Shown one piece after another: positions 1-32,874 of a DNA stretch of 32,874 bases. How positions within the stretch are numbered: position 1 is the first letter of the stretch; the number at the start of each line of letters is the position of its first letter. This DNA comes from Desulfurobacteriaceae bacterium (GTDB lineage: Bacteria; Aquificota; Aquificia; Desulfurobacteriales; Desulfurobacteriaceae): contig JALSNF010000042.1 of assembly GCA_026987115.1 (NCBI GenBank), forward strand, positions 1 to 32,874. The letters run 5' to 3'. Under the pieces are notes generated by a model. The model ran no database searches. It was not told where the DNA came from and worked only from the letters and a program-made list of their open reading frames with translations. The position numbers and the translations under genes are program-made.

Positions 1-123
1 GACAACGTTACCTTTGAGGTAGAGCTTTTAAAGCCGGTAGCGATAGAGGAAGGGTTAAGGTTTGCCATTCGTGAAGGTGGAAGGACTGTTGGTGCCGGCG
101 TTGTTACTGAGATTCTTGACTAA
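1..123 (+). CDS. tuf: Elongation factor Tu, C-terminal end (5' truncated by window edge)
   Basis: This is the last 40 codons of EF-Tu, the GTPase that brings aminoacyl-tRNA to the ribosome. Reading frame 1 is open from the first base to a TAA at 121-123. The translation ends in [20 protein letters not shown], the almost invariant end of domain III of bacterial EF-Tu. The GTPase domain lies outside the window. The gene precedes rpmG, tRNA-Trp, secE and nusG, a common bacterial order in which tuf leads into the rplKAJL-rpoBC cluster. Nothing unusual is seen in the visible part. Confidence 0.95.
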
Positions 124-145
124 TTAAAGCTTTAGGAGTGAAAAG

Positions 146-310
146 ATGGCAAAGAAGGGAGCCCGTGAGGTAATACAGCTTGCCTGTACAGAGTGTAAAA
201 GGAGGAACTACTCAACGACAAAGAACAAGAGAAACACACCTGATAGGCTTGAGCTGAGGAAGTACTGCCCTTGGTGCAACAAGCACACCTTGCACAGGGA
301 AGTTAAATAG
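146..310 (+). CDS. rpmG: 50S ribosomal protein L33
   Basis: This 54-residue protein is ribosomal protein L33 of the large subunit. The ATG at 146 has an AGGAG ribosome binding site (134-138) 7 bases upstream. The protein is basic and carries two cysteine pairs, CTEC near residues 15-18 and CPWC near residues 41-44, so it is the zinc-binding form of L33. It also has the typical [10 protein letters not shown] stretch and a C-terminal HTLHREVK. The gene is 22 bases downstream of tuf and 21 bases upstream of tRNA-Trp, so all three probably share a transcript. Confidence 0.95.
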
Positions 311-331
311 TCTATATTTCGGTGTGCAGGT

Positions 332-407
332 AGGCCAGTAGCCCAATTGGTAGGGCTCCGGACTCCAAATCCGGCGGTTGGGGGTTCGAGTCCCTCCTGG
401 CCTGCCA
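332..407 (+). tRNA. tRNA-Trp (anticodon CCA), with encoded 3' CCA
   Basis: The cloverleaf folds by hand. The 7-bp acceptor stem pairs 332-338 with 397-403, the D stem pairs GCCC (341-344) with GGGC (353-356), and the 5-bp anticodon stem pairs 358-362 with 370-374. The seven-base anticodon loop CTCCAAA places CCA at 365-367. The T stem is 380-384 with 392-396 around the loop TTCGAGT. The discriminator G is at 404 and CCA (405-407) is encoded in the DNA. tRNA-Trp between rpmG and secE is a common bacterial arrangement. It is probably excised from the tuf-rpmG-secE transcript. Confidence 0.97.
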
Positions 408-474
408 CTTACTTTCCATTTGTTAAAATCCCTCCTTAATTAAAAAACAAAACCTAAATAAAAGAGGTTCATTT

Positions 475-657
475 ATGTCTCCTTTTCAGTTTTTAAAAGA
501 GGTAAGAGAGGAGCTCTCAAGGGTAAGCTGGCCTTCAAAGGAGGAGGTTGTAGAAGCTACGGTAGGAGTAATACTCTTTTGCGCTTTTGTAGCAGTTTAC
601 TTTTGGGCTTTAGACTTCATCTTCTCAAGGGCTCTTGAGCTAATAATAGCTAAGTAG
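475..657 (+). CDS. secE: Preprotein translocase subunit SecE
   Basis: This 60-residue protein is SecE, the small clamp subunit of the SecYEG channel in the inner membrane. The N-terminal amphipathic segment contains the hallmark ELSRVSWPSKEEVVEAT (about residues 13-29). One transmembrane helix of roughly 20 hydrophobic residues follows (about 31-50). Single-helix SecE of this length is normal outside enterobacteria. The ATG at 475 is preceded by a GAGGTT ribosome binding site. The gene is 10 bases upstream of nusG, the near-universal secE-nusG pair. Confidence 0.95.
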   Translation: MSPFQFLKEVREELSRVSWPSKEEVVEATVGVILFCAFVAVYFWALDFIFSRALELIIAK

Positions 658-667
658 GAGAGAGGTA

Positions 668-1405
668 ATGGCAGATAAGAAGTGGTACAGCCTTCACGTT
701 CAGTCTGGATTTGAAAACAGGGTGAAAGCAAACATAGTAAAGGCTTTAAGGGAAGCAGGCCTTGAGGATAAGGTTGAGGAGATATTTATACCTGCAGTTG
801 AAAAGGTAGTGTTTAAGGTTAAGGGAAAGGAAAAGGGGGAGCTCCCCCTAAAAAGCGAAGAACCGAGAACTTACGAGCTTGAAGGGGAAGAAGGGAAAAA
901 GGTAGTCTTCTCCGTTGAGAACGGCAAGGTAAGGGTTGAAGAGTGCCAGTGCGAGAAGAAAAGGTGCGAGCCGGAAGAGATAGAGAAGGTAGGCCAGAAG
1001 ATAAAGTGCCCTGAAAACAAGGTTGAAGCAAAAATAGAGCTCCGAGACCGCCTCTACCCGGGCTACATCTTCGTAAAGGCAGAGCTTGACCAAAACCTAC
1101 AGAGCTTGCTCAGAAGAGTTCCCAGGGTTTTAGGGATAGTAAGTGCAGGAGGTAAGCCGGTAGTAGTTCCAGAAAGCCAGATAGAGGCAATTAAGGAGAG
1201 GATAAGGAAAGGAGTTCCGAGGATAAGGAAGCTAAAGTACGACATAGGAGACAAGGTAAAGATAAAAGAAGGGCCCTTTATCGGTTTTGAAGGGACCATC
1301 TCAGAGATTGACCCTGAACACGAAAGGATTATAGTTTTGGTGAACATTTTTGACAGGCAGACGCCAGTTGAGCTTGAATTTGACCAGGTAGAGAAAATAA
1401 GCTAA
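668..1405 (+). CDS. nusG: Transcription antitermination factor NusG with an inserted domain
   Basis: NusG binds the clamp of RNA polymerase and links it to the leading ribosome or to Rho. The N-terminal NGN domain starts at [14 protein letters not shown] and resumes at [16 protein letters not shown] (about 126-141). The C-terminal KOW domain contains [18 protein letters not shown] (about 194-211) and ends [17 protein letters not shown]. The protein is 245 residues, against about 180 for an ordinary NusG. The extra 70 or so residues (about 52-124) split the NGN domain, comparable in position to domain II of Aquifex and Thermotoga NusG. The insert holds four cysteines (C93, C95, C100, C114). 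The ATG has a GAGAGGT ribosome binding site. The gene lies between secE and rplK. Confidence 0.95.
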
Positions 1406-1419
1406 GCTCGGAGGAAGTT

Positions 1420-1845
1420 ATGGCTAAGAAAGTAGTTGCAGAAGTTAAACTGCAGCTCCCTGCAGGCGAAGCAACACCTGCACCGCCTGTAGGTCCGGCG
1501 TTAGGTCAGCACGGCGTAAACATAATGGAGTTCGTAAAGGCCTTTAACGCCGCAACTGCAGACAAAAAAGGACTTGTAATTCCAGTAATCATCACAATCT
1601 ACGCAGACCGCTCATTTGACTTTGTCTTAAAAACTCCACCTGCCTCAGTCCTTATTAAAAAAGCAGCAGGTATTGAAAAGGGAGCCCACATGCCAAAAAG
1701 GGAGTGGGTAGGCCAGATAACAAAAGAACAGCTGAGGCAAATTGCAGAACAGAAGATGCCCGACCTTAACTGCTACGACGTTGAAACTGCCATGAAGATT
1801 ATTAAGGGAACCGCAGAAAACATGGGAGTAAAAGTAGTTGACTAA
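1420..1845 (+). CDS. rplK: 50S ribosomal protein L11
   Basis: L11, of 141 residues, forms the GTPase-associated region of the 50S subunit together with L10 and L12. The proline-rich N-terminal domain has the signature [20 protein letters not shown] (about residues 15-34). The C-terminal rRNA-binding domain has [19 protein letters not shown] and ends NMGVKVVD. The length is exactly typical. The ATG at 1420 follows a GGAGGAA ribosome binding site, 14 bases after the nusG stop. The L11-L1 pair follows nusG as in most bacteria. Confidence 0.97.
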
Positions 1846-1854
1846 CTTCAAATA

Positions 1855-1869
1855 CCACCTTAAAGGTGG
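1855..1869 (+). other. Short hairpin in the rplK-rplA gap
   Basis: The 51-base gap between rplK and rplA contains a perfect 6-bp inverted repeat, CCACCT (1855-1860) and AGGTGG (1864-1869), with a 3-base loop. A smaller GGC-AAAAA-GCC hairpin follows directly before the rplA ribosome binding site GGGAGGT. No T run follows, so this is not a terminator. L1 is known to repress translation by binding its own mRNA in other bacteria, so a role as the L1 operator is possible, but I cannot match the known L1-binding motif here. Confidence 0.3.
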
Positions 1870-1896
1870 GAGGCAAAAAGCCGAAGGGAGGTAAGG

Positions 1897-2619
1897 ATGC
1901 CAAAGCACGGAAAGAAGTACAGAAGCGCACTAGCCCTCGTTGAAAAGGGCAAGCTCTATCCCCTTAAAGAGGCCATTTCTCTAGTAAAGAAGATGGCAGA
2001 CATAACAAAGAGGAACTTTGACCAAACCGTTGAGATGGCAGTAAGGCTTAACGTTGACCCTAAGTACCAAGACCAGATGGTTAGGGGAAGCGTAGTTTTG
2101 CCCCACGGACTTGGAAAAGAAAGAGTAGTTGTAGTTATAGCTCAAGGAGAGAAGCTAAAGGAAGCCCAAGAGGCTGGAGCCGACTACGTGGGAGGAGACG
2201 ACATAATCCAGAAGATACAGCAGGGCTGGCTTGACTTTGACGTTTTAATAGCAACTCCAGACATGATGGGTAAAGTTGGAAGGCTCGGTAGGATTTTAGG
2301 TCCAAGGGGCTTAATGCCAAACCCGAAAACTGGGACTGTAACCTTTGACGTAGCAAAAGCGGTTAAGGAAGCAAAGAGCGGTAAGGTTGACTTTAAGGTT
2401 GAAAAGGCAGGTATAGTCCACGCCCCGATAGGTAAGGTCTCCTTTGAAGAGGAAAAGCTCTACGAGAACGCAGTTGCCCTTATGAAGGCCATCTTAGCAG
2501 CAAAACCTTCAGGTGCAAAGGGACAATACGTTAAAAGCGTAGCAGTTTCAGCTACTATGGACCCCGGAGTTAAAGTTGACGTTTTTGACGCTATAAACGC
2601 AGCTCAATCTGTAGAGTAG
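1897..2619 (+). CDS. rplA: 50S ribosomal protein L1
   Basis: L1, of 240 residues, forms the mobile L1 stalk that helps release deacylated tRNA from the E site. It opens with [26 protein letters not shown]. The family signature is clear: [21 protein letters not shown] in domain II (about 129-149). The C-terminal region matches domain I with [20 protein letters not shown]. The length is normal. The ATG at 1897 has a GGGAGGTAAGG ribosome binding site. In other bacteria L1 represses its own operon by binding the mRNA, and the short hairpins just upstream are candidates for this. Confidence 0.97.
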
Positions 2620-2621
2620 GG

Positions 2622-2649
2622 TTGACACTTTAAGATTTTTCCATAGAAT
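2622..2649 (+). promoter_or_regulatory. Sigma-70-type promoter upstream of rplJ
   Basis: A -35 box TTGACA (2622-2627) matches the consensus exactly. A 16-base spacer and a -10 box TAGAAT (2644-2649, 5 of 6 matches) follow. It begins 3 bases after the rplA stop codon. Transcription would start near 2656, just ahead of the L10 leader RNA, giving rplJL and downstream genes their own promoter as in many bacteria. Confidence 0.75.
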
Positions 2650-2656
2650 TAGCGCT

Positions 2657-2788
2657 GCACTTGGCCGGTTGGAGAGGGTAGGTGCGTAGCTTAAATGCCG
2701 ATAGTGGCAGCCTACTGAGACCGGGAGAACCCCGCCAAACTATGCCCTCCCTCTCTAATCCTGCCTAAACCTAAAAGGAGGAGCTCCG
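2657..2788 (+). ncRNA. Ribosomal protein L10 leader (autoregulatory mRNA structure)
   Basis: The 169-base gap between rplA and rplJ carries a structured leader. Pairs visible by eye are GAGAGGG (2672-2678) with CCCTCTC (2749-2755), GTAGG (2678-2682) with CCTAC (2711-2715), and TGCC (2696-2699) with GGCA (2706-2709). The first two helices share one base at 2678, so the exact fold needs refinement. The section GCTTAAATGCC...ACTGAGACCGGGAG resembles the conserved core of L10 leaders. In characterised bacteria the L10-L12 complex binds this RNA and represses rplJL. The assignment rests on position, pairing and core motif. Confidence 0.75.
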
Positions 2789-3328
2789 TTGAAGACGAGG
2801 AAACACAAAGAACAGATAGCGAAGGAGCTTAAAGAGAAGTTTGAAAAGGCCCCTCTCATAATCCTTACAAACTTCCAAGGAATGACGGTTGCCGAGAGCA
2901 ACCAGTTAAGGAGGAAGTTAAAAGAAGCGGGAGCCGAGTATAAGGTTGTAAAGAACACGCTTATGAGGTATGCCTATCCCGGAACTCCGGTAGAACAGAT
3001 TAAAGAAGCTTTTGTAGGCCCGACGGGAATCGTCTTTGCCTTTGAAGACATCGTAGCGGCCGCTAAAGCTTTAAAGGATTTTATGAAGGGAGACGGCAAG
3101 GAAGAGCCTAAGCTTAAGTTTAAGGCAGCCATAGTTGAAGGAAAGGTTGCCGACTTTGAGATGATTAAACAGCTTGCAGAGCTCCCATCAAGGGAAGAGC
3201 TCCTTGGTCAGCTGGCCTTCACCTTAAAGTACCCTGTAAACGCAACGGCTTGGTCTTTAGAGAACCTGTTTACAAAGCTTGTTGCAGTGCTTGAAAACGT
3301 TAAGTCAGAAAAAGAAGGAGCTGCCTAA
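2789..3328 (+). CDS. rplJ: 50S ribosomal protein L10 (TTG start)
   Basis: L10, of 179 residues, anchors the L12 dimers to the 50S subunit. The rRNA-binding N-terminal domain is clear: [21 protein letters not shown] followed by [20 protein letters not shown]. The C-terminal helix (about 155-175) is the L12-binding spine. The start is TTG at 2789, with a strong AAAGGAGGAG ribosome binding site immediately upstream, and translation from there gives the expected [14 protein letters not shown] opening. The gene is 38 bases upstream of rplL. It is probably controlled by the preceding promoter and L10 leader. Confidence 0.95.
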
Positions 3329-3366
3329 CAGGAAATAAAAATCAATTAAGTAGTAAGGAGGATAAG

Positions 3367-3753
3367 ATGGCAGAAATCACAAAAGAGCAAATCATTGAAG
3401 CTATCAAGAACATGACAGTCCTTGAACTTGTTGACCTCATCAACGCAATTAAGGAAGAGTTTGGAGTATCTGACATGCCCGTAGTTGCTGCTGCAGGGCC
3501 CGTTGCAGCAGGAGGAGCTCAGGGAGCAGCAGCTGAAGAGAAGACCGAGTTTGACGTTATCTTAAAGTCTCCGGGAGCTAAGAAGATTAACGTAATTAAG
3601 GTAGTAAGGGAAATTACGGGTCTCGGACTTAAAGAGGCTAAAGCCCTTGTTGACGGAGCTCCAAAGCCTGTAAAAGAGGGAGTATCTAAGGAAGAAGCAG
3701 AAGAAATCAAGAAGAAGCTTGAAGAGGCTGGAGCGGAAGTAGAAATTAAGTAA
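3367..3753 (+). CDS. rplL: 50S ribosomal protein L7/L12
   Basis: L7/L12, of 128 residues, is the multicopy stalk protein that recruits translational GTPases. The N-terminal dimerisation domain has [20 protein letters not shown]. An alanine- and glycine-rich hinge (about 39-57) follows. The globular C-terminal domain carries [20 protein letters not shown] and [20 protein letters not shown], the factor-binding surface. The length is typical. The ATG has an AAGGAGG ribosome binding site. It is followed by a 118-base gap containing a promoter and hairpin before rpoB. Confidence 0.97.
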
Positions 3754-3758
3754 TTCTC

Positions 3759-3787
3759 TTGAAACTTGAAAAGTCAGAGAATATAAT
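3759..3787 (+). promoter_or_regulatory. Sigma-70-type promoter for rpoBC
   Basis: In the rplL-rpoB gap, a -35 box TTGAAA (3759-3764) lies 17 bases from a perfect -10 box TATAAT (3782-3787). Transcription would start at about 3794. This gives rpoBC a promoter separate from that of rplJL, so polymerase subunit synthesis could be set independently of ribosomal proteins. Confidence 0.75.
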
Positions 3788-3796
3788 TTACCAGCT

Positions 3797-3823
3797 GGGA
3801 GACTGCCTATGGGGTAGTCTCCC
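3797..3823 (+). promoter_or_regulatory. Hairpin at the rplL-rpoB junction (possible attenuator)
   Basis: GGGAGACT (3797-3804) pairs with AGTCTCCC (3816-3823), and the stem can extend inward by G-T, C-G and C-G pairs to about 11 bp with a five-base loop TATGG. The tail is TTCTGCTATTT, T-rich but without a run of Ts, so termination would be partial. The hairpin starts only a few bases past the predicted start of the rpoB promoter. A partial attenuator between rplL and rpoB is known in E. coli; equivalence here is an inference. Confidence 0.55.
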
Positions 3824-3871
3824 TTCTGCTATTTAACCCACCAAAAAAACTCTCATCGGGAAGAGGAGACT

Positions 3872-6800
3872 ATGGGAAAAACCAAGAAACTAACCAAGAA
3901 GCCCCAAAAAGAGAAAATCACATCCCTTCCAAGGAAAAGCTTTGCCAAAAGGGAAGAAAACTACCCGGTTCCAGACCTTCTAAAGTTCCCCTTTGAATCT
4001 TACGAGAGGTTCCTACAGCTTAACAAGGCTCCCCACGAAAGGGAAAATGTAGGCCTTGAATCTGCCTTTAGACAAGCCTTTCCCATAGTTGACGAGGCAA
4101 CGGGAGTTGAAATTCACTATAAAGGATATGAGATAGGAGACTGGTACTGTAAGTGTGGAAAGTACCAAGGCCTCGGAGGAAAAGGGGTAGTCTGTGAAAA
4201 GTGCGGAATGGAAGTGGTTTTCAGGCCCAAATACACTCCTGACGAGTGTAAGGAAAGGGGAATAGATTACAGCGCTCCCTTGAGGGTGCTTTTAGAGCTC
4301 CACGTCTGGCAGAAAGACCCAAACACAGGAGAGAAAATAGCTCCCATAATAAAACAAAACAAAATGTACTTTGGTGAAATACCTTTAATGACCGAAAGGG
4401 CAACCTTCATAATAAACGGAACAGAGAAGGTAGTAGTAAGCCAGCTTCACCGCTCCCCTGGACTCTTCTTCAAAAACGAAGTTTCAAAAACTACTCAAGT
4501 TGCAAGGATTATAGACATTGCAAGCATAATACCTGCAATGGGCTCTTGGCTTGAGTTTGAAATACCTTACAACGATGTTCTTTACGCCAAGATAGACAGG
4601 AAAAGGCGCTTTATAGGAACTTACCTGTTAAGGGCCTTCGGTTTAAGAACCGACGAGGAGATATTAAGCGTCTTTTGCAAGGACGCAATAGAAAACTTTA
4701 AAGTTGAAGGCGGAGAGATAGTTAACGTTGAGACAGGAGAGGTTAAAAAGCCTGAAGAGCTCTCAGACTACTACTTGGTTTCAGACGTTATAGACCCTGA
4801 AACGGGAGAGGTGGTTCAGGAGGCTTACGAGGAGCTCTCTTTAAGCTCAAGGAAACTCCCCGAAGGTGCAGAATTTAAGGCAATAAGCAAGAAGAAAAGC
4901 CCTTACGGTGCAGTAATAGTAAACACTTTAAGGAAAGAGAAAAGGGACAGGGTAAGGGAAAAGATAGAAGACCCTCTAATTGCTGCCTACGTTGAAATAT
5001 TCAGGAAAGTACGCCCCGGAGACACGGCTACGGTAGAGGGAGCAAAAAGGCTCTTTGAGTCTATGTTCTTTAGTGCCAAAAACTATGACCTTTCAAGGGT
5101 AGGTAGAGCCAAGATAAACGAGAAAGTCTATCCAAAAGAGAAACTTGAAAAAGTCAACAAAGAAGACCTTAAGAGAATTGACTGGCTTCCTCCTTTAAGG
5201 ATTGCAGAAGACGTCCTAAACGAGGACGGGGACATAATAGTTCCAAAAGGGACTCTATTAACCCCGGAAGTTGCACTAAAACTTGCAGCTCAGAAACAGG
5301 AAGAGTTTAAAGTTGAACCAGACTACGACGAGGCAGGAAGGCTCCTTCACAAAGCAGACGTTGTAGGAGCAGTAAAGGCTTTAATGGAAGTCCACGCAGA
5401 GCTCCGCCCCTACGACGACATAGACCACTTAGGAAACAGGAGAGTAAGAGGGGTTGGAGAGTTAGCAGAGATAGCCTTTAAGTCAGGTCTCTTTAAACTT
5501 GAAAAGGCGGTAAAGGAAAAGCTTGCAGTTGCAGACATTGACTCTGTAATGCCCCAAGACCTAATAAATCCAAGAACAGCCCTTAACCCCTTAAGAGAGT
5601 TCTTCACCTTAACTTCCCTTTGCCAGTTTATGGACCAGACCAACCCCCTAGCAGAGACTACCCACAAAAGGAGGCTCTCTGCCCTCGGCCCCGGAGGACT
5701 AACCAGGGAAAGGGCAGGATTTGAAGTAAGGGACGTTCACCCGTCCCACTACGGTAGAATCTGCCCAATAGAAACTCCCGAAGGGCAGAACATAGGTCTT
5801 ATAAACTCATTAACCACATACGGAAGGATTAACTGGTTAGGATTCTTAGAAACCCCTTACAGGAAGGTGGTAAACGGCAAAGTTACAGACGAGATAGTCT
5901 ATATGACGGCAGACGAAGAAGAGAACTACGTAATAGCTCAGGCAAACGCTCCAGTTGACGAAAACGGCTACATTACCGCAGATACGGTAATGGCCCGCCA
6001 CAAGGCCGAGTTTAAGCTCGTCAAAAGAGAGGAAGTTCAATTTATGGACGTTTCACCAAAGCAGGTCTTCTCTGTCTCCTCCTCACTAATACCTTTCCTT
6101 GAGCACGACGACGCAAACAGGGCCCTTATGGGTTCAAACATGCAGCGTCAAGCCGTTCCACTTATAAAGACAGAGGCGCCCTTTGTAGCTACTGGAATGG
6201 AGAAAGAGGTTGCCCTTTACAGTAGAGCCGCCGTAGTTGCAAAGCGTTCCGGAGTTGTAGAGAGCGTAACTGCTGACAAGATAATAATTAAAGTTGACCC
6301 AGAAGAGATAGAAGAAGGGGGAATCTCCGTAGATACTGGATTTGACGTGTACAACCTTAAGAAGTTCCAGAAGTCAAACCAGAAGACCTGCATAAACCAA
6401 AGGCCGATAGTAAAGAAAGGACAGAGAGTTAAAAAGGGCCAGATAATAGCCGACGGTCCCTCTATGGAAAACGGGGAGCTGGCCTTAGGTAAGAACGTAT
6501 TGGTAGCGTTTATGCCTTGGAGAGGCTACAACTTTGAAGACGCAATACTTGTAAGTGAAAGGCTCTTAAAAGACGACGTATATACTTCAATCCACATTCA
6601 AGAGTTTGAGTGTGAAGCAGTTGAAACGAAGCTAGGTAGAGAAGAGATAACCAGGGACATACCAAACGTCCCGGAATACGCCCTTAAAGACCTTGACGAG
6701 TCAGGAATAGTCAGAATCGGAACCTACGTTAAGCCCGGAGACATCTTAGTTGGAAAGGTTACTCCTAAGGGAGAGCAGGTATTAAGCCCTGAGGAGAAGC

Positions 6801-8197
6801 TCCTTCAAGCAATCTTCGGGGAAAAAGCCAAGAGCGTTAAAGACACCTCTTTAAGAGTTCCCCACGGAGTTGAAGGAGTAGTAATTGACGTTAAGATTCT
6901 CTCAAGGAAGGGGGAAAAGAAAGACCCGAGAACTCAGCTTATAGAGGCTGAAGAAAAGGCAAAACTTGAGAGGGAGAAGCAGGAAGAGATAAGCCTAATC
7001 AAGAAGGATAGAGACAGGAAAGCCGCAGAAGTAATAATCGGCAAAAAGGTTAAAGAAGACGTTTATGATGGAGCTGGGAACTTAATAATCTCAGCAGGAG
7101 AGGAGATTACCGAAGATAAGGTTAACGAACTGGTCTTCTTTGCTCTCAGGAAACCATCAATAATTGACGATGAAAAGACAGTAGAAGAGCTTAAGAAGAT
7201 AAGGATTAAAGCCGTTGATAAGATAGCTTTAGTTGAGAACATCTACGAGGAGAAAAAGGCTGCCATTGAAATGGGACACGACCTCCCTGCAGGGGTCAAC
7301 AAGAAGGTTAAGGTATTCATTGCAACAAAGAGGAAGCTAACAATCGGTGATAAGATGTCCGGCCGCCACGGAAACAAGGGCGTAATATCCCAGATTAGAC
7401 CTGTTGAGGACATGCCTTTCTTGGAAGATGGAACTCCCGTTGATATAGTCCTTAACCCCCTCGGCGTTCCCTCCCGTATGAACGTTGGACAGATTCTTGA
7501 AGTCCACTTAGGCTTGGCGGCCAAAGAGCTCGGTAAGAGGATAGAGGAGCTCTTAAAGGCAGGCCTTGACAAGGTAAGGGAAGAGATAAAGGCAATCTAC
7601 AACGACGAGAGGATAAGCAAGCTAATAGACTCCTTATCAGATGAGGAGTTAAGGGAAGTTGCTAAGAAGCTTTCAAAAGGTATAAGGTTTGAGTCTCCGA
7701 TATTTAACGGAGCCAAAGAGGAGGAAATTAAAGCCCTCTTAAAAAGGGCAGGACTTCCCGAAACTGGCCAGTTGACCCTTTACGACGGTTTAACTGGAGA
7801 GCCCTTTGACCAAGACGTAACCGTTGGATATATGTACATGCTCAAGCTCATCCACCTTGCAGACGACAAAATACACGCCCGTTCAACAGGCCCCTACTCC
7901 CTCATCACCCAACAGCCTTTAGGGGGTAAAGCTCAGTTTGGAGGTCAAAGGTTTGGAGAGATGGAGGTATGGGCACTTGAAGCTTACGGTGCTGCCTATA
8001 CCCTCCAAGAGATGCTGACAGTTAAGTCTGACGACGTAGAGGGCCGTTCAAGGGTTTACGAGGCAATAGTTAAAGGTAAGTACTCCTTTGAGCCAAGCCT
8101 TCCAGAATCTTTTAACGTTCTAGTTAGAGAGCTTAAAGCTCTTGCCCTTGACGTTAAGTTCATAAAAGAGGTTGAAGAGGAAGAGAGCGAAAACTAA
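3872..8197 (+). CDS. rpoB: DNA-directed RNA polymerase subunit beta, with a beta'-like zinc-ribbon insertion
   Basis: The beta subunit, of 1441 residues, forms one pincer and part of the active centre of RNA polymerase. Recognisable blocks include [38 protein letters not shown], the rifampicin-region block [40 protein letters not shown], and [17 protein letters not shown] (about residues 1160-1175). It ends with the beta-beta' clamp segment [20 protein letters not shown]. Several lineage-type extensions appear, including about 280-330 and a lysine/glutamate-rich block near 1025-1120. The odd part is residues 90-115: four cysteines (C93, C95, C108, C111) in a segment very similar to the N-terminal zinc ribbon of beta'. 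The ATG has an AGAGGAGA ribosome binding site. Confidence 0.97.
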
Positions 8198-8203
8198 AAA
8201 CCT

Positions 8204-8220
8204 GGGGGAGTCTCTCCCCC
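8204..8220 (+). other. Hairpin in the rpoB-rpoC gap
   Basis: GGGGGAG (8204-8210) and CTCCCCC (8214-8220) form a perfect 7-bp stem with a 3-base loop, right after the rpoB stop. The following bases are TTCAAACCC, not a T run, so efficient intrinsic termination is unlikely. It could be an RNA processing or stabilising element, or a weak pause, between rpoB and rpoC. Confidence 0.5.
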
Positions 8221-8246
8221 TTCAAACCCTTTAGGAGGAGCCTAAA

Positions 8247-11200
8247 GTGAGCAAAAAGGAAATCGTCTTCTCTGAAGAGCCTAAAACTTTTGATTTTGAT
8301 GCCGTTGAAATCGGGCTTGCCTCACCTGAAAAGATAAGGAGCTGGTCTCACGGAGAGGTTAAACTCCCTGAGACCCTTAACTATAGAACGTTAAAACCTG
8401 AAAAGGACGGTCTTTTCTGTGCAAGGATTTTCGGGCCAATTAGAGACTGGGAGTGTCTCTGCGGTAAGTATAAAGGGTCTAAATATGCAGGAGTAATATG
8501 CGACAGGTGCGGCGTTGAGGTAACACTCTCAAAGGAAAGGAGAAGAAGGTTTGGACACATTGAGCTTGCCGCTCCCTGCACCCACATATGGTACATAAAG
8601 TCAGTTCCAAGCAAGATAGGAGCTCTCTTAGGTCTCTCTGTGAGAGAAGTAGAAAGGGTAGTTTACTTTGAAAGCTACATAGTTTTAGACCCGGGAGACG
8701 AGGAAGAAACAGGACTTGAGAAGTTTCAGCTTTTAACCGAGGAAGAGTACAGGGAAAAGGTAGAAGAGCTTGGGGAGGACGCCTTTGAAGTAGGAATAGG
8801 AGCAGCAGGCATAAAAGAAGCCCTAAAGAGAGTTGACTTAGAAGAGCTTGCCGAGGACTTAAGGGAAGAAATCAGGATGTACTCTGGGGAGATTTCCTCA
8901 ATTAACGCAGACCTTCAAAAGAAACTCCCCAACGTCTTTAAGGCAGCGGTGGACACACTCTCTTACTACACTGGTCTTTCCGAAGATACGATTATAGGGA
9001 TAGTCAAGAACGTACTTGTAGTCGTAGTTGAGCCTGGAGACTCTGGCCTAGAAAAGGGGCAGATAATAGACTACACAGACTACAAGAAGCTCAAAGAGAA
9101 GTTTAACATTGAAGTAGAAAAGGGAGGAAAGGCCTTAGACTGGTACGTTGACTTCTTAGTAGAGCAGGGGAAAATACAGAGTAAAGAGCTAGTTAAAGAG
9201 GAAATTAGAAGGGCTACAAGGAAAGACACAACAGAAGCGAAACTTAAAAAGCTCGTTCGCAGGCTAAAGATAGTTGAGTCCTTCCTTAACTCTAATAATA
9301 AACCTGAGTGGATGGTCTTAGAGGTCTTACCTGTATTGCCTCCGGAACTGCGTCCCCTTGTTCCCCTTGAAGGAGGGAGGTTTGCAACTTCTGACTTAAA
9401 CGACCTTTACAGAAGAGTAATAAACAGGAACAACCGTTTAAAGAGGCTTCTTGAGCTTGACGCTCCCGAGATTATCGTAAGGAACGAAATGAGAATGCTT
9501 CAGGAAGCCGTTGATACCTTAATAGACAATGGAAGGAGAGGGAGGCCCGTTAAGTCCTCAAAGGGGCATCCTCTAAAGTCCCTTTCTGACGTCTTAAGGG
9601 GTAAGCAGGGAAGGTTCAGGCAAAACCTCCTTGGAAAGAGGGTTGACTACTCTGGCCGTGCAGTAATAGTGGTAGGCCCCGAGCTTAAGATGCACCAGTG
9701 TGGACTTCCAAAGATTATGGCACTTGAGCTCTTTAAGCCCTTCGTGTATAGGAGGCTTGAGGAGAAAGGTTATGCAAATACACTTAAACTTGCCAAGAAG
9801 ATGGTTGAAAGGCAGGAGCCGGAAGTTTGGGAGTGTCTTGAAGAGGTAATTAAGGAGCATCCGGTTCTTTTAAACAGGGCTCCAACCCTTCACAGGGTAT
9901 CAATTCAAGCATTTGAACCGGTTTTAGTTGAAGGTAAAGCTATACAGCTCCACCCCCTTGTGTGTACTGCCTTCAACGCAGACTTTGACGGCGACCAGAT
10001 GGCAGTTCACGTTCCACTTTCCTTGGAAGCTCAACTTGAAGCATATACCCTAATGCTCTCTACCCAGAACATCCTCTCCCCTGCCCACGGCAAACCCCTT
10101 GCAGTTCCGTCTCAGGACATGGTTTTAGGCCTTTACTACATGACACTTGAAAAGCCCGGAGCAAAGGGAGAAGGAAAAGTATTTAAGGACTTTGACGAAG
10201 TTTTAAAAGCGCTGGAGCTTGGAGAGGTAGAGCTCCACGCAAGGATAAAGGTAAAACTGCCTCCCAACAAAACAGAAAGCGGCAAAGAGGAGATAATAAC
10301 TACCACCGTAGGAAGGGTTAAGTTCAACACTTTACTTCCCGAAAACTACCCCTTCGTTAACAAAGTAATGGTTAAAAAGGAAGTTGCAGCCCTAATTGCA
10401 GACGTTCACAAGAAACTAGGGAACGAAACAACAATAGACATGCTAGACAGGTTAAAGGAGGCAGGGTTCATCCAAGCTACCGTTGGAGGACTCTCAATTG
10501 GAATTAACGACCTCCACATACCCCCAACCAAGAAAGAGCTAATAGAGAAGGCTAAAAGAGAAATAGTTGAAATTGAGGAGGGCTACAAAAACGGCCTTCT
10601 GTCAAGGGACGAGAGGTACAACAAGATAGTTGACATATGGACAAGGGTCACGGAGCAGCTTACAAGGGACATGATGGAGTACATGAAGAGCCACGACATT
10701 GACTCAAGGGGAAGGCTCCCCAACGACGGGACCTTTAATCCAGTTTACATGATGCTTGCCTCCGGTGCCCGCGGTAGCCAGACCCAGATTCGCCAGCTTG
10801 CAGGTATGAGAGGACTTATGGCTAAACCTTCAGGAGAGATTATTGAGACCCCGATTATCTCTAACTTCCGCGAAGGTCTAACGGTCCTTGAGTACTTTAT
10901 CTCAACCCACGGAGCAAGGAAAGGTCTTGCAGATACGGCTCTCAAAACTGCAGACGCAGGATACCTAACGAGAAGGCTTGCAGACGTAGCCCAAGATGTA
11001 ATAATTACGATGGAAGACTGTGGGTGCGAAGACGGAATAGAAGTATCTGCTCTTATGGAAGCAGGGGAGATAGTAATACCCCTTGCAAAGAGAATTGCAG
11101 GACGCTACGCAGCTGAAGACGTGGTTGACCCGATAACCGGAGAAGTCCTAGTTAAGAAAGACGAAGAAATAACAGAAGAAGTTGCTCAGAGAATAGAAGA

Positions 11201-12659
11201 CTTGGGAATTGACAAGGTAAAGGTTCGCTCAATTCTTACCTGTAGAGCTCCCTTTGGAGTCTGCTCAAAGTGCTACGGCAGAGACCTAGCAAGACAAAGG
11301 CCTGTTCAGCTTGGAGAGGCAATAGGTATAGTTGCTGCCCAGTCAATCGGCGAGCCCGGTACTCAGCTGACTATGAGGACCTTCCACATTGGCGGTATCG
11401 CTATGAGGGGGGCTGAAGCATCTGAATACAGAGCCAAGCACGACGGGGTAGTTAAGGTATTTAACGCCAACACAATTACCGACGAAAAGGGAAGAGTAAT
11501 AGTAATAAACAGGGCAGGGAAAATCGCCGTTGTTGACCCGAAAACAGGTAAACACCTTGAAAGGTACGACATCCCTTACGCCGCAGTACTAAAAGTTAAA
11601 GACGGTCAAGAGGTAAAGAAAGGACAGATATTGGCAGAGTGGGACCCCCACGCAATTCCTATACTTGCTCTAAGAAGCGGTAAGGTAAGGTTCAAAGACA
11701 TAATACCCGGAATAACAATCTCTGAAACGGAGCCTGTAATACTTGAATACAGGACCCTACCTTACGAACCTACGATAGAGCTCCTAAACGAAGAAGGAGA
11801 AGTAATAGACTTCTACCCTCTCCCTGTTGAAGCAAGGATAATGGTTAAAGAGGGAGAGGAGGTTAAGGTAGGAGCTCAGCTTGCAAGGCTCCCAAGAAAA
11901 ATTGGAGGAACCAAGGACATTACAGGAGGTCTCCCAAGGGTTGCTGAACTCTTTGAAGCAAGGAGGCCGAAAGACGCTGCAATACTTGCAGAGATAAGCG
12001 GTAAAGTCCACGTTGCCACCGAGAAGAACAAGATAATAATCACGATAGTTGACCCTGAAACTGGAGTGAAAAGGGAGTACGAGGTTCCAAAGGGTAAGTA
12101 CATCTACGTAAGGACGGGAGACTTTGTAAAAGCCGGAGAGCCCTTAACAGACGGTCAGCTAAACCCTCACGACATACTCAACATCTTAGGAGAAAGGGCA
12201 GTAGCAAGGTTCTTACTAGACGAAATCCAATCTGTTTACAGAGCTCAAGGGGTTGACATTAACGACAAGCACTTTGAAGTGATAATTAAGAAGATGCTCT
12301 CTAAAGTAAGAATTGAAGACTCTGGAGACTCTAGCTACCTTGTAGAGGAAGTTGTTGACAGGGAAGAGTTTGAAAAGGTTAGAGAGAAACTGTTTAAAGA
12401 GGGTAAAAGGCCTCCAAAGGCAAGACCCCTTCTAACAGGTATAACAAAGGCTGCCCTCTCAACCCCATCTTTCATCTCTGCAGCCTCCTTCCAAGAGACA
12501 ACAAGGGTCCTCTCTGAAGCTGCAATTGCAGGCAAGAGGGACTACCTAAAAGGACTTAAAGAAAACGTGATAATCGGAAGGTTAATACCTGCAGGAACGG
12601 GAAGGAAAGAGTATAGGAAAGTTAGCTGGAAGTACTGCCAAGAGGAAGAAAAGAAATAG
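8247..12659 (+). CDS. rpoC: DNA-directed RNA polymerase subunit beta' (GTG start)
   Basis: The beta' subunit, of 1470 residues, holds the catalytic magnesium. The N-terminal zinc ribbon is C70-x-C72-x12-C85-x2-C88. The clamp and switch block contains [20 protein letters not shown]. The active-site motif NADFDGD places the three aspartates at D579, D581 and D583. The bridge helix and trigger loop region has [23 protein letters not shown]. The second zinc site includes CGCEDG and [20 protein letters not shown]. The C-terminal region has [21 protein letters not shown]. The start is GTG at 8247 after a TTAGGAGGAG ribosome binding site. A strong terminator follows the stop, ending the cluster. Confidence 0.98.
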
Positions 12660-12679
12660 GGAAAGTAGGAAATTAGATT

Positions 12680-12708
12680 AAGGCCCCGTTTTAATCGGGG
12701 CCTTTTTT
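12680..12708 (+). terminator. Rho-independent terminator after rpoC, possibly bidirectional
   Basis: GGCCCCG (12682-12688) and CGGGGCC (12696-12702) form a perfect stem with a 7-base loop, followed by six Ts (12703-12708). Flanking AA and TT bases extend the stem. It ends the rplJL-rpoBC transcript. On the other strand it sits just after the gatA stop; the tail there has few Us, so it works less clearly in that direction. Confidence 0.9.
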
Positions 12709-12715
12709 ATTTTAG

Positions 12716-14179
12716 TTAAACCGAAGGAATAAGGCTTAAAGAAAGGCTCTTTTCTACCGCGTCTGCAACCTTTAGAACCGTTTCCTCGTCAAAGGCCTTT
12801 CCTATAACTTGAAGGCCTATTGGAAGTCCCTTAGAGTCAAAGCCACAGGGAACGGAGATAGCAGGAAGTCCTGCCAAGTTCACGGCAATTGTAAAGATAT
12901 CGGAAAGGTACATCTTTATAGGGTCAGAGCTCTTTTCCCCTATCTTAAAGGCAGTTTCAGGGGAAACGGGAGTAATAAGGAAGTCAACCTCTTTAAAAAC
13001 ACTCTGAAAACCTTGGTATATAAGAGTTCTTACCTTTTGAGCTTTTAGGTAGTAAGCGTCGTAATAACCTGCACTTAAGGTGTAGGTTCCTATCATTATC
13101 CTTCTCTTTACCTCGTCTCCAAAACCCTCTGCTCTGGTTTTCTTGTACATATCTATTAGGTCTTTGTAGTCCTTAGCCCTGTAGGTATATCTTACCCCGT
13201 CAAACCTTCCCAAGTTAGAAGAGGCCTCGGCAGGGGCTATTATGTAGTAGGTCTCAACGGCGTACTTTGTATTTGGAAGTGATACTTCAACCACTTCAAC
13301 TCCTAACTTTTCAAGCTCCTTAACTGCGTTTAAGACGGCCTCTTTAACTTCAGGCTCCACTCCCTCAACAAAGTACTCTCTTGGAAGACCTGCCTTTAGA
13401 CCTTTAACCTCTCCGTTTAAGGCTTCAAGGAAGTTGGGAACGGGAACTTTAGCAGAAGTTGCGTCCTTAGAGTCCTGTCCTGCTATTACGTTTAGTAAGT
13501 AAGCTGCATCCTCTACGCTTTTAGTTATAGGGCCTATCTGGTCTAAGGAGGAGGCAAAGGCGGTTAAACCGTACCTTGAAACCCTACCGTAGGTCGGCTT
13601 TAGCCCTACAACTCCGCAAAAGGAGGCAGGCTGTCTAATAGAGCCCCCAGTATCTGAACCGAGAGACGCAATGGCAGAGCGGGCAGAAACGGAAGCAGCA
13701 CTTCCCCCTGAAGAACCACCCGGAACTCTCTCTAAGTCCCAAGGGTTCCTGGTAGGGCCGAAAAAGGAGGTTTCAGTTGAGGAGCCCATTGCAAACTCGT
13801 CTAGGTTGTTCTTACCTACGAAAATCGCACCTTTACCCCTTAACCTCTTTATTACCGTTGCGTCGTAAGGGGAGACAAAGTCCTTCAGGATTTTTGAGCC
13901 ACAGGTCATCCTAACGTTTTCAACGTTTATGTTGTCCTTTATAGAAAGGGGAATACCAAAGAGCTCCGGAACCTCATCCTCAGAGAGTTTAACGAGCTCC
14001 TCATCTGCAAGTTTGGCCTTCTTTTCTGCCTTCTCTCTTGAAACGGTAATGTAGGCGTTAAGCTTATCTTCTGTCTCGTCAATCCTATTTAGGAGCTCCC
14101 TTAAAACCTCAGAAGGTTTTACCTCCTTCTTTTTTATAAGACGGTGAAGCTCTCTTAAGCTCTTATTTAAAAGCTCCAT
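12716..14179 (-). CDS. gatA: Asp-tRNA(Asn)/Glu-tRNA(Gln) amidotransferase subunit A
   Basis: GatA, of 487 residues, is the glutaminase subunit of the GatCAB transamidase, which converts Glu-tRNA(Gln) and/or Asp-tRNA(Asn) to the amidated forms. The amidase signature is complete: [12 protein letters not shown] supplies the catalytic Lys81, [11 protein letters not shown] holds Ser156, and [20 protein letters not shown] provides Ser180 as nucleophile, matching the known Ser-cisSer-Lys triad. The length is typical. The ATG at 14179 has an AGGAGG ribosome binding site, 9 bases after the gatC stop. gatB is not adjacent and must be elsewhere. Presence of GatCAB implies that the cell lacks one or both direct routes to Gln-tRNA and Asn-tRNA. 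Confidence 0.97.
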
Positions 14180-14188
14180 TTTAACCTC

Positions 14189-14479
14189 CTATTTCTTCAC
14201 CACTTTGGGAACTATAAAGTACTCACCGTCAGTTTCAGGTGCGTTCATAAAGACCTTCTCTCTGGGAAGGGAAAGACCCGGAATGTCTTCCCTTAAAACG
14301 TTTTCCGGAGGGATAACGCTAAACTTAGGGTCAATCCCTTCAGTATCAAGCTCGTTTAACTTCTCAACAAAAGTTAAGATTTCAGAAAGCTGAGAGCGGA
14401 ACTTCTCAACTTCCTCTTCTTTAAGCTCAATTCTTGCCAGGTGTGCAATGTGGAGAACCTCTTCCCTGCTTAGCTTCAT
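14189..14479 (-). CDS. gatC: Asp-tRNA(Asn)/Glu-tRNA(Gln) amidotransferase subunit C
   Basis: GatC, of 96 residues, is the small linker subunit that wraps around GatA in the GatCAB complex. The family pattern is evident: MKLSREEVLHIAHLARIEL at the start, then FRSQLSEILTFVEKLNELDT, and a C-terminal stretch resembling the usual D-x-P segment (REDIPGLSLPREKVFMNAPE) followed by YFIVPKVVKK. The length is normal. The ATG at 14479 overlaps the stop of the upstream cREC-like gene as ATGA, and gatA follows after 9 bases. The three genes form one translationally coupled unit. Confidence 0.95.
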   Translation of the reverse strand: MKLSREEVLHIAHLARIELKEEEVEKFRSQLSEILTFVEKLNELDTEGIDPKFSVIPPENVLREDIPGLSLPREKVFMNAPETDGEYFIVPKVVKK

Positions 14480-14796
14480 CTCTTACTCCTTAAATAGGCT
14501 TTTATCCTCTCTCCCACCTCTTCAATAGCGTCCCTCATTGTAGGGTCACTTGAGTGGCTAACTATTTTAACATCAGGGTTAAGCTTAACTTCCCCAGTAT
14601 AAACTGCCTCTTCCAGCCACAGAACAAAGTCTATACCGTTTCCCCCGAACTTGGAGTAATCGCCCAAGTAGTTATCAAGGTCTAAAACTTTAATGTCCTG
14701 CCCTTTTTCCTTTACAATTTCCTTTAACCTATCTACTCTCTTTACAAGGAGATGTCCCGGCGGTGGCTCCCTTAGGTCGTCAAGGTATATTTTCAT
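14476..14796 (-). CDS. Receiver-like protein, probable cyclic-phosphate processing receiver (cREC) family
   Basis: This 106-residue soluble protein opens with MKIYLDDLREPPPGH, which matches the start of the cREC family, a receiver-like fold proposed to act on cyclic phosphate ends of RNA. A second acidic cluster VLDLDNYLGDYSKFGGNGIDF (D39, D41, D46) and the motif IVSHSSDPTMRDAIE (H81) follow the family layout. As I recall it, the middle motif is usually LDHDLG; here it reads LDNYLG, so a histidine and an aspartate may be replaced. The gene overlaps gatC by 4 bases (ATGA) and leads the gatC-gatA unit. It could instead be an unrelated receiver-fold protein. No classical phosphotransfer partner is nearby. 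Confidence 0.6.
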   Translation of the reverse strand: MKIYLDDLREPPPGHLLVKRVDRLKEIVKEKGQDIKVLDLDNYLGDYSKFGGNGIDFVLWLEEAVYTGEVKLNPDVKIVSHSSDPTMRDAIEEVGERIKAYLRSKR

Positions 14797-14802
14797 CCTA
14801 AG

Positions 14803-14818
14803 AGCTCCTTAAGGAGGT
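14803..14818. promoter_or_regulatory. Palindromic ribosome binding site shared by divergent genes
   Basis: Only 26 bases separate the cREC-like gene (minus, ATG at 14796) from the ThiS-like gene (plus, TTG at 14823). The sequence CTCCTTAAGGAG within this gap is its own reverse complement, so it gives an AAGGAG ribosome binding site to both genes. There is no room for two full promoters, so promoters must lie inside the neighbouring coding regions or further away. Confidence 0.6.
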
Positions 14819-14822
14819 AAGT

Positions 14823-15029
14823 TTGGGGAAAATTTTAGTTGAAATTGACGGGAAAGAAAGGGAGGTTGAGTTTAAGGGAAAAGGGATAAGAGTTGAAAAA
14901 CTCCTTGAGCTTTTAAGTCTCTTTCCCGAAACTGCAGTAGTTGTAAAGGAGGGGGAGCTCCTTTGTGATGACGAGCTCTTAAGGGACGGAGACAAAGTTA
15001 AGGTAGTAGTTGCAACTTCAAGGGGGTAG
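14823..15029 (+). CDS. ThiS/MoaD-like beta-grasp protein (TTG start)
   Basis: This 68-residue protein has the pattern of a ubiquitin-like sulfur carrier: a beta hairpin (MGKILVEIDGKEREVEF), a helix (RVEKLLELLSLF), the VVVKEGELLCDDELLRDGDKVKVVV section, and a short tail. In ThiS and MoaD the C-terminus is Gly-Gly, activated by adenylation and thiocarboxylation; here it is ATSRG, with one terminal glycine. The start is TTG at 14823, after an AAGGAGGT ribosome binding site, and no upstream in-frame alternative fits the gap. It is 2 bases from ruvX. Its partner enzyme is not in the window, so the pathway is unknown. Confidence 0.75.
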   Translation: MGKILVEIDGKEREVEFKGKGIRVEKLLELLSLFPETAVVVKEGELLCDDELLRDGDKVKVVVATSRG

Positions 15030-15031
15030 CT

Positions 15032-15454
15032 TTGAGAATAATGGCCCTTGACGTAGGCTTTAAGAAGATAGGGGTAGCCCTTTCAGACCCTCTCAACCTG
15101 ACGGCTTACCCCTACAAGGTAATTTACAGGAAGAGCAACAGGGAAACTTTTAAAGAGCTCTTAAAAATAGTAGAAGAAAAGGAGGTTAAGGAAGTAGTCA
15201 TAGGCCTTCCCTTAGATAAGGAAGGGAAGAAAAGCTTAATGGCAGAGAAAATTGAGAAGTTCAGCGGGAAGTTTAAAGAGTTTTTAAAAGAAGTTGGAAA
15301 GGAGGTAAACATCGTTTTCCGTGATGAGTCATTTACAACGGAAGAGGCAAAGGAGCTTTTAAGGAGCTTAGGGAAAGAGAGAAAGGAGCTTGACGACGTA
15401 GCCGCCGCCATACTCCTAAAGGAATACCTTGAAGAGATTACCAGAGGCTCTTAA
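15032..15454 (+). CDS. ruvX: Putative pre-16S rRNA nuclease / Holliday junction resolvase RuvX (YqgF)
   Basis: This 140-residue protein has the RNase H-like fold of the YqgF family, implicated in 16S rRNA 5' end maturation and related to RuvC. The N-terminal IMALDVGFKKIGVALSDP holds the first catalytic aspartate. VVIGLPLDKEGKKS is the conserved GxP-type strand. FRDESFTTEEAKELL holds the glutamate, and the C-terminal LDDVAAAILLKEYLE holds the final aspartates. The start is TTG at 15032, giving MRIMALDVG, which fits the family better than the internal ATG at 15041. The 3' end overlaps the convergent purA by 17 bases. Confidence 0.9.
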   Translation: MRIMALDVGFKKIGVALSDPLNLTAYPYKVIYRKSNRETFKELLKIVEEKEVKEVVIGLPLDKEGKKSLMAEKIEKFSGKFKEFLKEVGKEVNIVFRDESFTTEEAKELLRSLGKERKELDDVAAAILLKEYLEEITRGS

Positions 15455-16727
15455 TCTCTATAGTTTCGTCCCTTTGAGGGCCAGTTGAGACCATGTATAT
15501 GGGAACTCCCAAGTAGTCTTCTATAAACCTTAAGAAGTTCTTAGCTTCAGGAGGAAGGTCTTTCAAGCTCTTAACTTTTGTAGTTTCCTTTCTCCAGCCC
15601 GGAAGGGTTTCATAAACGGGCCTTACCCTCTCAAGCTCCTTAGCGGTAGAAGGGAAGTTTTCTAAGAGCTCCCCGTTAACCTCGTAGCCTACGCAGACCT
15701 TTATCTGGTCAAAGGCGTCAAGAACGTCAAGTTTCGTAATAACGAGTCCGTCAAGGTCGTTTACCATAACAGAGAACTTAAGTGCAAAAAGGTCTAACCA
15801 ACCGCACCTTCTGGGCCTTCCTGTAGTTGAACCAAACTCGTGCCCCCTTGCCCTTAGGAGCTCCCCTACCTTGTCCTTTAACTCTGTAGGGAAGGGGCCG
15901 CTTCCAACTCTGGTAGTGTAAGCCTTTGCTATTCCGTAAACTTTTTCAACTTTTTTGGGACTTACTCCGCTACCGGAGGCTATACCTAAAGCTGAGGAGT
16001 TTGAGGAGGTAACAAAAGGATAAGTTCCAACATCTATGTCTAGAAGGGTTGCCTGTGCTCCTTCAAAGAGGACCTTCTTACCTAAATCTATCTCCCTGTT
16101 TAAAAGGGAAACGGTGTCGCAGACAAAGTCCTTCACCTTTTCATAAAGCTTTAAAGTCGTAGAGTAAATCTTGTCAACGCTAAAGGAGACAGGGTAATTG
16201 TAAACATATTTTAAGGTAAGCTCCTTTTCCCTAACGTTCCACTTAAGCTTTTCCTTAAACTCTTCGGGGTCTTCTAAGTCTGCAATCCTTATCCCTACCC
16301 TTCCTGCCTTATCCTTGTAGGCAGGTCCTATCCCTTTTAAGGTAGTCCCTACCTTCCCGTCTCCTTTTAGCCTCTCTGAAGCGGCGTCAAGCTCTTTGTG
16401 ATAAGGGAAAATAAGGTGCGCCCTCTCACTTACAAAGAGCCTACCTTCAAGTTTAACTCCTACCCTCTTCATAAACTCAATTTCGTTTAGGAGGCCTTCA
16501 AGGTCTATAACCATTCCGTTTCCCAAAAGGCACTTTTTCCCCTCGTGGAGTATCCCGGAAGGGAGAAGGTGAAGTATGTACTTGTTGCCGTCTATAACTA
16601 CAGTGTGGCCTGCGTTATTCCCTCCTTGAAACCTTACTATGTAATCTGCGTTCTGGCTGAGTATGTCAACTATCTTTCCTTTACCTTCGTCTCCCCACTG
16701 GGTTCCAACAACGGCAACCGTAGCCAT
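15438..16727 (-). CDS. purA: Adenylosuccinate synthetase
   Basis: PurA, of 429 residues, joins IMP and aspartate using GTP in the first committed step to AMP. The N-terminal phosphate loop VGTQWGDEGKGKIVD is intact, followed by GGNNAGHTVV. GTTLKGIGPAYKDKAGRVGI is the IMP-binding segment. GSTTGRPRRCGWLDL and VTKLDVLD-type blocks (here ITKLDVLDAFDQI) are also present. The length is standard. The ATG at 16727 has an AGGAGGAACTAA ribosome binding site. It has its own promoter upstream, overlapping the end of hisZ, so it can be expressed separately from thrC-hisZ. Its 3' end overlaps ruvX by 17 bases. Confidence 0.97.
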   Translation of the reverse strand: MATVAVVGTQWGDEGKGKIVDILSQNADYIVRFQGGNNAGHTVVIDGNKYILHLLPSGILHEGKKCLLGNGMVIDLEGLLNEIEFMKRVGVKLEGRLFVSERAHLIFPYHKELDAASERLKGDGKVGTTLKGIGPAYKDKAGRVGIRIADLEDPEEFKEKLKWNVREKELTLKYVYNYPVSFSVDKIYSTTLKLYEKVKDFVCDTVSLLNREIDLGKKVLFEGAQATLLDIDVGTYPFVTSSNSSALGIASGSGVSPKKVEKVYGIAKAYTTRVGSGPFPTELKDKVGELLRARGHEFGSTTGRPRRCGWLDLFALKFSVMVNDLDGLVITKLDVLDAFDQIKVCVGYEVNGELLENFPSTAKELERVRPVYETLPGWRKETTKVKSLKDLPPEAKNFLRFIEDYLGVPIYMVSTGPQRDETIEIKSLW

Positions 16728-16756
16728 TTAGTTCCTCCTAAATTACTGCAAGCCAA

Positions 16757-16785
16757 AGTATAGTAGGTTAAGGTATTCCTTTCAA
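16757..16785 (-). promoter_or_regulatory. Sigma-70-type promoter for purA
   Basis: On the minus strand a -35 box TTGAAA (16785-16780) lies 17 bases from a -10 box TATACT (16762-16757). Transcription would start about 20 bases upstream of the purA ATG. The -35 box overlaps the last codons and stop of hisZ. Confidence 0.7.
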
Positions 16786-18041
16786 CGCTTTCCTTCTAAA
16801 AGGGAGAGAACGCCTTTTAAAGGGTCTCCAACCACAGGGAAAGAGCTTTCAGGAGAGGTGTAAATTAAGTTCCTGGGACTCTCTTCTCTGTTTAAAACGA
16901 CTACGAACTTAAAGCCTTTCTTAAAGGCAATCTCAACGGAGCTCTCGTAGTCCCTCTTCAGTATGTCCCTTGCAGTTTTATATCCCCTGCTCCTTAACTC
17001 TTTCGCAAGCAGGTAGGCTATGGTTTTGTCTTCTTTCAGGTCTATTATGTAAAAGTCCTTTTTATCTAAATCCTGACTGTACCCTTTCTTTTCAAGGAGC
17101 TCTGCCAGAGAGTCAAGGTTTAAGGTTATCCCCGTTGCCGGAAGTTCCCTACTGAATTTTTTAAGAAGTTCGTCATATCTCCCTCCGATGCCTAAAGAGC
17201 TCCCAAGGAGAGGGTGGAAAACTTCATAAGTTATCCCCTTGTGGTAGTCCATTCCCCTCTTTTCCGAAAGGTCAAATATAACGTTTTCTTCAAAGCCGTA
17301 GCTCTTTAAGATGCGGTAAACTGAAAGGAGCTCCGAAAGGGCTTTCTGTGAGAGTTCGTTTTTAAAGAGCTCCCCCGCCTTAAAGAGCACCTCTTCCTTC
17401 CCGTAAAGCTCTAACAGCTTAAGGAGCTTCTCTCTCCTTTCTCCCTCTATTCCCCTCTCTTCACAGTAGAACTCTATTCCGGAGAAATCTTTCTGATTAA
17501 GGAGTTTAACTACTTCTTCCCTATCGGCCAAGGAAAGTTCCTTTAAAGCACCTTCAAGAAATTGAGAATGGCCTATGTCTATTTGGAAATTCTTTACTTT
17601 TAGCTCTGAAAGGATGTTGGCAATAACGGCTATAACTTCCGCGTCGGCTTCAACCTCTTTTACGCCTATAAGTTCAAAACCAAACTGGGAGAGCTCCCTA
17701 CTCCCTCCCCACTCTCTAAAAACGCTCCCCGCGTAGTAGAACCTAAAGGGAGGTTCGTCGTCTTTAAAGGAGGAGGAGACTATCCTAGCAACTTGAGGGG
17801 TAAAGTCTGGCCTAACGGCTAAGAGCCTTCCCGTCTTCCTGTCTATGAGCTTAAAAGAGAGTTCCTCAAACCTTTCGTCAACTGCCTTAAAGAGCCCCAA
17901 GAACTCAATCGTAGGGGGAAGTATCGGCTCATATCCCCACCTTTCAACAACATCCTTAAGCTTACCAACTAACTTTTCCCTTTCCTTTACCTCTTTTGGA
18001 AGTAAGGTCTTAAAACCTTCTGGAATTTCTGACAACCTCAT
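16782..18041 (-). CDS. hisZ: ATP phosphoribosyltransferase regulatory subunit HisZ
   Basis: HisZ, of 419 residues, is a histidyl-tRNA synthetase paralogue that forms an octamer with short HisG in the first step of histidine synthesis. The class II core is visible: GYEPILPPTIEFL (motif 1), VRPDFTPQVARIVSS and FRFYYAGSVFRE (motif 2), and GIGGRYDELLKKF with PATGITLNLDSL (motif 3). VRPDFTPQVAR, in place of the LRPEGTAG-type block of true HisRS, favours HisZ. The C-terminal about 100 residues (KKDFYIIDL onward) resemble a degenerate anticodon-binding domain. The ATG is 1 base after the thrC stop. hisG is not adjacent. Confidence 0.88.
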   Translation of the reverse strand: MRLSEIPEGFKTLLPKEVKEREKLVGKLKDVVERWGYEPILPPTIEFLGLFKAVDERFEELSFKLIDRKTGRLLAVRPDFTPQVARIVSSSFKDDEPPFRFYYAGSVFREWGGSRELSQFGFELIGVKEVEADAEVIAVIANILSELKVKNFQIDIGHSQFLEGALKELSLADREEVVKLLNQKDFSGIEFYCEERGIEGERREKLLKLLELYGKEEVLFKAGELFKNELSQKALSELLSVYRILKSYGFEENVIFDLSEKRGMDYHKGITYEVFHPLLGSSLGIGGRYDELLKKFSRELPATGITLNLDSLAELLEKKGYSQDLDKKDFYIIDLKEDKTIAYLLAKELRSRGYKTARDILKRDYESSVEIAFKKGFKFVVVLNREESPRNLIYTSPESSFPVVGDPLKGVLSLLEGKR

Positions 18042-18042
18042 G

Positions 18043-19104
18043 TTAAAACCCTAAAAACTTTACTATCTCTTCCTTTTCTGCCGGGAGGGTAGTAGGCTTA
18101 ACTCCCGTCATCATAGCAGTGTCAGGGTCTTTAAGGCCGTGGCCCGTTAAAGTGCAGACTATAACGTCTCCCCTTTCAAACATATCTTTTTCTCTCACGC
18201 TCTTTATAACTCCTGCAATTGAAGCGGCAGAAGCAGGTTCGCAGAATATACCTTCGGTTCTGGCAACCAGTCTGTAAGCTTCAAGTATCTCTTCGTCGCT
18301 AACCATGTCTATAAAGCCTCCAGACTCCTTAGCAGCGTTAACCGCTCCCTCCCAGCTTGCGGGGTTGCCTATCCTTATTGCAGTTGCAATAGTCTCAGGG
18401 TTTTTAACAGGGTGGCCCAAAACTATCGGAGCTGCCCCTTCAGCCTGCCAACCGCACATCTTGGGAAGTAAGTCAACTTTACCGGCTTGGTAAAACTCTT
18501 TATATCCCATCCAGTAGGCGGTTATGTTCCCGGCGTTCCCAACTGGGATAAAGTGGTAGTCTGGAGCTCTCCCAAGTTGCAGGCAGACCTCAAAGGCGGC
18601 AGTTTTTTGGCCTTGGAGCCTGTAAGGGTTTATTGAGTTAACTATAGTAATCGGGTATTCCCTTCCTATCTCCCTAACGATGTTTAAAGCATCGTCAAAG
18701 TTGCCCTTTATCTGGATAACTTCTGCTCCGTACATAACGGCTTGGGAGAGTTTTCCAAGGGCAATTTTCCCCTCAGGTATGAGGACGACCGCCTTTAACC
18801 CGGCCTTGGCAGCGTAAGCGGCTGCTGAAGCGGAGGTGTTGCCGGTAGAGGCACATATAACGGCCCTTGCCCCTTCCTCAACGGCCTTTGAAACGGCCAC
18901 AGTCATTCCCCTGTCCTTAAAGGAGCCCGTAGGGTTGAGGCCTTCAAACTTTAAATAGAGCTCTATACCCTCCTTTATCTCCTTTGCCAAGTTGTCTGCC
19001 TTTATTAAGGGAGTGTTCCCTTCAAGGAGGGTTATTACGGGGGTCTTATCTGAAACCGGCAGAAACTCCCTAAACTCGTTAATTACTCCTTTCCACCTCT
19101 CCAT
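18043..19104 (-). CDS. thrC: Threonine synthase
   Basis: ThrC, of 353 residues, is a PLP enzyme that converts O-phosphohomoserine to threonine. The PLP lysine lies in [16 protein letters not shown] (K63). The phosphate-binding loop follows as [39 protein letters not shown] and [15 protein letters not shown] are further family blocks. I chose the ATG at 19104 because a GGAGG ribosome binding site lies 6 bases upstream and the protein then opens [18 protein letters not shown] longer reading from 19140 would add 12 residues and has no such site. It is coupled to hisZ downstream, 1 base apart, and divergent from dapA. Confidence 0.95.
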
Positions 19105-19124
19105 AGAGGGCCTCCAAAAAGATA

Positions 19125-19160
19125 AAATAACGATTAGCAATTATACTTGGGAAAGCTCCT
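19125..19160. promoter_or_regulatory. Divergent promoter region between thrC and dapA
   Basis: The 79-base gap between the two starts is AT-rich. It contains TATAAT on the minus strand (19145-19140) and, overlapping it, TATACT on the plus strand (19142-19147). These are candidate -10 boxes for thrC and dapA. I see no convincing -35 box for either, so the assignment is tentative. Confidence 0.4.
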
Positions 19161-19183
19161 TTTTAAAAAAAGTTGGAGGAAGG

Positions 19184-20056
19184 ATGTTTGAAGGCATATA
19201 TGTTGCAATACCTACTCCTTTTAAGGGAGGGGAAGTTGATAAAAGAGCTCTCAAAGAGCACGTAAACTTCCTCATAGAGAGTGGGGTTGACGGGATAGTT
19301 CCCTGCGGGACTACCGGAGAAAGTGCTACCTTATCTTACAAAGAGCACGAAGAGGTTATCGCCTTAACCATTGAAGAGGCTAAGGGAAAAGTAAAGGTAG
19401 TAGCAGGAACAGGCTCAAACTCAACGAAAGAGGCAATTGAACTTACAAAGTTTGCCTACAGGGCAGGGGCAGACGGAGCTCTCTTAATAACCCCATACTA
19501 CAACAAGCCCAACCAAGAAGGCCTTTACCTTCACTTTAAAGCCGTTGCAGAGGCAGTTCCCATCCCAATAGTTTTATACAACGTTCCAAGTAGAACAGGG
19601 GTAAACATGCTCCCTGAAACGGTAGCAAGGCTGTCAGAGATAGACAACATAGTAGCGGTTAAAGAGGCAACGGGGAGCACGAGCGTTGCAACCGAGATTA
19701 TCAACTTAACAAAAGGAAAAATAGAGGTACTCTCGGGAGACGACCTTACCTTCTTCCCCCTCTTAACGGTAGGAGCAAAGGGGGTGATATCCGTTACGGC
19801 AAATGTGGTTCCAGAGAAAATGGTTAAGATGTACAGGGCCTTTAAAGAGGGAAGGTGGGAGGAGGCCTCAGAGATTCACAGGGAGCTCTACGACCTATCA
19901 AAAGTCCTCTTCATAGACACAAACCCCATCCCGGTAAAAACCGCACTCTCAATGATGGGGAGAATGGAAAAGGAGTTTAGGCTGCCCCTTTGCCCAACAA
20001 CTCCAGAAAAAGAGGAAGTTATAAGGAAGACCTTAAAAGAATACGGAGTAATATAA
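19184..20056 (+). CDS. dapA: 4-hydroxy-tetrahydrodipicolinate synthase
   Basis: DapA, of 290 residues, condenses pyruvate and aspartate semialdehyde in the first step specific to lysine and diaminopimelate. It is a TIM barrel with the conserved GIVPCGTTGESATL (T44, T45), the tyrosine in VLYNVPSRTGVN (Y132) and the Schiff-base lysine in IVAVKEATGS (K160). I chose the ATG at 19184 because it has a GGAGGAAGG ribosome binding site and gives the family start MFEGIYVAIPTPF. The frame stays open further upstream to 18992, but that part overlaps thrC. The next gene begins 1 base after the stop. Confidence 0.97.
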   Translation: MFEGIYVAIPTPFKGGEVDKRALKEHVNFLIESGVDGIVPCGTTGESATLSYKEHEEVIALTIEEAKGKVKVVAGTGSNSTKEAIELTKFAYRAGADGALLITPYYNKPNQEGLYLHFKAVAEAVPIPIVLYNVPSRTGVNMLPETVARLSEIDNIVAVKEATGSTSVATEIINLTKGKIEVLSGDDLTFFPLLTVGAKGVISVTANVVPEKMVKMYRAFKEGRWEEASEIHRELYDLSKVLFIDTNPIPVKTALSMMGRMEKEFRLPLCPTTPEKEEVIRKTLKEYGVI

Positions 20057-20057
20057 A

Positions 20058-21089
20058 ATGGCACTAGCTTCAGGACTTGACTACAGAGACTTAGAAAGGC
20101 TTCTCCTCTATTTTGAGATAAGGGAAAAGGATATTAAAAACCTTATGTTCCTCGGTCAAATTCTCATTCCCTACAAAGAAGAGTTTGCAGAGGCTTTCTA
20201 CGACAACCTTATGAAGTTCCCAGACATAAAAGATTACATACCGGAAGAGAAACTCCAGAGGTTAAAGGAGACAATAAAAGACTGGTACGCTAAGCTCTTT
20301 TCAGGCAAGTACGACTCAGAGTACCTCCTTTACCTGTTAAAGATAGCGAAAGTTCACGTGGAAGAGGGAATCCCCCCTCACTACATAATAGTTGCAATGA
20401 ACTTTGTAAGCCGCTTCTGCACCAGGAGAGTTTCAGAGTACTTTAAAAAGCACGGACTCTCCTTTTTCAAGGAATACCAGAGGGAACAGGAGAAGTTCTG
20501 CGACCCTCAGAACTTGGAAACCCTTGAAAGGTTCGTAATAGAAGAGCTCTTTGACAGGATGGAGGACCTAACCCGCTCACTTAGGAAGATAATTGCCCTT
20601 AACGAGGACGTTTTAATCTCATACTACGTTGACGCTGAAATGAAGACCTTCCTTGAGGCAGGAAGGACTGAGAGGTTTGCAATTGCCTTTAGCAAGAGGT
20701 TTGCAGTTTTTATGGACATTGCAATACTCATTGGCCTTATGTTCTTAGCGCTTTTCGTAATAGCCCTTTTCGTAAAGGACGTGGTCCACTTCTTCCACGG
20801 AGACCTTGCCCACAGTCTAATAGCAGCAATGGGAGACCTCCTTATACTCTGGACAGTCCTAGAGCTCCTTAACAGCGAAATAAAGTTCATGCTGGGAGGA
20901 GAGCTCGCAGTAAGCGCCTTTGTAAGCGTGGCCTTGGCTGCAACCATCAGGGAAGCCTTAGTAGTTTCCCTTGAACACGGGAAGCCCATAGAGTTTAAGC
21001 TGGGGATTGGAGCTCTCATCTTCATTCTCGGCGTAGTTTACGGAATAGTTAAGTGGTTTGAGATAAAACAGAAAAAGAGGTTAAGGTAA
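20058..21089 (+). CDS. Membrane protein: protoglobin (globin-sensor) domain fused to a PsiE-like domain
   Basis: This 343-residue protein has two parts. Residues 5-175 look like a protoglobin or globin-coupled-sensor haem domain, with the F-helix pattern KIAKVHVEEGIPPHYIIVA, in which H100 is the candidate haem ligand. After a helical linker, residues 215-335 form a membrane domain of about four helices (219-241, 255-272, 283-303, 316-333). The segment LELLNSEIKFMLGGELAVSA and AATIREALV resembles the PsiE family. A haem sensor that signals to or through the membrane is plausible, with O2, NO, CO or redox as possible inputs. The ligand and output are unknown. It sits between dapA (1-base gap) and dapB (TAATG, 1-base overlap). 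Confidence 0.75.
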   Translation: MALASGLDYRDLERLLLYFEIREKDIKNLMFLGQILIPYKEEFAEAFYDNLMKFPDIKDYIPEEKLQRLKETIKDWYAKLFSGKYDSEYLLYLLKIAKVHVEEGIPPHYIIVAMNFVSRFCTRRVSEYFKKHGLSFFKEYQREQEKFCDPQNLETLERFVIEELFDRMEDLTRSLRKIIALNEDVLISYYVDAEMKTFLEAGRTERFAIAFSKRFAVFMDIAILIGLMFLALFVIALFVKDVVHFFHGDLAHSLIAAMGDLLILWTVLELLNSEIKFMLGGELAVSAFVSVALAATIREALVVSLEHGKPIEFKLGIGALIFILGVVYGIVKWFEIKQKKRLR

Positions 21090-21871
21090 TGGTAAAGCTG
21101 GCAGTTGCAGGTGGAAAAGGGAGAATGGGAAGCTTGATTGCAAGGCTTGCCCTTGAAGACAAAGACTTTAAACTAATAGGTCTAACAGAAAGACCAGACA
21201 GCAAAGAGATAGGAAGAGAGTTTGAAAAAGGCGTAAGGTTTTACTCCTCAATTAAAGAGATGGAAGAAAAGCCCCAAGTAGTGATTGACTTTACAACTCC
21301 CCAAGGGACCTTAAGCCTTTTAAAAGAGGCAGTTGAGCTCAAAGTTCCCTTAGTTATAGGAACGACCGGTTTTGAAAAAGAGGAGCTCAAGGAGATAGAG
21401 AAAGCCTCAAGGGAAGTGCCCATAGTCTTTTCCCCCAACATGAGCTTAGGAGTAAACCTCTTGTTTAAGTTGGTAAGTGAAGTTAGCAAGGCGTTAAAAG
21501 ACAAGGGATACGATGTTGAGATATTTGAGATTCACCACAGGTTTAAAAAAGACGCCCCCTCTGGAACGGCAGTTAAGCTTGCCCAGATAGTTGCAGAAAA
21601 CCTCGGGAAAGAGCTTGAAGAAGTAGGAGTTTTCGGCAGAAAGGGAATAACAGGAGAGAGAAAGCCCGAAGAGATAGGTATTTTGTCTGCAAGGATGGGA
21701 GACGTTGTGGGAGAGCACACGGTTTTCTTTGCAACGCTTGGAGAAAGGCTTGAGTTAACCCACAGGGCAACAAGCAGGGAGACCTTTGCAAGGGGAGCTC
21801 TAACTGCTGCAAAGTGGGTAGTGGATAAAGAGCCGGGACTTTACAACATGTTTGACGTTTTGGGAATTTAA
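21089..21871 (+). CDS. dapB: 4-hydroxy-tetrahydrodipicolinate reductase
   Basis: DapB, of 260 residues, reduces the DapA product with NAD(P)H to tetrahydrodipicolinate. The Rossmann motif is KLAVAGGKGRMGSLIARLA at the N-terminus. VIGTTGFEKEELKEI and IVFSPNMSLGVNLLFKL follow. The catalytic block EIFEIHHRFKKDAPSGTAVK contains the conserved His-His and the active-site lysine. RATSRETFARGALTAAKWV closes the family signature. The length is standard. The ATG overlaps the stop of the globin-PsiE gene by 1 base, so translation is coupled. hisA follows 9 bases after the stop. Confidence 0.96.
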   Translation: MVKLAVAGGKGRMGSLIARLALEDKDFKLIGLTERPDSKEIGREFEKGVRFYSSIKEMEEKPQVVIDFTTPQGTLSLLKEAVELKVPLVIGTTGFEKEELKEIEKASREVPIVFSPNMSLGVNLLFKLVSEVSKALKDKGYDVEIFEIHHRFKKDAPSGTAVKLAQIVAENLGKELEEVGVFGRKGITGERKPEEIGILSARMGDVVGEHTVFFATLGERLELTHRATSRETFARGALTAAKWVVDKEPGLYNMFDVLGI

Positions 21872-21880
21872 GGGGGAAAG

Positions 21881-22600
21881 ATGTTTGAAGTAATACCGGC
21901 AGTTGACATAAGAGGGGGTAAGTGCGTTAGGCTCTACCAAGGAAGGTTTGACGAGGAGAAGGTTTACTTTGAAAACCCAGTTGAAGTTGCAAAGAGGTGG
22001 GAAAGGGAAGGAGCAAGGAGAGTTCACGTTGTTGACCTAGACGGAGCTCTAAAGGGAGCTCCCCAAAACCTTGAAACGGTTAAAGAGATAGTCAAAGAGC
22101 TCTCGGTTCCCGTTCAGTTTGGAGGGGGAGTAAGGAGCCTAAAAGCCCTTGAAGAGCTCTTTAAAATAGGAGTTGACAGGGTCGTTGTGGGAACCGTTGC
22201 AGTTGAAGAGTCAAACCTCTTTAGGGAAATGGCAAGGAGTTTCCCGGGAAAGGTCGTCGTAGGAATAGACGCAAAAGAAGGAAGGCCTACAACGAGAGGG
22301 TGGTTGGAAGTTTCAGAATTTAGCGCCGTTGAGGTTGCAAGGAAACTTGAAGAAGAGCCCATCTGGGGCTTCGTATATACGGACATTACAAGGGACGGAA
22401 CTTTAACCAGCCCAAACTTTAAGGAAGTAGAGAACTTTGCAAGAAGCGTTAAAAAACCGGTAATAGCGTCCGGAGGAGTCTCTAAACTTGAAGACCTAAT
22501 TAAACTGTCCCGGCTTAAAAATGTAGTTGGAGCAATAGTAGGAAAAGCCCTTTATGAAGGGAAGATTGAACTTAAAGAGGCCTTAAAGGAGCTCCCTTGA
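21881..22600 (+). CDS. hisA: ProFAR isomerase (1-(5-phosphoribosyl)-5-[(5-phosphoribosylamino)methylideneamino]imidazole-4-carboxamide isomerase)
   Basis: HisA, of 239 residues, is a TIM-barrel isomerase in histidine synthesis. The half-barrel repeats are visible: EVIPAVDIRGGKCVRLYQG with the first catalytic aspartate, VDLDGALKGAPQN, VQFGGGVRS, and then VVGIDAKEGRPTTRGW, FVYTDITRDGT with the second catalytic aspartate, VIASGGVSK and VGAIVGKALYEG. The length is standard. The ATG at 21881 has an AGGGGGAAAG ribosome binding site. The 3' end overlaps the TTG start of the RNA ligase by 4 bases (TTGA). Other his genes are not adjacent; hisZ lies on the other strand 4 kb away. Confidence 0.95.
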   Translation: MFEVIPAVDIRGGKCVRLYQGRFDEEKVYFENPVEVAKRWEREGARRVHVVDLDGALKGAPQNLETVKEIVKELSVPVQFGGGVRSLKALEELFKIGVDRVVVGTVAVEESNLFREMARSFPGKVVVGIDAKEGRPTTRGWLEVSEFSAVEVARKLEEEPIWGFVYTDITRDGTLTSPNFKEVENFARSVKKPVIASGGVSKLEDLIKLSRLKNVVGAIVGKALYEGKIELKEALKELP

Positions 22601-22625
22601 AACTAGAGCTTAAAGAGGCCTTAAA
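22568..22625 (+). repeat. Direct repeat across the hisA / RNA ligase boundary
   Basis: Two 20-base copies, 22568-22587 and 22606-22625, match at 19 of 20 positions and are offset by 38 bases. Because the genes are in frames offset by 2, the copies encode nearly the same peptide in each gene: ELKEALKEL at the end of hisA and ELKEALNEV at the start of the ligase. A local duplication is one explanation; shared codon usage is another. Confidence 0.5.
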
Positions 22626-23712
22626 CGAAGTAGAGGGCAACAAGTTCTTTAAGGTAATTGAGGAGGGAGACCTAATTAAAGTCTCCTACAGGTTTAACTC
22701 TCCTAAAGTCTTTGATACTCCCCTAAAGAGGGAGTTAAGGGGAATAACTTTCTTTAAGAGCTCCGGGAAAGTAGCCTCAAGGCCCTACCACAAGTTCTTT
22801 AACCTAAACGAGACAGAAGAGAGTAGAGAGGAGAACTTTAAAGGGAGAGAGCTCCTTTTTAGGGAAAAGCTTGACGGAGTAATGCTTCACCCTGTCTTAA
22901 TTGACGGAGAAGTAAAACTCCTAACTCAGAAAGACTTTAGCAACCCTCAAACCCAAAAAGGAGAAGAGCTCCTAAGGAAAAACGACAAGCTATACTCCCT
23001 CGTAAAGGAGCTCCTTGAAAAGGGACATACCCCAATACTTGAGCTGGTGTCTCCCGAATTTCAAGTCGTAGTTCCTCAAGAAGAGGAAGAGCTCTACATA
23101 ACGGAAGTAAGGGAAAACGAAACTGGGAAGTACCTCCTTGAAGAGGTTGAAAGGGAGCTAAAAGAGAGGGGAGTTAAGCTCCCAAAGAAGACAGTCTCAA
23201 CTTTAGAAAAGGTAAAAAAGGAGCTCTCAGAGAGGGAAAACTTTGAAGGCTACGTCTTAAAGGACTTTAAAAGGAAAGAGCCCTTCCCAACCTTCGTAAA
23301 GGTTAAAACTCCTTGGTATCACAAAGCCCACTACGCCTTTACCTACCTCCACAACATACCTTCCCACAAGCTCTTTAACCTCTATTTAACCGGAAAAAGC
23401 GACGAGCTATTCTCCCAGATAACAAACCAAAAGGTTAAGGAGAAAAGGGAAGAGGAGCTTAAAAAGATGGTGGAGCTCCACCTTACGCTACTTGACCTAA
23501 TCAGAAAGGGGAAAAAACCACAGGAGATAACCAAAGAGATAAAAAGGGCCTTTTCAAAAGAATTTAAGCTCCTTGAGATTGACGAAAAATACCTAAAAGA
23601 AGCCCTAAGGCTCTTTAAAGGGAAAAAAGCCTACGACAAGTACTTGGGAACTAAACTCTACATACTAATTAAGGAAGGGAAAGTCCTCCCCAAAACTAGG
23701 GAAGGGGAATAG
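22597..23712 (+). CDS. T4 Rnl1-family RNA ligase (TTG start)
   Basis: This 371-residue protein has the nucleotidyltransferase motifs of ATP-dependent RNA ligases. Motif I is LFREKLDGVML with K91 as the adenylated lysine. Upstream are RELRGITFF and SRPYHKFFNLNE, typical of the T4 Rnl1 branch. Motif III is ILELVSPE (147-154), motif IV is NFEGYVLK (215-222), and motif V is FVKVKTPWYHKAH (233-245). A helical C-terminal region (about 250-371) follows, as in Rnl1. Such enzymes seal 3'-OH and 5'-phosphate RNA ends, for example in tRNA repair. No polynucleotide kinase domain or kinase gene is adjacent. The TTG start overlaps the hisA stop and uses AAAGGAG within hisA. Confidence 0.88.
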   Translation: MKLELKEALNEVEGNKFFKVIEEGDLIKVSYRFNSPKVFDTPLKRELRGITFFKSSGKVASRPYHKFFNLNETEESREENFKGRELLFREKLDGVMLHPVLIDGEVKLLTQKDFSNPQTQKGEELLRKNDKLYSLVKELLEKGHTPILELVSPEFQVVVPQEEEELYITEVRENETGKYLLEEVERELKERGVKLPKKTVSTLEKVKKELSERENFEGYVLKDFKRKEPFPTFVKVKTPWYHKAHYAFTYLHNIPSHKLFNLYLTGKSDELFSQITNQKVKEKREEELKKMVELHLTLLDLIRKGKKPQEITKEIKRAFSKEFKLLEIDEKYLKEALRLFKGKKAYDKYLGTKLYILIKEGKVLPKTREGE

Positions 23713-24670
23713 AGTTAACAAGCTCCCTGTTTTCAATGTGCCACTCTACCGTTCTCTTTAGGCCTTCTTTTAGAGAAACTCTCGGCTCCCAGCCTAAGAG
23801 CTCTTTGGCCTTAGTTATGTCTGCCCAAGTAGCCTTTAAGTCTGCCTTGTGGAAAGGCTTATAAACGATTTTAGCCTCCTTCCCTAAGTACTCTTCAATT
23901 AAAGAGATAACCTCCTTAAGCTGGTGGGGGCTGTTTCCCCCTAGGTTTATAATCTCGTAGCCAGTTTCCCTCTCAAACGCCCTTACCGTCCCCTCAGCTA
24001 TGTCGTCAACAAAGGTAAAGTCTCTACTTTGGGTTCCGTCCCCGTAAACTACAATAGGCTCTCCAGAGTCTATCCACTTTATAAACCTGTAAATGCACAT
24101 GTCAGGCCTTCCGGCAGGGCCGTAAACTGTAAAGTACCTAACAACCGAAACGTCAATGGAGTAAAGGTAGTGGTAGGTGTAGGCCATAACCTCTGCAGCC
24201 TTCTTGCTGGCAGCGTAAGGGGAGATAGGAGTGTTAACGCAGAGCTCCTCCTTAAACGGCATAGGCTGGCCTGCGTAAAGGGAAGAGGTTGAAGCAAGGA
24301 CAAACTTCTTAACCTTAAACTCCTTGCAGAGCTCCAAAAGGTTTAAAGTCCCGTTTGCGTTGGTCGTTAAATAGACAAACGGGTTCTCTATGCTGTACCT
24401 TACTCCGGCCCTTGCGGCAAGGTTGATAACGCCGGAAAACTCGTTCTCCTGAAAAATCACCCTCAAGGCTTCAAAGTTTTCTATGTCAACTTTGTAGAAC
24501 TTAAAACCCTCATCTTCCTTTAAAAGGCTAAGCCTGTACTCCTTCAACTTGGGAGAGTAGTAATCGTTTAAGTTGTCAACTCCCACTACCTCATATCCCC
24601 TCTTTAAGAGCTCCCTTGCAGTTTTATAACCTATAAATCCTGCCGCACCTGTAAGTAAAACCCTTTTCAA
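23696..24670 (-). CDS. NAD-dependent epimerase, probable UDP-glucuronate 4-epimerase (TTG start)
   Basis: This 324-residue protein is an extended short-chain dehydrogenase/reductase that acts on nucleotide sugars for surface polysaccharides. It has the Rossmann motif VLLTGAAGFIGYKTA, the segment GVDNLNDYYSPKLKEYRL typical of UDP-glucuronate epimerases, the catalytic pair in SPYAASKKAAE (Y152, K156), and RYFTVYGPAGRPDMCIYRF. The family contains several sugar epimerases, so the exact substrate is inferred. The start is TTG at 24670, 5 bases after a GGGAGG ribosome binding site. It is divergent from smc and overlaps the 3' end of the RNA ligase gene by 17 bases. Confidence 0.88.
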   Translation of the reverse strand: MKRVLLTGAAGFIGYKTARELLKRGYEVVGVDNLNDYYSPKLKEYRLSLLKEDEGFKFYKVDIENFEALRVIFQENEFSGVINLAARAGVRYSIENPFVYLTTNANGTLNLLELCKEFKVKKFVLASTSSLYAGQPMPFKEELCVNTPISPYAASKKAAEVMAYTYHYLYSIDVSVVRYFTVYGPAGRPDMCIYRFIKWIDSGEPIVVYGDGTQSRDFTFVDDIAEGTVRAFERETGYEIINLGGNSPHQLKEVISLIEEYLGKEAKIVYKPFHKADLKATWADITKAKELLGWEPRVSLKEGLKRTVEWHIENRELVNSIPLP

Positions 24671-24697
24671 AGTCTCCTCCCTGTAAAGAAGTAGTGC

Positions 24698-24721
24698 TAT
24701 ATTACAAAAAAAAAATTTTTT
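24698..24721. other. AT-rich divergent spacer with an A10T6 tract
   Basis: The 65-base gap between the epimerase gene and smc contains TATATT (24698-24703), ten As (24706-24715) and six Ts (24716-24721). TATATT could be the -10 box for smc. I see no matching -35 box in either direction. The A/T tract should bend the DNA and could affect promoter strength. Confidence 0.35.
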
Positions 24722-24735
24722 CGCGAGGGAACTTA

Positions 24736-27700
24736 ATGATAAGAAAACTCAAGCTAAAGGGCTTTAAGTCCTTTGCAGACGAAACAGAGATAAGTTTCTC
24801 AGAGGGCATCAACTGTATAGTAGGACCAAACGGGTGCGGTAAGAGCAACATAGTAGACGCCTTAAAGTGGGTAGTAGGAACAACCTCTGCAAAAGGAATG
24901 AGGGCAGACACGATAAAGGACGTGATATTTAAAGGCTCAGAGGGGAGAAGGGCTGCAAGGAGTGCAGAGGTAAGTCTCCTTATTGAGGGACAGGAGCTCT
25001 TTAGCGCAAAGAGCTCACTAACAGAGGTAAAGAGAAGAATAAACTCCAAGGGAGAAAGCGAGTTTTTCATAAACGGAAGGAAGGTAAGGTTAAAGGAGAT
25101 TCAAGAGCTCTTTACCAACTTGGGGCTTGGCCACAAAGACTACGCCTTCTTTGAGCAGGGACAGATTGACAGGGTTTTAAGGTTAAAACCTACGGAAAGG
25201 AGAGCTCTTATAGAGGAGGCCGCAGGGATAACTCCCTTTAAGGAAAAGAGGGAAGCTACCCTCAAAGAGCTTGAAGAGGCAGAGAAGAACCTTGAAAGCG
25301 TTAGGGGAGTAATTGACGAAGTTGCAAAGAACCTAAGGAGCTTAAAGAGCCAAGCAGAAAGGGCAAAAAAGTTTAAAGAGCTCCGCCAAAAAGAAAGAGA
25401 GCTTGAACTTTCACTTTTAGGTTTTCAGCTAAAGAGGTTAAGGGAAAGAAAAGCAACCTTAGAGGGGAAACTGAAGGTCCTAAGGGAAGATAGGAGCTCC
25501 CTCTTAAAAGAAGTAGCAGAAATTGAAAACTCCCTTGAAAGGGAAAGGGAAGAAATTGAAAAACTTACGAAAGAGATAGAGGAGCTCTCAAAAGAGCTTT
25601 ACGAAATTGAAAAAGGAAAGAGGGAAGCATCGGTAAAAAGGGACTTCCTTGAAAAGGAGATAGAGAGGCTAAACAAAGAAATTTCAAACCTTTCAGAACT
25701 AAAAGAAGAGAAACTGAAAAGGCTTGAAAGCCTTAAGAGGGAAGTTGAAAAGCTAAAAGAGGAGGAAAAACAACTCTTAAAGGAGCTTGGAGAAACGGAA
25801 AAAAGGGAAAAGGAGCTAAAAGAAGAGATAGGGAGGCTTGAAAGAGAGAGAAGGAAGTTAGAGGAAGAGAAACTGAAAAAGAGCAGGAAAATTTCCTCCA
25901 TTGAAGTTCAGATTAACAAAATACAAATGGACACGGCAAGGGAAGAAGAAAGGGGTAAGTCCCAAAAAGCTTTAATAGAGAGAATACCAAAAGAGCTTAA
26001 CAACATAAAGAGGGAAAAGGAATACTACAGCTCCCAGATAGAGAGGGTAAAGGAAGAGCTCTTAAAGAAAGAAAACAGGTTAAAGGAGCTCCAAGAGGAG
26101 CTTTCCCAAAAGAGGAGGGAGAAAGAAGAAATTAAAGAAAAAATTGAATCTATAGAGACAGAAGTTGCCCTAAAGAGAGAAGAGCTCTTTAAACTGAAAG
26201 GAAAGGTAGAGAGCATAAAGAGGGTAATTTCCCAGCTAAAGGTAGGGAAACTTGAAGAGAAGATAATTGAAAGCGGTAAAAAGGGAAAGGTAAAAGGCTA
26301 CATAGCTCCTTTAATTTCCTTAATAGAGGTTGAAGAAGGATACGAGAGAATCGTAGAAAGCTTCCTCTCCCAGTTTGGAGCCGGAATAGTGGTTGAGGAC
26401 TTTGAAAGCGTCCTCTGGATAGGGGAGAGGATAAAGGGAAACGGCAGGGTTTACCTCTTCTCAGCCCAAGTAAAGCCCTTAGAAACCCCAGAAATAGAAG
26501 GAGCAGTAAGGTTGATAGACAAGGTAAAGGCTAAAGAGCCCAAAATAGAAAACCTCCTTAAAACGCTCCTTTACAAAGTTTACTACGCAGAAAACCCCGT
26601 TAAGTTGGCAAAAGAGTTTCCAGACTCCCTCTTCGTTGACGAAAACCTTAACGCCCTTTCGGGGAGGTATTCTTTTGTAGGGAAGTTTAAGGGAAGCGGC
26701 ATCCTTGAGCTTGAAAAGGAGCTAAAAGAGGTGGAAAAGGAGCTCCTTAAAGCTCAAGAAAAAGTAAAGGAGCTTGAAAGGGAGAAGGCCCCTGTTTTAG
26801 AAGAACTTAGAGAGGTTGAAGAGGAAGAGGAAAACCTGAGAGACGAGATAGACAAGGTTAAAGAGGAAATTTACAGGCTAAAGTCAAAACTCAGGGAAAG
26901 CGAGGAGAAACTAAAAGAGGTTAAGGAAAGAGAAAGGGAGTTAATAGAAAAGGAAAAGAGAGCAAGGGAAAGCCTTGATTCCCTCTCAAGGAGGCTTTCC
27001 CTCTTTGAGGAAAAGATAAAGGAGCTCCGGGAGAAGAAAAAGGAGCTTTTAAAGGGAAAAGAGGAGGTTGAGAAAAAGGAAAAGGAGCTCTTAAAGGAAA
27101 TTGAAAAGGTAAAGGAGGAAGCGTCTAAAGTCTCCTCAAAGAAGGGAATTTTAATTGAAAGGCTAAACGGCTTAAGGGAGAAAGTAAGGGCAAAAGAGGG
27201 AGCTTTAAAGAGCGTTCAAAAAGAGGTTAACCAGATTGAAGAGAGGATAGAAAGGGAAAAGAAAGACCTTGAAAAGGCAAAGTCTGCCCTTGAGAGCTCC
27301 CTAAAACTCCTGTGGGGAGTTGACGAGACCATAGAAGAGATAAGGGAAGAGCTCAAAGAAAAGGAGGAAAGGAGAGGGGAACTTCTTAAGATAATAAGGG
27401 GAAAAGAAGAAGCCTTGAGACAGAGAAAGGGAGACCTTAGCAAAGTTTCCTCAGAACTAAAGGAAGCCGAAGTTGAACTTGCAAAACTTACGGTAAAAGA
27501 AGAAGAGCTGATAAAGCGAGTCCTTGAGCTTGACTCATCTTTATCTGAAGCCCTTGAACTCTCAGAAAGGGTAAAGGAAGAGGAGGAGACAAAGAGAGAA
27601 CTTATTAACCTGAAAGAGAAAATAGACAGAATAGGAAGCGTAAACCTATTAGCAATTGAAGAGTACGAAAAGGTAAAAGAGAGGTACGGCTTCATCCTTG

Positions 27701-28230
27701 AACAGGAAAAGGACCTACTAAACTCAATAAAAGACCTAAAAGAGGCAATAAAGAAGCTTGAAGAGGAGATAGAAAAGAGGTTTTTAGAAACCTTTAACGC
27801 CGTAAGTAGGCACTTTAGGAACACGGTAAAAAGGGTATTTGAAGGAGGAAGGGGAAAGCTCTACCTAACCGATAAGGACATCTCAAAGGCCGGGTTAGAG
27901 ATAGAGGTAAAACCTCCCGGTAAAAAACACTCAAACATAAACTTACTCTCTGGGGGAGAGAGGACTTTAGCAGCAATAGCGTTTTTATACGCCCTTTACA
28001 AAGTAAGGCCTGCTCCCTTTTTAGTCCTTGACGAAGTTGACGCAGCCCTTGACGACGCCAACACCTTAAGGTTTACAGAACTACTAAAACAGATGGGAGA
28101 GGAGACCCAAGTAATCATAATAACCCACAATAAACTTACGATGGAAGCCGCAGATGTTATCTACGGAATCACGATGGAAGTTCCGGGAGTTTCAAAGGTG
28201 ATAGGAGTTTCATTTGAGAGTTTAGTATAA
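24736..28230 (+). CDS. smc: Chromosome segregation protein SMC
   Basis: SMC, of 1164 residues, is the ATPase arm of the condensin that compacts and segregates the chromosome. The N-terminal head has Walker A GPNGCGKSN (30-38). Two long coiled coils rich in Lys and Glu flank a hinge (about 510-660) containing KVKGYIAPLISLIEVEEGYE and FGAGIVVED. The C-terminal head has the signature LLSGGERTLAAIAFLYAL and Walker B FLVLDEVDAALDDAN. I chose the ATG at 24736 (MIRKLKLKGFKSF) because it has a GAGGGA ribosome binding site and the family start. A TTG-type reading 14 codons upstream would run through the A/T tract. ScpA and ScpB are not adjacent. A terminator follows. Confidence 0.97.
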   Translation: MIRKLKLKGFKSFADETEISFSEGINCIVGPNGCGKSNIVDALKWVVGTTSAKGMRADTIKDVIFKGSEGRRAARSAEVSLLIEGQELFSAKSSLTEVKRRINSKGESEFFINGRKVRLKEIQELFTNLGLGHKDYAFFEQGQIDRVLRLKPTERRALIEEAAGITPFKEKREATLKELEEAEKNLESVRGVIDEVAKNLRSLKSQAERAKKFKELRQKERELELSLLGFQLKRLRERKATLEGKLKVLREDRSSLLKEVAEIENSLEREREEIEKLTKEIEELSKELYEIEKGKREASVKRDFLEKEIERLNKEISNLSELKEEKLKRLESLKREVEKLKEEEKQLLKELGETEKREKELKEEIGRLERERRKLEEEKLKKSRKISSIEVQINKIQMDTAREEERGKSQKALIERIPKELNNIKREKEYYSSQIERVKEELLKKENRLKELQEELSQKRREKEEIKEKIESIETEVALKREELFKLKGKVESIKRVISQLKVGKLEEKIIESGKKGKVKGYIAPLISLIEVEEGYERIVESFLSQFGAGIVVEDFESVLWIGERIKGNGRVYLFSAQVKPLETPEIEGAVRLIDKVKAKEPKIENLLKTLLYKVYYAENPVKLAKEFPDSLFVDENLNALSGRYSFVGKFKGSGILELEKELKEVEKELLKAQEKVKELEREKAPVLEELREVEEEEENLRDEIDKVKEEIYRLKSKLRESEEKLKEVKERERELIEKEKRARESLDSLSRRLSLFEEKIKELREKKKELLKGKEEVEKKEKELLKEIEKVKEEASKVSSKKGILIERLNGLREKVRAKEGALKSVQKEVNQIEERIEREKKDLEKAKSALESSLKLLWGVDETIEEIREELKEKEERRGELLKIIRGKEEALRQRKGDLSKVSSELKEAEVELAKLTVKEEELIKRVLELDSSLSEALELSERVKEEEETKRELINLKEKIDRIGSVNLLAIEEYEKVKERYGFILEQEKDLLNSIKDLKEAIKKLEEEIEKRFLETFNAVSRHFRNTVKRVFEGGRGKLYLTDKDISKAGLEIEVKPPGKKHSNINLLSGGERTLAAIAFLYALYKVRPAPFLVLDEVDAALDDANTLRFTELLKQMGEETQVIIITHNKLTMEAADVIYGITMEVPGVSKVIGVSFESLV

Positions 28231-28254
28231 AAAAGGAGGCCGAAGCCTCCTTTT
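28231..28254. terminator. Bidirectional terminator between smc and the ferredoxin genes
   Basis: AAAAGGAGGC (28231-28240) and GCCTCCTTTT (28245-28254) are perfect inverted repeats with a CGAA tetraloop. The Ts after the stem terminate smc transcription. The As before it become Us on the minus strand and serve the rpsB-to-ferredoxin transcript, whose last stop codon is 11 bases away. Confidence 0.85.
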
Positions 28255-28264
28255 AGCGTCAAGG

Positions 28265-28441
28265 TTATTCGGCAGAGATAGCCTCAGTGGGGCAGACCTC
28301 AACGCAGGCTCCACAGTCAATACACTCGTCAGGGTTAATGTAGTACTTTCCGTCGTCTGTGGGGCTTATGCAGTTTGTTGGGCATACTTCGGCGCAAGCG
28401 CCGCATCCGATGCAGAGTTCAGGGTCAATCTTGTGTGCCAT
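28265..28441 (-). CDS. 2[4Fe-4S] ferredoxin, copy 2
   Basis: This 58-residue clostridial-type ferredoxin is a low-potential electron carrier in the cytoplasm. Both cluster motifs are intact: [12 protein letters not shown] (C10, C13, C16, C20) and [12 protein letters not shown] (C40, C43, C46, C50). One further cysteine, C24, lies between them. The ATG at 28441 has an AGGAGG ribosome binding site. It differs from the neighbouring copy at only three residues (E18 for S, Y34 for H, E58 for Q), so the two are a recent or homogenised tandem duplicate. It is the last gene of the rpsB-side minus-strand run. Confidence 0.95.
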
Positions 28442-28469
28442 TTCTTACCTCCTTTAATCTTAAGTTAAG

Positions 28470-28646
28470 CTACTGGGCAGAGATAGCCTCAGTGGGGCAG
28501 ACCTCAACGCAGGCTCCACAGTCAATACACTCGTCAGGGTTAATGTGGTACTTTCCGTCGTCTGTGGGGCTTATGCAGTTTGTTGGACACACTGAAGCAC
28601 AAGCACCGCATCCAATGCAGAGTTCAGGGTCAATCTTGTGTGCCAT
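28470..28646 (-). CDS. 2[4Fe-4S] ferredoxin, copy 1
   Basis: This 58-residue ferredoxin is nearly identical to the next gene. Cluster motifs are [12 protein letters not shown] (C10-C20) and [12 protein letters not shown] (C40-C50). The sequence between them, [19 protein letters not shown], is slightly longer than in the smallest clostridial ferredoxins. The ATG at 28646 has an AGGAGGTAAGAA ribosome binding site that is repeated upstream of copy 2. It starts 12 bases after the frr stop, so it may share the rpsB-tsf-pyrH-frr transcript. The redox partners (for example a 2-oxoacid oxidoreductase or hydrogenase) are not in the window. Confidence 0.95.
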   Translation of the reverse strand: MAHKIDPELCIGCGACASVCPTNCISPTDDGKYHINPDECIDCGACVEVCPTEAISAQ

Positions 28647-28658
28647 TTCTTACCTCCG

Positions 28659-29956
<1,298 letters not shown>

Positions 29957-29984
29957 TCAAAGGGATATTATACGAAAGGGGAGA

Positions 29985-30004
29985 GCTCCCGCCCTTGCGG
30001 GAGC
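29985..30004 (-). promoter_or_regulatory. Hairpin in the tsf-pyrH gap
   Basis: GCTCCCGC (29985-29992) and GCGGGAGC (29997-30004) form a perfect 8-bp stem with a 4-base loop, just after the tsf stop. On the minus-strand transcript the tail is TCTCCCCTTTCG, only moderately U-rich, so it is at best a partial terminator. A TATAAT (29972-29967) lies downstream before pyrH, but no -35 box fits. Confidence 0.55.
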
Positions 30005-30012
30005 AAAGGACG

Positions 30013-30609
30013 CTACTTCCCCACCTCAAACCTTGCAAATCTCTTAACTTTAATGTTCTCTCCAAGCTTTGTTATGTAGTCTGTTAGGAGGTCCTTTATA
30101 GTCTTGCTGTCGTCTTTAATCCAAGGCTGGTCTAAAAGGCACTTCTCAGAGAAGAACTTGTTTAACCTCCCTTCAACTATCCTTTCTACTATGTTTTCAG
30201 GCTTACCTTCCTTAAGGGCCTGCTCCCTTAAAATCTCTTTCTCCTTCTCCACTACTTCTTGAGGGACTTCTTCCCTGCTCACGTACTCAGGAGCCATTGC
30301 GGCAACCTGAAGGGCTATCTCGTGGCCCAGCTCTTTAAAGGTCTCGTTCCTTGCAACAAAGTCCGTCTCACAGCTAAGCTCAACTAAAGCTCCTACCTTT
30401 CCTCCGGCGTGAATGTAGGCAAAAACCGCTCCTTCAGCAGTTGCCCTCTCTGCCTTCTTGGCAGCCTTAGCCGCTCCTTTTTTCCTAAGTATCTCCTCGG
30501 CCTTGGCCATGTCTCCGTTGGCTTCAACTAAAGCCTTCTTACACTCAACGATTCCGGCACCTGTTTTCTCTCTTAACTCCTTTATCATCTGAGTAGTTAT
30601 CTCGGCCAT
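30013..30609 (-). CDS. tsf: Elongation factor Ts
   Basis: EF-Ts, of 198 residues, is the nucleotide exchange factor for EF-Tu. The N-terminal UBA-like module has MIKELREKTGAGIVECKKALVEANGDMAKAEEILRKKG, followed by a core with VGALVELSCETDFVARNE, which holds the Asp-Phe that inserts into EF-Tu. The protein is much shorter than the 283-residue E. coli factor; compact forms of about 196 residues are known in thermophiles such as Thermus. The ATG at 30609 has an AAAGGAGGAAG ribosome binding site, 11 bases after rpsB. Confidence 0.96.
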   Translation of the reverse strand: MAEITTQMIKELREKTGAGIVECKKALVEANGDMAKAEEILRKKGAAKAAKKAERATAEGAVFAYIHAGGKVGALVELSCETDFVARNETFKELGHEIALQVAAMAPEYVSREEVPQEVVEKEKEILREQALKEGKPENIVERIVEGRLNKFFSEKCLLDQPWIKDDSKTIKDLLTDYITKLGENIKVKRFARFEVGK

Positions 30610-30620
30610 CTCTTCCTCCT

Positions 30621-31466
30621 TTACTCTTCTGGAATAAAGTCAACTTCCTCTTCCCCTTCTGCAAGCTTAAGGGCCTCTTTTCTCATCTTCCCTTCAAGAA
30701 CGGCGTCGGCAATCCTTGAAGTTAAGAGTTTAATGGCCCTAATTGCGTCGTCGTTTGCAGGTATAGGGTAGTCAATAAGGTCTGGGTCGGCGTTTGTGTC
30801 AACGAGGGCAACTATTGGAATACCTGCCTTCCTTGCTTCCCTTACGGCGTTCTCTTCTCTAACAACGTCAACTATAAAGAGGGCATCTGGCAAGCGGTTC
30901 ATGTTCTCAATACCGCCAATGTACTTCTCAAGCTTTTCTTTCTTCCTCCTTAACTTCATCGCCTCTTTCTTTGGAAGCTGGTCTAAAACGCCCTCTTCCT
31001 CCATTTTCTTGAGCATCTTAAGCTTAAAGACAGACTTCCTTATGGTCTGGAAGTTGGTAAGGGTTCCTCCGAGCCACCTTTTGTTAACGTAGAACATGCC
31101 GCAGCGTTCGGCTTCTTCTTTTATTATGTCTTGTCCCTGCTTTTTGGTGCACACAAAGAGAACCGTTCCGCCGTTTGCAACGAGGTCTGCAATGTAGTCA
31201 TAGGCCTTTTCAAAGTACTTTAGGGTCTGCTGAAGGTCAATAATGTGAATGCCGTTTCTCTCTGTGAAGATGAATTTCTTCATCTTGGGGTTCCACCGCT
31301 CTTTCTGGTGGCCAAAGTGAACTCCGGCTTCAAGGAGCTCCTTCATAGTGATTCTCTGTCCTGGAGGCCTTGGCTTAAAGCCTTCCTCCTTTACTCCTTC
31401 CTGCTCCTGTTCCTGTTCCTGCAGTTGCTCTTTTACTTCTTCTTCCTTCCTTAACTCTTCGCTCAT
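30621..31466 (-). CDS. rpsB: 30S ribosomal protein S2 with an N-terminal Glu/Gln extension
   Basis: S2, of 281 residues, binds the 30S subunit near S1 and the mRNA exit. The core begins [29 protein letters not shown] (about 39-67) and includes [31 protein letters not shown] and [28 protein letters not shown]. Before the usual start there are about 40 extra residues, mostly Glu, Gln and Lys, with an EQEQEQE run. The ATG at 31466 has a strong AAAAGGAGGACAGG ribosome binding site, while the internal Met41 has none, so the extension is probably real. It heads the rpsB-tsf-pyrH-frr operon. Confidence 0.95.
31397..31425 (-). repeat. CAGGAA-type microsatellite in rpsB 5' region
   Basis: The region coding for the EQEQEQE run contains tandem hexamers of the type CAGGAA/CAGGAG, about four units. 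Such repeats can change length by slippage, so the S2 extension may vary between strains. Confidence 0.6.
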
Positions 31467-31494
31467 CCTGTCCTCCTTTTAGGGTTTTTCCTCC

Positions 31495-31549
31495 CCGGCC
31501 TTCCTCCCCAAGGAGAACCAAAACGGCACCCCTCCTTGAGTCTGGCCAG
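31495..31549 (-). promoter_or_regulatory. Structured 5' leader of rpsB
   Basis: In the 119-base gap upstream of rpsB the minus-strand RNA can form an outer 6-bp helix (CUGGCC at 31549-31544 with GGCCGG at 31500-31495, one G-U) and an inner perfect 7-bp helix (CAAGGAG at 31538-31532 with CUCCUUG at 31515-31509). Autoregulatory leaders are known for S2 in other bacteria. I cannot match a specific family by eye. No clear promoter is seen here, though TATATT occurs near 31570. Confidence 0.5.
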
Positions 31550-31585
31550 GTGAGTTTTCAAGGGGGAAATATATCAAAATTTACC

Positions 31586-32437
31586 TTAAGAGGTAGGTTT
31601 TAAAATCCCAAATTCAAGGGAGAAAGGGCCTTTATATTTAATCTTACTGCCCGGAGGCAAAAGGAAGTAAGCGTTTTCAACGGTGGGAGTGCCACTTCTA
31701 AAGTTCAACTTCGCATAAAGGCGGGGAGCTCCTAAAGATATCTTATCTTTGATAGCACCTTTAAACTCAACAAAACAGCGAATTGGCTCTTTTGTATTTT
31801 TAATTTTAACCTCCTCTCCTTCTAAACTTAGGTTAAACTCCCCCAGCTCTTTCTCTTCCTCCTTTAGTTCTTCAATGTTAAAGGTAAATCTACCGTATCC
31901 GTACTTTACATCTCCACCTATAAAGACTTCCTCAAAGCTTTCTAATTCCTTTTTAATACTCTCTTCCAATCTAACAAGACCAACCCACTTAAATTTAGGA
32001 ACTATGTATTCAAACTCGTATAAGTTTTTATCTTTAGCCTTCCTGAGTATCGGCTCTACGGCAGTTTTAAAGTCGGCTTTTATATACTCATACCTAAATT
32101 CGTCTTCATCGTAATCTCCTAAGTAAAAATTACCGTTATTAAAGTGCGGAAATAAAATTTTTTCTCCTTCCCCATTTTTTTCTTTTCCTTTTCTATTTTT
32201 TTCTTCTTTACTTTCTAAAACCGGATAAAAGTTAGTTATCACCTGAAACTTATTTAAAACTTCTTCAGCGTTTGTAGTACTATTAATTTTGCTTACTAAG
32301 TATAAATGGGTAAAAGCTCCCGCAACCGTCCACCCAGGTATAAAAACCTCAGTCTCGCTCAAAACTCCCCAAATCCTCTTCCCAACATGAACAGGGGTAA
32401 TCTGATTTAAAACAACTTTATACCACTTCATTTTCAC
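31586..32437 (-). CDS. RAMP-superfamily Cas protein of a type III system (Cas5/Csx10- or Cmr-like)
   Basis: This 283-residue protein looks like a RAMP (repeat-associated mysterious protein), the RNA-recognition-fold family of type III effector complexes. The N-terminal stretch ITPVHVGKRIWGVLSETE followed by FIPGWTVAGAFTHLYL is a typical RAMP beta-strand and IPG-type entry. The glycine-rich loop GGDVKYGYGRFTF lies at about residues 194-206. A Lys/Glu/Asn-rich segment (about 76-92) looks disordered. The start is GTG at 32437, directly after the upstream stop, with GGAG five bases before it; an ATG two codons later is the alternative. I cannot fix the subtype. It is AT-richer than nearby housekeeping genes. 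Confidence 0.65.
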   Translation of the reverse strand: MKMKWYKVVLNQITPVHVGKRIWGVLSETEVFIPGWTVAGAFTHLYLVSKINSTTNAEEVLNKFQVITNFYPVLESKEEKNRKGKEKNGEGEKILFPHFNNGNFYLGDYDEDEFRYEYIKADFKTAVEPILRKAKDKNLYEFEYIVPKFKWVGLVRLEESIKKELESFEEVFIGGDVKYGYGRFTFNIEELKEEEKELGEFNLSLEGEEVKIKNTKEPIRCFVEFKGAIKDKISLGAPRLYAKLNFRSGTPTVENAYFLLPPGSKIKYKGPFSLEFGILKPTS

Positions 32438-32800
32438 CTAATCTCCACTCTGAGCTTTAGCGTGATATCTGGCATAAATAAGCGTCTTCTCTAAAAGCTG
32501 CTTTAGGAATAGGAGCTTGTGAATGTCTCGGGAAATATTTTGGAAATAGTTTTCCCTGTTTGAAGGATTGTAAGTTTCAATTATATTGAAGATGTCTTTT
32601 AAATCATCTAAAAATAAATTTTCAGCCTCTTTAGACTTTTGAGAAAGTATGTAAACATAATATGCATAAACTCCATTGCTTGACAAAACCCCCAAAGCTT
32701 TATCTATTAGATTTTTCAATTTACTTTTATCTGAAGATCGGTTTATTCCATCAACTATCTCATATGCTTTCCTAATTGTTAAGGCTTCTATATTATTCAT
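32438..32800 (-). CDS. Cmr5/Cas11-like small subunit of a type III CRISPR complex
   Basis: This 120-residue protein is predicted all-helical with no membrane segment. The region ALGVLSSNGVYAYYVYILSQK (about 35-55) resembles the NGL-type helix of Cmr5, and the C-terminal LEKTLIYARYHAKA resembles the terminal helix of Cmr5. In type III complexes such small subunits (Cas11) line the filament between the RAMP backbone and Cas10. Placement between two RAMP genes supports this. The ATG at 32800 overlaps the upstream stop (ATGA) and has a TAAGGAGG ribosome binding site. Similarity is weak, so the family call is moderate. Confidence 0.6.
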   Translation of the reverse strand: MNNIEALTIRKAYEIVDGINRSSDKSKLKNLIDKALGVLSSNGVYAYYVYILSQKSKEAENLFLDDLKDIFNIIETYNPSNRENYFQNISRDIHKLLFLKQLLEKTLIYARYHAKAQSGD

Positions 32801-32874
32801 TCTTTCCTTTCCTCCTTATAAGAAATTAAATTTACTTTTAACCTTCCAAATCCTCGCGTGGTCATACCTCCAAT
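32797..32874 (-). CDS. RAMP-superfamily Cas protein, C-terminal fragment (5' part beyond window)
   Basis: The minus strand is open from the window edge to a TGA at 32799-32797, giving 25 residues: IGGMTTRGFGRLKVNLIS followed by a short charged tail. GG-x-TRGFGR is the glycine-rich loop found near the C-terminus of many Cas7-type RAMP proteins such as Cmr and Csm subunits. The stop overlaps the start of the small-subunit gene as ATGA, so both belong to one operon. Too little is visible to name the subunit. Confidence 0.65.
   Translation of the reverse strand: MGGMTTRGFGRLKVNLISYKEERKE

Follow-up and report, generated by a model that had tools for sequence, protein, structure and literature searches.

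In bacterial RNA polymerase the β1-lobe, which is the equivalent of the Rpb2 protrusion, is located close to the upstream portion of the transcription bubble and serves as the binding site for the RID domain of CarD (PMC4593161). A 2024 BEAN/HABAS survey of RNA polymerase insertions included the Aquificae, and omitted inserts of <50 residues without domain-database similarity (PMC11515920). According to a review, the Aquificae have a total of five specific indels, none of which is placed at the site described here in the relevant passages (PMC3417386). Few cellular machines are as conserved as RNA polymerase. In a literature search that did not extend to Lane and Darst 2010, no paper was found that describes a β′-like zinc ribbon at this site of bacterial β.

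Location and sequence of the β ribbon

The DNA analysed here (the window) is a 32,874 nt contig of a Desulfurobacteriaceae bacterium, and contains rpoB and rpoC. A previous reading of the letters of this contig (the sequence-only reading) had noted a copy of the RpoC-type N-terminal zinc ribbon within RpoB, and the coordinates, reading frame, sequences, cysteine spacing and number of identical residues that it gave all agreed with our translations and comparison. The features of the locus are as follows.

3872..8197, + strand: rpoB, RNA polymerase β subunit, 1441 aa, with the ribbon inside (ORF, translation, Pfam Rpb2 domains)
4139..4222, + strand: β ribbon insert, residues 90-117 (PDB and Aquificota alignments, comparison with β′, AlphaFold2)
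4148..4156, + strand: putative first zinc knuckle of β, C93-K-C95 (translation, cysteine invariance)
4193..4204, + strand: putative second zinc knuckle of β, C108-E-K-C111 (translation, cysteine invariance)
8247..12659, + strand: rpoC, RNA polymerase β′ subunit, 1470 aa (ORF, Pfam Rpb1 domains)
8445..8522, + strand: canonical N-terminal zinc ribbon of β′, residues 67-92 (translation, own-genome search, comparison)

Residues 90-115 of β (4139-4216) contain the cysteine pattern C93-x-C95-x12-C108-x2-C111, and 15 of the 26 residues are identical to residues 67-92 of β′, with a cysteine spacing of C-x-C-x12-C-x2-C in both. None of 200,000 shuffles of the β segment with the cysteines kept fixed attained the observed identity or BLOSUM score. 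A search of the same genome with the β protein matched the β′ ribbon (E=1.7e-5), and a phmmer search of the PDB with the β segment matched β′ chains (E ~5e-6). The similarity ends at the edges of the ribbon, as the flanks are not common to both proteins: the insert is bordered by β sequence, with YKGYEIG on one side and a 12-residue segment followed by SAPLRV on the other, and lacks the FGP motif before and the RFGH motif after the β′ ribbon. At the DNA level 47/78 positions are identical, and only 10/26 third codon positions are alike, which gives no sign of recent copying; a recent copy of the rpoC ribbon into rpoB was rejected on the basis of these randomised third positions. Judged by sequence, the two ribbons are related without recent copying, and the insert in β is a real β′-type ribbon with a putative metal content.

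In a phmmer comparison with solved β chains, residues 21-90 and 118 onward of the window protein aligned to adjoining residues, and the insert is a clean insertion of ~27 extra residues between E. coli β residues 77 and 78, in the β1-lobe (protrusion). The match to the Pfam Rpb2_1 model likewise begins only at residue 118. AlphaFold2 with a 47-sequence alignment gave a pLDDT of 90-91 over residues 91-120 of the window β, and of 89-92 over the same region of the Aquifex form, and Foldseek returned bacterial RNA polymerase β, as expected. The four cysteines are confidently predicted to lie within one small domain; a structure with the cysteines far apart is what the sequence-only reading had named as evidence against its proposal. 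Its suggestion of altered clamp behaviour is unsupported, the site of the ribbon being the protrusion of β.

Two other proteins encoded in the window were noted for their domains. NusG (668-1405, + strand) contains an inserted NusG domain II (PF07009, residues 45-124), and the product of 20058-21089 (+ strand) combines an N-terminal protoglobin domain with a C-terminal PsiE domain, possibly representing a haem-based gas sensor fused to a membrane module.

Distribution of the ribbon

Alignment of RpoB across the Aquificota, which the sequence-only reading had proposed, showed the ribbon to be lineage-wide and not an event of the window genome. A ribbon-containing β was present in 118 of 136 Aquificota genomes (as a count of listed matches). 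The other 18 comprised 12 with no match to either the β or the β′ ribbon, four with a match to β′ only, and two in which the β match was interrupted by a contig end; no β lacking the ribbon was seen among the 136 genomes. A genome-specific oddity or assembly artefact was rejected, as the ribbon is present in all readable Aquificota rpoB genes. We take G041 to be Aquifex aeolicus VF5 and G003 to be Thermovibrio ammonificans, of the genus of the window, and the family names used for the relatives partly rest on these two assumed identities. The indel as such may already be on record, and the Griffiths/Gupta and Gupta/Lali studies of Aquificae indels possibly include it.

A full ribbon was also found in 8/9 genomes of a second GTDB phylum, with the ninth sequence ending in mid-ribbon at a contig end. 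A scan of GTDB, consisting of two exact peptide patterns, detected the ribbon in three contigs outside Aquificota genomes (L135, L137 and L138), all from this second phylum. Judged by its sequences, the locus on L137 is of the usual kind, in which rpoB and rpoC are accompanied by genes for ribosomal proteins and elongation factor G. The NCBI labels of these second-phylum assemblies (L135, L137, L138) are misleading, reading Aquificota or Thermodesulfobacteriota, and contig QOAS01 (L113) encodes an Aquificota-type β yet is filed under Gammaproteobacteria.

The sequence-only reading had held that ordinary β subunits have no zinc ribbon at this site, and had named presence in most bacterial β subunits as evidence against its proposal. 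The ribbon was absent from the solved bacterial β chains in the PDB and from 100 Pseudomonadota genomes (0/100), which bears out the former and goes against the latter. Six gammaproteobacterial loci from the scan have a clean empty site, and in plasmid-borne rpoB matches from several phyla the matched stretch is shorter on the plasmid side than on the query side, as a β lacking the insert would give. A phage origin was rejected, as no relative was present among viral contigs. Clade-wide presence, with the same site being empty in Pseudomonadota and PDB β chains (few other phyla being sampled), marks the ribbon as a lineage-specific insertion of RpoB. The remaining phyla were covered only via the PDB, the few plasmid matches and the pattern-limited scan, and the ribbon possibly occurs in further phyla.

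Cysteine-spacing forms and phylogeny of β

What goes beyond the sequence-only reading is that the ribbon extends across the Aquificota and into a second phylum, and that its cysteine spacing takes two main forms. The four cysteines show no variation among 70 distinct β ribbons, 16 of which have the C-x-C-x12-C-x2-C spacing and come only from the order of the window and the second phylum. The C-x2-C form is represented by C-x2-C-x15-C-x2-C (38/70) and C-x2-C-x17-C-x2-C (15/70), and a single sequence (1/70) has a C-x4-C variant. A FastTree phylogeny of β, calculated with the ribbon removed and rooted on gammaproteobacteria, placed the second phylum outside the Aquificota (support 1.0), and within the Aquificota separated the Desulfurobacteriales from a group of Hydrogenothermaceae plus a further family (f5) with the Aquificaceae (support 1.0). 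As the C-x-C form is common to the outgroup phylum and the Desulfurobacteriales, parsimony suggests that it is the older form, with one remodelling. In family f5 (L041-L046), the second knuckle of β is followed by additional residues (ENKRIY, for example), and there is another insert of ~10-25 residues downstream of a 12-residue segment.

The two forms differ in their closest matches. With the C-x-C profile, β′ was the only protein among the PDB matches listed (2.3e-6), and hhalign of this profile with a β′ profile gave E=3.4e-13. With the C-x2-C profile the best PDB match was archaeal Rpo12/RpoP (4.3e-7), with β′ at 2.3e-3. Single ribbons from Hydrogenothermaceae and Aquificaceae (L049 and L060), which have the Rpo12-like C-x2-C-x15-C-x2-C spacing, also had archaeal Rpo12 as their best PDB match (1.7e-6 and 6.5e-5). 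Nevertheless, the C-x-C and C-x2-C forms of β align with each other from end to end including the flanks (3.5e-16), and share these flanks and an LGG/GLG turn, which β′ lacks; on these grounds both are taken as one insertion. Outside the cysteines, Desulfurobacteriaceae β is nearest to its own β′, at 46% identity, with 31% for the second phylum and 18-20% for the C-x2-C families. A tree of both ribbons, also suggested by the sequence-only reading, placed Desulfurobacteriales β beside β′ with the second phylum farther away, not in the exact species order, and with ~26 residues this tree is weak and too short to decide the direction of copying.

Origin of the ribbon

We propose that one zinc ribbon was inserted into the β1-lobe (protrusion) in a common ancestor of the Aquificota and the small sister phylum, that its source was most likely a copy of the N-terminal zinc ribbon of β′, and that it would then have been kept by vertical descent. 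In the clade of Hydrogenothermaceae, Aquificaceae and the third family, the first knuckle and loop would have been remodelled to the Rpo12-like C-x2-C form, with the Desulfurobacteriales, including the window, retaining the β′-like form. A single ancient copy from β′ with one later remodelling, giving a protrusion ribbon, is on balance the best overall explanation, by a modest degree of belief. The part concerning the origin from β′, in which we infer the direction of copying, is held slightly more firmly, as probable. The sequence-only reading had left the choice between copying and convergence undecided; the tree order, with the β′-like form in the outgroup and the Desulfurobacteriales, and the profile similarity (3.4e-13) now favour an ancient copy without proving it, as a segment of 26 residues alone is insufficient for proof and most Aquificota versions are Rpo12-like. 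That Desulfurobacteriaceae β is the most β′-like keeps both convergence and gene conversion alive as rivals.

Convergence would mean that an unrelated small ribbon was inserted in β, and later became β′-like in the Desulfurobacteriales and the second phylum or Rpo12-like in the other Aquificota. We consider this unlikely, albeit less so than the other rivals. It could explain why different families match different ribbons, and zinc ribbons are short and compositionally biased, with the C-x2-C forms matching many generic zinc-ribbon models weakly; however, it sits poorly with the outcome of the cysteine-fixed shuffles, the rare C-x-C knuckle and x12 spacing common to β and β′, the hhalign match, and the presence of the C-x-C form on the older branches. 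Alternatively, gene conversion from the rpoC ribbon may have replaced an older, generic β ribbon, wholly or in part, in an ancestor of the Desulfurobacteriales, as rpoB adjoins rpoC and it is Desulfurobacteriaceae β that comes closest to its own β′ (46% outside the cysteines). This is improbable, as the same spacing and the greater part of the signature are found independently in the second phylum, the Desulfurobacteriales β ribbons have kept a β-specific GLG turn and VVC, and the window β and β′ ribbons show no trace of conversion at the DNA level. The insert could also be a built-in analogue of Rpo12 (RpoP), possibly derived from archaea, that bridges the protrusion, wall and alpha side. In favour of this, archaeal Rpo12 is the top PDB match of the C-x2-C forms (4.3e-7 and 1.7e-6) and has the same x15 loop, but it is β′ rather than Rpo12 that the ribbons of the window and of the oldest branches are like, and the insert lacks the conserved basic C-terminal part which carries most of the Rpo12 activity, making such an analogue rather unlikely.

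Metal binding and function

Given their invariance and the predicted fold, the four cysteines of β very probably bind one structural zinc. The most likely role of the ribbon would be that of a zinc-stapled brace which holds the protrusion close to the upstream edge of the bubble, and more specifically we infer, tentatively and with somewhat less than even confidence, that it functions as a thermostabilising brace of the protrusion and open complex.

It is doubtful that the ribbon instead makes contact with DNA of the promoter or with a transcription factor (CarD or Mfd, for example), although RID domains bind to the protrusion, which is close to the upstream edge of the bubble (PMC4593161), and the C-x-C ribbons have a net charge of +3 to +5. 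The net charge of the C-x2-C ribbons is ~0, which argues against conserved binding of the DNA backbone and for packing or bracing, and conserved non-specific DNA binding was thus disfavoured. RID-domain matches were found in Desulfurobacteriaceae in reading frames of both Mfd and CarD length, and once in Hydrogenothermaceae in an Mfd-like frame, whereas the Aquificaceae relatives (L060, L057 and L044) had no RID match over the cut-off, for Mfd or CarD, with one being sub-threshold. The ribbon is thus kept irrespective of RID proteins, and docking of Mfd or CarD was disfavoured as its general purpose. In E. coli the RID domain is bound by an IKE motif, and the equivalent strand is FPPKKV or QPKKV in these Aquificaceae (L060, L057, L044), IKQNK in the window (β residues ~155-165) and, in second-phylum β, [MI]REQK.

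Comparison with known systems

With a phylum-wide ribbon, the RNA polymerase of Aquificota would have one more metal site, close to the upstream edge of the bubble. The ribbon marks a history shared by the Aquificota and a neighbouring phylum, which was represented in this analysis by metagenome assemblies alone, and provides a test case for the movement of domains between subunits of one complex, as well as for bacterial acquisition of an Rpo12-like brace. Since Aquifex aeolicus carries the ribbon, its enzyme could be purified and its structure solved.

As with the β-i inserts of Lane and Darst and the BEAN domains, the ribbon is a clade-wide insert between conserved blocks of β, but differs in being <50 residues, in being a putative metal-binding ribbon, and in having its relative elsewhere within the same enzyme. 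We have therefore not classed this ~27-residue, β′-related cysteine ribbon as a BEAN domain, as it is set apart by size and kinship. With the N-terminal ribbon of β′ it shares the W-x-C-x-C-G-K-Y and G-V-[IV]-C-x-x-C-G sequences, the C-x-C-x12-C-x2-C spacing and a significant sequence and profile match, whereas it sits in the protrusion of β without the β′ flanks, is only about half identical, and in most Aquificota β versions no longer has the β′ spacing.

A duplicate β′ ribbon in the protrusion, which in one clade converged on the Rpo12 sequence and possibly took on the job of Rpo12, bracing the protrusion and keeping open complexes stable in the heat, is a speculative reading to which we give low probability; if true, bacteria would have reached by a path of their own a feature otherwise regarded as archaeal-eukaryotic. 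Like Rpo12 (RpoP) and Rpb12, the ribbon is associated with the second-largest subunit at its protrusion, and in relatives of the window, but not in the window itself, it also has the C-x2-C-x15-C-x2-C spacing and a CPxCG...YK sequence. The insert differs from Rpo12 and Rpb12 in being located inside β, with no separate gene and no basic C-terminal part, and the ribbon of the window is of the C-x-C form, with C-x2-C being confined to other families of the phylum.

Follow-up and report, generated by a model that had tools for sequence, protein, structure and literature searches.

The gene studied here lies on the forward strand of the window, by which we mean the whole stretch of 32,874 nucleotides analysed, between dapA and dapB (Table 1). 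A single open reading frame carries two domains recognised by Pfam, an N-terminal Protoglobin domain and then a PsiE domain. Together with the translation, this confirms the Protoglobin-PsiE fusion that an earlier note, made from the sequence alone, had placed between the two dap genes. The start of dapA was picked from the length of its relatives (290-291 residues), the longest open reading frame beginning at 18992. dapA ends 1 bp before the start of the fusion, a GGAG motif at its end stands about 9 bp upstream of the fusion ATG, and the fusion stop codon shares one base with the start codon of dapB (TAATG); from this spacing, translation of the fusion would be coupled to that of both neighbours. 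The nearest named relatives are metagenome assemblies of Desulfurobacteriaceae and Thermovibrio (Aquificota), with which the window genome groups. Further downstream, at 22597-23712 (+), the window encodes a T4 Rnl1-type RNA ligase (PF09511, E 6.6e-24) whose gene overlaps the preceding hisA by 4 bases; many of the Desulfurobacteriaceae loci inspected likewise have a relative downstream of hisA.

Table 1. Position of the fusion gene, its domains and predicted key residues, and its neighbours in the window
Feature	Position	Strand	Basis
dapA (context)	19184..20056	+	Pfam DHDPS
Likely ribosome-binding site GGAG for the fusion, at the end of dapA	20045..20048	+	Sequence
Protoglobin-PsiE fusion gene, 343 aa	20058..21089	+	ORF, ATG to TAA; translation; Pfam
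Globin sensor domain, residues 10-195	20085..20642	+	Pfam Protoglobin; Foldseek to AfGcHK, GsGCS and HemAT
Y48 codon, predicted distal B10 Tyr	20199..20201	+	Aligns with AfGcHK Tyr45 and GsGCS Tyr40
H100 codon, predicted proximal haem ligand (F8)	20355..20357	+	Aligns with AfGcHK His99 and GsGCS His93
Lengthening (~33 aa) of the G/H helical hairpin, about residues 130-166	20445..20555	+	Alignment
PsiE four-helix membrane domain, residues 205-343	20670..21086	+	Pfam PsiE; AlphaFold2 PsiE-only model; alignment
E269 codon (TM2)	20862..20864	+	Invariant in aligned fused and free PsiE
R298 codon (TM3)	20949..20951	+	In every fusion reaching there and all but one free PsiE
dapB (context)	21089..21871	+	Pfam DapB_N/DapB_C

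Both Pfam matches score far over their cut-offs (residues 10-195, E 2.6e-25, 89.7 bits against 25 for Protoglobin; residues 220-333, E 1.2e-15, 58.2 bits against 23.9 for PsiE, PF06146), and therefore neither is a chance match. When the globin was compared by sequence with solved structures, GsGCS was the closest (E 1.6e-19), ahead of further sensor globins that included AfGcHK and HemAT. The AlphaFold2 model of the full-length protein (mean pLDDT 80) shows helices in the globin order; the relative placement of the globin and PsiE domains in this model is uncertain, its pTM being 0.56. A Foldseek search with the globin model returned sensor globins for all of the ten best matches, with TM-scores on the target of 0.76-0.87, and the best solved match was AfGcHK, at 0.87. 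The match to globin folds, on which the earlier note had made its reading depend, is thus good.

The F-helix motif quoted in that note is present and its histidine is residue 100, the predicted proximal haem ligand. L69 aligns with the distal Leu68 of AfGcHK and, judged from these residues and from Y48, the globin pocket of the fusion looks like that of an O2-type sensor. H100 is kept in all of the 16 Desulfurobacteriaceae copies aligned, and Y48 is kept across them with the exception of genus g7. Altogether, the Pfam match, the fold and the alignment of the ligand residues support the claim of a sensor domain of the haem-globin type. The lengthening of the G/H hairpin, around which the model places helices at residues 107-145 and 150-200, is found in most Desulfurobacteriaceae and is absent from genus g7 and outside the family; in most copies of the family it carries a Cys-Asp-Pro motif. 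The window genome also encodes a second, single-domain protoglobin (L074 10-699, on contig C35 of G000), which keeps a proximal-type histidine (RVGLVHVANG) and is followed by a gene that we judged by eye to encode an M23 metallopeptidase.

PsiE is a common domain that, to our knowledge, has no known function or activity. Hydropathy points to four transmembrane helices, as do two AlphaFold2 models (full-length and PsiE-only), so that the description of this region as a four-helix PsiE-like membrane domain also stands with its Pfam match. To judge from the basic residues at 213-214 and 337-343, both ends of the domain would lie in the cytosol. A profile comparison with E. coli PsiE spans the whole domain (HHalign probability 71%, E 3.6e-5), and a search of the PDB for PsiE relatives gave no similar solved structure (best E 0.54). 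Two residues are nearly invariant in the membrane: E269 is present in 64/64 fusion rows and in 18/18 rows of free PsiE, a set that includes E. coli PsiE and counts it twice, and R298 in 63 of the 64 and 17 of the 18 rows, respectively, the exceptional fusion row ending with its contig. The Desulfurobacteriaceae form also shows four histidines (H244, H247, H252 and H307; window 20787-20978) at the predicted outer face, two of which, H244 and H307, are matched in E. coli PsiE; the four could possibly form a metal site. In the full-length model, only two residues separate the end of the globin H helix (150-200) from the helix containing TM1 (203-247), and this near-continuity would give a signal an obvious path.

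The fusion is old and widely distributed, being carried by this vent-type anaerobe and by numerous distant relatives. A fusion-profile search of 390 genomes found it in the Aquificota families f1, f3, f4 and f5, as well as in 16 genomes of 12 families outside this phylum; the majority of Aquificota have it, and PsiE follows the globin within a single open reading frame in every intact relative. Family f2, represented by two Desulfurobacteriales genomes, gave no match, and plasmids gave matches to the globin domain only and none to the full fusion. Our PsiE survey covered 136 Aquificota genomes. A quick PsiE tree clusters the fusions and leaves free PsiE outside, with a support of 94 on a branching that is drawn as unsettled and has long branches; free PsiE from genus g11 nest within the fusions. 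A single origin of the fusion is thus likely but not proven.

Comparison of these relatives indicates that the two domains do not have the same fate. The proximal histidine is replaced by Phe in the 7/7 genomes of family f5 and by Gln or Leu in both genomes of f111, a family outside Aquificota, which makes two losses on a tree computed without that alignment column; the distal B10 tyrosine has changed at least six times on the tree. The retention of H100 in homologues, which mattered to the earlier note's reading, therefore holds throughout the aligned Desulfurobacteriaceae and fails in f5 and f111, so that haem sensing is not universal among the fusions: the haem reading is well supported for Desulfurobacteriaceae, but not for every relative. 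Genus g11 shows a stepwise loss of the globin between the same flanking genes, with an intact fusion (L041), a copy in which most globin motifs are destroyed (L050) and, at the same locus, PsiE without any globin (L044, L045 and L057); L040 was excluded from this globin-less set because its contig stops inside the gene. A CdaA-type diadenylate cyclase (PF02457) is encoded among the neighbours at the g11 locus. Relative to the window protein, identity in genus g7 and family f5 is 30-50% for the globin, against 59-78% for PsiE. From these alignments, PsiE reads as the part protected by selection and the globin as a detachable regulator. Since the globin decays repeatedly while PsiE persists, it is probably PsiE that acts as the effector, with the globin regulating it.

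As to the signal, the related Thermovibrio ammonificans, a strict anaerobe, lives by nitrate or sulfur respiration and possesses cytochrome bd as well as enzymes that detoxify oxygen (PMC3570795, PMC5441870), and the window genome also encodes cytochrome bd. By analogy with this physiology, O2 would be the likeliest signal, and NO would come next. The presence of cytochrome bd did not correlate with the state of the haem ligand, 6 of the 7 f5 genomes that lack the histidine having this oxidase. A PsiE-family protein is encoded in a stress-tolerance island of E. coli together with KefB and thioredoxin (PMC7010813), which we take as a hint, no more, of envelope or redox stress.

We propose, as the overall best and a reasonably probable explanation, that the protein is a globin-coupled sensor with the membrane bundle of PsiE as its output. 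The cytosolic N-terminal globin would bind haem through H100 and read a gas, presumably O2, which is toxic to these strict anaerobes, or else NO. The bound ligand, steadied by Y48, would shift a dimer interface formed by the G and H helices, as in other globin-coupled sensors, and the long H helix, running almost straight into TM1, would alter the state of the four-helix bundle. The conserved Glu and Arg are likely to be the working residues of PsiE, which may act as an effector in some membrane or envelope stress function, while the position between dapA and dapB would supply constant expression and carry no role in diaminopimelate synthesis. Weighing against this explanation, two clades that keep the fusion have lost the proximal histidine, so that the globin persists there without this ligand. 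Moreover, our neighbourhood survey found no recurrent neighbour that names a pathway across families, and PsiE has no similar solved structure to lean on.

An unlikely alternative, although the best placed of them, is that the globin is an enzyme tethered to the membrane near the respiratory chain, with an activity of the NO dioxygenase or peroxidase kind or as a scavenger of O2 or NO, PsiE being an inert or partner-binding anchor. The retained haem ligand residues would suit such an enzyme, as would the nitrate or sulfur respiration and the oxygen-stress enzymes of the relatives and the cytochrome bd of the genome itself. However, no reductase partner is fused to the globin or present in a recurrent neighbourhood, the nearest globins are sensors, and an anchored enzyme would predict the opposite of the observed loss of the globin with PsiE kept.

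Next in plausibility, and doubtful as well, comes a globin that works without haem. Globin folds devoid of haem occur in some stressosome proteins, where they dimerise or bind a partner, and the domain could likewise be a dimerising or partner-binding scaffold that tunes PsiE to some input other than a gas. The replacement of the proximal histidine in f5 and f111 and the repeated alteration of the B10 tyrosine speak for such a scaffold, but in Desulfurobacteriaceae the conservation of H100 and, outside genus g7, of Y48 speaks against it.

A bolder and rather improbable reading is that globin-PsiE proteins are an old and undescribed class of haem sensors that directly gate a membrane conductance or switch. 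PsiE would then provide a proton or ion pathway through its Glu and Arg, gated by O2 or NO, and free PsiE, such as that of E. coli, would be the same device under other control.

The genomic setting bears on a last alternative, in which the protein regulates diaminopimelate or cell-wall synthesis. Among the 19 Desulfurobacteriaceae genomes that have the gene, the fusion lies immediately 5' of dapB in all and directly 3' of dapA in 17; the gaps that were measured range from about -4 to +10 bp. One of the two exceptions, G016, has a contig that starts at the fusion gene. In the other, G008, dapA is set apart from the fusion by a restriction-modification pair, which comprises a DNA methylase and an MjaI-type restriction endonuclease (PF09568, E 1.1e-72; L142 5659-7537); this insertion breaks the presumed coupling to dapA. 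In addition, the fusion is deleted from G019, of genus g7, where dapA and dapB are intact and 57 bp apart (L105 6973-7029), with no remnant of the fusion seen in the gap. Association with dap genes is confined to Desulfurobacteriaceae, where the whole purA-hisZ-thrC/dapA-fusion-dapB block is syntenic, and the adjacency therefore amounts to one inherited fact. In families f3, f4 and f5 and outside Aquificota, the fusion stands beside unrelated genes that differ by lineage, resembling cysS, pyrH, argF, secA or purH in sequences judged by eye. Pfam further identified histidine kinase and GGDEF genes near the fusion at L084, an SCO1/SenC gene adjoining it in an f3 genome (L068 6222-6824; a similar gene occurs in L073), and, outside Aquificota, a pst-like transporter operon encoding a substrate-binding protein and two permeases that resemble PstS, PstC and PstA. 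This operon, together with a redoxin-like gene, lies directly 3' of the fusion (L083 1938-5364). The SCO1/SenC neighbour is a possible link to oxidase assembly; as pathway clues, these SCO1/SenC, redoxin-like and pst-like genes are too few and were set aside. Because neighbours vary by lineage and G019 has lost the gene, the position is uninformative about lysine synthesis: that the protein regulates diaminopimelate or cell-wall synthesis is very improbable despite the tight adjacency, and a functional meaning of the dap operon was rejected. The earlier note was right to be cautious here, its suggestion that the operon merely provides expression being the one that the survey supports.

Returning to the globin-coupled sensor with a PsiE output, we found no paper in the open full-text literature that contains both 'protoglobin' and 'PsiE'; none of the open literature covered by the search describes such a protein, and subscription journals or domain-architecture databases may list it. 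The usual outputs of globin-coupled sensors are chemoreceptor, kinase, GGDEF and STAS domains. As PsiE is not among them, the fusion is a variant of this class, to which it adds an integral-membrane output. It also gives a handle on the function of PsiE: a natural PsiE switched by haem would combine an optical readout with a controllable input, making PsiE activity testable, and the intact, haem-ligand-less and globin-less proteins found in nature form a series ready for comparison.

A parallel can be drawn with several known systems. Like the fusion, AfGcHK (PDB 5ohe/5ohf) places a globin at the N-terminus and an output at the C-terminus, with the globin fold, the proximal histidine, the B10 tyrosine and the distal leucine at matching positions; its output is a histidine kinase, whereas that of the fusion is a four-helix membrane domain. 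GsGCS from Geobacter sulfurreducens (PDB 2w31) is the top sequence match to the fusion globin among solved structures, and differs in that its His66 is replaced by Ile73 in the window protein, so that a second histidine ligand is unavailable at this position. The HemAT aerotaxis transducers (PDB 1or4/1or6) share the globin-coupled sensor layout and a similar globin, but their output is a chemoreceptor signalling domain. On the membrane side, E. coli PsiE (PF06146), which owes its name to induction by phosphate starvation, is free-standing and has no globin, yet it displays the four transmembrane helices, the Glu in TM2 and the Arg in TM3, and shares with the Desulfurobacteriaceae form a (D/E)xxH motif after TM1 and a histidine after TM3.
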